Part shown: piece by piece, positions 1 to 64,000 of the stretch | Position numbering within the stretch: the stretch's first letter is position 1 | Layout of the letters: every line of letters begins with the position of its first letter | From: Sedimenticola selenatireducens | Lineage (GTDB): Bacteria; Pseudomonadota; Gammaproteobacteria; Chromatiales; Chromatiaceae | Direction of reading: 5' to 3' | NCBI RefSeq assembly: GCF_007625115.1 | Contig: NZ_VMNH01000016.1 | Location: forward strand, 62,001 to 126,000 | DNA: 64,000 nucleotides | Translations under genes and position numbers: made by a program | Notes under the pieces: model-generated | What the model was told of the DNA's origin: nothing | Seen by the model: the letters and a program-made list of their open reading frames with translations, nothing else | Database searches by the model: none

Positions 1-1146
1 GCTTACACAGCAGAAGAGGCTGATGCTGTAAGCGATGTTCTTCTATCCAATAAAGTTAATTATTGGACGGGTCAGGAGTGCCGGCAGTTTGAAAAAGAGT
101 TTGCGTCTTGGGTTGGGGCACAGCATGCGGTGGCTATAGCCAATGGTACGGTAGCACTGGATGTTGCGCTAAAAGCACTTGATATTGGGCCGGGTGATGA
201 AGTTGTCGTCACACCCCGAACATTCTTTGCATCTGTATCCTGTATTGTGAATGCAGGTGCAGTGCCAGTGTTTGCAGATGTTGACCCCGATACACAAAAT
301 ATTACTGCAAGCACGATTTATGCGGTCCTCACCCCAAGAGTAAAAGCGATAATCTGTGTGCATTTAGCAGGCTGGCCGTGCGATATGGATCCAATAATGG
401 AATTGGCTAGAGAGCATGAGCTGTTTGTTATTGAAGATTGTGCTCAGGCGCATGGGGCTGTCTATAAAGGGAAGTCTGTAGGTTCTATCGGGCATATAAG
501 TGCTTGGTCATTTTGTCAGGACAAAATAATGACTACAGGTGGTGAGGGTGGAATGGTTACCACCAATACTACAGAATTATGGTTAAGCATGTGGTCATGC
601 AAAGATCATGGTAAGGGCTGGAACGCCGTATATGAGAACAAGCAACCACAAGGGTTTCGCTGGTTACATGAGAGTTTTGGTGGTAATGGCCGTATGATGG
701 AAATCCAAGCGGTAATTGGGAGGATTCAGTTAAAGCGTATGTCAGAATGGCATGCAAAACGAATAAACAATGCAACTCGTATATGGAATTCTGCTCTTGA
801 TCTGACTGGTTTGCGTGTGCCAAAAGTACCCGATGAAATTGAACATGCTGCATACAAATGCTATGTCTTTGTTGAGCCTAAGCAACTGCAAGCGGGTTGG
901 GATCGTGATCGAATTACCCATGAAATAAATGCCCGTGGCGTGCCCTGCTATTCTGGTTCTTGTTCTGAGGTATATCTGGAAAAGGCGTTTGATAATACTG
1001 GTATTCGACCGATCAGACGTTTGCCAGTTGCCAAGGAGTTGGGTGAAACCAGTCTGATGTTTTTGGTTCATCCCACTTTGACGAATGCTGAAATTGACAA
1101 GACATGTGAGGTTCTTCGGGAAGTGATGTTGCAGTCGATAGGATGA
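1..1146 (+). CDS. DegT/DnrJ/EryC1/StrS-family sugar aminotransferase (5' end outside window)
   Basis: The reading frame is open from the first base, so the start lies upstream; the first ATG inside (130) is internal because the preceding codons already encode family sequence ending AQHAVAIANGT, the phosphate-cup region. Family members are PLP enzymes that aminate 3- or 4-keto nucleotide sugars for O-antigen, capsule or glycoprotein glycans. The PLP-binding lysine is probably the Lys of SFCQDKIMTTGGEGG (codon 523-525), and EDCAQAHGA holds the usual cofactor-contacting residues. The WbpM/PglF-type dehydratase downstream supplies exactly the kind of keto-sugar this enzyme would use, so a 4-amino-4,6-dideoxy sugar such as a bacillosamine type is plausible. 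The exact sugar cannot be read from sequence. Confidence 0.9.
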   Translation, partial: AYTAEEADAVSDVLLSNKVNYWTGQECRQFEKEFASWVGAQHAVAIANGTVALDVALKALDIGPGDEVVVTPRTFFASVSCIVNAGAVPVFADVDPDTQNITASTIYAVLTPRVKAIICVHLAGWPCDMDPIMELAREHELFVIEDCAQAHGAVYKGKSVGSIGHISAWSFCQDKIMTTGGEGGMVTTNTTELWLSMWSCKDHGKGWNAVYENKQPQGFRWLHESFGGNGRMMEIQAVIGRIQLKRMSEWHAKRINNATRIWNSALDLTGLRVPKVPDEIEHAAYKCYVFVEPKQLQAGWDRDRITHEINARGVPCYSGSCSEVYLEKAFDNTGIRPIRRLPVAKELGETSLMFLVHPTLTNAEIDKTCEVLREVMLQSIG

Positions 1147-1319
1147 TATTCGATAAGTATGGAATTGATTAGGTAAGGGATATTCATCGAATTTCAGTCA
1201 AAAATGACGAGAAGTATCGAGTAGGTCTTGCGGTTATCACAGCGCAATTTGTGTGAAAAGTGAGAACTAAAGATATATTCCGCCTGGGTCGTATATGATG
1301 CTAACCGAGTGAATTGATA

Positions 1320-3269
1320 ATGTTGGAAAGTTTTCACAATCGTACGGCTATGCCGGTGTTGGCATTGCCACGTTATGCCAAGCGCATAGTCGCTTTGGCA
1401 GTGGATGCCTCGCTTTGTATATTCACAGTCTGGTTGACATTCTATTTACGCCTAGGTGAATTCGTATCATTGGCTGGCCCACCAATGTGGGCAGTGGTGG
1501 CATCACTAGGCATGGCGTTACCAATTTTTATTGTATCGGGGTTGTACCGAGCTATTTTTCGGTATTCTGGATGGCCTGCTTTGCTCGCGGTTATGCGTGC
1601 TATCGCTATCTATGGTTTGTTGTTTTCCTCTGTTTTTACTGCAATTGGTGTTCCCGGAGTGCCTCGAACAGTAGGCTTGATACAGCCACTGTTACTGTTG
1701 TTTGCGGTGGGTGGATCACGTGCTTTGGCTCGATACTGGTTGGGTGGCATGTACCAGAGTCAGCTGAAACTGGCAGCACTACCTAAGGCCTTAATCTATG
1801 GGGCGGGAAATGCGGGGCGGCAGTTGGCCTCTGCCATGAGCAATAGTATGGAAATGCGGGTGGTCGGATTTCTTGATGATGATGACCGGCTGCACGGACA
1901 TGTCCTTAATGGCCTGCCAGTCTATGGTCAGGATGACCTGCCGGGTCTTATCGAATCACAAGGTGTTACGGATGTATTGCTGGCACTCCCCACTGTTCAT
2001 CGTAAACGCCGAAATCAAATTCTCGAACGAATGCTTGCGTACCATATAGCGGTGCGTACTCTGCCTACGCTCGGCGATTTAGCCCAAGGTAAGGTTACAA
2101 TATCTGATGTAAAAGAGCTGGATATTGATGACCTGCTTGGAAGAGAGCCTGTTATACCCAACCACATCCTTTTAGGTAAGTGTGTAACCGATAAGGTGGT
2201 GCTGGTTACCGGTGCTGGTGGTTCAATTGGCAGTGAGCTTTGCCGGCAGATTATTAAGCTGGAGCCTTTAACCCTGCTGCTGGTAGAGCAGAGTGAGTAT
2301 GCACTTTATGAATTGCATCAGGAGTTGAAGGGTAGATTAGATTTACTCTCAGAAAATAGGATCTCATTAGTACCCCTTTTGGCATCTGTGCGGGATGAAG
2401 CTCGAATGCGTGAGATCATGTCTACATGGCAACCTCATACAATATATCATGCGGCTGCCTACAAGCATGTCCCCCTAGTTGAGCATAACCCTGCAGAGGG
2501 TGTTCGAAATAATGTTTTTGGAACGATGACGGCCGCCAGTGTGGCCGCGGAACAAGGAGTGGCCGATTTTGTTCTAATCAGCACTGACAAGGCGGTACGG
2601 CCCACTAACATCATGGGAGCGAGTAAACGTTTTGCAGAAATTGTTTTGCAGGCGCTGGCTGAAGATGCTCCGCGCACCAAATTTTCCATGGTTCGATTTG
2701 GTAATGTGCTGGGTTCTTCCGGCTCGGTGGTGCCAAGGTTTCGCCAGCAAATTCGGGATGGTGGTCCTATTACCCTGACGCATGCTGATATTACCCGTTA
2801 CTTCATGACTATTCCCGAGGCGGCGCAATTAGTAATTCAGGCCGGTGCAATGGCTAAAGGCGGAGATGTCTTCGTGTTAGAAATGGGTCAGCCGGTGAAG
2901 ATCATGGATCTGGCTAGGCGTATGATTGAACTCTCTGGTTTGACAGTGCAGGATGAGCAAAATCCTGAAGGGGATATTGAAATTAAGATCACCGGTCTAC
3001 GGCCCGGTGAGAAGCTCTATGAAGAGCTTTTAATCGGGGATAATCCCGTGGCTACTTCACACCCCAGAATTATGAAGGCGCATGATGATTTTCTTCCTTG
3101 GTCCTCGCTTGAAGAGAGTCTGAATACATTATCCATCGCATTGAATGTGAATGATGTGGATGTGATCAAAGCGATGCTGGAACAAGTGGTTTCTGGTTAT
3201 CAGCCAGATAAAAAGATTGTCGACTGGGTCTACCTGGAACAGCAGGCCGAGTTGGAAAAGAAACTTTAA
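1320..3269 (+). CDS. membrane-bound nucleoside-diphosphate sugar 4,6-dehydratase (WbpM/PglF/CapD type)
   Basis: 649 residues from the ATG at 1320; an in-frame TTG six bases upstream (1314) is the alternative start. The N-terminal third has four or five hydrophobic segments, followed by a first Rossmann-like domain (ALIYGAGNAGRQLA) and then the catalytic SDR domain with VLVTGAGGSIGSEL from about residue 294. The active site reads NIMGASKR with Met (about 432) where ordinary SDRs have Tyr, plus Lys 436; this Met substitution is typical of the WbpM/PglF/FlaA1 dehydratases. These convert UDP-GlcNAc to a 4-keto-6-deoxy sugar at the inner membrane. The preceding aminotransferase would act on that product, so the two form a likely surface-glycan module whose glycosyltransferases lie left of the window. 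Confidence 0.93.
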   Translation: MLESFHNRTAMPVLALPRYAKRIVALAVDASLCIFTVWLTFYLRLGEFVSLAGPPMWAVVASLGMALPIFIVSGLYRAIFRYSGWPALLAVMRAIAIYGLLFSSVFTAIGVPGVPRTVGLIQPLLLLFAVGGSRALARYWLGGMYQSQLKLAALPKALIYGAGNAGRQLASAMSNSMEMRVVGFLDDDDRLHGHVLNGLPVYGQDDLPGLIESQGVTDVLLALPTVHRKRRNQILERMLAYHIAVRTLPTLGDLAQGKVTISDVKELDIDDLLGREPVIPNHILLGKCVTDKVVLVTGAGGSIGSELCRQIIKLEPLTLLLVEQSEYALYELHQELKGRLDLLSENRISLVPLLASVRDEARMREIMSTWQPHTIYHAAAYKHVPLVEHNPAEGVRNNVFGTMTAASVAAEQGVADFVLISTDKAVRPTNIMGASKRFAEIVLQALAEDAPRTKFSMVRFGNVLGSSGSVVPRFRQQIRDGGPITLTHADITRYFMTIPEAAQLVIQAGAMAKGGDVFVLEMGQPVKIMDLARRMIELSGLTVQDEQNPEGDIEIKITGLRPGEKLYEELLIGDNPVATSHPRIMKAHDDFLPWSSLEESLNTLSIALNVNDVDVIKAMLEQVVSGYQPDKKIVDWVYLEQQAELEKKL

Positions 3270-3384
3270 ATTTTCTTGATCTTGATGCTGCGTAGCAGGT
3301 TTTTTCAGTGGTAGATATTGGCCTGACTGTCACCTGTTTTCTCACACACAGATGCTTCTGAATACGAAGAACAATTGCATCACC

Positions 3385-4641
3385 ATGGAATTCCTCTACA
3401 CAATTATCCTCTATCTAAGTCTGCCGGTGATTCTATTGCGTCTCTACTGGCGCAGCCTGAAAAACCCGAAATATCGATCTCGAATAGGGGAGCGATTTGG
3501 CCGGGTGTCCATTCCAGCAATTAATAACTGCCTTTGGTTGCATACGGTATCTGTCGGTGAAACGCAGGCCGCAGAACCCTTAGTGAGAAAACTGCAAGAG
3601 ACGTACCCGGATCTTCAAATTGTCATTACCACAACAACGCCGACGGGCGCTGACCGGGTGAAAAAGCTGTTTGGCGATTCTGTTATTCATCTCTATTTCC
3701 CCTACGATCTGCCATTTGCTGTCAGGGGTTTTCTAAATGCTACTCGCCCAAAGTTACTGGTCATGATGGAAACGGAAATCTGGCCAAATCTATTGGCTGA
3801 GTGTGAATTGCGTGCGATACCTACTATCTTGGCCAATGCGCGACTCTCAGAGCGATCAGCAAAAGGTTATGCGCGTCTCGGAGTATTTTCGCGTCAGACC
3901 TTTGGGCGAATCGGTATGGTGGCGGCACAATCTCCGGCTGATGCTGAACGCTTTCTCGGTTTGGGGGTGCAGTCTGACCGTGTCAGGGTCGCCGGTAGTA
4001 TTAAGTTTGATATCCGCGTACCGGCCATCGTAAAGGAGCAGGCCGAGGCCCTGCGCCGAACCTGGGGTGGTCGGCCAGTCTGGGTGGCAGCAAGTACTCG
4101 GGAGGGCGAAGAGGAGTTGATACTCGCGGCTCATCGCAAAGTGATGCAGCAGCTGCCGCAGGCATTGCTGGTCATTGTGCCTCGTCATCCTGAGCGCTTT
4201 GACAAAATTGCATTGCTTTGCCAGCGTGATGGTTTTACCTTTGCGCGTCGTTCATTGAATGACCTTTGCCGAACAGAAACAGCTGTATTTCTGGGTGATA
4301 CGATGGGGGAGTTGATGCTGTTCCTGTCGGCGGCCGATGTCGCTTTTGTCGGGGGTAGTCTTGTACCGACGGGTGGGCATAATGTACTTGAACCTGCGGC
4401 GCTGGGATTGCCGGTGGTTTTTGGTCCACACATGTTCAATTTTGCCATGATCAGTCGGATGCTGTTGGCTGAAAATGCGGCCGTGGAAGTATCAAGTTAT
4501 AACGACTTGTCCCGATGGGTGATTGACTGGTTATCTGATGCAAACCTGAGAGCTGCCTATGGTGAAAATGCCCTGCGGGTGGTGGAAGCAAATAGAGGTG
4601 CGATGGACAGGCTGTTTGATATTCTCCAGGAATATCTTTGA
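3385..4641 (+). CDS. waaA: 3-deoxy-D-manno-octulosonic acid (Kdo) transferase
   Basis: Transfers Kdo from CMP-Kdo to lipid IVA, the first core step of lipopolysaccharide assembly at the inner membrane face. About 418 residues, normal for the family. The N-terminus has one hydrophobic anchor then RLYWRSLKNPKYRSRIGERFG; HTVSVGETQAA, MMETEIWPN and GGHNVLEPA are family hallmarks, the last in the nucleotide-sugar-binding C-terminal GT-B domain. I chose the ATG at 3385 because family proteins begin a few residues before the anchor; an ATG at 3352 would add 11 unmatched residues, and neither has a strong Shine-Dalgarno sequence. It follows surface-sugar genes, which fits a cell-envelope neighbourhood. 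Confidence 0.93.
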   Translation: MEFLYTIILYLSLPVILLRLYWRSLKNPKYRSRIGERFGRVSIPAINNCLWLHTVSVGETQAAEPLVRKLQETYPDLQIVITTTTPTGADRVKKLFGDSVIHLYFPYDLPFAVRGFLNATRPKLLVMMETEIWPNLLAECELRAIPTILANARLSERSAKGYARLGVFSRQTFGRIGMVAAQSPADAERFLGLGVQSDRVRVAGSIKFDIRVPAIVKEQAEALRRTWGGRPVWVAASTREGEEELILAAHRKVMQQLPQALLVIVPRHPERFDKIALLCQRDGFTFARRSLNDLCRTETAVFLGDTMGELMLFLSAADVAFVGGSLVPTGGHNVLEPAALGLPVVFGPHMFNFAMISRMLLAENAAVEVSSYNDLSRWVIDWLSDANLRAAYGENALRVVEANRGAMDRLFDILQEYL

Positions 4642-4786
4642 GTCAAAAGTTGGAGCCGATTTATCGGATGCTACTAATCGGAAAAATCCTACTTTAGAGT
4701 GCGCATTCTTCCCTACCGATTTTGTCGTCAAATAACTAGGATAACGACTCATTTTATGGAGTGATAATTTTACAAGGAGAGTAAAG

Positions 4787-5065
4787 ATGAAGTTAACCAA
4801 AGGGATTTGTTTGGCCACATTGTTGTTGGCCTCAGTCGGCTGCTTTGCGGCTCAGGTCAATGTCAACGCCGCTTCAGCGGAAGAGATAGCGGCTGAGCTC
4901 AGGGGGGTGGGTGATTCCAAGGCCGCCGCAATTGTGGCTTATCGAACAAAAAACGGTGCATTCAAGACGGCCGATGAATTGGCTATGGTCAAAGGCATTG
5001 GACAGAAAACGGTTGAAGCGAATCGGGATAACATCCTGCTGAGCGAACCGGCTAAACGCAAGTAA
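4787..5065 (+). CDS. ComEA-like exported helix-hairpin-helix protein
   Basis: 92 residues: a Sec signal peptide to about residue 22 (FAA-QV), then a single ComEA-type domain starting VNVNAASAEEIAAELRGVG and ending AMVKGIGQKTVEANRDNI, the two helix-hairpin-helix motifs that contact the DNA backbone. A strong ribosome site (AAGGAGAG) precedes the ATG. Stand-alone small ComEA proteins in proteobacteria are periplasmic DNA-binding proteins used in DNA uptake in some species. No other competence gene is nearby, so the role in transformation is inferred from the family alone. It is monocistronic, closed by the terminator just downstream. Confidence 0.85.
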   Translation: MKLTKGICLATLLLASVGCFAAQVNVNAASAEEIAAELRGVGDSKAAAIVAYRTKNGAFKTADELAMVKGIGQKTVEANRDNILLSEPAKRK

Positions 5066-5069
5066 ATAA

Positions 5070-5102
5070 AAAAGGGCGCCTATTTTGGCGCCCTTTTTTT
5101 TA
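5070..5102. terminator. rho-independent terminator, bidirectional
   Basis: GGGCGCC (5074-5080) pairs with GGCGCCC (5087-5093) around a 6-base loop, with an A-run before and a T-run after. It lies between the ComEA-like gene and the convergent Pcm-like gene and can serve both. Confidence 0.9.
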
Positions 5103-5116
5103 GTTTGTACGCTCTC

Positions 5117-5779
5117 TTAAAACACAAACTTTTTGCTGACAGGAGCGTTTGTTAATGGCGCAATATCCGTCTCAAAAAGTGCGTCAGTCTCCCATACATT
5201 CTCACCCGTCCGGGTCACCAAATAGGCTGTCATAACGGGGCTTTCACCCACCACGATAAACAGTCTTCCTCCGATGTTGAGTCGCTGTTTGAATTTCTCA
5301 GGTATCTCCGGCAAGGATCCTGTTACGGCGATAGCATCGAAGAGCCCGCTCTCGATATCATCACTCAAGCTGTCAGTGGTGCGAAGCTGGACATTGTTGA
5401 TGTCCAGTGCAGCCAAACGTGTTCTTGCTTGTTCGGTATAGGCCGGATTGATCTCCTGGCTGATCACCGTGCTCCCCAGCTTTGCGAGGCAGGCAGTCAG
5501 ATAACCACTCCCAGTACCAATTTCAAGAATAGTGTCTTCGGGTTGGATGTTGAGAGCCTGGAGCAGTCGCCCCTCGACTCTTGGGAACATCATCATTTGC
5601 CCATCACCCAGCGGAATTTCTATATCGGCGTAGGCCAAGCCTTTGTAATTGTCCGGTACAAACATTTCCCGTGGTAGGCTGCCAACCAGGTTTAATATTT
5701 TGGCATCAAGGACTCTCCACGGGCGTACTTGCTGCTCAACCATGTTAAAACGTGCGTTTTCATAGCTTAGGGCGATCAT
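5117..5779 (-). CDS. protein-L-isoaspartate O-methyltransferase-like protein (Pcm family)
   Basis: About 220 residues. The SAM-binding motif ILEIGTGSGYLTACLA is clear, and the N-terminal ENARFNMVEQQVRPWRVLD is typical of the proteobacterial subgroup often encoded beside waaA or tolC. The ATG at 5779 is preceded by TCAGGTAAG, a reasonable ribosome site; an upstream TTG (5824) would add 15 residues without one. Classical Pcm repairs isoaspartyl residues using SAM. This subgroup is divergent and its substrate is less certain, since I cannot verify the catalytic signature beyond the SAM fold. It is convergent with the ComEA-like gene. Confidence 0.85.
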   Translation of the reverse strand: MIALSYENARFNMVEQQVRPWRVLDAKILNLVGSLPREMFVPDNYKGLAYADIEIPLGDGQMMMFPRVEGRLLQALNIQPEDTILEIGTGSGYLTACLAKLGSTVISQEINPAYTEQARTRLAALDINNVQLRTTDSLSDDIESGLFDAIAVTGSLPEIPEKFKQRLNIGGRLFIVVGESPVMTAYLVTRTGENVWETDALFETDIAPLTNAPVSKKFVF

Positions 5780-6041
5780 CTGGCTTACCTGATTTTCCGT
5801 TTGAAAGGGTATTGAGGGCGACAAGCCTACTCAGTTTAGGTTAATCAGGCAAGTCTGAGATGCTAACATGCTGCTATTTAAGTACTTTCTGTTATTCTTT
5901 GGCGGTTTTTACGCCGTTATCATAACGCGCTCATTTTGCTGATGGCTGAATCGCGATGTAGGGGTGCTTTCAGTGGATCTGTTAGGATGATATGACATCT
6001 GTTCTTTACGTTGATTTGTCCGATCTGAAACGGGGTAACCT

Positions 6042-7406
6042 ATGACCATGCATTGGAATCAGCTCCTCTCCAGGGGGCGTCTGGGAAGTGATCAATTAAA
6101 CGCGGGGACAACGGCTCGGACGGATTTTCAGCGTGATTTTGATCGGATCGTCTTCTCATCTGCTTTTCGCCGCATGCAGGACAAGACGCAGGTATTTCCT
6201 CTATCCCGAGTTGATTATATTCGTACGCGCCTGACTCATAGCCTGGAGGCCTCCAGTATTGGTCGGTCTCTGGGTACCCAGGTGGGTGAACAGGTGATTG
6301 CCCGGCGCGGTTTAGAGGGTTATGAGGCGTCAGACTTTGGGGATATTTGCGCGGCTGCCTGTTTGGCACATGACATTGGTAATCCGCCGTTTGGTCATTC
6401 GGGCGAAGATGCCTTTAGGAGTTGGGCCGAGGAGGCCGCCTATGGGCGTAGGCGTGTAGAGGTATTGCAAGACAGTGAGAGGGAGGATTTTACCCGCTTC
6501 GAAGGTAATGCCCAGGGATTCAGAATACTTACGCGTCTGCAAAACCCCGATAATCTTGGCGGGCTTCAGCTTACTTGTGCAACTTTGGCGGCATTTACCA
6601 AATACCCCCGCGAATCTTGCCTGGGGGGTGGACGATATCCCGGTGTAAGCGCCAAGAAGCATGGTTTCTTTGCTGAGGACAGGTCGGTCTTTGAGGCCGT
6701 TGCGCAGCAGGTGGGTTTAATAAAACGTGACGGTACAAGGGCGGTCTGGTGCAGACACCCATTGGCCTTTTTGGTTGAGGCGGCCGATGATATCAGTTAT
6801 CGAGTGATCGATATCGAAGATGGTTTTCGGCTTGGTTATTTTACCTTTAATGAGGTAATGGATCTCTATCTCAATATCATTAGGGAGCCCGATAAACAGC
6901 GCTTGCGCATGCAAAGTATCAGCGACAGTAAAGGCAAAGTAGAATTTCTCAGGGCCAAGGTGATCAACGAGGCGATTACTCAGGCCATGGATTGTTTCCT
7001 GGATAATGAGGAGCTGATATTGGCTGGTCTCTTTGATGAACCTTTGCTGAATCAGTTTCCCAAGCGTGCGGAGATGGATCGGTTGATCGAGGTGGCCATG
7101 GATAGAATCTATCAGGCAACCGAGGTGGTGGAGATTCAGGCGGCCGGTTTCCAAGTGATTGGTGATCTTCTGGAGCGTTTTATCCAGGTGCTTGATGATA
7201 TTGCCGAGCAGGGCGAGCAAGCCTCCGCCAAGAGTCGAATGATATCCCGCCTGATACCTGAGCAGTTTATCGGCAGTAACCGGGCGCCATCACCGAACAT
7301 CTATACACGCTTGCTACGATTGACGGATTTCGTTGCGGGTATGACTGATTCCTATGCCGTTTCGCTCTACAAAAAACTCACAGGTATTTCACTGCCCAAT
7401 GCCTAG
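6042..7406 (+). CDS. dgt: deoxyguanosinetriphosphate triphosphohydrolase (dGTPase, HD superfamily)
   Basis: 454 residues. Family enzymes hydrolyse dGTP (and often other dNTPs) to the nucleoside and triphosphate, controlling dNTP pools. The metal-binding HD signature is complete: His 66 in RLTHSLE, His 110-Asp 111 in CLAHDIGNPPFGHSG, and the later Asp in EAADDISY. FRRMQDKTQVFPL near residue 43 is also conserved in the family. The long form without a large insertion resembles the dGTPase type 2 subgroup. A GGGGTAA ribosome site precedes the ATG. It appears monocistronic, and no terminator is obvious before the repeat-rich gap downstream. Confidence 0.93.
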   Translation: MTMHWNQLLSRGRLGSDQLNAGTTARTDFQRDFDRIVFSSAFRRMQDKTQVFPLSRVDYIRTRLTHSLEASSIGRSLGTQVGEQVIARRGLEGYEASDFGDICAAACLAHDIGNPPFGHSGEDAFRSWAEEAAYGRRRVEVLQDSEREDFTRFEGNAQGFRILTRLQNPDNLGGLQLTCATLAAFTKYPRESCLGGGRYPGVSAKKHGFFAEDRSVFEAVAQQVGLIKRDGTRAVWCRHPLAFLVEAADDISYRVIDIEDGFRLGYFTFNEVMDLYLNIIREPDKQRLRMQSISDSKGKVEFLRAKVINEAITQAMDCFLDNEELILAGLFDEPLLNQFPKRAEMDRLIEVAMDRIYQATEVVEIQAAGFQVIGDLLERFIQVLDDIAEQGEQASAKSRMISRLIPEQFIGSNRAPSPNIYTRLLRLTDFVAGMTDSYAVSLYKKLTGISLPNA

Positions 7407-7788
7407 GAAATTGTTTCTGTAACATCGGGTTTGTTAAAGAGCGGCGTGGGTAGTTTGCTCCTCCTTCTACACTATGTGATGGACTCTTCATTGGTAACTG
7501 GCCATAGGGCGCTCCATGGGCGCCGTCGGCGGGCACGGCCCGCCCTATGCATCTAGGCCATGAAATTAGCCATGGCTATAATGGGTAACGCTACAATATA
7601 GCGTAGGCAGAGGCGCTACGTGCCTACTCCGTTTTAAAGAAATTCCCGCTGCAGTCGCTAAATCAGATGACATATTTTCCCGTGTCTAGGCAATAACCAA
7701 TTTCATTCGATGAGATGGGCGTCGATTGTGCCCGTTTCGGTTTTTCTTGTGCTGAAGACGGGTTATTAAATTCTCTGTAGAGCAGTAA
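7407..7788. other. 382-base intergenic stretch with nested inverted repeats
   Basis: No open frame of interest. It contains the REP-like palindrome at 7504-7548 and a second inverted repeat, GTAGGCA (7603-7609) with TGCCTAC (7621-7627), inside a denser set of GCGTAG/CTACG repeats. The rest is the untranslated leader of the PAS-GGDEF-EAL gene; I could not assign a convincing promoter. Confidence 0.6.
7504..7548. repeat. REP-like palindrome
   Basis: Outer arms ATAGGGCG (7504-7511) and CGCCCTAT (7541-7548) enclose an inner hairpin GGCGGGC (7528-7534) with GCCCGCC (7538-7544). The sequence style (GGGCACG/GTGCCC-type GC arms) resembles the element near 52.5 kb. No poly-T tract follows, so I do not call it a terminator. 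Confidence 0.65.
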
Positions 7789-9954
7789 ATGGTAGTAAAG
7801 ACATCTGACAGTGGCTTGAATTTGGCGCCGGTTATTCTGGATCAGTGCAGTGTTGGGTTATTTGTCCTGGCGCAGGACGGGGTCATTGTTCATTGGAACC
7901 ACTGGATGTCAATGGCAACCGGTGTGGCGGCTGAATCGGCTATTGGCAACATGCTTGAGAATGCTTTACCTGGTTTATCAGACTCTGGGCTGATAAGTGC
8001 GGTGAAGGCCGCGGCATTTACTGGGGAGATGACGCTGCTGCCTAATGTGACAGGAATCATTTCTGACTCAGAAAGTGTGGTGGGGGCATCTGCACCCATG
8101 GTGGTTATCAAGCCAATGCCTGATCGGCCGCGTCATGTCCTTGTACAAGTCTTTGACCAATTGGATTTTGCTCAACAAAATTCAACTGATCACCAATACG
8201 CAAAAACTCACCAAGAGGGTGACCTGCAGACCCGTTCAATCCTCTCCTCTATTGCTGATGCTGTAATCACCACTGATCTCAGGGGTGATATCAATTATAT
8301 GAATGTGGTGGCTGAGAAGCTGACCGGTTGGCGTCTGAAAGAAGCGATGCGGTTGCCATTGGGGCAGGTTTTTCATGTGATGGGAGAGGATGGTTTGTCG
8401 CTAATGGAGGCTATTGCTGAATGCCTTCGTACAGGGCAGTTACCAAAAGCCCAGCGTCTGGAGTTGGTGCTGACACATCGTGATGGTATTGGCGTGGCGG
8501 TGGAGGAATCCGTGGCCCCAATCCGTGATGAAAAACAGCAAGTGCATGGTGTGGTTGTGGTATTTCGTGATGTCAGTCAAGCACGGCGTTTGGCCGCTCA
8601 GGTTAGTTGGCAGGCCTCACATGATACGCTCACGGGGCTGTTCAATCGGGGCAGCTTTGATAGCAAGTTGGATGAACTGTTACAGAATGCCAGGGAGTTC
8701 GGTGCTGTTCACAGCATGCTCTATCTGGACCTGGATCAGTTCAAGATTGTTAATGACACCTGTGGTCATGTGGCAGGGGATGAGCTGTTAAGACAGATTG
8801 CCTCAAAGCTCTCAACGCATGTTCGGGCAGGAGATACTCTTGCCCGATTGGGTGGCGATGAGTTTGGTGTTCTGTTGGCGGATTGTGCGGAATCTGTAGC
8901 ACAAAGGATAGCCAACCAGATGCGCCAGACGATCATGGACTTTCGTTTTGGCTGGGAAGAGAAGTCATTCGTAATCGGTGTCAGTATTGGTGTGGTGACC
9001 ATCTCTGCCGAGAGTGAGAGTGTGGAGCGCGTGCTGAGTGCTGCCGATACGGCTTGCTACGCGGCCAAGGACGGGGGAAGAAACCAAGTTCATCTTTATC
9101 AGGCCAATGCGGGTGAGGCGGCACAGCGTCAGGGTGAGATGCGCTGGGTATCTCGGATACACAGTGCCTTGGAAGAGGATCGATTTCTGCTTTATGCTCA
9201 GGCTATCGTGCCGGTCGATAGACTATCGCAAGAGTCTGGGCATTATGAAGTACTGATTCGAATGTTGGATGAATCGGGGGATCTGGTTCCTCCGGGAGCG
9301 TTCATTCCGGCTGCCGAGCGATTTGGTTTAATGCCAAGAATCGATCGCTGGGTGGTAAAGCAGGTGTTTGACCTGATCAAGCACGACTATGAAGCGCTGG
9401 TGCTGGGGGGGTATCGCTTTGCCATTAACCTTTCTGGTGGCTCAGTAAATGATGAAGATACCTTGGTATATATCAGCCAAAAGATGTCTGAATTCCGCAT
9501 TCCGGACGGCATGATCAGCTTTGAGATTACTGAAACAGCGGCTATTGCCAATCTCTCTTCTGCAACGCACTTTATCCGAACACTGAAAAAAGCGGGCTGC
9601 CGTTTTTCGCTGGACGATTTTGGTAGTGGGCTCTCCTCTTTCGCCTATCTTAAAAACCTCCCGGTAGATTATCTGAAGATTGACGGTGCTTTTATCAGGG
9701 ATCTGGCCGATGACCCAATTGACCTTGCCATGGTGCAGGCAATTAACCAGATTGGTCAGGTCATGGGGTTAAAGACAATTGCAGAATTTGTTGAGAGTGA
9801 GTCGGTGCTGAAAAAATTAAGTGAGGTCGGGGTCGATTATGCCCAGGGTTATGGGATTGCCCGGCCAGAGCCGCTTTGCGATGGCCGGGGCAAGCTGTTG
9901 TTGGGTTTGCTAAATGCCTATGGCCAGCCGGACGCTATCCAACCGGACACGTGA
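7789..9954 (+). CDS. PAS-PAS-GGDEF-EAL cyclic-di-GMP signalling protein
   Basis: 721 residues with no membrane segment. An N-terminal PAS-like region (about 10-110) and a clearer PAS domain (about 145-265, ITTDLRGDINYMNVVAEKLTGW) precede a GGDEF domain with intact GGDEF at residues 355-359 and an EAL domain. The EAL signature reads EVL (487-489), but the other phosphodiesterase residues look present: FEITETA, LDDFGSG, YLKIDG and the Glu of AEFVES. It may therefore make and/or degrade c-di-GMP under PAS control; the ligand or cofactor is unknown. Its last 45 bases overlap the 3' end of rapA on the other strand. Confidence 0.92.
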   Translation: MVVKTSDSGLNLAPVILDQCSVGLFVLAQDGVIVHWNHWMSMATGVAAESAIGNMLENALPGLSDSGLISAVKAAAFTGEMTLLPNVTGIISDSESVVGASAPMVVIKPMPDRPRHVLVQVFDQLDFAQQNSTDHQYAKTHQEGDLQTRSILSSIADAVITTDLRGDINYMNVVAEKLTGWRLKEAMRLPLGQVFHVMGEDGLSLMEAIAECLRTGQLPKAQRLELVLTHRDGIGVAVEESVAPIRDEKQQVHGVVVVFRDVSQARRLAAQVSWQASHDTLTGLFNRGSFDSKLDELLQNAREFGAVHSMLYLDLDQFKIVNDTCGHVAGDELLRQIASKLSTHVRAGDTLARLGGDEFGVLLADCAESVAQRIANQMRQTIMDFRFGWEEKSFVIGVSIGVVTISAESESVERVLSAADTACYAAKDGGRNQVHLYQANAGEAAQRQGEMRWVSRIHSALEEDRFLLYAQAIVPVDRLSQESGHYEVLIRMLDESGDLVPPGAFIPAAERFGLMPRIDRWVVKQVFDLIKHDYEALVLGGYRFAINLSGGSVNDEDTLVYISQKMSEFRIPDGMISFEITETAAIANLSSATHFIRTLKKAGCRFSLDDFGSGLSSFAYLKNLPVDYLKIDGAFIRDLADDPIDLAMVQAINQIGQVMGLKTIAEFVESESVLKKLSEVGVDYAQGYGIARPEPLCDGRGKLLLGLLNAYGQPDAIQPDT

Positions 9955-12786
9955 TGAATCGAGGTGTCTGCGGAGCGACGCTTCAATGTTCTGAAGCTGA
10001 TCGACATCGGACTGCCGTACATAGGGATTGATCTTTCTCAGCGCCTCAAGTCGTGACTGCTCTTCAGCGTAGCGAGTATGCATATGCTTGATCGCTTCCT
10101 GCAGGGTCGCTCTGGCCTGTTCGTCGGCAAGTTGCTCACCCAGGGTGATCATCGTCTGGATGCGCTGGCGTAGCGGGGTGACAATTTTCTGCACCACTGT
10201 CTTGGGTAGCGAATTCAATGCAGCTCGTTGCGTGCTGAAATCAATATCATCACTGCGGTCGTTCAGGTGCTGATCTATTAGAATACGCAGTAGTGTAGGG
10301 GGGAGGAAGCGGCCTGCTTGTAGCAGCTTGGGGGCAGGACACTCCAGTATAAAAAGCAACTCCAGCGCCATGCTGCCAGGGGGGATGGCGCCATGACGAA
10401 TGCCTGCCGCAGTCGCGTTGCCATGACCGCTCTCCAGTACCATATCGATGGCGTCCAGCACCATGGGATGCTCCCAGGAGAGAAATTGCCACTCTTCGTG
10501 GGTGAGTGCGGTAAGCCTGTCAAAGGTGGCGGTGATGCCTTCATCGGGTAAGTGTGGAAAGTGCTCGGTCAGCATATGCTGACCTGGTCTGATAACCAGA
10601 CTGTCTTTGGAGTGGGGTTCGGATTCAACGCCAAAGGTATTGAACAGTTGCTCCATGTAGTCGGCCAAACTGCTTGCGGTGTCATTGCCTGTCAGCTGCT
10701 GGACCAGTTCGCCCGCCTCTTGTTTCCTGCAGGAGTTCAATTCAAGCAGATGATCGCGCCCCTGTTTCAGCGCGCGTGTTACTTGTTCGTGCAGTTGGCG
10801 TGTTGTTGTCAGCAATAGGTTGAGTGATGCGGGGTCGCTATAACAATCTTCGAAGGCCTGATGCAGTGCGGGTTTAAGTTGCTCAAGTATCTGTTGTCCA
10901 GATTGGCAGGTGTGGACAAAGGCATTTAACCCTTCATGATACCAGCGCAGTAGGACCTCCTGGGCAGTCCCTTCAAAATAGGGGGTATGCAACTCCACCT
11001 GAGCCTTCTGGCCAATGCGGTCGAGTCTGCCGATACGTTGCTCAAGCAGGTCTGGATTTTCCGGAAGATCAAATAAAACCAGGTGGTGGGCAAATTGAAA
11101 ATTGCGTCCCTCACTGCCGATTTCAGAGCAGATCAGAATCGGACATCCCTGGTCGCGGTCCGCGAACCAAGCCGCTGCTCGGTCACGCTCAATGATACGC
11201 ATCCCTTCATGAAATAGCGCTGCGGAGATGCCTTCCCGCATGCGTAAAGCCTGCTCCAGATCCTTGGCGGTGGTCGCATGGGCGCATATAAGCAGGATTT
11301 TTTCCTGGCGGTATTGCTTGAGTAGATTGATAAGCCAATCGACTCGCGGATCAATGCGCCACCATTCGCTTCCCTTAGCTTCTGGCAGCAATAGTTCTGG
11401 TTGAAGTTGCTCCGTCGCATGCCCGGTTAGATCGCGGTAAATGTCTGGCAGGGGGAGTGGGTAGCGGTGTAGCACCCGTGGGGTAAACCCCTTAACGCGA
11501 TCACGCGTGTTACGGAACATACCGCGTCCCGTCCCGTGACGATCCAGCAATAAGTTCGTTAATTGTGTCCTCGCTGCATGCTGCCGATCTGTTGCATTGT
11601 TTGCGTTTGTTAACTGAGCAAGCAAGGGGGCTGCCAGCTCCTGACCCAATGTTTTTAGGAGCAGATCCTGGTCTGTTGAAGAGAGGGGTTGGTCATTAAT
11701 CAGCAGTGCGGCAGCATTGGCTATCGGTTGGTATTGGGCCTGTTCTTGTTGGAACTGGTTCAAGCTATGGAACCGATCCGGGTCAAGCAGTCGTAGTCGA
11801 GCGAAATGGCCCTCTCTACCCAGTTGCTCGGGGGTGGCGGTGAGCAGCAAAACCCCTGGCGTCTGTTTGGCCAGTCGTTCTACGGCAAGATAGGCGGGGC
11901 TTGGATTCTCTTCGTGCCACTCGAGGTGGTGTGCTTCATCGACGATCAGGATATCCCACTCGCCCGCTTCCGCCTGGGCTAGACGCTTCTCATCGTCAAT
12001 CAGCAGATTCAGTCCGCAGAGCACAAGTTGTTCGGCCTGGAAAGGATTTTCGCTCTGTCCTGAGGACTCGATTGCCTGGCAGCGCTCTTCATCGAACAGG
12101 CTAAAGCTCAGGTTAAAACGGCGTAACAGCTCTACCAGCCACTGATGCAGAAGCGGATTGGGCACCACGATCAATGCGCGCTGCGCCCGGCCGGTTAACA
12201 ATTGGGTATGCAGGATAAGGCATGCCTCAATGGTCTTTCCTAAACCCACCTCATCGGCCAATAAAACACGGGGTGCCAGACGCCTGCCGGCTTCATGTGC
12301 AATATAGAGTTGGTGAGGCAGTAGTTCCGTTCTTGCACCGCCCAATCCAATCAGATCCGACTTTTCCAGTCGTTGCCTGTGTGCCAGTGTTTCACGGCGT
12401 AACTCATACCACTCATTCTTATCCAGTAGGCCGGCAAACAGTCGGGCCTGTGGGCGATTGAATGGCATGAATGGGTTCAGAGCGGCCTCTTGAAGAGAGG
12501 CTGGTGAAGTATTGTCACGCAAGCCGTGGTAGGTCACCAGTGCGTCCGACTCGGTTACTGACTGAATGGTCATTTTCCAGCCTTGACGGCTTTCAATTTT
12601 GTCGCCAGCCTGGAACAGTACTCGGGTTAGTGGGGCATTATCGGTGGCGTAAGTTCTGATGGTATCGGATGCGGAGAATTGCAGTGTCAATGTGCGACCG
12701 CTCATGCCGGTGACAATGCCCAAACCCAGTTCAAGCTCTGTGTCACTGATCCAGCATTGTCCGGGGGCGAATTGGAGGTCTGGCAT
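9910..12786 (-). CDS. rapA: RNA polymerase-associated SWI2/SNF2 ATPase RapA (HepA)
   Basis: 958 residues, matching the family length. RapA binds core RNA polymerase and promotes its recycling after termination. The N-terminal Tudor-like pair (FAPGQCWISDTELELGLGIV) is followed by the helicase core: Walker A LLADEVGLGKT with Lys 184, the DEAH box in VDEAHHLEW, LLTATPEQLG (motif III), and motifs V-VI in ICSEIGSEGRNFQF and EQRIGRLDRIGQ. The C-terminal region is the RapA-specific domain. The 3' end runs 45 bases into the convergent GGDEF-EAL gene. It is divergent from the cytochrome c-nosZ region, sharing a 281-base intergenic space. Confidence 0.95.
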   Translation of the reverse strand: MPDLQFAPGQCWISDTELELGLGIVTGMSGRTLTLQFSASDTIRTYATDNAPLTRVLFQAGDKIESRQGWKMTIQSVTESDALVTYHGLRDNTSPASLQEAALNPFMPFNRPQARLFAGLLDKNEWYELRRETLAHRQRLEKSDLIGLGGARTELLPHQLYIAHEAGRRLAPRVLLADEVGLGKTIEACLILHTQLLTGRAQRALIVVPNPLLHQWLVELLRRFNLSFSLFDEERCQAIESSGQSENPFQAEQLVLCGLNLLIDDEKRLAQAEAGEWDILIVDEAHHLEWHEENPSPAYLAVERLAKQTPGVLLLTATPEQLGREGHFARLRLLDPDRFHSLNQFQQEQAQYQPIANAAALLINDQPLSSTDQDLLLKTLGQELAAPLLAQLTNANNATDRQHAARTQLTNLLLDRHGTGRGMFRNTRDRVKGFTPRVLHRYPLPLPDIYRDLTGHATEQLQPELLLPEAKGSEWWRIDPRVDWLINLLKQYRQEKILLICAHATTAKDLEQALRMREGISAALFHEGMRIIERDRAAAWFADRDQGCPILICSEIGSEGRNFQFAHHLVLFDLPENPDLLEQRIGRLDRIGQKAQVELHTPYFEGTAQEVLLRWYHEGLNAFVHTCQSGQQILEQLKPALHQAFEDCYSDPASLNLLLTTTRQLHEQVTRALKQGRDHLLELNSCRKQEAGELVQQLTGNDTASSLADYMEQLFNTFGVESEPHSKDSLVIRPGQHMLTEHFPHLPDEGITATFDRLTALTHEEWQFLSWEHPMVLDAIDMVLESGHGNATAAGIRHGAIPPGSMALELLFILECPAPKLLQAGRFLPPTLLRILIDQHLNDRSDDIDFSTQRAALNSLPKTVVQKIVTPLRQRIQTMITLGEQLADEQARATLQEAIKHMHTRYAEEQSRLEALRKINPYVRQSDVDQLQNIEASLRRHLDSSRVRLDSVRLAIGI

Positions 12787-12958
12787 GGCATTGGCTGTCT
12801 GGCAATATGGAGGGCGGAAGGATACGCCGAATATGCGTTCATTTCTATTGACGAACGATTGCGATAGAAGGCTTTATAGCGTGGCCTCGGAACTTGTGTG
12901 TAATAAGGTTGCCGTAGCAGGAGGGATTAATCCTAATAAACCCTGAAAAAGTCATGGA

Positions 12959-12988
12959 TTGACAAGCATGAAAAAATGATAGTATAGA
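12959..12988 (+). promoter_or_regulatory. sigma-70-like promoter for the first cytochrome c
   Basis: TTGACA (12959-12964) is a perfect -35; TATAGA (12983-12988) follows after 18 bases. It would start transcription about 73 bases before the cytochrome ATG at 13068. No FNR-type palindrome is visible here, unlike the promoters downstream. Confidence 0.65.
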
Positions 12989-13067
12989 CAGATAATTGTC
13001 ATGCGACTCTTTTGAGGCACTCAGCGGATAGGGTCGGGTATTTTAACGTTGAAGAAGGTATGTATAG

Positions 13068-13382
13068 ATGAAAACCACTGCTATGCTCGCAGGCGCTGCC
13101 CTGCTCTCACTGGGTCTTATTGGAAATGCTGCAGCAGCTGATGGTGCGGCACTTTACACCGCTAAGGGCTGTTCAGCTTGTCACGGTGCTGATGCCAAGA
13201 CGCCGATCATGCCCGCTTATCCCAAACTGGCTGGTCAGAATGCGCAGTATGCATTGAACCAGATGAAGGATATCAAGAGCGGTGCCCGTAACAATGGCCA
13301 GACCGCTGCCATGAAGGGAATTGTCATGGGCATCTCTGATGAAGAGTTACAGGCTATTGCTGAGTGGCTTGCAGCACAGTAA
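13068..13382 (+). CDS. periplasmic monoheme cytochrome c (c553/NosC-like), upstream of nosZ
   Basis: 104 residues: a Sec signal peptide to about residue 23 (AAA), then one heme site CSACH (35-39) and a C-terminal helix QAIAEWLAAQ; Met 82 or Met 87 is a likely axial ligand. It is very similar to the protein encoded at 16085, sharing ADGAAL, AKTP-MP, LAGQNA and GQTAAMKG. The two flank nosZ, which suggests a duplicated electron carrier that may donate electrons to NosZ or link it to the diheme cytochrome. It has its own promoter and terminator, so expression may be independent of nosZ. Small c-type cytochromes are usual in clade II nos clusters. Confidence 0.9.
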   Translation: MKTTAMLAGAALLSLGLIGNAAAADGAALYTAKGCSACHGADAKTPIMPAYPKLAGQNAQYALNQMKDIKSGARNNGQTAAMKGIVMGISDEELQAIAEWLAAQ

Positions 13383-13406
13383 GCTATTAACAGGCTTCAG
13401 CTAGTA

Positions 13407-13441
13407 CAAAAAACGCCGAGCTTTGCCTCGGCGTTTTTTGT
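13407..13441 (+). terminator. rho-independent terminator after first cytochrome c
   Basis: AAAAAACGCCGAG pairs with CTCGGCGTTTTTT around a short loop and ends in a T-run. It separates the cytochrome transcript from nosZ. Confidence 0.9.
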
Positions 13442-13570
13442 TGTTTGAAGCGTGTGTGGCGTGAAGATGCCCAGAGGGAGTGGTGGGCAAACCAAGTGGT
13501 CTGATTTATGTCAGATTGCCAATTATGAGTGTGGGATTTCCCACATTTTTTTGGCATTTGCCGGAATTGA

Positions 13571-13612
13571 TTGATCGAAGTCAATGAATTCAAACGCCTC
13601 ACAGCGCACCAT
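13571..13612 (+). promoter_or_regulatory. FNR/Dnr-type box and possible -10 upstream of nosZ
   Basis: TTGAT-CGAA-GTCAA (13571-13584) matches the FNR/CRP-family consensus TTGAT-N4-ATCAA except for one base. At the spacing expected for a class II activator site, the -10 position holds CACCAT (13607-13612), a weak hexamer that resembles the CACTAT found at the same spacing upstream of the diheme cytochrome. An oxygen- or NO-responsive regulator of the FNR family is the natural candidate. Confidence 0.6.
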
Positions 13613-13678
13613 GCCAATGCAATTCTAACAATAGCGCGATTAGCGCAAGAATAAAGTCCTTAAACGGAGACGTGTCTC

Positions 13679-15979
13679 ATGAAAGTGAATAACAAGCGCA
13701 CATTGTCGCTGATGCTAGGCCTGGCAATGGGCCTGGGTGCATCGACCAGTGCATATTCTCAGGCGTCGCTAGAAGATGTCATGAAAGCTCGCGGTCTGAC
13801 GCAGAAAGATCTGTTGGCTGCTGCAAAGACCTATACACCTACCGGCGGTCGTGACGAGTATCTCGTTTTCGCTTCCGGTGGACAGAGTGGTCAGGTGATC
13901 GTATACGGTATTCCGTCCATGCGTATCCTGAAATACATCGGCGTATTCACCCCGGAGCCTTGGCAGGGTTATGGCTTTGACGATGAGTCCAAAGAGGTTC
14001 TCAAGCAGGGTCGTATTCAGGGCAAGGATATCACCTGGGGTGATACCCATCACCCGGCATTCACCGAAACCGAGGGTGACTACAACGGTAAATACCTGTT
14101 CATCAATGACAAGGCTAACCCGCGTATCGCTGTGATCGACCTGCACGATTTCGAGACCAAGCAGATCGTGGTCAATCCCTTCTTTAAATCTTCTCATGGT
14201 GGCGCGTTCGTTACGCCAAACAGCGAGTACGTAATGGAGGCTGCACAGTACGCGGCCCCTTTCAGTGCTGACTTTGTACCGCTGTCAGAGTTTAATGATA
14301 AGTATCGTGGTGGTGTGACCTATTGGAAGTTTGACGATAAGAAAGGGCGTCTGCAGCCTGATCAGTCATTCACCTTTGAGTTGCCTCCCTACAGCCAGGA
14401 TCTGTCTGATGCCGGTAAAGGCCCCTCTTACGGTTGGGGTTTCACCAACTCGTTCTGTTCAGAGCGCTATGTCGGTGGTATCGAAAAAGGTCGTCCTCCG
14501 TTCGAGGCGGGTTGTTCCCAGAAAGACACCGACTTCCTGCACATTACCAACTGGAAAAAAGCGGCTGAATTGGTTGCTGCTGGTAAGGTTGAGAAGGTCA
14601 ACGGTTCTTACATGATTCCGATTGCCCAGGCGGTCAAAGAGGAATTGCTCTATCTGGTGCCTGAGCCCAAGAGTCCTCACGGTGTGGATGTCAGTCCTGA
14701 CGGAACCCACATGATTGTCTCTGGTAAGCTGGACAGCCATGCTTGGGTTTATAGCTGGGAAAAAATCCAGAAGGCAATGGCGGCCAAGAAGTTTGAAGCC
14801 AAAGACCCCTATGGAATCCCAATTATTGCCCTGAAGGATGCACTGCATACCCAGGTTGCTGTAGGTCTCGGCCCGCTGCATACCCAGTATGATTCCAAGA
14901 AATGTACCGTTTATACCTCTATTTACGTAGACTCCATGGTCACCAAGTGGGACTACTGTGAAGGTAAGGTGCTGGATCAATTGCACATCCATTACAACAT
15001 TGGTCACTTGATGGCAATGGAAGGCGATTCAGTTTCACCTGATGGTAAGTATCTGGTTTCTTTGAACAAGCTGGCTATTGATCGATTCAACCCTGTTGGT
15101 CCTCTGCATCCGCAGAACCACCAGTTAATCGATATCAGTGGTGACAAGATGCAGCTGCTCTATGATATGCCGCTGCCACTGGGCGAACCCCATTATGCAG
15201 TTGCTATCAAGGCAGACAAGCTGAAACCAGCCGTACGTTATAAATCCGGTTGGAATAGCCGTACCGACGAGCGTTCTATCTACCGCACCCGTGCGGGTCG
15301 TGAGAAAACTGAGAAGGTTGATGGTGTGACCCATGTTTATGGTACCGTCATTCGTTCACACATCACGCCTGAGATCATTGAGGTTGAAGAAGGTGAAACT
15401 GTTTCACTGCACTTCACCAACCTTGAGCGTGCTGAGGACGAGGTACACGGTTTCGCTATCTATGGTCAGAGCGTTAACCTCTCAATCGAACCCGGAAAAA
15501 CGGTTTCTTATACCTTCACAGCCGACAAGGCCGGTGTATATCCTTACTACTGCACCGAGTTCTGTTCTGCACTCCATCTAGAGATGCAAGGTTACCTGTT
15601 GGTTAAACCAAAAGGTTACCAGTCAAAGGGTGATGAGATGGTAGAAGGTCAGCAGTACACTAAGGCTGACTATGAGAAACAGGTTAAGACCAACGTCGAG
15701 ACTCAAGCGGTTATCGATTCAGTGGTAGGCTTCATCACCAGTCACAACTTCAAGGATTTCGCACCTGTTGTTGCCTTGGTTGAAGATGCAACTGAGCAGC
15801 TTGGTTTTGCTGGCGAAGCCAAGAAGAAGGCTGAGGACTTTGCTGCCAAGGGTGACTACCAGAATGCAACACTCTGGGCCGGTCAATGGTGGCAGTATCA
15901 GGTGAAGACTGCTGATATGGGTCTGCGAGCTAAGACCTATCTTGAGCAGAATGGAGCCGTTAAGGTCCAAGCCAAGTAA
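13679..15979 (+). CDS. nosZ: nitrous-oxide reductase, Sec-exported clade II type
   Basis: Reduces N2O to N2 in the periplasm, the last step of denitrification. The signal peptide (to about residue 28) has no twin-arginine motif, which marks the clade II or 'atypical' enzymes. The seven-bladed propeller carries the CuZ histidine regions, for example WGDTHHPAF, SSHGGAF, SPHGVDVSPDG, SGKLDSHAWVY, GPLHTQYD, HYNIGHL and EPHYAVA. The CuA cupredoxin domain ends CTEFCSALHLEMQG with Cys 625, Cys 629, His 633 and Met 636. About 115 residues follow the CuA domain, largely helical in character and without a heme motif. A GGAGA ribosome site precedes the ATG. The downstream nosB-nosD-G-H-F-L-Y order and the absence of nosR agree with clade II. 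Confidence 0.97.
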   Translation: MKVNNKRTLSLMLGLAMGLGASTSAYSQASLEDVMKARGLTQKDLLAAAKTYTPTGGRDEYLVFASGGQSGQVIVYGIPSMRILKYIGVFTPEPWQGYGFDDESKEVLKQGRIQGKDITWGDTHHPAFTETEGDYNGKYLFINDKANPRIAVIDLHDFETKQIVVNPFFKSSHGGAFVTPNSEYVMEAAQYAAPFSADFVPLSEFNDKYRGGVTYWKFDDKKGRLQPDQSFTFELPPYSQDLSDAGKGPSYGWGFTNSFCSERYVGGIEKGRPPFEAGCSQKDTDFLHITNWKKAAELVAAGKVEKVNGSYMIPIAQAVKEELLYLVPEPKSPHGVDVSPDGTHMIVSGKLDSHAWVYSWEKIQKAMAAKKFEAKDPYGIPIIALKDALHTQVAVGLGPLHTQYDSKKCTVYTSIYVDSMVTKWDYCEGKVLDQLHIHYNIGHLMAMEGDSVSPDGKYLVSLNKLAIDRFNPVGPLHPQNHQLIDISGDKMQLLYDMPLPLGEPHYAVAIKADKLKPAVRYKSGWNSRTDERSIYRTRAGREKTEKVDGVTHVYGTVIRSHITPEIIEVEEGETVSLHFTNLERAEDEVHGFAIYGQSVNLSIEPGKTVSYTFTADKAGVYPYYCTEFCSALHLEMQGYLLVKPKGYQSKGDEMVEGQQYTKADYEKQVKTNVETQAVIDSVVGFITSHNFKDFAPVVALVEDATEQLGFAGEAKKKAEDFAAKGDYQNATLWAGQWWQYQVKTADMGLRAKTYLEQNGAVKVQAK

Positions 15980-16011
15980 GCGTTTTTTACCGAAAGGTGT
16001 TTGACCTAAAA

Positions 16012-16046
16012 GGGGGAGGGGCTCTTGCTAGAGCCCCTTCCCTTTT
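16012..16046 (+). terminator. strong terminator-like hairpin between nosZ and second cytochrome c
   Basis: GGGAGGGGCTCT (16014-16025) pairs with AGAGCCCC-T-TCCC (16030-16042), one bulged T, followed by TTTT. It lies 32 bases after the nosZ stop and only 39 bases before the next cytochrome start, so read-through or post-transcriptional processing would set their ratio. Confidence 0.8.
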
Positions 16047-16084
16047 GTATGCTCTCAAACCTTCAATGTTGTGAGGTATTTAAT

Positions 16085-16408
16085 ATGCGCAAAATAGTAA
16101 CCTTCGCTGTCGCAGTCACTGCAATGGCTTCAATGATGGTGGGTTCAGCGGTATCTGCGGCTGATGGTGCAGCTCTTTTCAAGGCCAAGACCTGTTGGTC
16201 TTGTCATGGTAAGGACGCCAAGACTCCACTGATGCCTTTCTATCCTTCTTTGGCCGGCCAGAATGCGGATTACATGTACAATCAGATGGTCGATATTAAG
16301 TCGGGTGCCCGCTCAAATGGTCAGACAGCGGCTATGAAGGGCGTTATGGGTCTGGTTAATGAGGCCGAGATGCGTACGTTAGCCGATTGGCTGGCTACGC
16401 TGAACTAA
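16085..16408 (+). CDS. periplasmic monoheme cytochrome c (c553/NosC-like), downstream of nosZ
   Basis: 107 residues from the ATG at 16085, which has GAGG eight bases upstream. A longer TTG start (16025) would translate through the terminator hairpin and is rejected. Signal peptide to about residue 26, heme site CWSCH (37-41), then the same LAGQNA, DIKSGAR and GQTAAMKG blocks as the cytochrome at 13068. The pair therefore look like recent paralogues bracketing nosZ. A role as electron donor to NosZ or shuttle from NosG/NosH is inferred from position. No promoter is evident between the terminator and the start. Confidence 0.9.
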   Translation: MRKIVTFAVAVTAMASMMVGSAVSAADGAALFKAKTCWSCHGKDAKTPLMPFYPSLAGQNADYMYNQMVDIKSGARSNGQTAAMKGVMGLVNEAEMRTLADWLATLN

Positions 16409-16538
16409 TCCATTTTCAGGATATTTTTCCTGGATTGATAGTTCTCAATGCCTGTAACAGACTGAAGTGAGAGACTTTCCCTAGTTATCGGGTAGCGGTC
16501 GTTTAGCCGGATCGTAGGTGACTCAGGGCGTTTGGTGA

Positions 16539-16580
16539 TTGATGTGCATCAATGAAAACGAATGTTCATTGTGACACTAT
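16539..16580 (+). promoter_or_regulatory. class II FNR/Dnr-type promoter for diheme cytochrome-nosB unit
   Basis: TTGAT-GTGC-ATCAA (16539-16552) is a perfect FNR-family palindrome. CACTAT (16575-16580) lies where a -10 should be if the box is centred at -41.5, giving a start near 16587. This geometry is that of class II activation by FNR, Anr or Dnr. It predicts induction under low oxygen and/or nitric oxide. Confidence 0.8.
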
Positions 16581-16700
16581 CGCGAACCCAAGCGATTGCC
16601 CGTCTCTCGCTTTCCAAGCAGGAGTCTGTCTGCTGACAGGTGTGCAACTTAATTTAAACTGGTGTTGTCCCAAATTAAGTGGGCAATCAGGAGATGAAGA

Positions 16701-17435
16701 ATGAGTGTTAAACCCGTAATTATTGGTCTGGCCGCTGCCGTAGCGATCGGCCTGAGCTTCAGCGTTACCGCTGCTGACACATCAAGCTGGAAAGAAAAAA
16801 CCGTGAGCGGTGAGACGGATGAGGCAATGCACCTGGAGCCGGATTACGAGAACGGTCGTGATGTCTATGAAGTGTGCTCTGCCTGTCATATGCCAGAAGG
16901 CTGGGGATTCACTGACGGTACCTTCCCGCAGTTGGCCGGACAGCATCGTCCTGTGCTGATCAAGCAGCTGGCCGATATCCGTGCCCTGAATCGTGATAAT
17001 CCCACCATGTACCCCTTCGCATTGCCCGAGTCCATCGGTGATGCGCAGGCGTTGGCAGATGTAACCGCTTATATCGCCAAGTTGAAAATGAACCCAGAAA
17101 ATGGCAAGGGTGAATGGGCAGAGGGTACGCCTGAATTTGAGCAGGGCAAGAAGCTGTATGCCGATAACTGTGTACGCTGTCATGGCGATCATGGTGAGGG
17201 TAATGTTGAGAAGTTCTATCCCCGTATTGAAGGTCAGCACTATGCCTACATGCTGCGTCAGTTCGAGTGGATTCGTGACGGCAAGCGTCGTAACGCTAAT
17301 CCCGACATGGTCGAGCAGATCAAGAACTTTACTGACAAAGACATGAAGATGGTGATCAATTACATCTCTCGTGTTCCAGTGAAGAAAGAAGATCTGGCCC
17401 CTTCCGCTGATTGGAAGAACCCAGACTTCGATTGA
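16701..17435 (+). CDS. diheme periplasmic cytochrome c of the nos cluster
   Basis: 244 residues with a signal peptide to about residue 25 and two class I cytochrome c domains, heme sites CSACH (59-63) and CVRCH (157-161). Each domain has an LAGQ or IEGQ segment and a distal Met region. The arrangement resembles cytochrome c4-like diheme proteins found beside clade II nosZ (NosC-type). It would carry electrons from the quinol-linked NosG/NosH or the bc1 complex towards NosZ; which partner is not shown by sequence. It begins the FNR-controlled unit. A GGAG ribosome site precedes the ATG. Confidence 0.9.
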   Translation: MSVKPVIIGLAAAVAIGLSFSVTAADTSSWKEKTVSGETDEAMHLEPDYENGRDVYEVCSACHMPEGWGFTDGTFPQLAGQHRPVLIKQLADIRALNRDNPTMYPFALPESIGDAQALADVTAYIAKLKMNPENGKGEWAEGTPEFEQGKKLYADNCVRCHGDHGEGNVEKFYPRIEGQHYAYMLRQFEWIRDGKRRNANPDMVEQIKNFTDKDMKMVINYISRVPVKKEDLAPSADWKNPDFD

Positions 17436-17453
17436 TCCTGTAAAACATCCCTG

Positions 17454-17487
17454 TTCCATGGCGGACACTGCATGTTCCGCCATGGAA
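17454..17487 (+). repeat. 12-bp perfect stem-loop between diheme cytochrome and nosB
   Basis: TTCCATGGCGGA (17454-17465) is a perfect inverted match of TCCGCCATGGAA (17476-17487), loop 10 bases. No T-run follows, so it is more likely an mRNA stability or processing element than a terminator. Confidence 0.8.
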
Positions 17488-17523
17488 TAGCGTGATGGCT
17501 CCTCACTATCTTCAACCTCTGAA

Positions 17524-18726
17524 ATGTCTCTTATCATGAATGCAGTAACTAACAAAAAGCAGACACTGATCGTAGCCGCATTGGGTGTTATTGCCCTGGG
17601 GCTGATGGCGGTTATCTTCTACTCTCCAGTCTGGTGGGTCTCGCTAACAGCACCCAACTACCCTGAAGAGGCATTTCCAGATGGTGTGCGCATTCACTTC
17701 CATATGAACGGTGTGTTCAATGGCTGTGAAAAGGTCAATAAAGCGGAGATTAGTGAGGATGTCGCGCTCGATTGTGTTCATGAGATGGATACCATTAATC
17801 ACTATGTGGGTATGTATCCTATCGCTGCGGGTGGTCCGGTAGAGCGAGGTTTTGGCCAGTTTTTGATGGTCTTCATGGGTATTATGCTGGTGGGTTTCAT
17901 CTGCGTACGGCCGAAATTGCGCATGACCATCATGAGTGTGGGTTTTGCAGGTCTACTGATCTGGATGTATCTCACAGTCTATGGCAAGGATGGTTTCAAT
18001 CTTCAGAGCGCTGGCTATGTTGAGGCGATGGTGACCTCGATGGATCAAGAAGCCGGTGCTGCACAGGAGAGTGAGCCTGAGATCGTTATCGGTGGCATTG
18101 TAGGTGTACTCAAGAAATCACTGGAAGATTCTGGTGTTGTGGTTGATCTGCCATCAGATAAGGAGAAACTGAACACTAAAGAGGCGCTTTCAGACAAGGC
18201 TCATATGATTGAGCAGCTGCGATTGACCTATGAGCGAGATTTCGAGCGCGGTCGCGTGGAAGAGCCCTGGAATGGCAGCAGTTTCCAAGTAATGAGCTGG
18301 CACTATGGTAAGAGTCTGGGGCGTTACTTCAATAATCAGGAAGAGATTGTGCCGATGGTGGCCAATCTGAAGATTGCTTTGCATGTGGTATTTGCAGGCT
18401 TGGCAGGTGCGATGCTGTTACTGGTCTTTGGTGCACGCAAGAATGGCGGTATTCTTTACTGGCTGTTGGTGTTGGTGCCGATGGCACTGCCGGTCTTCTT
18501 TATTATCGATTATGCGGCGTGGCTCTGGTGGTACGGCCATACCTTGAATGCGATGGGTGCGTTCGCTGTGAAACCCTTTATGCCTACGGTATTTGGTGAC
18601 GGTAAGGTGGCGCAGTTTGCAACCCACTCTTACCCTTATATCGGTTTCTTCATCATGCTGGTGTTGTCGCCAATCTTGGCCGTGGCAGCACTGATCCGCA
18701 AGAAGCAGTTCAAGGATGCTCAATAG
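17524..18726 (+). CDS. nosB: NosB-like multi-pass membrane protein of clade II nos clusters
   Basis: 400 residues. One N-terminal membrane segment is followed by a periplasmic stretch beginning SPVWWVSLTAPNYPEEAF, two central segments, a hydrophilic region of about 100 residues, and three C-terminal segments. Position between the nosZ cytochromes and nosD matches nosB, a gene confined largely to clade II clusters whose function is not established. The conserved HFHMNGVFNGCEKVNKAE and INHYVGMYPIAAGG segments contain His, Met and Cys residues that could bind metal, but that is speculation. An ATG at 17536 is an alternative start; neither has an obvious ribosome site. Confidence 0.8.
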   Translation: MSLIMNAVTNKKQTLIVAALGVIALGLMAVIFYSPVWWVSLTAPNYPEEAFPDGVRIHFHMNGVFNGCEKVNKAEISEDVALDCVHEMDTINHYVGMYPIAAGGPVERGFGQFLMVFMGIMLVGFICVRPKLRMTIMSVGFAGLLIWMYLTVYGKDGFNLQSAGYVEAMVTSMDQEAGAAQESEPEIVIGGIVGVLKKSLEDSGVVVDLPSDKEKLNTKEALSDKAHMIEQLRLTYERDFERGRVEEPWNGSSFQVMSWHYGKSLGRYFNNQEEIVPMVANLKIALHVVFAGLAGAMLLLVFGARKNGGILYWLLVLVPMALPVFFIIDYAAWLWWYGHTLNAMGAFAVKPFMPTVFGDGKVAQFATHSYPYIGFFIMLVLSPILAVAALIRKKQFKDAQ

Positions 18727-18854
18727 ATGACCCGTAGTCTCATGAGATCCTCTATCATGGGTCTCATTGAGGCTGCCTTTAACGAGTAGGACGAGCGCGG
18801 AATACAGAGTTGAGCGGGGGTGTGGGTGCTCTCTGGCTCATAAATTGGGAATCT

Positions 18855-20090
18855 ATGCGTACGCTGCTTTACATGGTTGCTCTCTCCCTACTGCTACAGC
18901 CGCTTGCGCTGGTTATGGCGGGAGACTACCCCCCTTTCCAGGCATTGGTGGACGCAACCAAAGAGAATGAAACACTCATTCCTCCCCCCGGCATATACTC
19001 GGGCCCCGTCGCGATCGAGAAATCAATAGCGATTGATGGCCAGGGTGCGGTAGTCATTGATGGTGGGGGTAAAGGCTCAGTGATCTATCTGGACTCTGAT
19101 GGCGTCACCCTCAAAGGATTACGCCTGACAAATTCTGGTGATTCGCACAACGATATTGATTCGGGTGTCCAAGTGCGGGGTAATTTCAATGTCATTAAAG
19201 ATAATGTCATCGATAACACCCTGTTCGGTATTGACCTGGGGCAGGCCGAAAATAACATCATCCGACGAAATCATATCTCCTCCAAACCCGTGGATATCGG
19301 GGTTCGGGGTGACGCCATCAGGCTCTGGTACAGCTTTAATAATAAAATTACCGATAACATTATCCGCGATTCTCGCGATACCGTGGTCTGGTATTCAAAA
19401 GATAATCTGATTGCGCGTAACGATGCCCGTGGTGGCCGCTATTCACTGCATTTTATGTACGCCCAGCATAACGAAGTGATTGACAATCACTACGAAGGAA
19501 ACCAGGTGGGCATCTTCCTGATGTACAGCGACAGTGTGGAAATCAAGGGAAACTATATCGCCAATTCATTGGGCCCTACGGGAATGGGGATCGGTTTTAA
19601 AGAGACCTCAGATGTGGATGTGCATGATAATCAGATCCTCTATTGTGCTACCGGTATCTACCTGGATGTATCGCCCTATGACCCAGAGGCGACCAATCGA
19701 CTCACTGGGAACCTGATCGCCTTTAGTGGTATCGGTATCCAGTTTCTGAATGATTGGAAAGGCAACATCCTGGAGAACAATCGATTCAAGGGTAACATCA
19801 CTCAGGTTACCGTCGGTGGTGGCAAGACCGCAAAGCGTAATCATTGGAAAGGGAATTACTGGGATGATTACGAAGGCTTTGATCGGGATCAGGATGGCGT
19901 GGGCGACCGTCCCTACGAGCTTTACGGTTACGCTGACCGGCTCTGGATGGATGTCCCCTATGCCCAGTATTTTAAAGGGTCACCGGTGCTAGAGGTACTG
20001 GACTTTCTGGAACGCCTTGCACCATTCTCAGAACCCGACATGCTTTTACGTGATGAAAAACCGCTGATGTCTGCGGAGGCAGTACAGTAA
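18855..20090 (+). CDS. nosD: NosD, periplasmic right-handed beta-helix maturation protein
   Basis: 411 residues from the ATG at 18855. A TTG at 18810 would add 15 residues before the signal peptide and is less likely. After the signal peptide (cleavage near VMA-GD) comes a parallel beta-helix of NosD/CASH repeats: NVIKDNVIDN, NIIRRNHISS, NKITDNIIRD, NEVIDNHYEG. NosD works with the NosFY ABC transporter to assemble the copper-sulfide CuZ site of NosZ. The stop overlaps the nosG start by one base (TAATG), indicating translational coupling. Confidence 0.94.
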   Translation: MRTLLYMVALSLLLQPLALVMAGDYPPFQALVDATKENETLIPPPGIYSGPVAIEKSIAIDGQGAVVIDGGGKGSVIYLDSDGVTLKGLRLTNSGDSHNDIDSGVQVRGNFNVIKDNVIDNTLFGIDLGQAENNIIRRNHISSKPVDIGVRGDAIRLWYSFNNKITDNIIRDSRDTVVWYSKDNLIARNDARGGRYSLHFMYAQHNEVIDNHYEGNQVGIFLMYSDSVEIKGNYIANSLGPTGMGIGFKETSDVDVHDNQILYCATGIYLDVSPYDPEATNRLTGNLIAFSGIGIQFLNDWKGNILENNRFKGNITQVTVGGGKTAKRNHWKGNYWDDYEGFDRDQDGVGDRPYELYGYADRLWMDVPYAQYFKGSPVLEVLDFLERLAPFSEPDMLLRDEKPLMSAEAVQ

Positions 20091-20980
20091 TGAGTGATCA
20101 GGCCAAATCCAAAAAACCGGTTAAACGGCACCTTAGTCCCAAGCAGATTGAGCAGAATCGCCGTGAATTTCTTCGTAGCTCTGTGTTGGCTGTTGGGGTC
20201 ATGGGCATCTCTCTGGTGGGTCTGCTGCCTGTTGTGCAGGGGAAGAGCCTGGCGCTTCGGCCACCCGGTGCGATAAAGACCCCTTCAGATGAGCAAGATT
20301 TCCTCTCTTCCTGTATTAAGTGTGGGCAGTGTGTGCAGGTTTGCCCGGTAAATGCCATTAAACTGGCCGAGCTTGATACAGGGGCAGGGGTCGGTGTGCC
20401 CTTTATTGATGCACGCGACCAGGCGTGTGATTTCTCCTGCGATGGACTGCAGTGTGTTTTGGCCTGTCCTACGGGTGCGCTCACGCATGATCTGGACTAT
20501 CCGGCAGATACCCGTATGGGTTTTGCCAAGGTGGCCGAACCACGGAAATGTCTGGCAATTCAGGGTAAGGGATTTAAAGGACAGGCACGAGGGCCCGATT
20601 ACCCGGGACTGCTTCGCTATGATGATGTCGATCGTTGGAACCCGATTCCAGTGGCCGATTATCCCTATGATTTGGCGTTGTGTGATCTCTGTGTGCGCCA
20701 ATGTCCCATCGAGATTCGCATTACCCAGTGTGCCGCAGCAGATGCTGCAGGAGATAAAAACAAGGATCGTGTTGCCCAAAGGCAGGGTAATGAATGTCCC
20801 CCTAAACACGCCATTGCGCTGGAGCCGATTGTCAGTGACGATGGAATAAAAAGAATGAAGCCGGTGATCCTGGAGGGCTGTGTGGGCTGCGGCGTCTGCG
20901 AGATGATCTGCCCACCGGATCCTCCAGCGATTGTGATTGATATCATGCAGGATGCCGACACCATCGGAGGTGTCTCATGA
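20090..20980 (+). CDS. nosG: NosG, periplasmic polyferredoxin (NapG-like)
   Basis: 296 residues. The N-terminus carries a twin-arginine motif RREFLR followed by a hydrophobic stretch, so export is by Tat with iron-sulfur clusters already inserted. Four cysteine groups are present: CIKCGQCVQVCP, CDFSCDGLQCVLACP, CDLCVRQCP plus a further Cys, and CVGCGVCEMICPPDPP, consistent with up to four [4Fe-4S] clusters. With NosH it would form a quinol dehydrogenase module that substitutes for NosR in clade II clusters. It is coupled to nosD (1-base overlap) and nosH (ATGA overlap). Confidence 0.94.
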   Translation: MSDQAKSKKPVKRHLSPKQIEQNRREFLRSSVLAVGVMGISLVGLLPVVQGKSLALRPPGAIKTPSDEQDFLSSCIKCGQCVQVCPVNAIKLAELDTGAGVGVPFIDARDQACDFSCDGLQCVLACPTGALTHDLDYPADTRMGFAKVAEPRKCLAIQGKGFKGQARGPDYPGLLRYDDVDRWNPIPVADYPYDLALCDLCVRQCPIEIRITQCAAADAAGDKNKDRVAQRQGNECPPKHAIALEPIVSDDGIKRMKPVILEGCVGCGVCEMICPPDPPAIVIDIMQDADTIGGVS

Positions 20981-21948
20981 GCTATATTATTGAATCATTC
21001 CGCCAGTTGTACGGCAGTGATCCCCGACGTCCTGCGAAAACCGATATTTCTCCGGAGGCGCAAAAGGTCCATTTCGATAAGAAGCAGAAACCCTACACCA
21101 AGGAAGAGATTGCCGAGGTGGAGGCGTTGCACGCCCAGGGCTCGAAGAAATGGCGCAATCGTCGCTGGGCAACGCTGATCTTTATTAATGTCCTGTTTCT
21201 GGTCTCATATTATTTCGATATCCAGCTGCTGGAAGGCGCGCTGACCGCTTCACGCTTTATGGGTTTCCATATGGCGGATCTCAACTCGGCCCTGCAGGTT
21301 ACGCTGGCGTTTAAGCATATGGTGCTGAACCTGGTAATTGGAACCGTCACAGTGATAGTAATCTGGCTGCTGCTCGGGGGGCGTACCTTCTGCTCTTGGG
21401 TCTGTCCCTATCATTTGTTGTCTGAATGGGCGGAGTCGCTTCACCTGTTCTTGGCCAAGAAGGGTATTGTTAAAGATCGAACTTTTAATCGTAAAGTGCG
21501 TTCTGTTTTTTACCTCTTGTTTGCACTGCTGGCACTCGGGACTGGTTACACCGTATTCGAAACAATCTCTGTAACCGGTATTGTCAGTCGTGCGCTGATT
21601 TATGGCCCTGGTGTAGCCATGATCTGGGTTGGACTGGTGCTGTTGTTCGAGGTATTTTATTCGCGCCGCGCTTGGTGTCGTTACGTATGTCCTATCGGCA
21701 TCACTTATGGAGTGGTAGGCACAATTTCTCCGCTGAGGGTCAAATTTCTCGTCAAGGATTGCCATCATGAAGGTGAGTGCCGCAAGGTGTGCCTTGTACC
21801 CCATGTTTTGGATGTGACGATAAAAGGTAGGGCAGCCCATACCGAGGTGGATGTGAGTGCTGATTGTACCCGTTGCGGCATGTGCATTGATATCTGTCCA
21901 ACAAATTCGCTGCGGTTCGAAATCAAAGGACTCGGAAAACATCTTTGA
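20977..21948 (+). CDS. nosH: NosH, membrane quinol dehydrogenase iron-sulfur protein (NapH-like)
   Basis: 323 residues. Four membrane helices carry the NapH-type motifs CSWVCPYH and CRYVCPIG, and the C-terminal part has CHHEGECRKVC and a ferredoxin-like CTRCGMCIDICP, pointing to cytoplasmic [4Fe-4S] clusters. An unusually long hydrophilic N-terminus (about 65 residues) precedes the first helix. It likely draws electrons from the quinone pool and passes them to NosG and on to the cytochromes. The start overlaps the nosG stop as ATGA. An inverted repeat follows the gene (see 22032-22076). Confidence 0.93.
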   Translation: MSYIIESFRQLYGSDPRRPAKTDISPEAQKVHFDKKQKPYTKEEIAEVEALHAQGSKKWRNRRWATLIFINVLFLVSYYFDIQLLEGALTASRFMGFHMADLNSALQVTLAFKHMVLNLVIGTVTVIVIWLLLGGRTFCSWVCPYHLLSEWAESLHLFLAKKGIVKDRTFNRKVRSVFYLLFALLALGTGYTVFETISVTGIVSRALIYGPGVAMIWVGLVLLFEVFYSRRAWCRYVCPIGITYGVVGTISPLRVKFLVKDCHHEGECRKVCLVPHVLDVTIKGRAAHTEVDVSADCTRCGMCIDICPTNSLRFEIKGLGKHL

Positions 21949-22031
21949 AATGCGATAAGCTAGGCAGCGCCCAGGGCCGGTTTGACCTGCATCATGGCGA
22001 CCTGGCCTTAACATAATAAACTACGACGAAT

Positions 22032-22076
22032 GGTAAGGCGGACGAAGGTGAGAGCCAACGTCCGTCCGTCGTTTTG
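22032..22076 (+). repeat. inverted repeat between nosH and nosF
   Basis: CGGACG and CGTCCG form a 6-bp stem inside an outer ACGAC/GTCGT pairing, ending in TTTT. It is weaker than the true terminators in the window and may only attenuate transcription into nosF. Confidence 0.45.
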
Positions 22077-22119
22077 GTAATGCCCATTGTGGCCCTGGTA
22101 ACAGCCTTTAGGTTCCTGA

Positions 22120-23007
22120 ATGATTCAGTTTCAGAACGTCATTAAACGATTTCGTCGCCATGAAGTTTTAAAGGGCGTTAACCTCACCATTGACCGGGGC
22201 CATCGTGTTGCTTTGGTAGGATCCAATGGCGCAGGTAAAACCACCTTGATTCGCTGTCTTCTCGGGGAATATACCTGTGAAGGTGTAGTGGCCGTGGATA
22301 ATCTGGTTCCGCGCGAGCATCGCCGTGAAGTGTTGTCAAAAGTAGGATTTGTACCGCAACTTCCGCCTCCTCTTAAAATGCCCGTCGGGCAGCTGATCAA
22401 ATTTGCTGCCAGTGTGTGCGATTCCAATCCGCAGCGCATGGCCGATGTGGCTACACGATTGGGCTTGGATACCGAGCGCTTTAAAAACCAGCCCTTCGTG
22501 AAGCTGTCAGGGGGGCAGAAGCAAAAGCTGTTGATTGCTATTGCACTCGGTCGCGACAGTGAACTTCTGGTGATGGATGAGCCTGCCGCCAATCTTGATC
22601 CTGAGGCGCGCCACATCTTTTTTGGTCTTCTGGCTGAGAAAAAAAATGAAGCCGCAATGATCATATCCAGTCATCGTCTGGATGAGGTGGCATCGCTGGT
22701 GAATCGAGTTATCGAGATGGATCAAGGACAGGTGGTACTTGATGATCGGGTCGCTGATTTGGTGGAGCTCTCCAGTCGACTGGGTTGTTGTGTGAGATTG
22801 ATTCGCTCGGAGGCGCCCTTTGCCAAGGCCATTGGCGAGTGGGGGTTTAAGGGGTCAGATGATGGAAAAGAGTGGCGTGGTTATGTGGCTGGCCCAGATC
22901 GCCTGAGATTCTTGGGTGTACTTTCACGCTATGCGGCATTGCTGTCGAGCATTGATATGAGTGAGGCGGAAGAGTTACGAAGTCCTGAGGCCGCTTTAAA
23001 TGATTAA
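22120..23007 (+). CDS. nosF: NosF, ABC transporter ATPase for NosZ maturation
   Basis: 295 residues. Walker A GSNGAGKTT with Lys 40, Q-loop in FVPQLPPP, signature LSGGQKQK, Walker B LLVMDEPAANLD, and the switch His in SSHRLDEV. NosF with the permease NosY powers a transport step, thought to deliver a sulfur species, that NosD needs to build the CuZ site. Its 3' end overlaps nosL by 8 bases, so the maturation genes are translated together. It follows a 170-base gap, so an internal promoter is possible, but I did not find a clear one. Confidence 0.94.
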   Translation: MIQFQNVIKRFRRHEVLKGVNLTIDRGHRVALVGSNGAGKTTLIRCLLGEYTCEGVVAVDNLVPREHRREVLSKVGFVPQLPPPLKMPVGQLIKFAASVCDSNPQRMADVATRLGLDTERFKNQPFVKLSGGQKQKLLIAIALGRDSELLVMDEPAANLDPEARHIFFGLLAEKKNEAAMIISSHRLDEVASLVNRVIEMDQGQVVLDDRVADLVELSSRLGCCVRLIRSEAPFAKAIGEWGFKGSDDGKEWRGYVAGPDRLRFLGVLSRYAALLSSIDMSEAEELRSPEAALND

Positions 23008-23548
23008 GTGGTTGCCCCTGCCCCTGTATTTGATGCTCCTACTTTTACTGTTGGCAGGGTGTAGTGGCAAGCCGGATACCGGACCCGATGAGGTGAAGTG
23101 GGATCGGGATGCCTGTGAGCGTTGTCGCATGGTGCTTAGCGATCGCAACCACTCGGCCCAGATTCGAATATTTCCAGCAGAAAAGAAGCGCTCAAAGTTG
23201 ATTAAATTTGATGATATCGGTTGCGCGGTTATCTGGTTGGAAGAGCAACCTTGGAAGAGTGATCCTAAAACTGAGATCTGGGTAACTGATCGACAGGGAC
23301 GTGGCTGGCTCGATGCGCGCAAGGCTAACTACATCAAGGGTGATGTAACGCCAATGGAGTATGGTCTAGGAGCCCAGGAGGCACCGGCTGAGGGTAGTCT
23401 TGATTTTGCCCAGGCAAAGGCACATATCTTTGAGGTAGAAAAGCGCTTTAACTTACACGGTGTTGATTTGCTCAAGCGTCTGGAAGAACGGCAACAAAAC
23501 ACGGAATCTGAACACTCCCACACACATCCTGCGGGTGAGACCCAATAA
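23000..23548 (+). CDS. nosL: NosL, outer-facing copper chaperone lipoprotein
   Basis: 182 residues. The signal peptide ends in the lipobox LLAGC with lipidated Cys 21. The mature protein starts with the family motif CERCRMVLSD (Cys 39, Cys 42), and the RGWLDARKANYIKGD segment is typical NosL. NosL binds Cu(I) and helps deliver copper to NosZ. A His-containing tail (SEHSHTHPAGE) could add metal sites. It overlaps nosF by 8 bases and nosY by one base, an arrangement (F-L-Y) that differs from the common D-F-Y-L order. Confidence 0.93.
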   Translation: MIKWLPLPLYLMLLLLLLAGCSGKPDTGPDEVKWDRDACERCRMVLSDRNHSAQIRIFPAEKKRSKLIKFDDIGCAVIWLEEQPWKSDPKTEIWVTDRQGRGWLDARKANYIKGDVTPMEYGLGAQEAPAEGSLDFAQAKAHIFEVEKRFNLHGVDLLKRLEERQQNTESEHSHTHPAGETQ

Positions 23549-24375
23549 TGAAACATCTCTGGTTAACAGCATACGCGGACATTATTGAGTCACTTCGTGC
23601 CCGCTGGTTTATGATCTATACATTGGTATTTGGCGGTCTGGTGGTGGTGTTGTTTGCCTATGGATTAGCTGAGTCCCGTATCATGGGTTTCACCGGCCTC
23701 TCCCGCCTTCTGCTGACCTATATCCAGCTCTCCATGGCAATTCTCCCTGTCTTTGTGCTTATAACTACCGTGCGTTCAGTGGCGGGGGATCGTGAGGCCG
23801 GGGTTTTTGAGTATCTTCTCTCCTTGCCGATCAGTTTGGCGGCTTGGTTTTGGGGTAAGATCTTCGGGCGCTTTTTAGTGGTGTTTGCGCCCGTTTTACT
23901 GGCTATGGTGGGCGCAGTCATTTGGGGGACGGTGAAGGGTGTTGATGTCCCCTGGGATCTGTTCGTCTATTATACCGGCCTGCTGATGGCACTGGCCTGG
24001 TGTTTTTTGGGCATTGGGATGCTCATCTCGACCATGGCGCGTAGCTCGGATGTTGCACAAGGCGCCGCATTTGTTGTCTGGCTGACCTTGCTGTTGTTCT
24101 TGGATCTGATTTTGTTGGGTATCCTGATTCAGGAACATCTGCCTGCAGAGACAGCCGTGGCCATCTCCCTTATCAACCCCATGCAGGTGTTTCGTACCGC
24201 CACTATGATGTTGTTTGACCCGCAGCTGGTACTGCTGGGACCATCGGCCTATGTGATTCTGGATACGTTTGGCCAGTCTGGCTATATCCTGTATGCCCTG
24301 TTTTATCCCATCTTTGTGGGTACTGCCTGTGCTGCAACGGGCTTTTTTATCTTTAAACGCAGTGATCTTCCTTGA
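23548..24375 (+). CDS. nosY: NosY, ABC transporter permease for NosZ maturation
   Basis: 275 residues with six predicted membrane helices, of the ABC-2 permease type; VRSVAGDREAGVFEYLLSLPIS is the characteristic cytoplasmic loop that contacts the ATPase. With NosF it forms the exporter required for CuZ assembly. It starts within the nosL stop (TAATG). The gene is followed by an inverted repeat at 24388-24438 and then the Sco-associated genes. Confidence 0.93.
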   Translation: MKHLWLTAYADIIESLRARWFMIYTLVFGGLVVVLFAYGLAESRIMGFTGLSRLLLTYIQLSMAILPVFVLITTVRSVAGDREAGVFEYLLSLPISLAAWFWGKIFGRFLVVFAPVLLAMVGAVIWGTVKGVDVPWDLFVYYTGLLMALAWCFLGIGMLISTMARSSDVAQGAAFVVWLTLLLFLDLILLGILIQEHLPAETAVAISLINPMQVFRTATMMLFDPQLVLLGPSAYVILDTFGQSGYILYALFYPIFVGTACAATGFFIFKRSDLP

Positions 24376-24387
24376 TCTATTCGAACA

Positions 24388-24438
24388 AAAAAATGGGTTA
24401 TATCACGCAATGCTACGCGATATAACGTGCCCATTTGC
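24388..24438 (+). repeat. long imperfect inverted repeat after nosY
   Basis: AAATGGGTTATATCACGC is mirrored, with two interruptions, by GCGATATAACGTGCCCATTT. It begins after an A-run but is not followed by a T-run, so its role as terminator, mRNA-stability element or operator is open. Confidence 0.6.
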
Positions 24439-24545
24439 TCAATCAAGGAGTGTATGTCGATCACCGCGTCTCGGTTGATAGGCGTCAATTGCTGGAGTGT
24501 ATCTCCCCTTCTAGGATAGTCCTCTGTTCATATTTGAGGTGCTTT

Positions 24546-25046
24546 GTGGCAAGAACAACAACCCTACTCTGGAGTCTCGCTGGCCTGCTATTTATTGCTC
24601 TTGCCAGTGTGGCCGCTTACAAGGCACTTCCGCTCCTTAATCCGAACATTGGTGATGTTGCGCCTCTGGACGCAAGCTGTGATCTGCGCGCCGGGCCCTG
24701 TACCTCAATACTATCCGATGGCAGTCGGGTGAGTTTTGCCATTAAGACGGAAGGTATTCCTCTGGTTAAGCCGCTTGATTTGGAAGTCAAGCTGGATGGG
24801 ATTGAAGCCAGTAAAGTGGAAGTTGATTTTATTGGATTAGGCATGGAGATGGGTTTTAATCGGCCCCAACTGAAAGCCACCGATGTGGGTCAGTATGTTG
24901 GGACCGGGATGTTGCCGGTTTGTATCCGTGCTGCAATGGAGTGGGAGGCACGCGTGCTCATTACTACACCCAAAGGTTTGGTCGCAGCACCCTTCCGATT
25001 TATTACAGCCAAGGAAGGTGCGGTCTTGCCCGGGAGTAAGGAATGA
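24546..25046 (+). CDS. membrane-anchored protein of unknown function beside Sco (FixH/YtkA-like fold suspected)
   Basis: 166 residues from a GTG at 24546 with GAGGT five bases upstream; a longer frame back to 24435 lacks a ribosome site. One N-terminal membrane anchor precedes a periplasmic domain. That domain has LGMEMGFNRPQL, then GTGMLPVCIRAAMEWEA and a final beta strand AAPFRFI, a pattern reminiscent of FixH/YtkA-type immunoglobulin-like domains. A CDLRAGPC pair lies just after the anchor. The stop overlaps the Sco gene as ATGA, so it is translated with it. Copper delivery or cytochrome assembly is a reasonable guess from the neighbours (Sco, PCuAC, nos genes), but I do not recognise a characterised homologue. 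Confidence 0.75.
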   Translation: MARTTTLLWSLAGLLFIALASVAAYKALPLLNPNIGDVAPLDASCDLRAGPCTSILSDGSRVSFAIKTEGIPLVKPLDLEVKLDGIEASKVEVDFIGLGMEMGFNRPQLKATDVGQYVGTGMLPVCIRAAMEWEARVLITTPKGLVAAPFRFITAKEGAVLPGSKE

Positions 25047-25660
25047 AAAAGGTCATGCTCTTTGGCTTGGTGGTAGTGCTGGGTAGTCTGCTGATGGGGG
25101 TGCTTTTTCTCTGGCAGCCTTCAATTAATACTTCTCCGTCTAGCTCGATCGCTTCTCTGGGTATTGCCGAGGCACCCAAGGGGGGCGATTTCGTGCTCAA
25201 TGCCCAGGGCGGCGCGGTTGATTTGAAGTCGTTGCGTGGGCAGGTGGTGGTCATCTATTTTGGTTATACATGGTGTCCCGATATCTGTCCGACAAGTTTG
25301 GGCTTTCTCAGTGCAGCACTGGATGAATTGACCGATGATGAGCTGCGGCAGGTACAGGGCATTTTTATCAGTGTTGATCCCGAGCGAGATTCACTCGAAC
25401 ACCTTAAAAGCTATGGTGAATATTTCCACCGGAAGATTTTGGGTGTCACCGGTAGTGATGAACAGCTAAAGCGGGTGGCTGATCTGTACGGCGCAGCCTA
25501 TCGACTGGTAAAAAATGATTCATCAACGGATTATGTGGTTGATCATTCAGCCGATCTCTATGTGGTGAACCAGCAGGGCCAGTTGGCGACGACCCTCCGG
25601 CATGGCACGCTGCCACAACAGATCGTTACGGTACTGCGTGGCTTGATAAATAATAATTGA
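25043..25660 (+). CDS. Sco1/SenC/PrrC-family copper chaperone
   Basis: 205 residues. One N-terminal anchor holds a periplasmic thioredoxin fold. The copper ligands are all present: Cys 78 and Cys 82 in WCPDICPTS and His 168 in VVDHSADLYVV. Sco proteins deliver copper to, or reduce cysteines of, CuA sites. Next to a nos cluster with no cytochrome oxidase gene in view, the NosZ CuA site is the most likely target, since NosZ and cytochrome oxidase CuA are alike. Its start overlaps the stop of the upstream gene. Confidence 0.93.
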   Translation: MKKVMLFGLVVVLGSLLMGVLFLWQPSINTSPSSSIASLGIAEAPKGGDFVLNAQGGAVDLKSLRGQVVVIYFGYTWCPDICPTSLGFLSAALDELTDDELRQVQGIFISVDPERDSLEHLKSYGEYFHRKILGVTGSDEQLKRVADLYGAAYRLVKNDSSTDYVVDHSADLYVVNQQGQLATTLRHGTLPQQIVTVLRGLINNN

Positions 25661-25679
25661 TCCAATTAGGAGTGAGAAA

Positions 25680-26150
25680 ATGCGCAAGATAGTCTTGTTA
25701 ATGATGTTGCTTGGATTTACGGGTTGGCTGCATGCAGGGGCCGCAGACCAAGTGATGGTCTCTGATGCCTATGTCCGGGCAGTGCCACCTGGGCAGCCGA
25801 ACAGCGCCAGTTTCATGGTGCTGAAAAATCACTCATCTGAAGCCTTAGTGCTGGTTGGGGCAGAGAGTGCTGTCGCCAAGGTCGTTGAGTTGCACACCCA
25901 TACCATGAAAGATGGCATGATGCGGATGCGTCAGGTTGAGAAGATTGATCTTCCTGCAGGTGAGACGGTGCAGTTACAACCGGGTGGTTTACATGTGATG
26001 ATGATTGGGCTGCAACAGAAGTTGGTGCCGGGTGAGCAGATCGATATGGCATTGGTGTTTGCGGATGGAACCAAGCTGGCGCTGAAGGTGCCGGTCGTGA
26101 AGTTACAGATGAAGATGCAAGATGCCGGCATGCAACACAAGATGCATTGA
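25680..26150 (+). CDS. PCuAC-type periplasmic copper chaperone
   Basis: 156 residues: signal peptide to about residue 21, then a cupredoxin-like domain with the PCuAC Cu(I) motif, His in VELHTHTMKDG, Met residues in MMRMRQV, and the distal HVMMIGL. PCuAC proteins bind Cu(I) in the periplasm and pass it to Sco or directly to CuA. A Met/His-rich tail (QMKMQDAGMQHKMH) could bind a second copper. A strong AGGAG ribosome site lies upstream, 19 bases after the Sco gene. It is the last gene of the nos-copper unit and is followed by a strong terminator. Confidence 0.92.
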   Translation: MRKIVLLMMLLGFTGWLHAGAADQVMVSDAYVRAVPPGQPNSASFMVLKNHSSEALVLVGAESAVAKVVELHTHTMKDGMMRMRQVEKIDLPAGETVQLQPGGLHVMMIGLQQKLVPGEQIDMALVFADGTKLALKVPVVKLQMKMQDAGMQHKMH

Positions 26151-26167
26151 TCCCAGTATTGTTTTGG

Positions 26168-26205
26168 AAACGCCGGCTGATCTAAATCAGCCGGCGTTTT
26201 TATTT
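26168..26205. terminator. rho-independent terminator closing the nos-copper unit
   Basis: AACGCCGGCTGAT pairs perfectly with ATCAGCCGGCGTT around CTAA, flanked by A- and T-runs. It can also serve the convergent hemL. Confidence 0.92.
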
Positions 26206-26221
26206 CTTAGCCGGGTCTGAA

Positions 26222-27505
26222 TTACGCCATCTGTTTGAATACCTTGCCAGCGGCCTGGATGGTTGCCTGAATGTCATCCTGAGTATGGGCGGCTGAAACG
26301 AACCCGGCTTCAAATGCAGAAGGTGCCAAATAGATGCCTTGTTCCAGCATGGCGTGGAAGAATGTCTTGAACTGCTCCTGCTGGCAGGCCATGGATTGAG
26401 CGAAATTGGTTACTTTACCGGCATCGGTAAAGAAGAGGCCGAACATGGCTCCGACCTGATTGGTCGTCATGGCAACGCCTGCTGCGTCGGCTTCTGCCTG
26501 AATACCATCAATGAGTTGGGTCGTGCGCTGGGTCAGATCCTCAAAGAAGCCGGGAACTGAAATCAGTTCCAGTGTCTTTAGTCCAGCGGTCATGGCGACC
26601 GGATTGCCGGAGAGTGTACCGGCCTGATAGACCGGGCCGAGTGGTGATATCTTCTCCATGATCTCCCGCTTGCCGCCAAAGGCGCCAACGGGCATTCCGC
26701 CGCCTATTACCTTGCCCAGGGTGGTGAGGTCGGGAGTGATGTTATAGAGGCCCTGTACACCGCCCAGGGCCACCCTGAATCCAGTCATCACTTCATCAAA
26801 GATCAGTACAGTACCGGTTTGGTCGCAGACTTCACGCAGGCATTCCAGAAATCCAGGGGCTGGCGGAATACAGTTCATGTTACCTGCAACCGGCTCGACG
26901 ATAATGCAGGCGATCTGTTCGCCGATCTCGGCAAAAGTATGCTTCACCTGGTCGATATCGTTATAGTTGAGTGTGATGGTGAATTCAGCCAGTGCAGCGG
27001 GTACCCCGGGAGAGCTGGGCTCACCCAGTGTCAGCATGCCGGAGCCTGCCTTGACGAGCAGAGAATCAGAATGACCGTGGTAACAGCCCTCGAATTTAAC
27101 AATCTTGTCCCGACCTGTATAACCCCGGGCGAGTCGTATCGCACTCATGGTGGCTTCGGTGCCTGAACTGACCATGCGAACCAGCTCAATCGAAGGGACC
27201 AGCTCGCAGACACGGTTGGCCATGCTGGTCTCAATGGTGGTGGGTGCGCCGAATGAGAGCCCCTTTTTAATCACATCAGAGACGGCGTCCAGCACCTGTG
27301 GGTGTGCATGCCCCAGGATCATCGGACCCCAGGATCCAACATAGTCGATGTACCGTTTGCCATCCGGGTCATAGATATAGGGTCCACTGGCGTGATCAAC
27401 GAAGACGGGATCGCCGCCAACGCCTTTAAATGCCCTCACGGGAGAATTTACCCCACCAGGGATATGTTGCTGGGCCTGAATAAAACGATCATGTGAAGCG
27501 GTCAT
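26222..27505 (-). CDS. hemL: glutamate-1-semialdehyde 2,1-aminomutase
   Basis: 427 residues, family length. PLP enzyme converting glutamate-1-semialdehyde to 5-aminolevulinate, the committed tetrapyrrole precursor made by the C5 pathway. The PLP lysine is Lys 265 in [26 protein letters not shown] holds the Asp that contacts the pyridine nitrogen, and [10 protein letters not shown] near the N-terminus is characteristic. The start overlaps the thiE stop by 4 bases (ATGA), so thiD-thiE-hemL is a single operon. Heme supply fits the many c-type cytochromes nearby, though this gene is a housekeeping one. Confidence 0.96.
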
Positions 27506-28149
27506 GTGGGTGGGTACTCCGATCTGTCGAATAACTGATTGAAACGTTGGCAGTTAGCGGCAATGTCATCACTGCCAAAGAGGGCATTAATCACGGCCAG
27601 CATGTCAGCGCCTGCCTGTACGAGGGTTGCGCCATTTTCCGGGGTTATGCCACCAATGGCAACTATTGGGATCTGTAACCGCTGCTTTGCTTCAGCCAGC
27701 AGCGCGATATCTGCCTGTACCGCATCGGGTTTGGTCGCTGAGGGGTAGAAACGGCCAAAGGCCACATAATCAGCACCCGCCTTTTCGGCGGCAATCGCCA
27801 AAGGTAGCTGGTTATAACAGGAGATGCCAATGATGGCCTGTTCTCCCAGCAACTGACGGGCGTGAACAATCCCGCTGTCCTCTCTGCCGACATGTACACC
27901 ATCCGCACTTACCCGTTTTGCCAGTGCGACGTCATCATTGATGATGAGCAGTGCGTCTTGTCCATGGCATAGATCACACAGCGCCGCTGCCTCGGCTTGC
28001 CGGCGTTCCTCGCCAGGTTGTTTGTCTCGATATTGGATAATCTTGGCCCCGCCACTTAGCGCAGCGGCCACCTGATTGAGTGTGATGTCAAAGCCAGATG
28101 GCTGGGATTGAGTGATGGCGTAAAGCCCGGTTAGACGTTGCTGCGACAA
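27502..28149 (-). CDS. thiE: thiamine-phosphate synthase
   Basis: 215 residues, a TIM barrel. Joins HMP-pyrophosphate and thiazole phosphate to form thiamine monophosphate. Family motifs are present: [70 protein letters not shown]. The stop overlaps hemL; thiD ends 6 bases upstream. With thiD it covers pyrimidine activation and coupling. Confidence 0.95.
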
Positions 28150-28155
28150 GCTGGT

Positions 28156-29025
28156 TTACTCGGTGTGATGATTGAATTGACGGTTGGGAATATGTTGCCC
28201 TTTGCCTGGTTGCCATCCTGAAGCAAGGCTCTCCCAGGTATATCGCTGTGCATGGATGACGGCCTGTTCCAGGCTTGATCCTTTTGCCAGCTCGGTCGCG
28301 ATTGCGGAGGCTATGGTACAGCCGGAGCCGTGGTAGGAGTGGTTGAGTCTCGGCCAGCTATTTAAGAGTGGTTTCAGGTTTGGACGATAGAGCGTGTTTA
28401 TCACTTCTTCTGACGCTTCGTGCGTACCTGTGATGAGTACCGATTGTGTACCCTGCTGTATGAGGTGTTCAGCGCATTGTTCCAGATGCTCCAATCCAGT
28501 CAACTTGCGGGCCTCCTGTGAATTGGGCGTGACCAGGGTGGTGTAGGGAATGATACGTTCAATGATGGTATCAATCAGGCGTTGGCTTGCGAGGACAGTA
28601 CCGCCACCTGCCGCGAGTATCGGGTCAAGTATCACCGGAACCTCCGGATGCTTAGCCAGGAATTCACCAATGGCGCGTGCGCCATCGGCACTGCCTATCA
28701 AGCCTATCTTGATCGCCCGAATGGTGTAATCCAACCACAGTGTCTCGACTTGCCGGATGATTTGTTCAGGTTCAAGGGGGGTCAGTTCGTGTACGTTCCT
28801 ACTGTCCTGAATGGTCAGGCAGCTAATCGCCGTGGCGGCATGACAACCTAGGGCGGATATGGTTTCTATATCAGCCTGGATACCTGCGCCACCTGAAGGG
28901 TCGTGGCCAGAAATGCTCAGCACGATGGGTTTGTCAGTGGGTTGCATCTGTTTCGTTAGTAACCATTCTTTGGTTGAATTCAAAAAAAAACGAATTTCAT
29001 CGTCTACAATTAAACCAGCATTCAC
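28156..29025 (-). CDS. thiD: hydroxymethylpyrimidine/phosphomethylpyrimidine kinase
   Basis: Phosphorylates HMP and HMP-P for thiamine synthesis. SISGHDPSGGAGIQADIETI and the anion-hole segment NHSYHGSGCTIASAIA are family signatures. Start: the GTG at 29025 has a good GAGGT six bases away but adds 26 residues (VDDEIRFFLNSTKEW) before the usual N-terminus; the ATG at 28947 gives the normal length but lacks a clear ribosome site. I list the longer form because of the ribosome site. The intergenic space upstream (75 bases) is too short for a TPP riboswitch, and none is seen. Confidence 0.92.
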   Translation of the reverse strand: MNAGLIVDDEIRFFLNSTKEWLLTKQMQPTDKPIVLSISGHDPSGGAGIQADIETISALGCHAATAISCLTIQDSRNVHELTPLEPEQIIRQVETLWLDYTIRAIKIGLIGSADGARAIGEFLAKHPEVPVILDPILAAGGGTVLASQRLIDTIIERIIPYTTLVTPNSQEARKLTGLEHLEQCAEHLIQQGTQSVLITGTHEASEEVINTLYRPNLKPLLNSWPRLNHSYHGSGCTIASAIATELAKGSSLEQAVIHAQRYTWESLASGWQPGKGQHIPNRQFNHHTE

Positions 29026-29127
29026 TGAATACCTCTAGCCTAGGTCCGGCGGCGCTGATACGGCCCTTGGGAATGGAATGCCGGTAGTGGGGAGAATCCA
29101 ATGCCGGGCTGTCGGATAGGTGAAGAT

Positions 29128-29601
29128 ATGGATACTAGAATGAACGAATTGTCCCGATTAGCAAGAGACTATTGTGAATTAATCGAATCTGCGGAGGATA
29201 ATGACATTAGCTGGCTGCGCCGGCTCTCGTCATTACTGCCACAGTTGCATGCAGCGGTTACTGCGCTGGGTGCGCCACCCCGGAATGCTAACTATTTCAA
29301 TCCGGATCTGGATGCGCGGTTTGAGCTTTTTGCCACGCTTCGCCGTTTACTTGGGCATCGTGACGCTTATTGGATGGAGTTTGACGTTGCCCCGGATGAG
29401 CAGGGCATGTCGGGTAGTCTGGCCGACGACCTGACAGACATCTATTGTGAATTGAAGCATGGGTTGCATCTCATCGAGGATGAGCGTGCACCCGAGCGGG
29501 CATTTGATGACTGGTGCTGCGGCTATCAGGAGCATTGGGGGCAGCATCTCCTGGATGCGGAGCGCCATCTCTACGAGTTGGTGAATAGAAATCAGCTTTA
29601 G
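29128..29601 (+). CDS. small conserved protein, probably DUF5063 family
   Basis: 157 residues from the ATG at 29128, which has AGGTGA just upstream; an in-frame ATG at 29101 is less well placed. All-helical, acidic, no signal or membrane segment. SLADDLTDIYCELKHGL and the C-terminal WGQHLLDAERHLYELV match the pattern I associate with DUF5063. Function is unknown. It is divergent from thiD and stands alone. Confidence 0.75.
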   Translation: MDTRMNELSRLARDYCELIESAEDNDISWLRRLSSLLPQLHAAVTALGAPPRNANYFNPDLDARFELFATLRRLLGHRDAYWMEFDVAPDEQGMSGSLADDLTDIYCELKHGLHLIEDERAPERAFDDWCCGYQEHWGQHLLDAERHLYELVNRNQL

Positions 29602-29707
29602 GCACAGAATGAAAAGTGCACGATTTCACTAAAAAATCAATGGTTAATGAATAGTGTAATTGATATAGTATTGCAATTAATTACTGTTTTAGTTTGGAGA
29701 ATTTTCG

Positions 29708-30097
29708 ATGAGTGAAGCAACCACAAACTTGCTGAGAGAGGAAGAACTCAGTCTGACTGAGGCCGCTCAAGGCAAAATGGCTGAGCTGGTTGGACAGGTA
29801 GAAGAAGAGGTCAAGGGTATCCGTGTGTACGCCTCTCCAGGCGGTTGCAGCGGCATCAGTTTTGGTATGACCTTTACTGATCAGCTTAATGACAACGATT
29901 ATGTCCTGAATTCGACGGGCTTTGATGTCATTGTCGATGGTGACACGATGCGCCACCTCGAGGGTGTGCAAATTGACTTTGTTGATCAAGGTAATGGTAA
30001 CGCGAGTTTTGTTTTTAACAACCTCAAGCCTGCTGAGAGCAGCAGTGGTTGTGGTGGTTGCAGCTCCAGTGCTGCACAGGGTGGCGGTTGTTCCTGA
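29708..30097 (+). CDS. IscA/HesB-family iron-sulfur carrier with unusual cysteine tail
   Basis: 129 residues. The core is A-type: first conserved cysteine in SPGGCSGISFGM (Cys 47) and DFVDQGNGNASFVFNN before the C-terminal loop. Typical A-type proteins end C-x-C-G near residue 100-110. Here the tail is SSSGCGGCSSS (Cys 115 and 118) followed by GGGCS (Cys 128), so spacing and number of cysteines differ. It is therefore not an orthodox IscA, SufA or ErpA; a bona fide erpA is at 34343. No other isc or suf gene is adjacent. A GGAG ribosome site and a strong terminator make it a single-gene unit. Confidence 0.85.
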   Translation: MSEATTNLLREEELSLTEAAQGKMAELVGQVEEEVKGIRVYASPGGCSGISFGMTFTDQLNDNDYVLNSTGFDVIVDGDTMRHLEGVQIDFVDQGNGNASFVFNNLKPAESSSGCGGCSSSAAQGGGCS

Positions 30098-30112
30098 TTA
30101 CACTCTTGCTGC

Positions 30113-30147
30113 AAAAAAAACCGCGGATCTCTACCGCGGTTTTTTTT
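30113..30147. terminator. rho-independent terminator, bidirectional
   Basis: Eight A then CCGCGG, a 7-base loop, CCGCGG then eight T. Serves the IscA-like gene and the convergent hemJ. Confidence 0.93.
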
Positions 30148-30213
30148 AGTTCCGAAATCAGCCTGTCCCGCTTAGTGACAGAAGTAGGCTGGGACTGAAT
30201 GGTCGACGCGATG

Positions 30214-30636
30214 CTAGAACGGTTTTAATACAGCGAGCAGTACGACGGTAAACAAGATGACGACAGGGATTTCATTAAACCACCGATACCAGACATGGCT
30301 ATGCGTGTTCTTACCCTCGGCAAAATCCTTCACCAGCTTTCCACAATAGAAGTGATAGGCTACCAGTACTGCCAGCAAGAGGAGCTTGATGTGTAGCCAT
30401 AACATGCTGCCAAATGCAGCCCAGGCATATTCATAGAGCATCCAGAAGCCAAAAAAGAGCGTGAGTATCATCCAGGGTGTTGTGAAGTAGTAGAGCTTCC
30501 GCTCCATCACTTTAAAACGCTCTTTGCCGGGTTCGTCATCGGTCATGGCGTGATAGACGAACAGTCGGGGGAGATAGAAGATTCCGGCAAACCACGTCAC
30601 CATAAATATCAAATGCCAAGCCTTTAGCCACATCAC
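30214..30636 (-). CDS. hemJ: protoporphyrinogen IX oxidase HemJ
   Basis: 140 residues with four membrane helices. HemJ oxidises protoporphyrinogen IX to protoporphyrin IX in bacteria lacking HemG or HemY. The family features KAWHLIFMVTWFAGIFYLPRLFVYH (split here by position only: His 8 and the RLFVYH segment about residues 24-29) and LHIKLLLL with its lysine are present. Start: GTG at 30636 has GAGGT at the right distance and gives the family's N-terminal length; the next codon is ATG (30633). Confidence 0.88.
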   Translation of the reverse strand: MMWLKAWHLIFMVTWFAGIFYLPRLFVYHAMTDDEPGKERFKVMERKLYYFTTPWMILTLFFGFWMLYEYAWAAFGSMLWLHIKLLLLAVLVAYHFYCGKLVKDFAEGKNTHSHVWYRWFNEIPVVILFTVVLLAVLKPF

Positions 30637-30682
30637 ATCGCTACCTCGTGATTATGTTTTTATGAATCAAGTGCAGTAAGCC

Positions 30683-31381
30683 CTATTTGGGGCTGCTGTT
30701 CGCATCATGATAGAGCGTGCGGAGTATATCCCGTCGCGTCGTTCCAGTGGGTGATCCATGGTTCGGTGCATGCACACTCTTTTGACTGCCAAAGAACTCC
30801 CCAATTGCCCGGAATACACGTTTAAGTGCTCGCCACAGCTTGGGGAGCAGCCAAATAATCAGGAGTAATGAGAGTGCCAGTCCTGCGACGAACAACCAGG
30901 GGTAATGCAGTGAAGCCCAAAGTCCGCCAATCACCACCAGATCCTCTGTAATTGAGGCTGTCCAGTTGGAAAAGGGTTCAGGTGAGGTGTTAATCAGAAC
31001 CCGGGTGCCCGTCTTTGTGAGATGGGTGGTTGCGGCCAGACTGCCTCCGATCAGTAGGGCGGCAAACTCAGCCGCCTGACTGACGTCGAGGCCTTCAGCC
31101 ATGCCTGCGGCCAGTACGGCACCTGCCGGGATGCGGATAAAGGTATGCAGTACATCCCATCCTGTGTCTACTCCGGGTGTCTTATCTGCAACAAACTCAA
31201 CCATGTACATGAAGCCTGCAGCGGCAAGCACCATCGGGTTGCTGAGCAATTCCAGGCCCGGCGGCAGTGTCACGTCCCCTGTCATTCCAAGGTAGCCGAG
31301 AACCAGCACGGCTGCATAGAGATTGATACCCGAGGCCCAGGCTACGCCGAGTGTCAGCGAGATGAGTTCAACAGTTTCCAT
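30683..31381 (-). CDS. DUF4126-family membrane protein
   Basis: 232 residues with five or so hydrophobic segments and a basic C-terminal tail. GVAWASGINLYAAVLVLG at the N-terminus, EFVADKTPGVDTGWDVLHTFIRIPAGA and the Gly-rich LIGGSLAATTH region match the DUF4126 pattern. Function unknown. It lies upstream of hemJ on the same strand with a 46-base gap and may be co-transcribed with it. The C-terminal 45 residues (HAPNHGSPTGTTRRD) look disordered. Confidence 0.8.
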   Translation of the reverse strand: METVELISLTLGVAWASGINLYAAVLVLGYLGMTGDVTLPPGLELLSNPMVLAAAGFMYMVEFVADKTPGVDTGWDVLHTFIRIPAGAVLAAGMAEGLDVSQAAEFAALLIGGSLAATTHLTKTGTRVLINTSPEPFSNWTASITEDLVVIGGLWASLHYPWLFVAGLALSLLLIIWLLPKLWRALKRVFRAIGEFFGSQKSVHAPNHGSPTGTTRRDILRTLYHDANSSPK

Positions 31382-31637
31382 TCACATAATCCTTTCTTTG
31401 CAGCAAGTGTCGTCAGCTTATTGGATGACTGAATATGGATTCAGTTCCTACTTGATTTACGACAGATCCAGAGCGTTTATGCCCCTGACCCAATCGAGAT
31501 TAACTGCGTTCAATTGGGTGCCTATCGACAAGTCAGTATGCCACTTTACGTTTCATTATCCCAATATCCTCATTTGCATAGAGTGTTTTGAATTTGTTGA
31601 TTGGCTTGGCTATCGATATGAAAAGTAAAGTAATTAT

Positions 31638-31666
31638 TTGACCTACTTAAAATATGGATATATAGT
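31638..31666 (+). promoter_or_regulatory. sigma-70 promoter of candidate small RNA
   Basis: TTGACC (31638-31643) and TATAGT (31661-31666) are separated by exactly 17 bases; each hexamer matches consensus at five of six positions. Predicted start near 31673. Confidence 0.75.
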
Positions 31667-31672
31667 CGGCTG

Positions 31673-31771
31673 CATTCAAGGATTTGTGACGCTTGTTGAT
31701 GAACTCGGCAGGTAAAAGGAATTAAAAGAAATTGTCACATTTAGCTTAAGCGGCCTGCGGGTCGCTTTTTT
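31673..31771 (+). ncRNA. candidate small RNA, about 100 nt
   Basis: The interval between the promoter at 31638 and the terminator at 31748 is about 100 nt, with no plausible coding frame. TGTGAC (31685-31690) can pair with GTCACA (31734-31739), closing a long-range stem, and two AGGA motifs lie between or near the arms. The terminator gives a 7-bp GC-rich stem and six U residues at the 3' end, as in Hfq-binding RNAs. I do not recognise the family. It could instead be the attenuated leader of argC, 163 bases downstream. Confidence 0.55.
31748..31771 (+). terminator. rho-independent terminator of candidate small RNA
   Basis: AGCGGCC pairs with GGTCGCT (one G-U) around TGCG, followed by T6. Confidence 0.8.
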
Positions 31772-31933
31772 ATTGTTGGACTGTTTTCACTTTAATGGTT
31801 TACATCTTTAGATTTTTCGCTTAGCACCGTATGATTGACTTCCTTTTTTGACCCTGTGCTGATCGATGTGGCGTGCGAGTGCGTTGTCAGCAATAAGCAC
31901 GGGGAGTGACATATCCGGAGTGGAATTGAAGCG

Positions 31934-32962
31934 ATGGTAAAAGTAGGTATTGTAGGTGGAACAGGCTACACCGGCGTCGAACTACTGAGGCTTTTGGCAG
32001 GGCACCCTGAAGTTGATGTGGCGGTTATTACTTCGCGTGCTGAGGCCGGCCGCCCCGTTTCAGATATCTATCCAAACCTGCGAGGCCATTTCGATATCCC
32101 CTTTACCGAGCCAGAACTGGATCAGCTGAAGTCCTGTGATCTGGTGTTTTTTGCAACGCCTAATGGAACAGCCATGAAGATGGTGCCTGAGCTGTTGGAT
32201 GGCAACTGTAAGGTCATTGATCTGGCGGCGGACTTCAGGATCAAGGATCTCGCTGTTTGGGAGCAGTGGTATGGTATGCCACATGCCTGCCCAGAGCGGG
32301 TGGCCGAAGCGGTCTATGGCCTGCCAGAGGTGAATCGTCAGGCCATCCGGCAGGCCCGATTAGTGGCCAATCCGGGTTGTTATCCCACGGCCACCACATT
32401 GGGCTTTCTGCCTCTGGTAGAAGCGGGGTTGGTTAATCTCACGGGTCTGATTGCAGATTGCAAATCCGGTGTGAGCGGGGCAGGTCGTGGTGCCAGTGTC
32501 GGTATGCTGATGGGTGAGGTCGGCGAGAGCTTTAAGGCCTATGGGGTGCCGGGGCATCGGCATATGCCAGAGATCAAACAGAATCTATCTGTTGCTGCGG
32601 GGCAGGATGTGGCGCTCACATTTGTGGCACACCTTGTACCCATGATTCGGGGTATTCATTCCACTCTTTATGCCACAATAACCAGTGATGTGGATCTGCA
32701 GGCGATGTATGAGCAACGCTACGCCAACGAACCCTTTGTGGATGTATTGCCTGCAGGATCTCATCCCGAAACCCGCAGTGTGCGCGGTATCAATCACTGT
32801 CGTATGGCCATACATCGGCCACAGGGTGGTGACACAGTGGTCATCCTTTCGGTGATTGATAATCTGGTCAAGGGTGCGGCGGGTCAGGCGGTTCAGAACA
32901 TGAATATCATGCTTGGATTAGACGAGACCTTGGGTTTACAGGCAGTAGCGCTGCTTCCTTAG
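31934..32962 (+). CDS. argC: N-acetyl-gamma-glutamyl-phosphate reductase
   Basis: 342 residues. NADPH-dependent reduction of N-acetylglutamyl phosphate to the semialdehyde in arginine synthesis. N-terminal nucleotide fold [18 protein letters not shown]; catalytic Cys 149 in ANPGCYPTA; the PGHRHMPEI segment supplies the catalytic His region. A GGAG ribosome site precedes the ATG by about 13 bases. No other arg gene is adjacent; the coiled-coil and bactofilin genes follow in the same direction. Confidence 0.95.
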
Positions 32963-33036
32963 AACCAACAATGGCAACTCGAAGTGCCTGTGGGTAGATT
33001 GAGGTAGTGGTTTAGCGTGTTACAGGGGACGCAGGG

Positions 33037-33759
33037 ATGAAAATAACGACACCCAGAATAGTCCAGTCCCGGAGTAGGTGGGTCTATCTTTGGGTGCTGG
33101 TGCCGATTGTTCTTGGTGCAGCACTACTGGTAGGTTGGGAGAGATACTTGCCGCCTGTGGAGCCGGTCGTGGATGAAGTGACACCCCTTAACCGGCGCCT
33201 GAAGGATAAGGACAAACAGATAGCCGTGCTTGAGGCAGAGCGGGGTCAGTTGCGAGAGCAGATAGCGGCGCTTGAGCGTGCGGCACAGATTGACCATGAG
33301 GCCATGCGCCAGGTTCGTGAAGAGTTACGTCAGAGTCAGACATCTCATCAGGAGATGGCGAATGAACTGGCCCTGCTAAGAGGCATTGTTGAAACCAGTG
33401 TTAAATCTGAAGGTCTGTATATTCAGGGATTCAGGCTCAGTAAGGGTGCTGAACCACAAGTTTATCGTTTTAACTTTACCGTGAGTCAGGCGCTCAAGAG
33501 CGCCGGAGCTGCAGTAGGTTGGATGCAACTTGCGCTCGAAGGTCAGCAGGATGGTGAGGCGAGTGTGCTCGCCTTAAAAGAGATCACAAAAGAGAAAGAA
33601 GAGAAACTGAAGATGCGCTTCAGGCATTTTCAGGATGTTGACGGATTGATTCAGGTGCCAGAGGGCTTTAACCCGGAACGGGTTATTGTTGAGATCAATC
33701 CAACTAATAACAAGCTGCCACAGATCAAGAAGACATTTGATTGGCTGGTAGCTGAATAA
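33037..33759 (+). CDS. single-pass membrane protein with coiled coil (DUF6776-like)
   Basis: 240 residues. A basic N-terminus, one membrane helix (about residues 16-37), a coiled coil of roughly 65 residues (KDKDKQIAVLEAERGQLREQ and onwards), then a beta-rich C-terminal domain with VYRFNFTVSQ and FQDVDGLIQVPEGFNPERV. This layout matches the DUF6776 family as I remember it. It ends 11 bases before the bactofilin gene, so the two are co-translated; a role in placing or anchoring the bactofilin polymer is possible but not shown. Confidence 0.75.
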   Translation: MKITTPRIVQSRSRWVYLWVLVPIVLGAALLVGWERYLPPVEPVVDEVTPLNRRLKDKDKQIAVLEAERGQLREQIAALERAAQIDHEAMRQVREELRQSQTSHQEMANELALLRGIVETSVKSEGLYIQGFRLSKGAEPQVYRFNFTVSQALKSAGAAVGWMQLALEGQQDGEASVLALKEITKEKEEKLKMRFRHFQDVDGLIQVPEGFNPERVIVEINPTNNKLPQIKKTFDWLVAE

Positions 33760-33770
33760 GAGGAATTCTG

Positions 33771-34250
33771 ATGGCGCGTTTTAGAAAGTTCAAGGCTCCC
33801 AAAATTGCTACCGTTATTGGTAGTGGGACTACTATCAATGGTGACGTCAATTTTACCGGAGGCCTTCATGTCGATGGCCTTATTTGTGGCAATGTCATGG
33901 TTGACGAAGGGGGTGATTCGGCCCTGACGCTGAGTGAACAGGGGCGTGTTGAAGGTGATATTCGGGTTCCAAATGTCATCCTCAACGGTACGGTAGTGGG
34001 TGATGTCTACGCCTCGGAGCGGGTGGAATTGGCGCCAAAGGCCAAGGTTACAGGTACTGTTTATTACAACCTGCTTGAGATGGCGATGGGTGCGGAAGTG
34101 AATGGCCAATTGATTCACACCAAGGACGTAGAGACTCAAATGCTGGGATATGATGGTGACCGATCTAATGTGGAGGCGCTGAAGCCTGATGCTTCAGTTG
34201 CGGATGAGTCGCAGGATGAAGCGTCTGAGCGGATTCCCCGGGGGCGCTGA
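33771..34250 (+). CDS. bactofilin (polymer-forming cytoskeletal protein)
   Basis: 159 residues. The central right-handed beta-helix of bactofilins is evident: ATVIGSGTTINGDVNFTGGL, VDGLICGNV, GRVEGDIRVPNVILNGTVVGDV, PKAKVTGTVYYNLLEM. Short disordered tails flank it. Bactofilins polymerise without nucleotide and organise cell-wall synthesis or envelope proteins. A GAGG ribosome site sits just upstream, inside the tail of the previous gene's 3' region. No M23 peptidase, the most common bactofilin partner, is next to it; the partner here seems to be the coiled-coil membrane protein. Confidence 0.92.
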   Translation: MARFRKFKAPKIATVIGSGTTINGDVNFTGGLHVDGLICGNVMVDEGGDSALTLSEQGRVEGDIRVPNVILNGTVVGDVYASERVELAPKAKVTGTVYYNLLEMAMGAEVNGQLIHTKDVETQMLGYDGDRSNVEALKPDASVADESQDEASERIPRGR

Positions 34251-34260
34251 GTAGGGTTTA

Positions 34261-34293
34261 ATACTTGACTAAATTGATCAGAAAAGCATAATG
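34261..34293 (+). promoter_or_regulatory. promoter of erpA with IscR-like site
   Basis: TTGACT (34265-34270) and ATAATG (34288-34293) are 17 bases apart. ATACTTGACTAAATT (34261-34275) fits the left half of the E. coli IscR type 1 consensus at every position; the right half is degraded. Since E. coli erpA is under IscR control, the site is credible but unproven. Confidence 0.5.
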
Positions 34294-34342
34294 TGAGTAA
34301 TATGCTGATTTAGCGTGTATTTGTGAGTATCTGGAGTTGGAA

Positions 34343-34696
34343 ATGAGTGGTATGCAAGCTGAAACCGAAAGCCCGCTGGTGTTTACCAATGCGGCAGCCA
34401 CTAAGGTGGCAACCCTTATCAAAGACGAGGGCAATCCGAACCTGATGCTTCGGGTATTCATTCAGGGTGGCGGTTGTTCTGGCTTTCAATATGGCTTCAG
34501 TTTTGATGAGGAGATGAAAGAGGGTGATACCCGGGTCGATACGGATGGTGTTGCCATGCTGGTCGATCCTATGAGTCTCCAGTATCTGATGGGGGCTGAA
34601 GTGGATTACACGGAGAGTCTCCAGGGATCGCAGTTTGTAATCCGCAATCCCAATGCATCAACAACCTGCGGATGTGGTTCGTCGTTCTCAGTCTGA
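34343..34696 (+). CDS. erpA: iron-sulfur cluster insertion protein ErpA
   Basis: 117 residues from the ATG at 34343, which has GGAG seven bases upstream (an in-frame TTG at 34337 overlaps that site). A-type carrier delivering [Fe-S] clusters to apo-proteins, including those of isoprenoid synthesis and respiration. The three cluster ligands are in place: Cys 45 in [11 protein letters not shown] and Cys 109/Cys 111 in [11 protein letters not shown]. It has its own promoter and terminator. Confidence 0.95.
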
Positions 34697-34716
34697 TAAC
34701 TGTACAGGCATCCAAT

Positions 34717-34750
34717 AAAAAACCCTGCATCAACGATGCAGGGTTTTTTT
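34717..34750. terminator. rho-independent terminator, bidirectional
   Basis: AACCCTGCAT pairs with ATGCAGGGTT around CAACG, with A- and T-runs on either side. It serves erpA and the convergent sulfur globule gene. Confidence 0.92.
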
Positions 34751-34767
34751 ATCACTGACGGATCAGT

Positions 34768-35130
34768 TTAGTTCGCGGGGACCGCTGGCGCTACAGGGGG
34801 TGCTGGATAACCATAGGGTGCATAGCCACCGTAGGGTGCTCCATAACCACCGCCATAGGGATAACCACCGTAGCCACCGCCATAGGGATAACCATAGCCA
34901 CCATAAGGATAGCCATAGCCACGTCCGTAGCCATTACCATAACCGCTGCCGCGACCACTAAAATTCATATTAAAGTCACCGGAGCCATCACCCCAGCCAT
35001 CGCCAAGACCGTTCCAAGGACCGCCACCCCAAGGGCCACCGCCCCAAGGACCGCCGCCCCACCATGCGGATGCAGAGGCAGATGCGACCAGCAAGGCTGC
35101 TACAGCAGCTGCTTTTATAATAGTTTTCAT
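34768..35130 (-). CDS. sulfur globule protein (SgpA/SgpB-like), Gly/Tyr-rich, secreted
   Basis: 120 residues: a Sec signal peptide (cleavage near SASA-WW), three GGGPWG repeats, an acidic block [19 protein letters not shown], then Gly-Tyr-Pro repeats ([18 protein letters not shown]) and a Pro/Ala tail. This composition and the GDG-GDFNM block match the structural proteins that coat periplasmic sulfur globules in Allochromatium and related sulfur oxidisers. It points to intracellular sulfur storage. The gene has its own strong promoter and a terminator. Other Gly-rich secreted proteins are an alternative, but the order of blocks favours Sgp. Confidence 0.85.
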
Positions 35131-35165
35131 AATTCTCTTCTCCCTAAGTCTTCAGTTGGGTATGG

Positions 35166-35190
35166 GAGACCCTACCAGCTCAGCGGTCTC
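35166..35190 (-). repeat. inverted repeat in the sulfur globule gene leader
   Basis: GAGACC and GGTCTC form a perfect 6-bp pair 13 bases apart in the untranslated leader of the sulfur globule gene, between its promoter and ribosome site. It could stabilise an abundant mRNA. Confidence 0.5.
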
Positions 35191-35197
35191 TATGAAG

Positions 35198-35226
35198 AAA
35201 ATATTAGTGCTTTCTAAATAAGTCAA
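35198..35226 (-). promoter_or_regulatory. sigma-70 promoter of the sulfur globule gene
   Basis: On the minus strand TTGACT (35226-35221) and TATTTT (35203-35198) are 17 bases apart, about 70 bases before the start codon. Confidence 0.65.
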
Positions 35227-35272
35227 GGTCGATAGTGAGTGTTATTGATCTGGATTAACTTCCCCGACAAGG

Positions 35273-37657
35273 CTACTTGGCGAATAGCAGTGGCGCGACA
35301 TCATCAAAATTGCAGGCAAAATGCACTTTAATGCCTTTCCGAATGTGTTCCGGGACCTCCTCGTATTCACCGCGATTCTCTTCTGGCAGGATGAGCTCCC
35401 TGATATTGGCTCGGCGGGCCGCAATCATTTTTTCTCTCACGCCGCCAATGGGGAATACATGCCCAGTGAGCGTCAGCTCTCCAGTCATGGCAATCTTCCT
35501 TACAGGCTTGTTTAGGGCCAGGGAGAGCAAGGCCGATGCCATGGTGATACCAGCACTCGGGCCATCTTTGGGGGTTGCTCCGGCGGGAACATGGAGGTGG
35601 ATAAAGCCTTTCTCAAAAAAGAGTGGATCAGCCCCCAGTTTTTCGGCATTGGAAATAATATAACCGTAGGCTATCTCGGCAGATTCGCGCATTACCTCGC
35701 CGAGTTGGCCCGTTAATTTGAATCCCCTGGTAAAGCTATGGGTTCTGGCGGCCTCGATGCTGAGTGTCGCCCCACCCATGGCCGTCCAGGCCAGACCTGT
35801 GACCACGCCAGGGCCGCTTAAATTTCGTTCATCTCGGAAGATGGGACTGCCGAGAAAAGTTTTCAGATCGGGCTCGTCAACGATGATCGGCGTCGCCTCA
35901 TTATCCAGAATTCTGACGACGGATTTACGAACAATCTTGCCAATCTGTTTTTCCAGTCGCCTGACCCCTGCATCCCGTGCATAGCCTTCAATAATGGCCT
36001 TTAATGCCGGTGTGTTGAGTTTCAGTTGACTGCGTTTCATACCGGCCCGCTTTAGCTGTCGAGGGAGTAGGTATTTACGGGCAATCTGCAGCTTCTCCTG
36101 GGCGATATAGCCCGACAGTGGGATGATCTCCATACGATCACGAAGCGGTGCTGGAATGGTATCCAGTTGATTGGCCGTGCAGACAAACAGTACCTTGGAA
36201 AGGTCGAATCGAAGATCAAGGTAATGGTCCAGGAAATCACTGTTCTGTTCCGGGTCCAGGGCCTCCAGTAGCGCGGAGGCGGGATCACCGTGGTAGGAGG
36301 CGCCGATCTTGTCGATCTCATCGAGCATGATCACAGGATTGGCTGTTTCAACCTCTTTCATGGCTTGGATGAATTTACCGGGCATAGCACCAATATAGGT
36401 TCGTCGATGCCCTTTGATCTCGGCTTCGTCCCGCATGCCGCCTACTGAGAAGCGGTAGAAGGATCGGCCCAGTGCATTGGCGATGGATTTTCCGATGGAG
36501 GTCTTGCCCACGCCTGGGGGACCTACCAGCAGGATGATGGAGCCGTTCACTTCACCCTTCATCATGCCGACCGCGAGAAATTCCAGGATGCGCTTTTTAA
36601 CGTCATCCAATCCATAGTGATCCTTATCCAGTGCTTTTCGGGCCTGTCCCAAATCGAGCTTGTCCTGGCTGTGTTTTCCCCAGGGTAATAGGGTGATCCA
36701 GTCGATATAGTTTCGAGTCAGGGCGTATTCAGGGGAGCCAGTCTCCAGTATGGAGAGTTTGTGCATCTCCTCGTCAAGGCGTTTGGAGGCGGCGGCAGGC
36801 AGTATCAGGCCTTCCAGTCGCTCTTTGAATTTGTCCAACTCTGCCGTGCGATCATCTTTTTCCAACCCCAGTTCTTGCTGAATGACCTTGAGTTGTTCAC
36901 GCAAGAAAAACTCATGCTGGTGAGTGCTGATCTTGTCCTCAACGGTTTTGCGTATCTCATTCTGTGCCTTGGCAAGCTCCAGCTCTTTATGCAGCAGCAC
37001 CAGCACCTTCTCCATGCGGGGCAGGATTTCCACCTCTTGCAGTATCTCCTGTAGTTGGAAGCGGTCTGCAGTAGTCAGGCTGGCGGCGAAATCGGCTAGA
37101 TGAGAAGGATCGTCAGGTCCTAGTCGATCAAGGAATATTCTTAGCTCTTCCCCGTACAGGGGGTTGAGCGGAACCAGCTCCTTGATGGTGTTGATAATGG
37201 CCATCGCGTAGGCCTTGATCTCATCGCTGGGACTGACAGACTCCTCGTTGAAATAATGAACTTGTGCCCTGAATGGCCGCCGTTTGGTTATAAATTGCTC
37301 TATTCGAAAGCGTTGCAGACACTCCACGAGTACCTGTAGACGTCCTTCTACCTTCTGTACCCGATGAATTTTGCAGGCCGTTCCAATATTGCGAAAGTCA
37401 CTCAGTATTGAATCTTCTGAGGTGGCGGCATCGGACATGACAATGCCGATGATTTTTTGACTGGATTTATAGGCGGCATTGATGGTCTTTTCCCAGTGCT
37501 TGTCATTCATCAGCAGAGGGACTGCCTGGCCGGGAAAGAACGGACGTGTGGTGACGGGCAGTAAATGGATAACACCGGGTAGCACATCACCTGGACGGGC
37601 CAGTACGTTGCTGGAAATGATCTCCATATCGTCGGCATCAAAGGTGTCGTCAATCAT
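35273..37657 (-). CDS. lon: ATP-dependent serine protease Lon
   Basis: 794 residues. Degrades misfolded and regulatory proteins in the cytoplasm. The N-terminal substrate domain is followed by the AAA+ module with Walker A GPPGVGKTS (Lys 385) and VIMLDEIDKIGAS (Walker B). The protease domain carries Ser 701 in PKDGPSAGITM and Lys 743 in GGVREKMIAAR, the catalytic dyad. The N-terminus begins with about 20 acidic residues before the LPVTTRPFFPGQ segment. It is a LonA-type; nothing in the core is missing. Monocistronic, upstream of the sulfur globule promoter. Confidence 0.96.
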   Translation of the reverse strand: MIDDTFDADDMEIISSNVLARPGDVLPGVIHLLPVTTRPFFPGQAVPLLMNDKHWEKTINAAYKSSQKIIGIVMSDAATSEDSILSDFRNIGTACKIHRVQKVEGRLQVLVECLQRFRIEQFITKRRPFRAQVHYFNEESVSPSDEIKAYAMAIINTIKELVPLNPLYGEELRIFLDRLGPDDPSHLADFAASLTTADRFQLQEILQEVEILPRMEKVLVLLHKELELAKAQNEIRKTVEDKISTHQHEFFLREQLKVIQQELGLEKDDRTAELDKFKERLEGLILPAAASKRLDEEMHKLSILETGSPEYALTRNYIDWITLLPWGKHSQDKLDLGQARKALDKDHYGLDDVKKRILEFLAVGMMKGEVNGSIILLVGPPGVGKTSIGKSIANALGRSFYRFSVGGMRDEAEIKGHRRTYIGAMPGKFIQAMKEVETANPVIMLDEIDKIGASYHGDPASALLEALDPEQNSDFLDHYLDLRFDLSKVLFVCTANQLDTIPAPLRDRMEIIPLSGYIAQEKLQIARKYLLPRQLKRAGMKRSQLKLNTPALKAIIEGYARDAGVRRLEKQIGKIVRKSVVRILDNEATPIIVDEPDLKTFLGSPIFRDERNLSGPGVVTGLAWTAMGGATLSIEAARTHSFTRGFKLTGQLGEVMRESAEIAYGYIISNAEKLGADPLFFEKGFIHLHVPAGATPKDGPSAGITMASALLSLALNKPVRKIAMTGELTLTGHVFPIGGVREKMIAARRANIRELILPEENRGEYEEVPEHIRKGIKVHFACNFDDVAPLLFAK

Positions 37658-37753
37658 TGTTATTTTTCTCTTGGCATCAATTTGCCCGTTAAGATAAAGA
37701 GGTGTTTGAAATACAGTTTTGCATGAACCGCATTAAATGTAATGAACTCTATA

Positions 37754-38548
37754 TCAGGCTGTAGGGGGCATATTACAAGTATGGTTGGAGAGCTGTGCAA
37801 ATTCTACAAGTGTAAGCCGTTCGGCTCTGAGTGTTGGGTCAATACCTGCGGCAATGATCTGTTCCGCGTCTATCAGTTTGCTCAGGCTGTTACGTAAGGT
37901 CTTGCGTCGCTGACCAAATGCAGCCGTTACCAGGCGGGAAAAGTGATCTGGGTCGATAATTTGGCAGGGGGGTACTTTATGGGGTGTCAGTCTGACAATA
38001 GCCGAATCCACCTTGGGTGGTGGATTGAATGCCCCAGGACCAATCACAAATAATGGCTCAATATCACACCATGCCTGCATCATGACGGATAGTCGGCCAT
38101 AGGTCTTGCTGCCGGGGGCGGCGGCCATGCGATCCACGACTTCTTTTTGCAGCATGAAGTGCATGTCCTGAATCAATGGCGCAAATTTGAGCAGGTGAAA
38201 CAGGATTGGGGTTGAGATGTTGTAAGGTAGATTGCCCACCAACCGCAAGGGACGGCCATCTTCAGCTAATTGTGCAAAGTCGAACTTCATTGCATCACTG
38301 TTGTAGAGTGTCAACTCGCCCAGATTGGCGCAGGTCTCTGCCAGAGGGTGGATCAGATCACGATCGAGCTCAACAGCATCCAGTTGTCCTGTCTCTTTAA
38401 GCAGTTCAGTTGTGATTGCCCCCTGGCCAGGTCCTATCTCAATTAAGTGTTCCCCGGGTCTAGGATGAATGCTGCGAATAATTCGGCCAATTACGGCCGA
38501 ATCATGAAGAAAATTCTGGCCGAACCGTTTTTTTGCTTGGTGAGTCAA
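37754..38548 (-). CDS. rsmA: 16S rRNA (A1518/A1519) dimethyltransferase
   Basis: About 264 residues. Dimethylates two adjacent adenosines at the 3' end of 16S rRNA. Motif RFGQNFLHD, the SAM site IEIGPGQGAITTELL and the catalytic NLPYNISTPI are intact. I chose the TTG at 38548 because the family starts a few residues before the RFGQNFL motif and AAGGA lies eight bases upstream. An ATG at 38644 would add 32 unrelated residues (ITQAYKLHQAATTYI) and has a poor ribosome site. It follows egtD. Confidence 0.92.
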   Translation of the reverse strand: MTHQAKKRFGQNFLHDSAVIGRIIRSIHPRPGEHLIEIGPGQGAITTELLKETGQLDAVELDRDLIHPLAETCANLGELTLYNSDAMKFDFAQLAEDGRPLRLVGNLPYNISTPILFHLLKFAPLIQDMHFMLQKEVVDRMAAAPGSKTYGRLSVMMQAWCDIEPLFVIGPGAFNPPPKVDSAIVRLTPHKVPPCQIIDPDHFSRLVTAAFGQRRKTLRNSLSKLIDAEQIIAAGIDPTLRAERLTLVEFAQLSNHTCNMPPTA

Positions 38549-38688
38549 TGAATAGTCCTTGCTGTGTAAACAGGCTAGCGGATCGCGAGTGATATATGTT
38601 GTAGCTGCTTGATGAAGTTTATAGGCCTGGGTGATATCAAGCATGACTATGCCTGCGGGTCATGATATCACTTTGTCTGGATCGCTTC

Positions 38689-39645
38689 TCAGGCTTGTAG
38701 CAGGTACACCGCAAACAATTTCTCATCGTCAAGCCAGTGCCGAATGGGCTGAAGACCGGCCCGTTCAGCCAGACGGATGAATTCATCAGGGGAGTATTTG
38801 TATGAGTTTTCGGTATGGAGTGTTTCCCCCTCATGTAACTGGAAGCGGTGACCGTTCAGGTGTAGCGTCTGTTCGCAACGACTGATCAGATGCATCTCCA
38901 CTCGACCGAGATCCGCATTGTAAAATGCTTGGTGTTCGAAGTTTTCTGGATCACAGTCAACACCGGTTTCGTTGCGAATGCGGTGTATTAAGTTCAGGTT
39001 GAACTTGGCGGTAACACCCGCCGCATCGTTATAGGCCGCATGGAGTATCGCGGGCTCTTTCTTCGTGTCCACACCAATAAGTAGCATGCCGCCTTGGCCA
39101 ATGGTGCTTCTTACCATGCTAAGAAAGTTGAGTGCTTCATTGGGTGTGAAGTTACCGATGCTGGAGCCTGGGAAAAAAGCCAGACGATTTCCCTCTGGTG
39201 CAGTATTAGGGATAGGGATTGAGTGGGTGAAATCCACGCAGACAGCATGTACTGGCAGCCAGGGGAACTCGTCCACAATCTCAGCCGCGGCTTGTTTGAG
39301 GTACTCACAGGAGATGTCCATCGGCAGGTAGGCCGAGGGCTTGAGCGCATCAAGCAACAGCCTGATCTTGGTGGCTTCCCCAGCCCCCGGTTCAAAAGTA
39401 ATACGTTCCGTGCCGGTTAAATAGAGGATCTCATCGACGGATCCACTGAGTATCGTGCGCTCTATATAGGGAGGATAATATTCTGGTTGCTCACATATCT
39501 CAGCAAAGAGTTGAGAGCCACGCTCATCATAAAAATACTTTGGCGCGATAGATTTGAATTCCTTTGAAAGACCCTTAATTACCGCTTCCTGTAGGCTTTC
39601 GATCCGGGGGTTGTGATCGTGAAAAGTGATAGTCTTATCCATCAT
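38689..39645 (-). CDS. egtD: L-histidine N-alpha-methyltransferase EgtD
   Basis: About 318 residues. Trimethylates histidine to hercynine with SAM, the first step of ergothioneine synthesis. Family marks are KYFYDERGSQLFAEICEQPEYYP, FEPGAGEATKIRLLLDAL (the SAM site), and FFPGSSIGNFTP. The ATG at 39645 overlaps the egtB stop (ATGA), and a second ATG follows at 39642; the longer frame from 39681 is not needed. The egtB-egtD pair is a typical proteobacterial ergothioneine unit. Confidence 0.93.
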   Translation of the reverse strand: MMDKTITFHDHNPRIESLQEAVIKGLSKEFKSIAPKYFYDERGSQLFAEICEQPEYYPPYIERTILSGSVDEILYLTGTERITFEPGAGEATKIRLLLDALKPSAYLPMDISCEYLKQAAAEIVDEFPWLPVHAVCVDFTHSIPIPNTAPEGNRLAFFPGSSIGNFTPNEALNFLSMVRSTIGQGGMLLIGVDTKKEPAILHAAYNDAAGVTAKFNLNLIHRIRNETGVDCDPENFEHQAFYNADLGRVEMHLISRCEQTLHLNGHRFQLHEGETLHTENSYKYSPDEFIRLAERAGLQPIRHWLDDEKLFAVYLLQA

Positions 39646-40880
39646 GCATCCTCGGCCAGGCGCAGTCCGGAGAACATCCAACGTTCGTCTGGATAGAAGA
39701 AATTACGGTAGCTGGAGCGGGTATGCCCTGTGGGTGTTACGCAGCTGCCGCCTTTTAATACCATTTGGCTGGACATGAATTTCCCATTGTATTCACCCAT
39801 TGATCCACTGAGGGGTTTAAAGCCGGGGTAGGGGGAATAGGGCGATGCCGTCCAGTTCCATAGATTGCCATACCACTGACCCCGTCTGCCGGCAGGGACT
39901 GGATGCAGTAGATCGTCTTCCATGAAATTTCCTGTGATCTCCTGCTCTGCCAGCGTCACTTCCAGCTCTTCTTCCCGGGGTAGGCGTTTGCCAGCCCAGC
40001 GTGCATAGGCATCGGCCTCGTAATAACTGAGGTGGCAGACCGGCTCATCCCTATTGAGCGGTCGTTGGCCACCCAGGGTGAACTGAATCCAGTGGCCTTC
40101 CTGCGATTCCCAATAGAGTGGATGTTGCCCTTGTTGGGTCTGCAACAGAGTCCATCCGTCGGCTAGCCAGAGTGCTGGATCGTTGTAACCCCCGTCATTT
40201 ATAAATTCGAGATACTCGCCGTTGGTGACTAAACGGTCAGCGAGCCTGTGGTCGTAGAGCAGTACGGAGTGTCTTGGGGTTTCGTTGTCGAAGGAAAATC
40301 CATCACCATGATGTCCGATCGAATGCAAACCGCCCTCACACTCGAACCAGCGCACGGGTGATGTTGTAGCGGTTGGTGTTGCTAGCGTATCCCGATAGGC
40401 GGGTCGTAGCGGATTGATGAAGAAGTTGTGCTTGATATCCATGAGCAGTAACTCTTGGTGCTGCTGTTCATGATTGAGGCCGAGTACCATTCGGTCCGCT
40501 AGTGATGGCCACTCTTTTTCATCAACGTGGTTGATCAGTTTTGTGATCTGTTCGTTGATATGCGCCCTGTATTCAATGATTTGCTCAACGGTTGGTCGCG
40601 ATAGAAGCCCGCGTTCAGGGCGCGGTTGCATCTTGCCGTGGGTGTAGTAGTAGCTATTGAACAGGTAATCAAAGTGGGGATGGAAGGGGATGTAGTCAGG
40701 CTTAAAGTGACTCAGAATAAAGGTTTCAAAGAACCAGGAGACGTGTGCCAAGTGCCATTTGGGCGGGCTGGTTTGTACTATCGATTGAATCTGATAGTCA
40801 TCTACCGCAAGTGGGCTGCACAGTTTTTCACTCAGCTGTCTCACCCTGCTGAAATCAGCCAGTAGCGTCTCCCTGTTCAT
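39642..40880 (-). CDS. egtB: hercynine-modifying iron enzyme EgtB (sulfoxide synthase)
   Basis: About 412 residues from the ATG at 40880, preceded by AAAGGA; a longer frame begins at 40949. The N-terminal DinB-like domain has the iron ligands in KWHLAHVSWFFETF and NHEQQHQELLLMDIKHNF. The C-terminal FGE/C-lectin-like domain includes NDGGYNDPALWL, GKRLPREEELEV and LKGGSCVTPTGHTRSSYRNFF. EgtB joins a thiol substrate, gamma-glutamylcysteine or cysteine, to hercynine using O2. No egtA, egtC or egtE gene is in the window. Confidence 0.92.
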   Translation of the reverse strand: MNRETLLADFSRVRQLSEKLCSPLAVDDYQIQSIVQTSPPKWHLAHVSWFFETFILSHFKPDYIPFHPHFDYLFNSYYYTHGKMQPRPERGLLSRPTVEQIIEYRAHINEQITKLINHVDEKEWPSLADRMVLGLNHEQQHQELLLMDIKHNFFINPLRPAYRDTLATPTATTSPVRWFECEGGLHSIGHHGDGFSFDNETPRHSVLLYDHRLADRLVTNGEYLEFINDGGYNDPALWLADGWTLLQTQQGQHPLYWESQEGHWIQFTLGGQRPLNRDEPVCHLSYYEADAYARWAGKRLPREEELEVTLAEQEITGNFMEDDLLHPVPAGRRGQWYGNLWNWTASPYSPYPGFKPLSGSMGEYNGKFMSSQMVLKGGSCVTPTGHTRSSYRNFFYPDERWMFSGLRLAEDA

Positions 40881-41013
40881 GAAAGATCCTTTTGTTGCTG
40901 TATTTTTTATTAACCATAGACTATGTGGGTCGCGGTGTTTGTTTGTCATCCTTTCAAGGAGGCGTGTTTGGCCTTGTCGGTCATAATGACCGGTATTGGT
41001 GGGTATTTCTTTC

Positions 41014-43092
41014 TCAGGCTGATCGGCGTCTGTTGTGATCAGATATCAGGCATTCAATCTGTTCTTTGGGCACGGGTTGACTGTAGAGGTAACCTTGCCC
41101 TAGCTCACAGCCCAGTTTCGTGAGGAACTCCTCCTGAAAGGGTGTCTCAACGCCTTCGGCGGTGATCGTCAATTGCAAGCTGGCCCCCAGGCTGATGATC
41201 GCCTTAACGATAGCGGCGTCGTCATTATCTTCTGCCAAGTCCTGGACAAATGAGCGATCAATCTTGAGGCGATGGATTGGCAGCTTTTTCAGATAACTCA
41301 GAGAGGAGTAGCCGGTTCCAAAATCATCAATGGCCAACTGGATTCCAAGTGCTCGGAGTTGATGCAGTGTGTCAATGGCATCATGAGCTTCTGTCATGAT
41401 GAACCCTTCTGTGACTTCAAGCTCCAACCACTCTGGCTTACATCCCGTCTCTTTAAGTGTTTGCTTGATCGTCTGTACAAGGTCACTGCGTCGAATCTGT
41501 TTGCCTGCAAGATTGACAGCAATGACGTCTATGGGCAGTCCGCTCTTCTTCCATTCGACCATCTGTAGGCAGGCGTGGCGCAGAACCCAGGCTCCCAGCG
41601 GTACAATGAGACCCGTTGCCTCAGCAACAGGTAGGAAGCGACCCGGGGCTAGTACGCCTAGCTCCGGGTGGTCCCAGCGCACCAAGGCCTCGACTCCGGC
41701 ATAGTGTCCTTTGGCAAGGTTCTTTTGTGGTTGGTAATAGACCTTCAGTTCGTTGTGCTCTATGGCGTGGCGCAGACTCCCTTCGAGGATGATGCGGTCA
41801 TAGGCCGATGCGGTCATCTCCTGCGTATAGAAGTTGTAGCTGTTGCGTCCCTCATCTTTCGTGCGGTACATAGCGGCATCGGCGTTGCGTAGCAGGGTGG
41901 CGGGATTTTCTCCGTCCTGGGGATAGAGGCTGATGCCGATACTGCAACCGACAAAGATTGTCTCACCATTGATTTCAAAGGGAATGTTGATGCGATCCAG
42001 GATTTTTTGTGCCAGGACGATAATATCGGTTGTATCCTTGCTCTCTTCCATGAGCACGACAAATTCATCACCGCCAAGGCGGGCAATGGTGTCGTCCTCG
42101 CGAGTAGTTTCTTTCAGTCGCAGTGTGACTTGTTGAAGTAGCTGGTCGCCAGCGAGATGGCCCATGCTGTCATTGATATTCTTGAAGTTATCCAGGTCGA
42201 GAAAAAGCACTGCCAGACTGGAATGGTTTCGATGGGCTCTGCTGATGGCATGCTCGAGGCGTGCGTCGAACAAAAGACGATTGGGTAGGTTGGTCAAGGT
42301 GTCATGGTGGGCCAGATGTTTGAGGTTATCCTCGGCCTGTATGCGGATGCCGATCTCCTTCTGGAGGTTCTCATTGGTGTGTGTGAGCTCTTCAGTACGA
42401 AGCGCCACTTGGTGTTCCAGGTGCAGCTTGTGTGTCTCCAGCTCTTCCTGGATCGCCTTGCGCTGTTGTGCCTCCTTCCTCAGGTTATCCACCAGCGACT
42501 GATTGTGGGTCTCCAGCTCAATAGATCGACGTATCTGCCAGCTCATATTGCGACTGGTTGCCGTAATCAGTCCGGTGTAGATCAGGGCGGCGGCACTCAG
42601 CAACAGACCCCATCGGGTGCCCTGTATCATCAGGACGATGATAAGCAAGAGTGATTGCGGTAGTACGTAGGCAAAAAAGGCCGGTAATCGTGGTGCTAGC
42701 ACTGGTACCGCAACCGCAATGGTGCCGAAAATGACCAGGAAGATGACATAGTGAACAAATAGCTCTGAGGTAGTGAGCATCAGCAGTGCCAAGCAACCCC
42801 AGGCGATGCCTACCAGAAGCGTGCTGAAGGTATATTTTTCCCCCCAAATTGCCGGATGGTGAAGTTTTGGCGTGACCTCATAGCGTACGAGCAGATAAAT
42901 GCGTCTCGCCGTTGTGGCGAGAATAATCAATGCCCAACTGACGAGCTGCAGCCTGTCCAGTTTTTCCCAGAAGCTGATGGTAAGGAGTAGGGTGATGACC
43001 GCAACCGTAAGATTCGCGGGCAAAGCATTGGCATACAGCAGCTTGACTTGCTGAGCCAGTACACGATCAGGTATAGGGCGGCCGTAACGCAT
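41014..43092 (-). CDS. membrane-bound GGDEF-EAL cyclic-di-GMP signalling protein
   Basis: 692 residues. An N-terminal domain with about six membrane helices (to about residue 190) and a coiled-coil linker (LEHQVALRTEELTHTNENLQ) precede an intact GGDEF (residues 340-344) and an intact EAL signature (EALVRWDHP, Glu 468). The remaining EAL residues, ELEVTEGFIM, DDFGTGYSSLSY, KIDRSFV and TAEGVET, are all present. It is probably bifunctional or a phosphodiesterase; the membrane part resembles integral-membrane sensor domains (MASE-like) but I cannot name it. Independent of its neighbours, convergent with nothing near. Confidence 0.92.
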   Translation of the reverse strand: MRYGRPIPDRVLAQQVKLLYANALPANLTVAVITLLLTISFWEKLDRLQLVSWALIILATTARRIYLLVRYEVTPKLHHPAIWGEKYTFSTLLVGIAWGCLALLMLTTSELFVHYVIFLVIFGTIAVAVPVLAPRLPAFFAYVLPQSLLLIIVLMIQGTRWGLLLSAAALIYTGLITATSRNMSWQIRRSIELETHNQSLVDNLRKEAQQRKAIQEELETHKLHLEHQVALRTEELTHTNENLQKEIGIRIQAEDNLKHLAHHDTLTNLPNRLLFDARLEHAISRAHRNHSSLAVLFLDLDNFKNINDSMGHLAGDQLLQQVTLRLKETTREDDTIARLGGDEFVVLMEESKDTTDIIVLAQKILDRINIPFEINGETIFVGCSIGISLYPQDGENPATLLRNADAAMYRTKDEGRNSYNFYTQEMTASAYDRIILEGSLRHAIEHNELKVYYQPQKNLAKGHYAGVEALVRWDHPELGVLAPGRFLPVAEATGLIVPLGAWVLRHACLQMVEWKKSGLPIDVIAVNLAGKQIRRSDLVQTIKQTLKETGCKPEWLELEVTEGFIMTEAHDAIDTLHQLRALGIQLAIDDFGTGYSSLSYLKKLPIHRLKIDRSFVQDLAEDNDDAAIVKAIISLGASLQLTITAEGVETPFQEEFLTKLGCELGQGYLYSQPVPKEQIECLISDHNRRRSA

Positions 43093-43301
43093 AATCCTTG
43101 CCTATCAGCGCTCTGCTGATCCTGAAAATCCTTGTCCCATCGACCCATTTGCGAAGGGTACAACCACAAAGTTTAGGTGTTAATCTCATATTAAGTAACG
43201 GCCGAGGGTGATAAACCTGAAGTGATCCGACCAAATCACCTGGAAAAACGCTAATATAGTAGGTAAGCTACCGCGCCTTCGGCATAATTTTTGACTAACG
43301 C

Positions 43302-44648
43302 ATGTCCGGCAAACTCTATATCAAGACTTTTGGCTGTCAGATGAATGAGTACGACTCCGATAAAATGTCGGATCTGCTCAGGGAATCGCACGGTTATACA
43401 CGGACGGACCGGCCTGAAGAGGCCGACCTGCTGCTGCTTAACACCTGCTCGATTCGGGAAAAGGCACAGGAGAAGGTCTTTTCCCAGCTAGGTCGTTGGC
43501 GCAAATGGAAGGCAAAACGTCCCGAGCTTGTGATTGGAGTGGGCGGCTGTGTGGCGAGCCAGGAGGGGGATGCTATTCGGGAACGCGCACCCTATGTTGA
43601 CCTCATTTTTGGCCCTCAGACACTGCATCGGTTACCCGAGATGTTGGATAGCGTGCGTCGGGAGCATAAGCCGGTGGTGGATGTCTCTTTCCCGGAGATC
43701 GAGAAATTTGATCGCCTGCCCGAACCCAAGTCCGATGGCCCCAGCGCGTTCGTCTCTATCATGGAAGGGTGCTCCAAATACTGTACCTTCTGTGTGGTGC
43801 CCTATACCCGGGGTGAAGAGATCAGCCGGCCCTTTGACGATGTGATCGCGGAGGTGGCCTCGTTGGCCGTGCAGGGCGTCAGGGAAGTCAATCTGCTGGG
43901 GCAAAATGTCAATGCCTATCGTGGCTTGATGGACGATGGCTCTATCGCTGATCTGGCGCTACTGATCCAATATGTGGCGGCCATCGAGGGGATTGATCGT
44001 ATCCGCTTTACCACTTCCCATCCGATGGAGTTTTCCGATAGTCTGATTGCCGTCTATGGCGAAGTGCCTGAGTTGGTCAGTCATCTGCATCTGCCGGTAC
44101 AGAGTGGTTCTGATCGAGTTTTGGCGATGATGAAGCGGGGGCATACGGCCTTTGATTACAAAGCGAAGATTCGTCGTCTTCGCGCGCTGCGACCTAATCT
44201 GAGCCTCTCTTCAGATTTTATTATAGGCTTCCCGGGCGAGACGGATCAGGATTTTGAACACACCATGAACCTGATTGAAGAGATCGGATTTGATAACTCG
44301 TTTAGTTTCATTTACAGCGCGAGACCCGGCACCCCTGCCGCTGAAATGCCCGATGATGTGGCGTTCGCAGTCAAACAGGCCCGCCTGGAGCGCTTGCAGA
44401 AACGGATTGTTGAGATGACCCAGCAGATCAGTCGCCGCATGGTGGGTGGGGTCGAGCGGGTGCTCGTAGAGCGCCATTCGAGAAAAGATGAACGGCAATT
44501 GGCTGGTCGCACGGAAAATAATCGTGTAGTCAATTTCAGTGGACCTGAAGAATTAATCGGTGGTTTTGTTGATATTCGAATCACTGAGGTACAGCCCAAC
44601 TCACTTCGAGGTGAGTTGATTGACGAGGCACTTGCCGAATCCGCATGA
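43302..44648 (+). CDS. miaB: tRNA-2-methylthio-N6-dimethylallyladenosine synthase
   Basis: 448 residues. Radical SAM methylthiotransferase that adds the methylthio group to i6A at position 37 of tRNAs. N-terminal cluster cysteines Cys 12 ([15 protein letters not shown]), Cys 49 and Cys 83; radical SAM cysteines CSKYCTFC at 157, 161 and 164; C-terminal TRAM domain. It heads the conserved block miaB-phoH-ybeY-corC-lnt; its stop overlaps the phoH start by four bases. Confidence 0.96.
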
Positions 44649-45658
44649 CCACTGTCGCATCCAGGACTAAAACCGTGTCCGATCACCCCAAGTCACTTGA
44701 ACTCTCTCTGACACCTGAAGATAACCAGCTGCTGGCCAATGTCTGTGGGCAGCTGGATGAGCATATTCGCCAGATCGAACGGCGTCTGGGTATCGAGATA
44801 AATTACCGGGGTAATCACTTCAAACTGCTCGGTGAAGCCGCCGCTATTGCGGCCGGTAGTGAGGTACTGCAAGCCCTCTATGCCTTGGCCAAGAGCGAGA
44901 TATTGACGCCAGAATCGGTGCATCTCTATCTGCAGGAGTCGGGTATTGATGCCTTGCTGGAGGCACAGGCCGAAAGTACGGTCCCTGAAGTGGTGATCAA
45001 GACCCGTCGAGGTCTGATTCGTCCACGCGGTGCCAATCAGCAGGAGTACCTGCACAAAGCGGTCACCCATGATCTGAATTTCGGTGTTGGTCCGGCTGGT
45101 ACGGGCAAGACCTATCTTGCAGTGGCCTGCGCCGTTGATGCCCTGGAGCGTGACCAAGTGCGGCGCATTCTGTTGGTGAGGCCGGCCGTGGAGGCGGGCG
45201 AGCGACTCGGTTTTCTGCCCGGTGATCTGTCGCAGAAGATTGACCCGTACCTGCGGCCACTCTATGACGCCCTTTACGAGATGCTCGGGTTTGAGCGGGT
45301 CGCCAAGTTGATCGAGCGAAATGTGATTGAGGTGGCACCCCTGGCCTATATGCGTGGTCGGACACTCAACGACTCTTTCATTATTCTGGATGAGGCGCAG
45401 AACACAACGCCTGAACAGATGAAGATGTTTCTGACCCGAATTGGCTTTAATTCAACTGCAATGATCACCGGGGATGTTACCCAGGTGGATCTGCCGCGGG
45501 GACACACCTCTGGTTTGCGCCAGGCCATTGAGATCCTGGGCGAGGTGGAAGGGATCAGTTTTACCTTTTTCAATGCCCGGGATGTGGTGCGACACCCGCT
45601 GGTGCAGAAGGTGGTGGGTGCCTATGAGCAATATGATAAGAACAAGGAAAAAATGTGA
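44645..45658 (+). CDS. ybeZ: PhoH-family ATPase (YbeZ)
   Basis: 337 residues. Cytoplasmic P-loop ATPase of the PhoH family: Walker [11 protein letters not shown] with Lys 155, Walker [11 protein letters not shown], and [13 protein letters not shown]. In this conserved block YbeZ is thought to work with the RNase YbeY in ribosome or rRNA metabolism. It overlaps miaB (ATGA) and ybeY (4 bases), so the whole block is one transcript. Confidence 0.95.
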
Positions 45659-46119
45659 ATCTACTTATTGAGCTTCAGCATAGGGTTGAGGCCGACGGAG
45701 CACCCGATCCGTTGCAGTTTCAGAAGTGGGCCGAGGCGGCCCTGGATAACCGCTTGGATCATGTTGAACTGGTGATTCGGGTAGTCGATCGTGATGAGAG
45801 CCAGCAACTGAACCGTGATTATCGGGGCATGGATAAGCCGACAAATGTGCTCTCGTTTCCGTTTGATGCGCCCGAGGTGGTGGAGAGTAATCACATAGGC
45901 GACCTGGTCATCTGCGCCCCGGTGGTGGCAGAGGAAGCACAGCAACAAGGTAAGCCATTGGAGGCCCATTGGGCCCATCTGGTGGTACATGGGGTCTTGC
46001 ATCTTCTCGGTTTTGATCATATTAATGATGAACAGGCGGAAGAGATGGAAAGTCTTGAGGTAGAGGTCCTGGATCGTCTGGGATTTTCTGATCCATATCA
46101 ATCTGAAAGGGAACTATGA
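45655..46119 (+). CDS. ybeY: endoribonuclease YbeY
   Basis: 154 residues from a GTG at 45655, with AAGGA seven bases upstream inside phoH. Zinc metalloenzyme for 16S rRNA 3' processing and ribosome quality control. The zinc motif [11 protein letters not shown] supplies His 112, His 116 and His 122. TNVLSFPFD is the other conserved block. It overlaps phoH and corC by four bases each. Confidence 0.95.
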
Positions 46120-46976
46120 GTACCGACGGCACTACCAGCGGTTCGATTTCAAAATCCTGGCTCAAAAAGATGTTACAGGCCTTTGGGAACGAACCGGAAA
46201 ATAGAGAACAATTGATTGAGCTGCTGAGGGATGCCAAGCAGCGCGCCTTACTGGATACCGATGCACTCTCCATGATGGAGGGGGTATTGCAGGTCTCTGA
46301 ACTGCGGGTTCGGGATATCATGATTCCCCGGGCCCATATGGTGGTGGTTGAGCGGGATGCCCCGCTGGAAGATATTCTTCCGGTGGTCATTGATTCCGCC
46401 CATTCGCGTTTCCCGGTCATTGGTGATGACAAGGGTGAAGTGGAAGGCATTCTCCTGGCCAAGGATCTGTTGGCCTATTTTGGCGAGCAGAAACGTCGTT
46501 TTGATATGCGTGATGTATTGCGCGCGGCGGTTTTTGTCCCGGCCAGCAAACGACTCAATGTGCTACTCAATGAGTTTCGCTCCAGCCGCAGTCACATGGC
46601 CATTGTGGTGGATGAGTACGGTGCGGCGGATGGCCTGGTAACGATTGAAGATGTGCTTGAACAGATCGTGGGCGAGATTGAAGATGAGCACGATTTTGAT
46701 GAAGGTACCACGATCCTCAAACGTAGCGAGACCGAATACACCGCTAAGGCGGGTACGCCCATCGATGAGTTCAATGACTACTTTGGTTGTAACTTTCCTG
46801 ATGAAGAGTTCGAAACCATTGCTGGTCTGGTGACCCAGTCCATGGGGCATCTGCCCAAGCGCGGTGAAGTGGCCGAGATTGACCGCTTCAGGTTCGAAGT
46901 GCTGAGGGCTGACAGTCGGCGCATCCATCTATTGGATATCCGCCTGTTGGAACAGTCTGAGGATGGGACGGATTAG
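46116..46976 (+). CDS. corC: CBS-domain protein CorC/YbeX
   Basis: 286 residues, no membrane segment. Two CBS domains (about 70-125 and 135-185, [17 protein letters not shown] and [21 protein letters not shown]) are followed by the CorC/HlyC domain (about 205-280). Linked to magnesium/cobalt efflux and to ribosome homeostasis in E. coli. It overlaps ybeY (ATGA) and lnt (14 bases). Confidence 0.94.
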
Positions 46977-48477
46977 ACCAGCCTCCCGTTTTCTAGGTAA
47001 TCCTCTGTGGCGCTATCTTGGCGCCTTTGCAGCGGGTGCCTTGTCGGTACTCGCCTTTGCGCCCTTTGCCCTCTATCCCCTTGCCCTGATGGGTCCGCTG
47101 CTACTGCTCTGGCTACTGCCATCGTCAACCCCGAAGCAGGGGTTTCGCCTCGGCTGGGCCTATGGGATGGGACTGCTCGGATTTGGCGTTTTCTGGTTGC
47201 ATATCAGTATTGATCAGTTTGGCAATCTCGGGACACTGGCTGCGATGGCCATCACCCTGCTGTTTGTATTTGCTCTGGCACTCCTTTACGGCCTGATGGG
47301 TTGGGCCGTGGCAAAATGCCTTCAGCTCGATCTTCCCCCTAAAGAACTGCTGTGGATCTTCCCTTCAATCTGGGTGTTGGGAGAATGGCTGCGTGGTTGG
47401 TTTTTGTCAGGTTTTCCCTGGCTGGTATTGGGCTATTCCCAGATCGATTCCCCCTTGAATGGCTTTGCCCCCTTGTTAGGGGTTTATGGGGTCAGTTGGA
47501 TGCTGATGCTCAGTGTGGTGCTGTTGTATCGACTTCTACTTCCTGGAACTCGCAAACGATTGTGGGTGGCTGGAGGACTGGGGCTGATCTGGGGAGGGGG
47601 CCTGCTACTGAATCTGGTCAGTTGGACTGAGCCTGCCGGTAATCCCTTCCGGGTCAGTATGATCCAGGCCAATATTGCCCAGGAGGCAAAATGGAGGCGG
47701 GATATGCTGCGACCGACGCTGGAACGCTATACCCAGTTAACCCGGGGTGAGTGGCAGAGTCGGCTGATTATCTGGCCCGAAACGGCTGTGCCTGCATTTG
47801 CTCATCAGGTAGAGGATTCCGTTTTGCAGCCACTCTCTGCTGAGGCAGTGGCTAATGAGAGTGAATTGCTGGTGGGCATCCCGGTGTGGGATGGGGACAC
47901 GGGTGCCTACTACAACAGCCTGATGACCCTGGGAGGGCAGCGGACACACTATGCCAAACGTCATCTGGTGCCATTTGGTGAGTTCATGCCGCTGAAGAGG
48001 TGGCTGCGGCCGCTTATTCAGTGGCTACAGATCCCCATGTCGGATTTTACTCCAGGTAGTGCAGAGCGGCCTTTACTGACGGTTGCGGGTTATCCTGCGG
48101 GGGTTTCGATCTGTTATGAAGATGCCTTTGGCGAAGAGGTCGCACAGGCGCTGCCGGAGGCGGCATTTCTGGTCAATGTGAGTAATGATGCCTGGTTTGG
48201 TGATTCACTGGCCCCGCCTCAGCATCTGGAGATTGCCCGCATGCGCGCGTTGGAAACCGGCCGCTATATGCTGCGCTCGACCAATACGGGTATCTCTGCA
48301 CTGATTGATCCAAAAGGTAAGCTTCAGGGCTTCTCTCCGGCCTTTCAGGCCCATGTACTGAGCGGTGAAGTGGTCCCCATGCAGGGTGCGACGCCCTATG
48401 TCAGGGTGGGGAACTGGGCGGTTATTCTTTTTTCGATGCTGCTACTGATTTTCACGCTCTGGCGGTTGCGCCGCTGA
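46963..48477 (+). CDS. lnt: apolipoprotein N-acyltransferase
   Basis: 504 residues. Adds the third acyl chain to lipoproteins at the inner membrane. Six or more N-terminal membrane helices are followed by a nitrilase-like domain with the catalytic triad Glu 273 (WPETAVP), Lys 332 (YAKRHLVPFGEF) and Cys 384 (VSICYEDAFG). The ATG at 46963 lies inside corC; its ribosome site (TGAGG) is very close, so the true start may be shifted. The 3' end overlaps a small lipoprotein gene on the other strand by 36 bases. Confidence 0.94.
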   Translation: MGRIRPASRFLGNPLWRYLGAFAAGALSVLAFAPFALYPLALMGPLLLLWLLPSSTPKQGFRLGWAYGMGLLGFGVFWLHISIDQFGNLGTLAAMAITLLFVFALALLYGLMGWAVAKCLQLDLPPKELLWIFPSIWVLGEWLRGWFLSGFPWLVLGYSQIDSPLNGFAPLLGVYGVSWMLMLSVVLLYRLLLPGTRKRLWVAGGLGLIWGGGLLLNLVSWTEPAGNPFRVSMIQANIAQEAKWRRDMLRPTLERYTQLTRGEWQSRLIIWPETAVPAFAHQVEDSVLQPLSAEAVANESELLVGIPVWDGDTGAYYNSLMTLGGQRTHYAKRHLVPFGEFMPLKRWLRPLIQWLQIPMSDFTPGSAERPLLTVAGYPAGVSICYEDAFGEEVAQALPEAAFLVNVSNDAWFGDSLAPPQHLEIARMRALETGRYMLRSTNTGISALIDPKGKLQGFSPAFQAHVLSGEVVPMQGATPYVRVGNWAVILFSMLLLIFTLWRLRR

Positions 48478-48675
48478 GGGATTCAGCAACTCCTGCTTGA
48501 TACGCTCCTCCTCATCCATGTAGCGAATGACTTCACGGGTCTGATGCATCACCTCGGTCTGGATGTCCAGTTGCTTTTCTATCGGATCAACAGCTGGTGG
48601 AGCCGGTTCTGCACAAGCCGAAAGAAGGCCCGCAATCAGAAGGGTAGTCTGTTTGCCGAGCCGCGATCTATTCAT
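48442..48675 (-). CDS. small lipoprotein of unknown function
   Basis: 77 residues. The signal peptide ends in lipobox LLSACAEP (lipidated Cys about 21), and the rest is a short charged helix (IEKQLDIQTEVMHQTREVIRY). A GGAAG ribosome site lies in the last codons of rnd, only two bases downstream of which this gene starts, so translation is coupled to rnd. The 36-base tail-to-tail overlap with lnt is real if the frame is real. No homologue is recognised; the clean signal, ribosome site and placement make it more than a chance frame. Confidence 0.7.
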   Translation of the reverse strand: MNRSRLGKQTTLLIAGLLSACAEPAPPAVDPIEKQLDIQTEVMHQTREVIRYMDEEERIKQELLNPSAAQPPERENQ

Positions 48676-48677
48676 GA

Positions 48678-49835
48678 TTAACTTCCGTGCGGGTCCAGGC
48701 GTATCTGCCCCTGCTCATAAACGGGCCATAGTGTACCGTCAAGTATCTGAACCAGTGCATTACCGGCGATGACACGCCGCCAGCCATGCATGAGTTCCAA
48801 ATCTCGCTCTCCGCTCACCAGTGCTTCCAGCTCCTTGCGGCTGGTGATGGCGGCGGGGGTGATCTGGTTTTGCTCGGCCAGCAGACGTAGGGCACAGAAC
48901 AGCAGGTCAGTCATGGCCTCCTGCTGTGTTGTGAGCTTGGCTGCACGTTTTTTATCCACTGGCCACAGCCCTTTTGGCAGGCCCTTGGCTTCAGCGATCA
49001 GCTTTAGCAGGGCATCACCTTGCTTGCGGATAGTACCGGGTTCCAGACCACGAATTTTTTCCATCTGCTCTGTAGTGTTCGGTTGATGCTTGGCCAGATC
49101 GGCCAACACTTCGTCTTTAAGAATCCAGCGCTTTGGCCTGTTGGATTGCTGGGCAACCTGCTCGCGCCAGGCTGTCAGTGACTGGAGTACGGCAAGCTGT
49201 ACACCTTTTAGTCGCTGGCGACCTTTGATCCGTTTCCAGGCGTCTTTCGGGTCAGGATCATAGGTGAGAGGATTAGCGAGTTGATCAAAATCGTCCTGAA
49301 GCCAATGTTCACGACGCTGTTCCTGCAGCCGTCGTTTTAATTCGACATACAGATCACCAAGATAGATGACGTCATCCAAGGCGTAGCGCAGTTGAGCGTC
49401 ATCGAGCGGTCGACGTGACCAGTCAGTACGAGAGTGTCCCTTTTCCAGGGTGTGGCTGAGTACAAGCTCCACCAGATTGCCATAGCCTACCTGATCACCC
49501 AATCCCAGCAGTGAAGCCGCAAGCTGGGTATCGAACAGAGGTGTCGGGACTTTTCCCCAGAGGTTATAAAAGATCTCCAGATCTTGCCGGCCAGAGTGAA
49601 ACACTTTGACGATATTTGTATCGTAGAGAATCTCCAGTAGAGAAGAGAGATCTTCGATCTGGATGGGATCGATCGTTGCGGCCAGCGCTCCATTACTGAT
49701 CTGCAACAGGCAGAACTGCGGGTAGTAGGTCTTCTCCCGGACAAACTCGGTGTCCAAGGCCAGCCATTCACTGTTTCGGATCAGATTACAGAACTCAAGC
49801 AGTTGCGCTTCAGTTTGGATGTGGTTTTCCTGCAT
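48678..49835 (-). CDS. rnd: ribonuclease D
   Basis: About 385 residues from the ATG at 49835; a frame back to 49937 adds 34 residues outside the family. 3'-5' exoribonuclease that trims tRNA precursors. DEDD motifs are in place: LALDTEFVRE (Asp 28, Glu 30), FHSGRQDLEIF, and YALDDVIYLGDLY. Two HRDC domains follow (VLQSLTAWREQVAQQ and the later one). Confidence 0.93.
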   Translation of the reverse strand: MQENHIQTEAQLLEFCNLIRNSEWLALDTEFVREKTYYPQFCLLQISNGALAATIDPIQIEDLSSLLEILYDTNIVKVFHSGRQDLEIFYNLWGKVPTPLFDTQLAASLLGLGDQVGYGNLVELVLSHTLEKGHSRTDWSRRPLDDAQLRYALDDVIYLGDLYVELKRRLQEQRREHWLQDDFDQLANPLTYDPDPKDAWKRIKGRQRLKGVQLAVLQSLTAWREQVAQQSNRPKRWILKDEVLADLAKHQPNTTEQMEKIRGLEPGTIRKQGDALLKLIAEAKGLPKGLWPVDKKRAAKLTTQQEAMTDLLFCALRLLAEQNQITPAAITSRKELEALVSGERDLELMHGWRRVIAGNALVQILDGTLWPVYEQGQIRLDPHGS

Positions 49836-49989
49836 AGTTAACTTCTGTTGGCAAAATGTAGCGACCAGCATAACAAAACATCGCCATCTGTTTGTCTGTT
49901 TTCGGGCAAAAGGTATGATGGAGCCAGTTTCGCTCACTCAATGAGCCAGATGAGCATGCTGGGTTGTATTAACGGAGAAAAGAGCCGCA

Positions 49990-50508
49990 GTGAAAAGATT
50001 AATCAATCTGTTTGTCGATATCAGTCTATTACGGGCTGCACCGCAAGATCTTCCTGCGGCCTCTGTCCTGATCACCGTAACCCTGTTGTTGAATCTGCTG
50101 ACCGGCACCATCGTCATCGTCGGACACTTTGGCAGCCTGATCCCGGCGGTTCTGGCTCAGTTAATGGATCTGGGGCTGCTGGCCCTGCTTGTCTGGTTGA
50201 TACTCTCCTACAAAAAACATCAGGGGCGTTTCACCCAAGCCATTACGGCGCTGTTTGGTTGTGGCGTACTGGTGAATCTGGTGGCGATGCCGATTCAATT
50301 GATGATGGGTGATGATCCTAAGGTTTCACCGGTTGGTGGGTTGGGTGTCCTGCTCTATATCGGTTTGATGATCTGGGGTCTGGTTATCGTGGCCCATGTG
50401 CTACGCCACACCTTCGCTACCCGTTTTGGCAACGGTATGTTGCTATCCATTGGTTATTTCATGCTGATCAACTGGCTGGTCGATCTGTTTTTCAAAAAGG
50501 CGGGTTGA
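49990..50508 (+). CDS. small multi-pass membrane protein, function unknown
   Basis: 172 residues from a GTG at 49990, with four hydrophobic segments in a Yip1-like arrangement. The N-terminus (LFVDISLLRAAPQDLPAA) is amphipathic. The stop is one base before the mpl start region, so it is co-transcribed with mpl and ubiX. No family is recognised with confidence. Confidence 0.75.
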   Translation: MKRLINLFVDISLLRAAPQDLPAASVLITVTLLLNLLTGTIVIVGHFGSLIPAVLAQLMDLGLLALLVWLILSYKKHQGRFTQAITALFGCGVLVNLVAMPIQLMMGDDPKVSPVGGLGVLLYIGLMIWGLVIVAHVLRHTFATRFGNGMLLSIGYFMLINWLVDLFFKKAG

Positions 50509-50509
50509 T

Positions 50510-51874
50510 ATGCATATCCATATTCTTGGTATCTGCGGCACCTTCATGGGAGGTATTGCACTGCTGGCGCGGTCGCTGGGACACGAAGTGAGTGGTTCAG
50601 ATGCGAATGTCTATCCACCCATGAGCACCCAACTGGAAGCGGCTGGCATCGTCTTAATGGAAGGGTATGAGGTTGCGCATCTCAAGCCGGCGCCGGACTG
50701 CGTGGTGGTGGGGAATGCCATGTCTCGCGGCAATCCGGCGGTGGAGTACATGCTGGATGCTGGCCTGAACTACACCTCGGGTCCACAGTGGTTAGCAGAA
50801 AACGTGCTGCATGATCAGTGGGTGCTGGCGGTGGCGGGAACCCACGGCAAGACCAGTACTGCCAGTCTGCTGGCCTGGATACTGGAGTACGCCAAGATGG
50901 CCCCCGGTTTTTTGATCGGTGGCGTACCACAAAACTTTGGTTGCTCGGCGCGTATGGGCGATACCCCGTTTTTTGTGGTCGAGGCCGATGAATATGACAC
51001 GGCCTTTTTTGACAAGCGTTCCAAGTTTGTACACTACCGGCCCCGAACTTTGGTGTTGAATAACCTGGAGTTTGATCATGCCGATATCTTTGATGATCTC
51101 GCCATGATCCAGCGCCAGTTCCACCACCTGGTTCGTACCGTGCCGTCCAACGGACTGATCATCGCGCCACAGGGTGAAACAGCCATGGATGAAGTGCTGG
51201 CAATGGGTTGCTGGACGCCGGTAGAGCATTTTAGTGCGGTTGGTGATGCCGTCTGGTCAGCTACACCCATGACGCCTGATGGCAGTCGTTTTACCTTGCA
51301 TCATGAAAACAGACCGGTAGGTGAAGTGAATTGGTCGCTGACCGGCAATCACAGTATGAGCAATGCCCTGGCGGCGATTGCGGCGGCTCGGCATGTCGGT
51401 GTACCGGTCGATGTGTCGATCACTGCCTTGAGTGAGTTTCGTAATGTGAAGCGGCGTATGGAACTGCGGGGTGAGGTGAATGGCGTCAGGGTCTATGATG
51501 ACTTCGCCCATCACCCCACGGCAATCACCACCACCCTGAATGGCCTGCGGGCACAGGTCGGTGACGCGCGTATCTTTGCCGTGCTGGAGCCCCGTTCCAA
51601 CACCATGCGTATGGGTGTGCATGCCAGCCAGTTACCTGAATCGCTCTCGGCAGCGAACAAGGTGTTGGTATTTTCCCCTGAATCGCTGAAGTGGAATGCC
51701 GCTGAGGTGTTCGCACCGCTGGGTGAACGGGCGCAGGTCTATGCAGAAACCAATGCGATGATTCAGTCCCTGGTAGAAGAGGCCCGTCCAGGTGATCAGG
51801 TGCTGATCATGAGTAATGGTGGTTTTGAGAATATTCATCAGCGACTGTTGGATGCCTTACAGGCTAGAATCTAA
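50510..51874 (+). CDS. mpl: UDP-N-acetylmuramate:tripeptide ligase Mpl (peptidoglycan recycling)
   Basis: 454 residues. Attaches recycled L-Ala-gamma-D-Glu-meso-Dap to UDP-MurNAc, feeding peptide back into wall synthesis. MHIHILGICGTFMGGIALLA at the N-terminus, the ATP site AVAGTHGKTSTAS, FVVEADEYDTAFFDKRSKF and VYDDFAHHPTAI are Mpl signatures. Followed by ubiX after three bases. Confidence 0.95.
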   Translation: MHIHILGICGTFMGGIALLARSLGHEVSGSDANVYPPMSTQLEAAGIVLMEGYEVAHLKPAPDCVVVGNAMSRGNPAVEYMLDAGLNYTSGPQWLAENVLHDQWVLAVAGTHGKTSTASLLAWILEYAKMAPGFLIGGVPQNFGCSARMGDTPFFVVEADEYDTAFFDKRSKFVHYRPRTLVLNNLEFDHADIFDDLAMIQRQFHHLVRTVPSNGLIIAPQGETAMDEVLAMGCWTPVEHFSAVGDAVWSATPMTPDGSRFTLHHENRPVGEVNWSLTGNHSMSNALAAIAAARHVGVPVDVSITALSEFRNVKRRMELRGEVNGVRVYDDFAHHPTAITTTLNGLRAQVGDARIFAVLEPRSNTMRMGVHASQLPESLSAANKVLVFSPESLKWNAAEVFAPLGERAQVYAETNAMIQSLVEEARPGDQVLIMSNGGFENIHQRLLDALQARI

Positions 51875-51877
51875 CCT

Positions 51878-52489
51878 ATGACTCAGCCATCCAAGCCTAT
51901 CGCTTTAGCCATTACCGGTGCCTCCGGTGCGCCCTATGCCTTGCGATTGTTGGAGTGTTTGGTGCAAGCGGATCGAACGGTTTATGTGATGATCTCCAAG
52001 GCCGCCCAAGTGGTGATGCCGATGGAGACTGGGCTGACGATCCCTTCCCGTCCTGAAGAGGCGGAAAAGCTGCTCACAGAGCGGTTCAGTGCCAAACCGG
52101 GACAGATCCGGGTATTCGGCCGTGAGCAGTGGACCGCTCCGGTGGCCAGTGGCTCCAATCCACCTGAAGCAATGGTGGTCTGCCCCTGTAGCACCGGCAC
52201 GTTGTCCGCCATTGCAACCGGTGCCAGCAATAACCTGATAGAGCGTGCTGCGGATGTCGTCCTGAAAGAGCAGCGCAAATTGATATTGATGGTGCGGGAA
52301 ACGCCGTTCTCACCCATTCATCTTGAGAATATGCTCAAGCTCTCCCGTTTGGGTGTGGTGATCATGCCGGCCAGTCCTGGCTTTTATAATCGTCCCCAAA
52401 GCATCGATGAGATTGTCGACTTCATGGTAGCGCGGGTGTTGAGTCATTTGAATATCGACAATCCACTGAATCGTCCCTGGGGTGGTTAG
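51878..52489 (+). CDS. ubiX: flavin prenyltransferase UbiX
   Basis: 203 residues. Makes prenylated FMN, the cofactor UbiD needs for decarboxylation in ubiquinone synthesis. [15 protein letters not shown] binds [30 protein letters not shown] and [15 protein letters not shown]-type segments (here MVRETPFS) are conserved. Tightly linked to mpl. Confidence 0.95.
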
Positions 52490-52507
52490 ATACAGTAGGG
52501 GGGCATG

Positions 52508-52578
52508 CCTTGTATGCCCACGCGGTGTTTCAGCTCCACACATACGTGTGGGCACAAACGACGTGCCCACCCTACCGA
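52508..52578. repeat. REP-like element, nested hairpins
   Basis: An imperfect outer pairing of GTAGGGGGGCA-type and TGCCCACCCTAC arms encloses an inner GTGGGCAC/GTGCCCAC hairpin. It sits between ubiX and the convergent DedA-PAP2 gene. Sequence style matches GTAGGGTGGGCAC repeats I know from many proteobacterial genomes. Confidence 0.65.
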
Positions 52579-52604
52579 ACTGAATTGCCCTTGGTGGTGT
52601 AGCC

Positions 52605-54584
52605 TTAAGGTTGCTCTCTAATCTGAATCAGCGAGCCACTCTTCTGCCACTGATTACTATCGAGTTGTTTCAGGTCTTCCCCCAATAGTCCGAGCGCCTG
52701 TCCAAACGCGGGTCCGGTTTCAGCAAAGGTCAGTGTTCCGAGCAATCTCTGCTGTTGCTGTTCACTTACGTTGCCGATCCAGAGTGGGCGCTTACTATCC
52801 AGTTGAAAGCCGCTCTCCCATAAACGCAATACCAGGCGCCGATCATCGGCCAGATGTTTGACCAGTAACAGCGCCTCGTAGCGGCCCTCATGCACTTGCG
52901 GCAGTATCGGCAACTCCTGGAGTGACTGGCTGGGTGAGAGAAGACGCAATCCGTCTGTCCAGAAAAATGCGGCCTTTCGCTGCCATCCGCTATTCATCAG
53001 CTGTGCCTCTAGCCAGTGTATAGACCCCGCGAATTGCAGGTTCAGCGGGTGATCTTCTCGGTCGCGCAGATCACCGCGGTAGGTGGGGACTTCTTTGGTA
53101 TCGCCCTGCCACCAGGCAGAAGCCGCCAGTGGCATCACCGTGTGGATCGGTTCGTATTCCGCCATCTTGTCTTGGTGATGAAGACTGCTCTCCACGCTGA
53201 AGGCGATAGAGAGAATGATAATGCTTGCCAAGCTCAAACTTCGCCAGTTGGCGGCCTGTGCAGCATGACGATGATAGGCCAACCCCAGCAGGGACACCCA
53301 AGCGAGACCCAGCGTGATGCTGCCAGCGACATCGGAAAGCCAGTGAACACCTAGATAGAGTCGCGACAGGGCCACGGCCATAATGACTAACCCGGCCAGG
53401 GTATAGGGAAGCCATCGCCAGCGATCAGAGAGTGGTCGAGCGATCAGTACCGAGAGAAAACCATATAGCACTGTGGCCCAAAGCGTGTGGCCGCTAGGGA
53501 AAGAAAATGAGTATGTTGAATGGTGAACAATCTCGGGTCGGGCAATCTGCAAGCCGAACTTCAGCAAGGGTGAGGCGATCAGACAGAACAACCCCGCAGC
53601 AAACCAATAACCGGCGGTACGACGTTGCCCTGTTGCTAGCAGCAAAAGTAGGACACCCGCAGTCAGAGGGTAGATGACACCGATGTCGGCGAGCCGAGTG
53701 AAGTAGACCATCAGTTGATCAGCCCAGGGTGAGCGCAGACTCTGCAGGGCCTGCAATACCGTCATGTCGATTCCCTGGTGGGTGCCATTGGGTACAAGGC
53801 CCAGTAGCAATATAAACAGACCAGAAGTGATCAATAGCAAGGTGGCAAGGATCGACAATCCGCGTGTCTCGGGGTGATTCGGGTCCGCCAGCGCATTAGC
53901 TATCTCACCCATTATAGGATGGGCTTTACCCCAGTTGAGTAACCACTGAACCCACTGGCTGGTGTGGGGGTGGAGTCTCCTGAAGAGTCCGCGTGTGATG
54001 TGATAGGCTAGCCAGAGAATAAGCAGCAGGAGCAGCAGGAGTATCACCAGACGCATCGCGACTTCTGAGGCCAACTCCATTGAGGCCCCAAACACCATGC
54101 CGGGCAGGAGATAGAGCGGTGCCCAGGCCAATGCCGAGAGCACATTGGCGAAGAGGAAACGCAGCGGCGTCATCCCCATCATGCCTGCGACCAGCGGAAT
54201 CACCGCGCGAATCGGCCCGAAAAAACGACCCAGGGCGACACTCTTGCCACCGTACTTCTCGAAGAAGCGTTTACCCTGATGGATGGATTCCGGATAGCGG
54301 GAAAAGGGCCAGATGGCGGAAAGTCGCTCCTGGTAATGCCGTCCCAGCCAAAAACTGAGGCCGTCGCCAGCAACCGCGCCCACAACGGCCCAGCCCATCG
54401 CCGGCCAGAAGGCAATCGCCCCGCTGGCAATCAGTGCGCCGATACCGAACATGATCACCACGCCGGGCACAATCAGTCCGACAATGGCGAGTGACTCTGC
54501 CATCGCTACCAGAAAGATCACGCTATAAGACCAACCGGGGTGGAGTGATACCCAGGCCAGGATCTGTTGCAAAAGCTCCGTCAT
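52605..54584 (-). CDS. DedA-PAP2-LssY fusion membrane protein
   Basis: 659 residues in three parts. DedA/SNARE-associated domain (about 15-200, with FWLGRHYQERLSAIWPF and GRFFGPIRAVIPLVAG), which in other proteins moves undecaprenyl phosphate or phospholipids. PAP2 phosphatase (about 265-440, with KFGLQIARPE, SFSFPSGHT and YLGVHWLSDVAGS as the three phosphatase motifs). LssY C-terminal domain (about 480-650, PTYRGDLRDREDHPLNLQFAG). Recycling of lipid carriers such as undecaprenyl pyrophosphate is a plausible role, combining phosphatase and flippase activities in one chain. Confidence 0.88.
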   Translation of the reverse strand: MTELLQQILAWVSLHPGWSYSVIFLVAMAESLAIVGLIVPGVVIMFGIGALIASGAIAFWPAMGWAVVGAVAGDGLSFWLGRHYQERLSAIWPFSRYPESIHQGKRFFEKYGGKSVALGRFFGPIRAVIPLVAGMMGMTPLRFLFANVLSALAWAPLYLLPGMVFGASMELASEVAMRLVILLLLLLLILWLAYHITRGLFRRLHPHTSQWVQWLLNWGKAHPIMGEIANALADPNHPETRGLSILATLLLITSGLFILLLGLVPNGTHQGIDMTVLQALQSLRSPWADQLMVYFTRLADIGVIYPLTAGVLLLLLATGQRRTAGYWFAAGLFCLIASPLLKFGLQIARPEIVHHSTYSFSFPSGHTLWATVLYGFLSVLIARPLSDRWRWLPYTLAGLVIMAVALSRLYLGVHWLSDVAGSITLGLAWVSLLGLAYHRHAAQAANWRSLSLASIIILSIAFSVESSLHHQDKMAEYEPIHTVMPLAASAWWQGDTKEVPTYRGDLRDREDHPLNLQFAGSIHWLEAQLMNSGWQRKAAFFWTDGLRLLSPSQSLQELPILPQVHEGRYEALLLVKHLADDRRLVLRLWESGFQLDSKRPLWIGNVSEQQQQRLLGTLTFAETGPAFGQALGLLGEDLKQLDSNQWQKSGSLIQIREQP

Positions 54585-54660
54585 TCAGTAACCGTCAACA
54601 GCCTTAATCAATAGTGGTAGTCTACCGCGTTTTTATATGAAGGTGCTGACTGCTGTGCCG

Positions 54661-54703
54661 AGGTGTCGGAGTCAAAGACAACATGCATTTGACTCCGACA
54701 CCT
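54661..54703. repeat. REP-like palindrome, GTCGGAGTCAAA class
   Basis: AGGTGTCGGAGTCAAA (54661-54676) and TTTGACTCCGACACCT (54688-54703) are a perfect 16-bp inverted repeat. The arm core is shared with the element at 56994. Confidence 0.85.
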
Positions 54704-54790
54704 CCCTTGCGATCGATATCTTGTCATTTTTCCTAATCATCCCCACATAGGGGTTAGACAACGTAAATAAAGGATAGAAAGGGAAGCCTC

Positions 54791-55129
54791 ATGAACGCAG
54801 AAGTAAACCCGGAAGCAAAAACAGAAAACAACCCCATCTGGTATCGCGGCCTCTATATGCTGCTGTTCCTGTTGATTATCGGAATCGCCAAAGGCATCGT
54901 GTTTGTAGTGGCGGTGGTTCAGTTCATCCTGGTGGCGGTCAACAAAGCCCCGAATGACCCCCTACGTAAATTCGGTCAGGGACTCAGTACCTACCTCTAC
55001 GATATCAACCAGTACCTGGTCTTTAACACCGAACACAAACCGTTCCCGTTTGACGACTGGAAAAGCGAACCGCCTAAACGGGAAGAGATCGTGATAGATC
55101 AGGACATGGAGTATCAGGATGGGCAGTAG
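54791..55129 (+). CDS. DUF4389-family membrane protein
   Basis: 112 residues. NPIWYRGLYMLLFLLIIGIA begins the first hydrophobic stretch, and the second, VVAVVQFILVAVNKAPND, is the DUF4389 signature. The C-terminal 40 residues are soluble and acidic. A GGGAAG ribosome site precedes the ATG. Function unknown. Confidence 0.85.
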   Translation: MNAEVNPEAKTENNPIWYRGLYMLLFLLIIGIAKGIVFVVAVVQFILVAVNKAPNDPLRKFGQGLSTYLYDINQYLVFNTEHKPFPFDDWKSEPPKREEIVIDQDMEYQDGQ

Positions 55130-55211
55130 TTTGTTTACTGATAGTTCGCAAATTGAATCTGAATAATCAAAATAATTTGAATGCCAGAATTTGTCCTGAA
55201 AGGTGTGCTAA

Positions 55212-55883
55212 CTAACGCGGCGGATCAATCTGCTGATTGATCGAACAGTTAAGCCGGAACCAACCCGCAACACTGTAGCGGTCTCGATCAGCCGCAAGCA
55301 CTTCATGGGGAAACTCTTCGCTGAGAAAGATAACGAGCGTGCCGAATGTGGGTACGACCTTGGTGATCTCTTCCCCTTCATCTGGCGCATAGAGTACCAG
55401 TTCGCCACCCTGATCAGGTTCCCATCCTTTATTCAAATAAGTGACCAGCGTCAGAACACGATTGGATTCGCCGCGAAAGGCGTCCAGATGTTTTTTGTAA
55501 AAATCGCCTGGGTTGTATTGTGCAAAGTGACTTTCAAATGAGAACAGGCCGAGGAACAGCCGGCGATTCAGGTATTGCTTGAGTTGTGCAGTCCAGTCGA
55601 ACCAGAGGTTGGCGTTGGGATGGGCATCATCCATCCAGGCTATTTTATCACGTCGAATGAATGGGTTTTTAGTCTGGTCAAGACCACGGCCGATTCGCGC
55701 CTGGTGAAAACGCTCTTCTTTTAGAATGCTGAGATAGTGCAACAGACTGTCAGCGATCTGATTGGGTAGCGCGGCGGGGAGTATTATGTAGCCCTGGGAT
55801 TCAATGCCGCAGGCAATGCGTTCAAACAGGCTGTCGTCTTGTGGTGAGGTGTCGGCACTGTAGTCAGAAATATTGAGTATCAA
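55212..55883 (-). CDS. iron/2-oxoglutarate-dependent oxygenase (SM-20/prolyl hydroxylase-like)
   Basis: 223 residues. The facial triad is His 132 and Asp 134 (KKHLDAFRG) and His 193 (EEFPHEVL), with Arg 202 as 2-oxoglutarate ligand in DRDRYSVAGWF. This is the P4Hc/SM-20 pattern, so a protein or small-molecule hydroxylase. The substrate is unknown. The start is a TTG without a good ribosome site; no in-frame ATG precedes the fold, so the exact N-terminus is uncertain. Confidence 0.85.
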   Translation of the reverse strand: MILNISDYSADTSPQDDSLFERIACGIESQGYIILPAALPNQIADSLLHYLSILKEERFHQARIGRGLDQTKNPFIRRDKIAWMDDAHPNANLWFDWTAQLKQYLNRRLFLGLFSFESHFAQYNPGDFYKKHLDAFRGESNRVLTLVTYLNKGWEPDQGGELVLYAPDEGEEITKVVPTFGTLVIFLSEEFPHEVLAADRDRYSVAGWFRLNCSINQQIDPPR

Positions 55884-56051
55884 GTAGGTGTAGGCTCTGA
55901 GATTTCGAGGGAATGTGCTTGCTACTCAGGATGGGGCGCGAGTTGGGCTGACGCCTAGAGTGCCGGGCTATATTAAGGCTTGGAAAGGGGCGGCGCCACA
56001 AACATTTTAATTATGAAATGCCGTGAAATGTGAACCGATAAGGTGGGTGTT

Positions 56052-56073
56052 GCGGGAAGCCGAGGCCTCCCGC
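56052..56073 (-). repeat. hairpin after the CCGSCS peptide gene
   Basis: GCGGGAAGCC and GGCCTCCCGC pair with one mismatch. No T-run follows on the minus strand. Confidence 0.45.
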
Positions 56074-56083
56074 CATTCAGCTA

Positions 56084-56245
56084 TTAAGAGCAGGAACCAC
56101 AGCAGACGCCGGGGCGATCCGCCTCTTTCTTCTCTTCAGCGGTTTCAGCCTGGGTCTTGATTTCCACGTTGATTGAAGTGGCTTGCTCTTGGGTCTCTTC
56201 ACTGCTGACTGCTTCAGCAGATGCGTTCTTTGTCTCTTCGCTCAT
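56084..56245 (-). CDS. 53-residue CCGSCS-motif peptide
   Basis: Reads MSEETKNASA at the start and ends DRPGVCCGSCS. The body is acidic, Glu/Ala/Thr-rich and probably disordered; there is no signal or membrane segment. The C-terminal CCGSCS matches a small-protein family named after that motif (NCBIfam TIGR04101, from memory). Four closely spaced cysteines at an exposed C-terminus suggest metal binding or a modification site, but nothing has been established. AAGGA lies ten bases before the ATG. No neighbouring gene is obviously linked. Confidence 0.8.
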   Translation of the reverse strand: MSEETKNASAEAVSSEETQEQATSINVEIKTQAETAEEKKEADRPGVCCGSCS

Positions 56246-56419
56246 GTTGCGGTTGTCCTTCTCTAGGGTGGTAATAGTCCCGGGTAGGGTATGTGGTAGT
56301 ATCAGACGATGCCTTGTCCTGGCTCAATTCTGCGATAGTTTATAGCATGCTTTATGAATTAAAGGGATGCTTGTCATTGAGTTGGCAAGTCAACGGGATC
56401 TAGAAGGGTATTTGTACTT

Positions 56420-56965
56420 ATGGCAAAACAACTCCAAGCCTTTATCCTGCTCGGTCTGGTGTCGGGTCTTATTTGTGGTTTTGGTGGTCCGTTGCTGCCG
56501 GATATCGAGTGGCTGACAAACATCTATCCCGGTGTGGTGTTGGGTCTGTTCCTCTTTTTTGCGGGATGGTACGTGGCTAACCGCAATGCGCAAAAAATGC
56601 TGCCGGCGCTGCTGGTCATTGTGTCGGCGAGTATCATCGGTTGGCGACTGGCATTGAAGGTTGGCGGAGATTCAGGATTGGATGACCTCTATCTGTTTGC
56701 TGTGTGTGGTGCTGTAGGTGCAGGCTCTGTAGCGCTGGGCCTGCTCTATGCATGGCGAATACGTTCAGGTGTATTGCTGTTTGTTTTGGTCACCATGTTT
56801 GCCGGCGCGCTGGGTGGCTTTGTATTTCACATGATCGAACTGCTGACCGATATCAGTAGTGTGAGGAGTGGCGATGTCTGGACCATCGTTCTTTTTACGG
56901 TCTGGCAGACGTTACTCTTTGTTGGGCTATCAACCGCTCTGCGGTTTAGCTCGGCTCGCGCATAA
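56420..56965 (+). CDS. multi-pass membrane protein, function unknown
   Basis: 181 residues with about six hydrophobic segments and no long loops. No family recognised. FGGPLLPDIEWLTNIYPG and FHMIELLTDISSVRSGD are the only polar loops. Stands alone between the CCGSCS peptide gene and the ribosomal oxygenase. Confidence 0.75.
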   Translation: MAKQLQAFILLGLVSGLICGFGGPLLPDIEWLTNIYPGVVLGLFLFFAGWYVANRNAQKMLPALLVIVSASIIGWRLALKVGGDSGLDDLYLFAVCGAVGAGSVALGLLYAWRIRSGVLLFVLVTMFAGALGGFVFHMIELLTDISSVRSGDVWTIVLFTVWQTLLFVGLSTALRFSSARA

Positions 56966-56993
56966 TGACTTGAAAGATCGTGGTATCAGAACA

Positions 56994-57023
56994 GGGGTCG
57001 CAGTCAAATTTGACTCCGACCCC
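56994..57023. repeat. REP-like palindrome, GTCGGAGTCAAA class
   Basis: GGGGTCGCAGTCAAA (56994-57008) and TTTGACTCCGACCCC (57009-57023) abut, with one mismatch. Same core as 54661-54703. Confidence 0.8.
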
Positions 57024-57104
57024 CTATGAAGTCTGCCGCTATGTTTGCTCCGCAATCTCCTTCATGCTACAAGCCTCTCTACACTTTTTGCAGCGAGCAG
57101 CGCT

Positions 57105-58259
57105 ATGTTTTCTCTGGACTTGTCCGGCCTAACCCCTCAGCAGTTTTTAGATACCTACTGGCAAAAAAAGCCAACAGTCATTCGTCAGGGATTTAAAGAT
57201 TTTATTGATCCTATTACGGCGGATGAGCTGGCCGGTCTGGCCTGTGATGAGCAGGTGGAATCGCGTCTGGTGTATAAAAAGGCCGGTGCATGGCAGGCCG
57301 AGTTTGGTCCCTTTGAAAGTTATGGACACTTGGGCGAGCGAGAGTGGACGTTGGTGGTGCAGGCGGTTGATCACTGGTTACCGCAAGTGGCCGCGTTGGC
57401 AGAGCCCTTTCAGTTTATACCGAACTGGCGAAAAGATGATCTGATGATGAGCTTTGCTACGCCGGGTGGTGGTGTGGGCCCGCATATTGATCTCTATGAT
57501 GTGTTTATTATTCAGGGTTCTGGCAAGCGTCACTGGCGTGTCGGTGATCGTGGAGCGCATAACGAGTTTGCGGCCCATGAGGCGTTACTGCACGTGGATG
57601 ACTTTGAGCCGATTATTGAGGTTGAACTTTTGCCCGGCGATATTCTCTATATCCCGCCGGGATTTCCACACGATGGTTCAGCCGTTGAGCCATCACTGAG
57701 TTATTCAGTCGGGTTCAGGACAAATTCAGGCTATGAGTTGACGGAAGGATTGGCAGACTTTCTTGCAGAGCATGCGCTGGCTAAAGAACTGATGTGTGAT
57801 CCAGATCGTGAAGCGACCGAACGGCCTGGCGCAATCAGTCAACAGGATGTTGCCCTGATCAAACAGCACCTGATGAAGGTAGTGGCTGATGACGAGCTGT
57901 TTTCCCGTTTTATTGGTGAGTTTGTCAGTCAGGCGAAACATGATTTGGATATTGCCGTAATGGATGACGAGGGCTATAGCAAACAGGAGGTGATTGCACT
58001 ATTGCAACAAGGCAAGCCATTGCATCGACTGGGTGGGCTGCGCTGTTTCTATTTTGAGGCGACTCTGGATCAAGGTGTTTTTTATGTCGATGGTGAGGAG
58101 AAGCGCTTGCCGAGCGAGATGAAGGCTGTGATTCAGCTGTTGTGTGACCAGCGCTCAATATCTGCAGAGCAGCTGCTACCTTGGATTGACCACAATCCGT
58201 TTTTAGATTTTCTTATCGAACTGTTGAATGCCGGTTACTGGTATTTTGAGGGGGCGTGA
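57105..58259 (+). CDS. roxA: ribosomal protein L16 arginine hydroxylase (RoxA/YcfD)
   Basis: About 384 residues from the ATG at 57105; a TTG at 57045 would add 20. JmjC-type oxygenase that hydroxylates an arginine of ribosomal protein L16. Iron ligands His 127 and Asp 129 in GPHIDLYDVF and His 189 in PPGFPHDGSA. The N-terminus (QQFLDTYWQKKPTVIRQ) and the C-terminal winged-helix part match E. coli YcfD. Confidence 0.93.
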   Translation: MFSLDLSGLTPQQFLDTYWQKKPTVIRQGFKDFIDPITADELAGLACDEQVESRLVYKKAGAWQAEFGPFESYGHLGEREWTLVVQAVDHWLPQVAALAEPFQFIPNWRKDDLMMSFATPGGGVGPHIDLYDVFIIQGSGKRHWRVGDRGAHNEFAAHEALLHVDDFEPIIEVELLPGDILYIPPGFPHDGSAVEPSLSYSVGFRTNSGYELTEGLADFLAEHALAKELMCDPDREATERPGAISQQDVALIKQHLMKVVADDELFSRFIGEFVSQAKHDLDIAVMDDEGYSKQEVIALLQQGKPLHRLGGLRCFYFEATLDQGVFYVDGEEKRLPSEMKAVIQLLCDQRSISAEQLLPWIDHNPFLDFLIELLNAGYWYFEGA

Positions 58260-58280
58260 ATTTACCCCCGAGCTCGATAA

Positions 58281-58592
58281 TTAAAGCCAGCCGTTCAGTC
58301 TGACGGCATGGGCGGCAAACAGCACGACCGAACTATAGATCACCACGTTCTGAGCAAACGTCAGCGCAAGGTCTCGATTGATGGTTTTCTCCAGCTCGGC
58401 AGTGGCGCTTTTCCGCTCTTTTTCGGGTAATGATTCTATCTCGGCCCATTTCATCTTGCGAAGACGCACCTGATCCACGGCTTGGGTCATGCAGACGGCG
58501 AGAATGGCAATGCCGATGCGCTCCGGTGTCAGGATGAAAAAGTAGGCGCCCAACCAACCCATCAGGGTATGCATCATCAAATTCCACAGCAT
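58281..58592 (-). CDS. small protein with two membrane segments, function unknown
   Basis: 103 residues from the ATG at 58592 (an upstream frame reaches 58655 without support). One hydrophobic segment at each end (GWLGAYFFILTPERIGIAIL and NVVIYSSVVLFAAHAV) flank a charged helix (KMKWAEIESLPEKERKSAT). GAGAG lies upstream. Not recognised. Confidence 0.65.
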   Translation of the reverse strand: MLWNLMMHTLMGWLGAYFFILTPERIGIAILAVCMTQAVDQVRLRKMKWAEIESLPEKERKSATAELEKTINRDLALTFAQNVVIYSSVVLFAAHAVRLNGWL

Positions 58593-58682
58593 AATCGCTT
58601 CTCTCTTTTTACTCAGTGGGCGCAGTCTGCATGCCGGATAGCTATTCGTCAACACAGTGTCCGATGTTTGCTGTATATCCCA

Positions 58683-59471
58683 TTATTGCGTGGAACGCGC
58701 GAAGCGGAACAGTTGCCGGTTTTCGTGCATTAATACACGGGCATGTCTTTGTAGAGGAATATCGAGTCTTTCGCCGAGTGCCTCGGCTGTCTTGATAAAC
58801 AGTTTTGGATTAAGTTGAGGTATACCCCCATCAAAGGCAAAGGCAATGCAGTTTCCGTCCGGGATGCTGAGAGTGACCACCTGCTGATCAAATGCCGCCT
58901 GTAGTGTCTGATTGAGTGCATGGGCAGTCAGACTGCTGCGCAACCAGTAGTTACAGATTAAGATACCACCGGGCTTTAATGCACTTCGGCAACGTGCCAG
59001 AAACGCCTCTTGAGCTTGCAGTTCATTCATCCCTTCACTGAGATAGAGGTCCGTGAATATCAAGTCTGCTGGCATAGGTGATTTCATCAGATAACTGTCG
59101 GCATCGTCGATGTGCAGGCGCAGGCGTCTGTCGTGTGGTAAGGCAAACCAGGTCCTGGCAAGCGCCACTACCTGGGCGCGCTGTTCTACCGCATTGATTA
59201 TGCAATTGGGGAAATGGGCGAAGATGGCATGGGCCAGAGAGCCAGCACCCAGGCCGAGCAGTATGCAGTGTCGCGGGTCACCTGTTAACAGAAAACCCAG
59301 CATCATCACTTGGGTGTAGTTGTGACAGAGTCTCTGCGGGGTGTGAATGTCGATACAACTCTGCTGGATATCGTTGCCAAAACAGAGCATGCGCCGATTA
59401 GCATCCTGGTGGATAGTTAGGTCACCCCAGTCGTCGGTGCAATGATGAATTTTTGTTCCTTTGGCGGTCAT
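58683..59471 (-). CDS. spermidine-synthase-like methyltransferase-fold protein
   Basis: 262 residues. The SAM fold GLGAGSLAHAIFAHFPNCII and VVALARTWFALP resemble SpeE, and the DLIFTDLYLSEGMNELQAQ segment is where SpeE has its catalytic Asp-rich loop, but the loop sequence differs. So it is not a safe spermidine synthase; such proteins are annotated spermidine synthase-like with unknown acceptor. No speD partner is nearby. Confidence 0.8.
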   Translation of the reverse strand: MTAKGTKIHHCTDDWGDLTIHQDANRRMLCFGNDIQQSCIDIHTPQRLCHNYTQVMMLGFLLTGDPRHCILLGLGAGSLAHAIFAHFPNCIINAVEQRAQVVALARTWFALPHDRRLRLHIDDADSYLMKSPMPADLIFTDLYLSEGMNELQAQEAFLARCRSALKPGGILICNYWLRSSLTAHALNQTLQAAFDQQVVTLSIPDGNCIAFAFDGGIPQLNPKLFIKTAEALGERLDIPLQRHARVLMHENRQLFRFARSTQ

Positions 59472-59660
59472 GATTGAAGCGTGTCACTCTGTTTCATGTG
59501 AAGATGGAAAAAGGATATGTGGGCTAAATAGGTCAGATCAGACAAGAGAATACGCACTGTTCATTTGAGCGTCCATCTCCTTGATTATGCGGATTATGAT
59601 TTTTTTTGCTGCGTTGTTATTGTTTTTGTATAAGAGATCAACAAAGTAGATAATATTTTT

Positions 59661-61010
59661 ATGAGTATCTGGGAAAGAAGCATATTACTGATTTTATTGC
59701 GTCGTCGTTTGGAAACCGAGCGCACAACGGATTGGCAGGTTTTACACAAACGGGATCGCCGATGGTTTCTGGCGCAACCCGAGTCAAATCCGTGGCTTGT
59801 TTTACGCGATTGGCTGGCCCAATGGGATGATGCCCGGCAAGGCAGTGTAGGTCTTTTTGTCTATGGCCTAGGCTTTGCGGTCTTAGTATTGGGATTTGTT
59901 CTGGTTGCCGGTTTGGTGGAATTTCTGACTTTCGAGCGAATCAATCTACTCTGGTTTATGCTAATTGCCATACTGCTTCCCTTTGCCTGGTGGGTAGGTG
60001 CGCTATTTTTTAGCTCAGCACAGGTTCCCATTCCTCTGCGTACACTGTTTCAACATCGATTGCCTTCGGGTGCTTTGTCAAAACCGCTTACCCCTTTGTT
60101 GAAGTTGACAGTTGTTGCACTTGGGCAGCAGTTATCCATGCTGTTTTCTTTGGGCATGTTGATGGCTTTTTTACTCTATCTGTTGGTAACAGATTTGGCT
60201 TTTGGGTGGTCGTCTACCCTCAATCTTTCGAGTGAGCTGATTTATCAGCTTACTCATATCATGTCTTGGCCCTGGCAAAACTTATGGCCAGCCGCAGTGC
60301 CATCAATAGAGTTGGTTGAGCAGACACACTATTTTCGGGCGGCACCTATTTCGGTAGTACAGCCGGAGCTGTTTGGACAGTGGTGGCGTTTTTTGCTGAT
60401 GTCACTGTTGCTCTATGTAGTCCTGCCCAGAGTTATCACCTCAGCATTTTTTCGGTATAGACTAAATCGGATGCAGGGGAGTGTACGAAAGAGTGATGCA
60501 TTGATTGGTGGGCTATGGCAGCGTCTTGCTACGGAGTTGATTGATCATGAGGCACAACCCGTTGAGCAGCGGGAGCCTTCATCTGTAATGCCCATAACGG
60601 AAGAGATAGGTGTGACATGCCGACAAATCCTTGCCTGGGGCGTCTGGCCCGATGATGTGATGCGTACACTTCGCCTAAAACTTGGAGCTGACGGTTCTGG
60701 TGTCTATTGGGTCAATATTGATTCACCCAAGGCAGCAGCGTCAACAGCTGCTGAACTGAAATCGTTAGTTGATGCGCCGCTACTGCTGCTCTGTAAAGGT
60801 TGGGAGCCACCCACTGGTGAGTTGGAAGATTACTGTAATATGTTGGGTGAATTGCGCGCCCATCTGTTTCTCTGGCCAGTACCTTTAACAGGAATGGATG
60901 AAAGACGACAAAAGCTGTTGATTGAATCCTGGCGGTCATTCATGGGGCAACTGCCGGAGTGTTTTCATCTGATCATAAATCCGCTGGCAGCGGAGAAACG
61001 TGATGCGTGA
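59661..61010 (+). CDS. DUF2868-family membrane protein
   Basis: 449 residues with about five membrane helices in the first 260 residues and a soluble C-terminal half. RLETERTTDWQVLHKRDRRW and the FERINLLWFMLIAILLPFAWW region are DUF2868-like. It overlaps the GTPase downstream by eight bases. The two are a recurring proteobacterial pair of unknown role. Confidence 0.85.
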   Translation: MSIWERSILLILLRRRLETERTTDWQVLHKRDRRWFLAQPESNPWLVLRDWLAQWDDARQGSVGLFVYGLGFAVLVLGFVLVAGLVEFLTFERINLLWFMLIAILLPFAWWVGALFFSSAQVPIPLRTLFQHRLPSGALSKPLTPLLKLTVVALGQQLSMLFSLGMLMAFLLYLLVTDLAFGWSSTLNLSSELIYQLTHIMSWPWQNLWPAAVPSIELVEQTHYFRAAPISVVQPELFGQWWRFLLMSLLLYVVLPRVITSAFFRYRLNRMQGSVRKSDALIGGLWQRLATELIDHEAQPVEQREPSSVMPITEEIGVTCRQILAWGVWPDDVMRTLRLKLGADGSGVYWVNIDSPKAAASTAAELKSLVDAPLLLLCKGWEPPTGELEDYCNMLGELRAHLFLWPVPLTGMDERRQKLLIESWRSFMGQLPECFHLIINPLAAEKRDA

Positions 61011-62397
61011 TCATCCGGTATTTGCGGTCGTTGGTCACCCGAATAAAGGCAAGTCTTCGGTGGTTGCCGCACTTACACAGAATGATCAGGTTAAAATATC
61101 GCCCGTTTCTGGGACCACCCGTGTTTCGCAGCACTTTGCCTTGAAACTGGACAATAAAATCGTTTTTGAATTGGTGGATACGCCCGGTTTTCAACGTGCC
61201 AATAAATGCCTTGCCTGGCTGAGTCAGGAGAATGTGACAGCCGATCAACGTCCCCAGCGAGTCGATGCCTTTATTGCACACTTCAGTGGACGTAAAGAGT
61301 TTATTGATGAAGTAGAGCTGTTGACACCGATTATGCAGGGAGCGGGAATTATTTATGTGATCGATGGTTCATTGCCTTACAGTCCAGAATATGAAACGGA
61401 GATGGAGATCTTGCGCTGGACCGGCAGTGCGCGTCTGGCATTGATTAATCCCATCGGAGGTGATACCTATGTCGCGCAGTGGCAGCAGGCACTTAATCAG
61501 TACTTCAGCTTAGTACGGGTCTTTGATCCACTGCACGCAAGCTTTGATCAACATTTACAACTGCTACGCACGTTTGGTCAACTTGATACACACAAGACTG
61601 CAGCCTTTGATTTTGCTATTGAAGAGCTTGAACGTTACCGACAACTGAAACTACAGCAGGCTGCACGCATCATTGTAGAGAGCCTCTATCGCTTGATCAC
61701 GTTTCAACAATCAAGCAGCCGCTTGGAGACGATGGCAAAAGAAAAATTGGCAGCGGTGATGCCCGATGAGATTAGCCAGTTTAATGAAAAGCTGAACCAC
61801 ATGGAGCGGGAAGGACAACAGCAGCTAGAAGCGCTATTCCTCTATCATCAGCTTGAAGCAGATATTGTCCGGCTGCAAGTTCATCAAAGCGAATTAATGG
61901 ATGCGTCCCATTGGTCGCTGTGGGGCTTGGAAAAGGGACAATTGATCATGGTAAGCGCTGGGGCTGGTGCGGCTATCGGCTTGTTGGCAGATGCTGGATT
62001 GGGTGGCGCCTCATTAATGACGGGTGCAGTGAGTGGGGGTGTCGTAGGTGGGCTGTCGGGTTGGCTGGGGCTGGATTGGTTAAAAGATAAGCTACCGGCC
62101 TGGTTATCCTATAACAGCGAGAAACATCTACTGGGCCCAGTGAGGGATCCGAATTTTGCTTTCGTTATTCTGGGGCGGGCATTAAGTCATGCAAGCGCCA
62201 TGTTGATTCGGAGTCATGCCGACCAAAACAAACTGGTTATTGATCAAAGCAAATTGAATGTTATGCAATCGCTGGCGCTTAAAACCCAGGTGAGGCTGTT
62301 GAAACAGTTTCGACAACTGAGTGATTCAGGTTTACAGAGTAAGGCTGCCGATAAACTGCGTACATGGGTTTTTCAACAGTTAACGGAAGAAGTGTAA
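61003..62397 (+). CDS. DUF3482-family GTPase
   Basis: 464 residues. N-terminal Era/Obg-like G domain: G1 GHPNKGKSS with Lys 17, G2 SGTTR, G3 DTPGFQ. A large C-terminal part contains a hydrophobic Gly-rich stretch (SAGAGAAIGLLADAGLGG and GAVSGGVVGGLSGWLG) that could insert in the membrane. GGAG lies eight bases before the ATG at 61003; a GTG at 61000 is the alternative. Paired with DUF2868 upstream. Confidence 0.88.
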   Translation: MRDHPVFAVVGHPNKGKSSVVAALTQNDQVKISPVSGTTRVSQHFALKLDNKIVFELVDTPGFQRANKCLAWLSQENVTADQRPQRVDAFIAHFSGRKEFIDEVELLTPIMQGAGIIYVIDGSLPYSPEYETEMEILRWTGSARLALINPIGGDTYVAQWQQALNQYFSLVRVFDPLHASFDQHLQLLRTFGQLDTHKTAAFDFAIEELERYRQLKLQQAARIIVESLYRLITFQQSSSRLETMAKEKLAAVMPDEISQFNEKLNHMEREGQQQLEALFLYHQLEADIVRLQVHQSELMDASHWSLWGLEKGQLIMVSAGAGAAIGLLADAGLGGASLMTGAVSGGVVGGLSGWLGLDWLKDKLPAWLSYNSEKHLLGPVRDPNFAFVILGRALSHASAMLIRSHADQNKLVIDQSKLNVMQSLALKTQVRLLKQFRQLSDSGLQSKAADKLRTWVFQQLTEEV

Positions 62398-62433
62398 CCA
62401 GGGTGTGTAAGTATAGATCACTTGTGACTTGCC

Positions 62434-62472
62434 ATTAAAAAGCCGAAGATATTTTCTCTTCGGCTTTTTAAT
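62434..62472. terminator. rho-independent terminator, bidirectional
   Basis: ATTAAAAAGCCGAAGA (62434-62449) and TCTTCGGCTTTTTAAT (62457-62472) form a perfect 16-bp stem between two convergent genes. Confidence 0.93.
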
Positions 62473-62491
62473 GATGTTATCTAATTACGTT

Positions 62492-62704
62492 TTATCGATG
62501 ATGGGTGATCATGTCAAAGGGCTTGTGGCGTTGAATGATTTTAGTGACTTCGATTTCAATATCATCAGGAATCATGACCTTGAGTTCGTTATTTTCACTA
62601 TCAGCGAAGATCTTTTCGCGATCAATGCCGCAGGCTAGGAGATCATCCATTGTATTACGAATGGTGTCCATAGAAGCGAATGCGCCAGTAATTGTGGTTG
62701 TCAT
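62492..62704 (-). CDS. small soluble protein, function unknown
   Basis: 70 residues: MTTTITGAFASMDTIRNTMDDLL and KVMIPDDIEIEVTKIIQRH (quoted in part) suggest a small alpha/beta fold of the kind found in stress-type domains, but I do not recognise it. AGGAG stands before the ATG. It is divergent from the PepSY gene across 305 bases. Confidence 0.75.
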   Translation of the reverse strand: MTTTITGAFASMDTIRNTMDDLLACGIDREKIFADSENNELKVMIPDDIEIEVTKIIQRHKPFDMITHHR

Positions 62705-63009
62705 GGTTTAGCTCCTTCTCGGGATGAGATGAGCCACATCAGCGTGTTACATCGTAGGGGATGTGCTCAAACGATTACTGCCTAACTGTTGTATTAAGCG
62801 TAGGCTACAGAATTCATCTGTACAAGATATATACACTGTATAGTAATTGTCATACTGGGAAGCGAATGATGTTTGGAGGCGTTCATGATCTATTTTCAGC
62901 TTCATTTCATTTCTTCTGTTTATAGTTTTAGCCATAGGACCGGCTAATGAGGGCCGGTTGCCTGAAGTGACAGTAGATTACCCAGTGATTAGATAGCTTG
63001 GAGAAAGAT
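62705..63009. other. 305-base divergent intergenic region
   Basis: Contains the palindrome at 62830-62842. A 62-residue minus-strand frame (62747-62935) has no ribosome site and looks spurious. Promoters for the two divergent genes probably lie here. Confidence 0.5.
62830..62842. promoter_or_regulatory. possible operator palindrome TATACA-C-TGTATA
   Basis: Perfect 6-bp arms around one base, 168 bases upstream of the PepSY gene. Response-regulator or repressor sites often look like this; autoregulation by the two-component system is only a guess. Confidence 0.35.
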
Positions 63010-63303
63010 ATGAAAACTGGATTGATTGTTCTGATGATACTGCTATTGCCCATGTTAGTTGTGGCCGATAATGATCACGAACGCGCCAAAGCATTGCATG
63101 AGTCAGGCAAAATCATGGCGCTGGAGCAGATACTGGAAAATATTCGTGATGAGTATCCAGGTCGTTTGCTGGAAGTTAAACTGGAACAGGAGGATGACAG
63201 GGTGATTTACGAAGTCGAACTGCTGGATTCAGAGGGCAAGGTCTGGGAATTGGAATTGGATGCAGTAACGGGAAAACTACTCGACCGTAAACAGGACAAT
63301 TGA
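63010..63303 (+). CDS. periplasmic PepSY-domain protein
   Basis: 97 residues from the ATG at 63010 with GGAGAAA upstream (a TTG at 62998 overlaps it). Signal peptide to about residue 19 (VVA-DN), then one PepSY domain ending YEVELLDSEGKVWELELDAV and GKLLDRKQ. Such single-PepSY proteins often sit before OmpR-type two-component genes, as here. It may modulate the sensor kinase. Confidence 0.87.
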   Translation: MKTGLIVLMILLLPMLVVADNDHERAKALHESGKIMALEQILENIRDEYPGRLLEVKLEQEDDRVIYEVELLDSEGKVWELELDAVTGKLLDRKQDN

Positions 63304-63304
63304 A

Positions 63305-63973
63305 ATGCGATTGTTGCTGGTTGAGGATGATGCCGAACTGGTTACACGGTTAAGGCCGGCGCTGAAGCGTGCAGGGTTTGCTGTTGATCTGGCCAGTAAT
63401 GGTATTGATGCGGAGTTCATGGGCGATGAGGAGCCCTATGACGTCGTGGTGCTTGATCTGGGATTACCCAAGCGTTCAGGCCTTGAGGTGCTGCAAAATT
63501 GGCGATCAAGAAAGAACCCGCTCCCTGTGCTGGTTTTGACGGCAAGAGATGCCTGGCACGAACGTGTGGATGGATTCAATGCAGGCGCTGATGATTATCT
63601 GGGTAAGCCTTTTCATGTCGAGGAGCTTGTCGCCCGCTTAGTTGCCCTGGTGCGTCGTAGTGCAGGTCAACCTGCAAGCGAAGTTGTTCAGGGTGGATTG
63701 CGTCTTGATGAGACGCATCAACAAGTTGTTTTGCAGGATGGACAAGCGATTGATCTGACGGGTACGGAGTTTCGACTATTACGCTATTTCATGTTGCATC
63801 CCGGACAGATCCTCTCCAAGACCCGATTAACTGAGCATGTCTACGATCAGGATTTTGATCGTGATAGTAATTTGATAGAGGTCTATATCCGCCGGTTACG
63901 TGAACGTATTGGCAAGTCACACATAGAGACGCGTCGCGGTCAGGGTTATCTCTTTAGAGGCGATGTGCAGTGA
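63305..63973 (+). CDS. OmpR/PhoP-family response regulator
   Basis: 222 residues. Receiver domain with phospho-acceptor Asp 51 (VVVLDLGLP), acidic pair Glu 7-Asp 8-Asp 9, and Lys in LGKPFH. C-terminal winged helix with LTGTEFRLLRYFMLHPG and EVYIRRLRERIG. It resembles QseB/PmrA-type regulators. Starts one base after the PepSY stop; ends inside the start of the next gene. Confidence 0.93.
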   Translation: MRLLLVEDDAELVTRLRPALKRAGFAVDLASNGIDAEFMGDEEPYDVVVLDLGLPKRSGLEVLQNWRSRKNPLPVLVLTARDAWHERVDGFNAGADDYLGKPFHVEELVARLVALVRRSAGQPASEVVQGGLRLDETHQQVVLQDGQAIDLTGTEFRLLRYFMLHPGQILSKTRLTEHVYDQDFDRDSNLIEVYIRRLRERIGKSHIETRRGQGYLFRGDVQ

Positions 63974-64000
63974 CCTCGCTAAAACGACAGTTACGTTTTG
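63970..64000 (+). CDS. probable sensor histidine kinase (start only; cut by window)
   Basis: A GTG at 63970 overlaps the response-regulator stop (GTGA) and opens MTSLKRQLRF, a basic lead-in typical of the membrane sensor kinases that follow such regulators. Only ten codons are visible, so the call rests mostly on position. Confidence 0.55.
   Translation, partial: MTSLKRQLRF

Follow-up and report, generated by a model that had tools for sequence, protein, structure and literature searches.

The intergenic region between a DUF4126 gene and argC in the window (the whole stretch of 64,000 nt of DNA that was analysed) carries a small RNA gene that almost certainly belongs to a genuine new small-RNA family. 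The initial annotation, made from the letters alone, had proposed a small RNA candidate here that fits no protein and no recognised RNA family. Comparison across 22 copies in genomes of the host family, a group of related gamma-proteobacteria, bore this candidate out, and it is this comparative evidence that identifies the element, which matches no protein and no Rfam family, as a small structured RNA gene. The conserved, covarying RNA with its promoter and terminator is supported by the data, and from here we infer its transcription, Hfq binding and action in trans. The features in the window are as follows.

30683 to 31381, minus strand: DUF4126 protein, divergent upstream neighbour (PF13548, E 2.8e-58)
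31638 to 31666, plus strand: sigma-70-type promoter of the small RNA (TTGACC at 31638-31643, 17-nt spacer, TATAGT at 31661-31666)
31673 to 31774, plus strand: small RNA gene with a predicted transcript of about 100 nt (from alignments; covariance-model match at 31674-31774)
31685 to 31691, plus strand: stem P1, 5' strand TGTGACG (two-sided change in 3 of 7 P1 pairs)
31692 to 31712, plus strand: hairpin P2, variable in sequence and covarying (two-sided change in 5 of 6 pairs)
31713 to 31732, plus strand: A-rich single-stranded joining strand, candidate contact for Hfq or a target
31733 to 31739, plus strand: stem P1, 3' strand TGTCACA (from folding and covariation)
31748 to 31774, plus strand: intrinsic terminator with an 8-bp stem, 4-nt loop and T-run (from scan and conservation)
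31807 to 31835, plus strand: probable argC promoter, TTTAGA, 17 nt, TATGAT (from alignment, scan and TATGAT counts)
31934 to 32962, plus strand: argC, N-acetyl-gamma-glutamyl-phosphate reductase (Pfam semialdehyde dehydrogenase domains)

The start of the predicted RNA was placed from the -10 hexamer and its end from the T-run, and the name argC was taken from the initial annotation, in agreement with the Pfam domains. The promoter described there was found with 10 of 12 matches and the 17-nt spacing, the terminator as a stem at 31748-31767 followed by TTTTATT, and the internal stem as TGTGAC (31685-31690) pairing with GTCACA (31734-31739). From one sequence alone, the promoter and terminator are at chance level and the case would be weak. 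A scan of a 1.5-kb region gave two promoter-like sites and one terminator-like site, with 1.7 and 1.5 expected from shuffles, respectively, and the predicted RNA fold had a z-score of -2.75, with 2 of 200 shuffles equally stable. A search of Rfam 15, the check for known RNA families, gave no match in the window at the gathering score (the nearest local match, at E 1.4, is an unrelated family). The element was judged to stand above chance because of the comparison with related genomes.

With window 31600-31790 as the blastn query against 55 genomes, matches at E 1.1e-11 or better were obtained in seven of the eight other genomes of the genus; the eighth (G005) is without the element, and matches to argC and DUF4126 are also absent from it at the thresholds used. 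Own copy included, eight of nine genus genomes carry the element, in all eight cases between a divergent DUF4126 gene and argC, and their alignment shows TTGACC, TATAGT, both P1 strands, AAGGAAT and the terminator conserved amid variable sequence. A covariance model built from these eight genus copies only (R1) was searched in 210 genomes of the family and gave six loci in other genera at E ≤ 5.6e-5, argC lying downstream in five of them and the sixth (L048) being cut by the contig end 243 nt past the RNA. Outside the genus, R1 copies occur in genera g9, g10, g16 and g80 and adjoin argC except L048; the locus in G221 (L054) scored E 0.0023. When R1 was applied to 40 regions upstream of argC, most of them picked for DUF4126 synteny, four matched, adding genera g12 and g81. 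A second model built from 19 copies (R2) found one clear copy each in 22 of the 210 family genomes at E ≤ 4.3e-10 (next best 1.4e-4): eight in g1, the window genus, six in g81, two each in g10, g16 and g80, and one each in g9 and g12; the other 188 family genomes gave no clear match to R2. Because 19 of these 22 copies had been used to build R2, the independent support comes from the six loci that R1 found in other genera.

Beyond these copies the matches become weaker. R2 gave nine matches other than the own copy at E ≤ 1e-4 in a class sample of 369 genomes, of which three weaker ones from two other families (G392, G044 and G372) adjoin argC, those in G044 and G372 also standing beside DUF4126; the remaining six, with neither argC nor DUF4126 within the available flanks, were treated as noise. 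The same was done with 22 family genomes having R2 matches of 1.4e-4 to 0.01, which were inspected in part. G007 and G228 each showed a second, weak R2 match (0.005 and 4.5e-4, respectively), and two of the weak family places, both in G059, lie upstream of argC but on the opposite strand and correspond to the terminator that separates an Fe-S carrier gene from argC. Among 80 argC loci of named genomes, there were 23 R1 matches with E no higher than 5, the best at 0.027, and the five alignments inspected rest mainly on the terminator. R2 gave three matches up to E 1 on 31 of those loci, the best being the borderline L069 (E 0.0022), and a single place, L150 (the same as L202; E 0.25), on 40 further loci that were without an R1 match or overlapped such loci. 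L069 (1250-1380; MAG contig JAOUJT010000080.1) has a promoter-like site, a short RNA and a terminator before argC and is possibly a more distant copy of the RNA. L150 (G071, genus g53) carries at about 1490-1610 a different-looking promoter (TTGACT, 17 nt, TATATT), a short RNA and a terminator with its T-run starting about 21 nt ahead of argC, and with an R2 score of only 13 bits it would be an independent or very diverged argC leader. Phage records contained nothing meaningful (best E 0.2). In a tree of 43 ArgC proteins, several deep branches of which are weak and for which the bootstrap has not settled, presence of the RNA is clustered, with four gains or losses and none of 500 shuffles as low. 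The element was not recognised among the matches listed in literature searches on argC leaders or riboswitches, DUF4126-argC, argC sRNAs, and Allochromatium or Thiodiazotropha/Sedimenticola sRNAs; excerpts of PMC3110155 and PMC4448311 proved irrelevant to it.

The promoter layout is strictly kept, as TTGAC, exactly 17 nt and a -10-like hexamer lie 1-8 nt before the model start in 21 of the 22 family copies, with a spacer of 18 nt in L002. A hairpin directly precedes the T-run in all 22, that of L054 having only 4 bp. The T-run reads TTTTTTATT in all eight g1 copies and TTTTCTTTT, broken by C, in all six g81 copies; this break may go back to one evolutionary event and so is a hint of a tie to argC rather than a test of it. 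Before the RNA promoter, at window 31610-31625, a block of CTAT, 4-5 nt and TGAA is present in all eight genus copies and is a possible regulator site.

The covariation check in related genomes that the initial annotation had suggested showed that the structure is kept by compensatory change, P1 and P2 covarying beyond controls. A 19-row alignment made to fit the structure has 91.6% of its cells paired; two-sided change is seen in 42 cells, where shuffled controls give 13.9 and slid controls 1-8. For P1 and P2 together, the model-fitted alignment gave 35 cells with two-sided change, compared with 11.9 in shuffles (0 of 500 as high) and 1-8 when slid, and a plain 15-row MAFFT alignment, made without regard to the structure, gave 12 against 5.8 (6 of 500 shuffles as high). 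A weaker measure of covariation found eight pairs with two-sided change against 5.6 in shuffles, 33 of 500 being as high. P1 appears in the best RNAfold structure of only 14 of the 22 homologues. In L005-L008, RNAfold instead pairs a 5' ATTCCTT or GTTCCTT within the first 10 nt with the internal AAGGAAT; being confined to these four copies, this pairing was rejected as a general alternative fold. The strand order in L005-L008 would permit it to form a pseudoknot with P1.

The A-rich strand is the most distinctive unpaired part of the RNA, with 57% A (25 homologues pooled); outside this strand, the A content is 18% (22 homologues of the family). Runs of A-R-N triplets within it average 2.64, barely above the 2.36 of shuffles, 107 of 2000 of which are as high, the rows being related. 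Hfq is encoded in the genome (PF17209, E 4.1e-30), and in the reading that we favour the RNA would probably bind it. The T-run of the RNA, six T and then ATT, is shorter than the seven or more T that excerpts of PMC5558911 give for the terminators of Hfq-dependent sRNAs. No match to the hexameric ArgR domain (PF01316) turned up in the genome of the window, the one genome tested. Some members of the genus carry, upstream of the RNA promoter, what we take by the ArgR-box consensus to be a box-like sequence; an ArgR box at this place was dropped as a candidate since PF01316 had not been found.

Across the family the RNA keeps company with argC, not with DUF4126. The next gene downstream on the same strand is argC in 21 of the 22 copies, the remaining copy ending at a contig edge. 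The upstream neighbour varies, being DUF4126 in some copies, an Fe-S carrier gene (PF01521) in L049 and a ClC-type channel gene (PF00654) in L222 and the borderline L069, and G224 has its DUF4126 gene on a different contig. The DUF4126-argC-bactofilin cluster of the window is flanked by two genes for Fe-S carriers (PF01521 in each; window 29708-30097 and 34337-34696), the former with a glycine/cysteine-rich tail, and a small ORF on the minus strand at window 34768-35130 has a signal-like start and a long Gly/Tyr/Pro-rich tail. Seven g1 genomes have 157-163 nt between the terminator and argC, and G006 has 319 nt; the distance is 150 nt in g16, 102 and 277 nt in g80, 134 nt in g9, 80 and 84 nt in g10, 50 nt in g12 and 13 nt in all six g81 genomes.

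Past the terminator, the genus alignment shows a second conserved block, CTTTAGATTTTTC, then CCGTATGAT, probably the promoter of argC. Where the RNA is lacking, TATGAT lies no more than 170 nt upstream of argC in 14 of 35 readable regions (shuffles predict 1.7); where it is present, the count is 9 of 24 (1.3 predicted), L222 and L212 being unreadable and several regions coming from one genus. Seven of the eight genus copies have TATGAT after the RNA within this distance, and L005 has one further off. Outside the genus, TATGAT follows the RNA in L049 and L228 and a looser TATNAT in L046, L050, L051, L226 and L069, neither form lies within 170 nt upstream of argC in L047 and L054, and TATGAT is absent from this distance in seven g81 and g12 regions; these hexamers partly support a putative argC promoter after the RNA outside the genus. 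In the window, the RNA is probably its own transcription unit, since a promoter lying past the terminator probably serves argC. The 13 nt in g81 leave no room for a promoter, so that transcription from the RNA promoter should run on into argC, which, judging from the layout, seems to depend on it, unless a promoter lies within the RNA, as the TATTAT inside the RNA of L196 might be. A similar dependence is possible in g12 from its layout and is not implied in the window genus. A transcript continuing into argC, which the initial annotation had counted against its candidate, is thus implied by the layout in g81, but the window argC has the probable downstream promoter.

Our best explanation, which we hold tentatively, is a new family of Hfq-type trans-acting sRNAs whose promoter also feeds argC by leaky read-through. 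An RNA of about 100 nt would start at a sigma-70-type promoter of its own and stop at the intrinsic terminator, and would fold such that P1 closes hairpin P2, the 20-nt A-rich strand joining P2 to the 3' strand of P1. It would regulate in trans in association with Hfq, and the A-rich strand and the U-tail would serve as contacts. The RNA would share a physiological response with argC, to whose transcript read-through of the terminator would add; in g81, such read-through would be the only visible route to argC, which begins 13 nt past the terminator.

The main rival is a conditional terminator of argC. The element would then be a cis-acting argC leader, its core of P1, P2 and the A-rich strand sensing a metabolite or protein and setting the passage of polymerase into argC, with the downstream promoter, where present, giving basal argC expression; we regard this as a real but doubtful possibility. 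It is consistent with a structured and conserved core, with argC immediately downstream in 21 of 22 copies while the upstream gene varies (constant adjacency being expected of a cis leader as well), with the short terminator-to-argC distances in g81, g12 and g10, and with the seven g81 and g12 regions from which TATGAT is absent. Against it, the consensus shows core and terminator as helices apart from each other, argC in the window probably has its own promoter, and folding without the 3' arm of the terminator yielded no recurring alternative pairing of its 5' arm. A riboswitch-type antiterminator was rejected on this last result; in single-sequence folding, a few copies (e.g. L048, L051, L195, L196 and L197) each show an alternative pairing of their own. 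A sensor leader whose core binds an arginine-pathway metabolite or protein, choosing between the terminated RNA of about 100 nt (perhaps also trans-acting) and read-through into argC, is in our view unlikely; if true, it would be an RNA sensor for a step of the arginine pathway in a genome without a PF01316 match.

Other readings are far less probable. The initial annotation had noted two AGGA motifs and hinted at CsrA; both motifs are present (31679-31682 and 31717-31720), but GGA is not kept outside the genus, and the hint did not hold up. Titration of CsrA/RsmA by the RNA through these motifs would agree with the two CsrA matches in the genome, with GGA at the second place in all eight genus copies and with a GGA slightly upstream of it, at the P2 edge, in 5 of the 14 non-genus copies. 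CsrA sponges carry several GGA in hairpin loops. GGA lies near the first place in 7 of the 22 family copies, is found at the aligned second place in none of the 14 copies outside the genus and is absent from the whole RNA in 6 of 22, and a CsrA sponge, which we consider highly improbable, was set aside on this GGA conservation although csrA is present. In favour of a short peptide gene or leader peptide in place of a noncoding RNA, many copies contain a frame of about 9-13 codons that opens with GTG or ATG, and Arg codons occur in some of these frames. By eye, the start in g1 differs in place and frame from that in g81, and where some copies have a stop in the conserved strand, L002-L004, L046 and L195 have CAA or CAG; a leader peptide, to which we give little credence, was rejected, as the frames are not conserved. 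An intergenic region without an RNA gene, in which promoter and terminator sites match by chance, would account for the site counts in the single sequence, and is contradicted because promoter spacing, covarying structure and terminator are conserved in 22 genomes of seven genera, which makes coincidence extremely improbable.

The element adds a covariation-supported small RNA family, unmatched in Rfam 15 and tied to arginine synthesis, in bacteria whose one tested genome gave no ArgR match. The lineages form a series that runs from a unit standing apart, 150-319 nt from argC, to an argC lying 13 nt behind a T-run broken by C, and offer a natural case for how the terminator of an sRNA becomes the expression control of its neighbour.

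Like the CsrB, RsmY and RsmZ RNAs, the element is a small RNA located between genes and, within the genus, carries GGA motifs; unlike in those RNAs, its GGA motifs are not kept and 6 of 22 copies have none. In amino-acid biosynthesis attenuators and riboswitches, a structured RNA followed by an intrinsic terminator stands upstream of a biosynthetic gene, and the element resembles them in having both upstream of argC. It differs from them in showing neither a recurring antiterminator pairing nor a known Rfam aptamer, and in the probable gene promoter past the terminator in the window genus. The closest published arrangement we found appears to be sgrS-setA of Escherichia coli, where, according to excerpts of PMC9765468 and PMC4509938, setA starts 27 bp after the sgrS terminator, is cotranscribed with sgrS and sees termination enhanced under stress. 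The likeness meant here is one of gene arrangement. Hfq binding and targets are putative for the present RNA, and argC differs in being a biosynthetic enzyme gene with a probable promoter of its own in the window. In both cases a protein gene directly follows, on the same strand, an sRNA gene that has a promoter and an intrinsic terminator of its own, and the distance from terminator to start is short, 27 bp in sgrS-setA, as given in the excerpt of PMC9765468, and 13 nt in g81.
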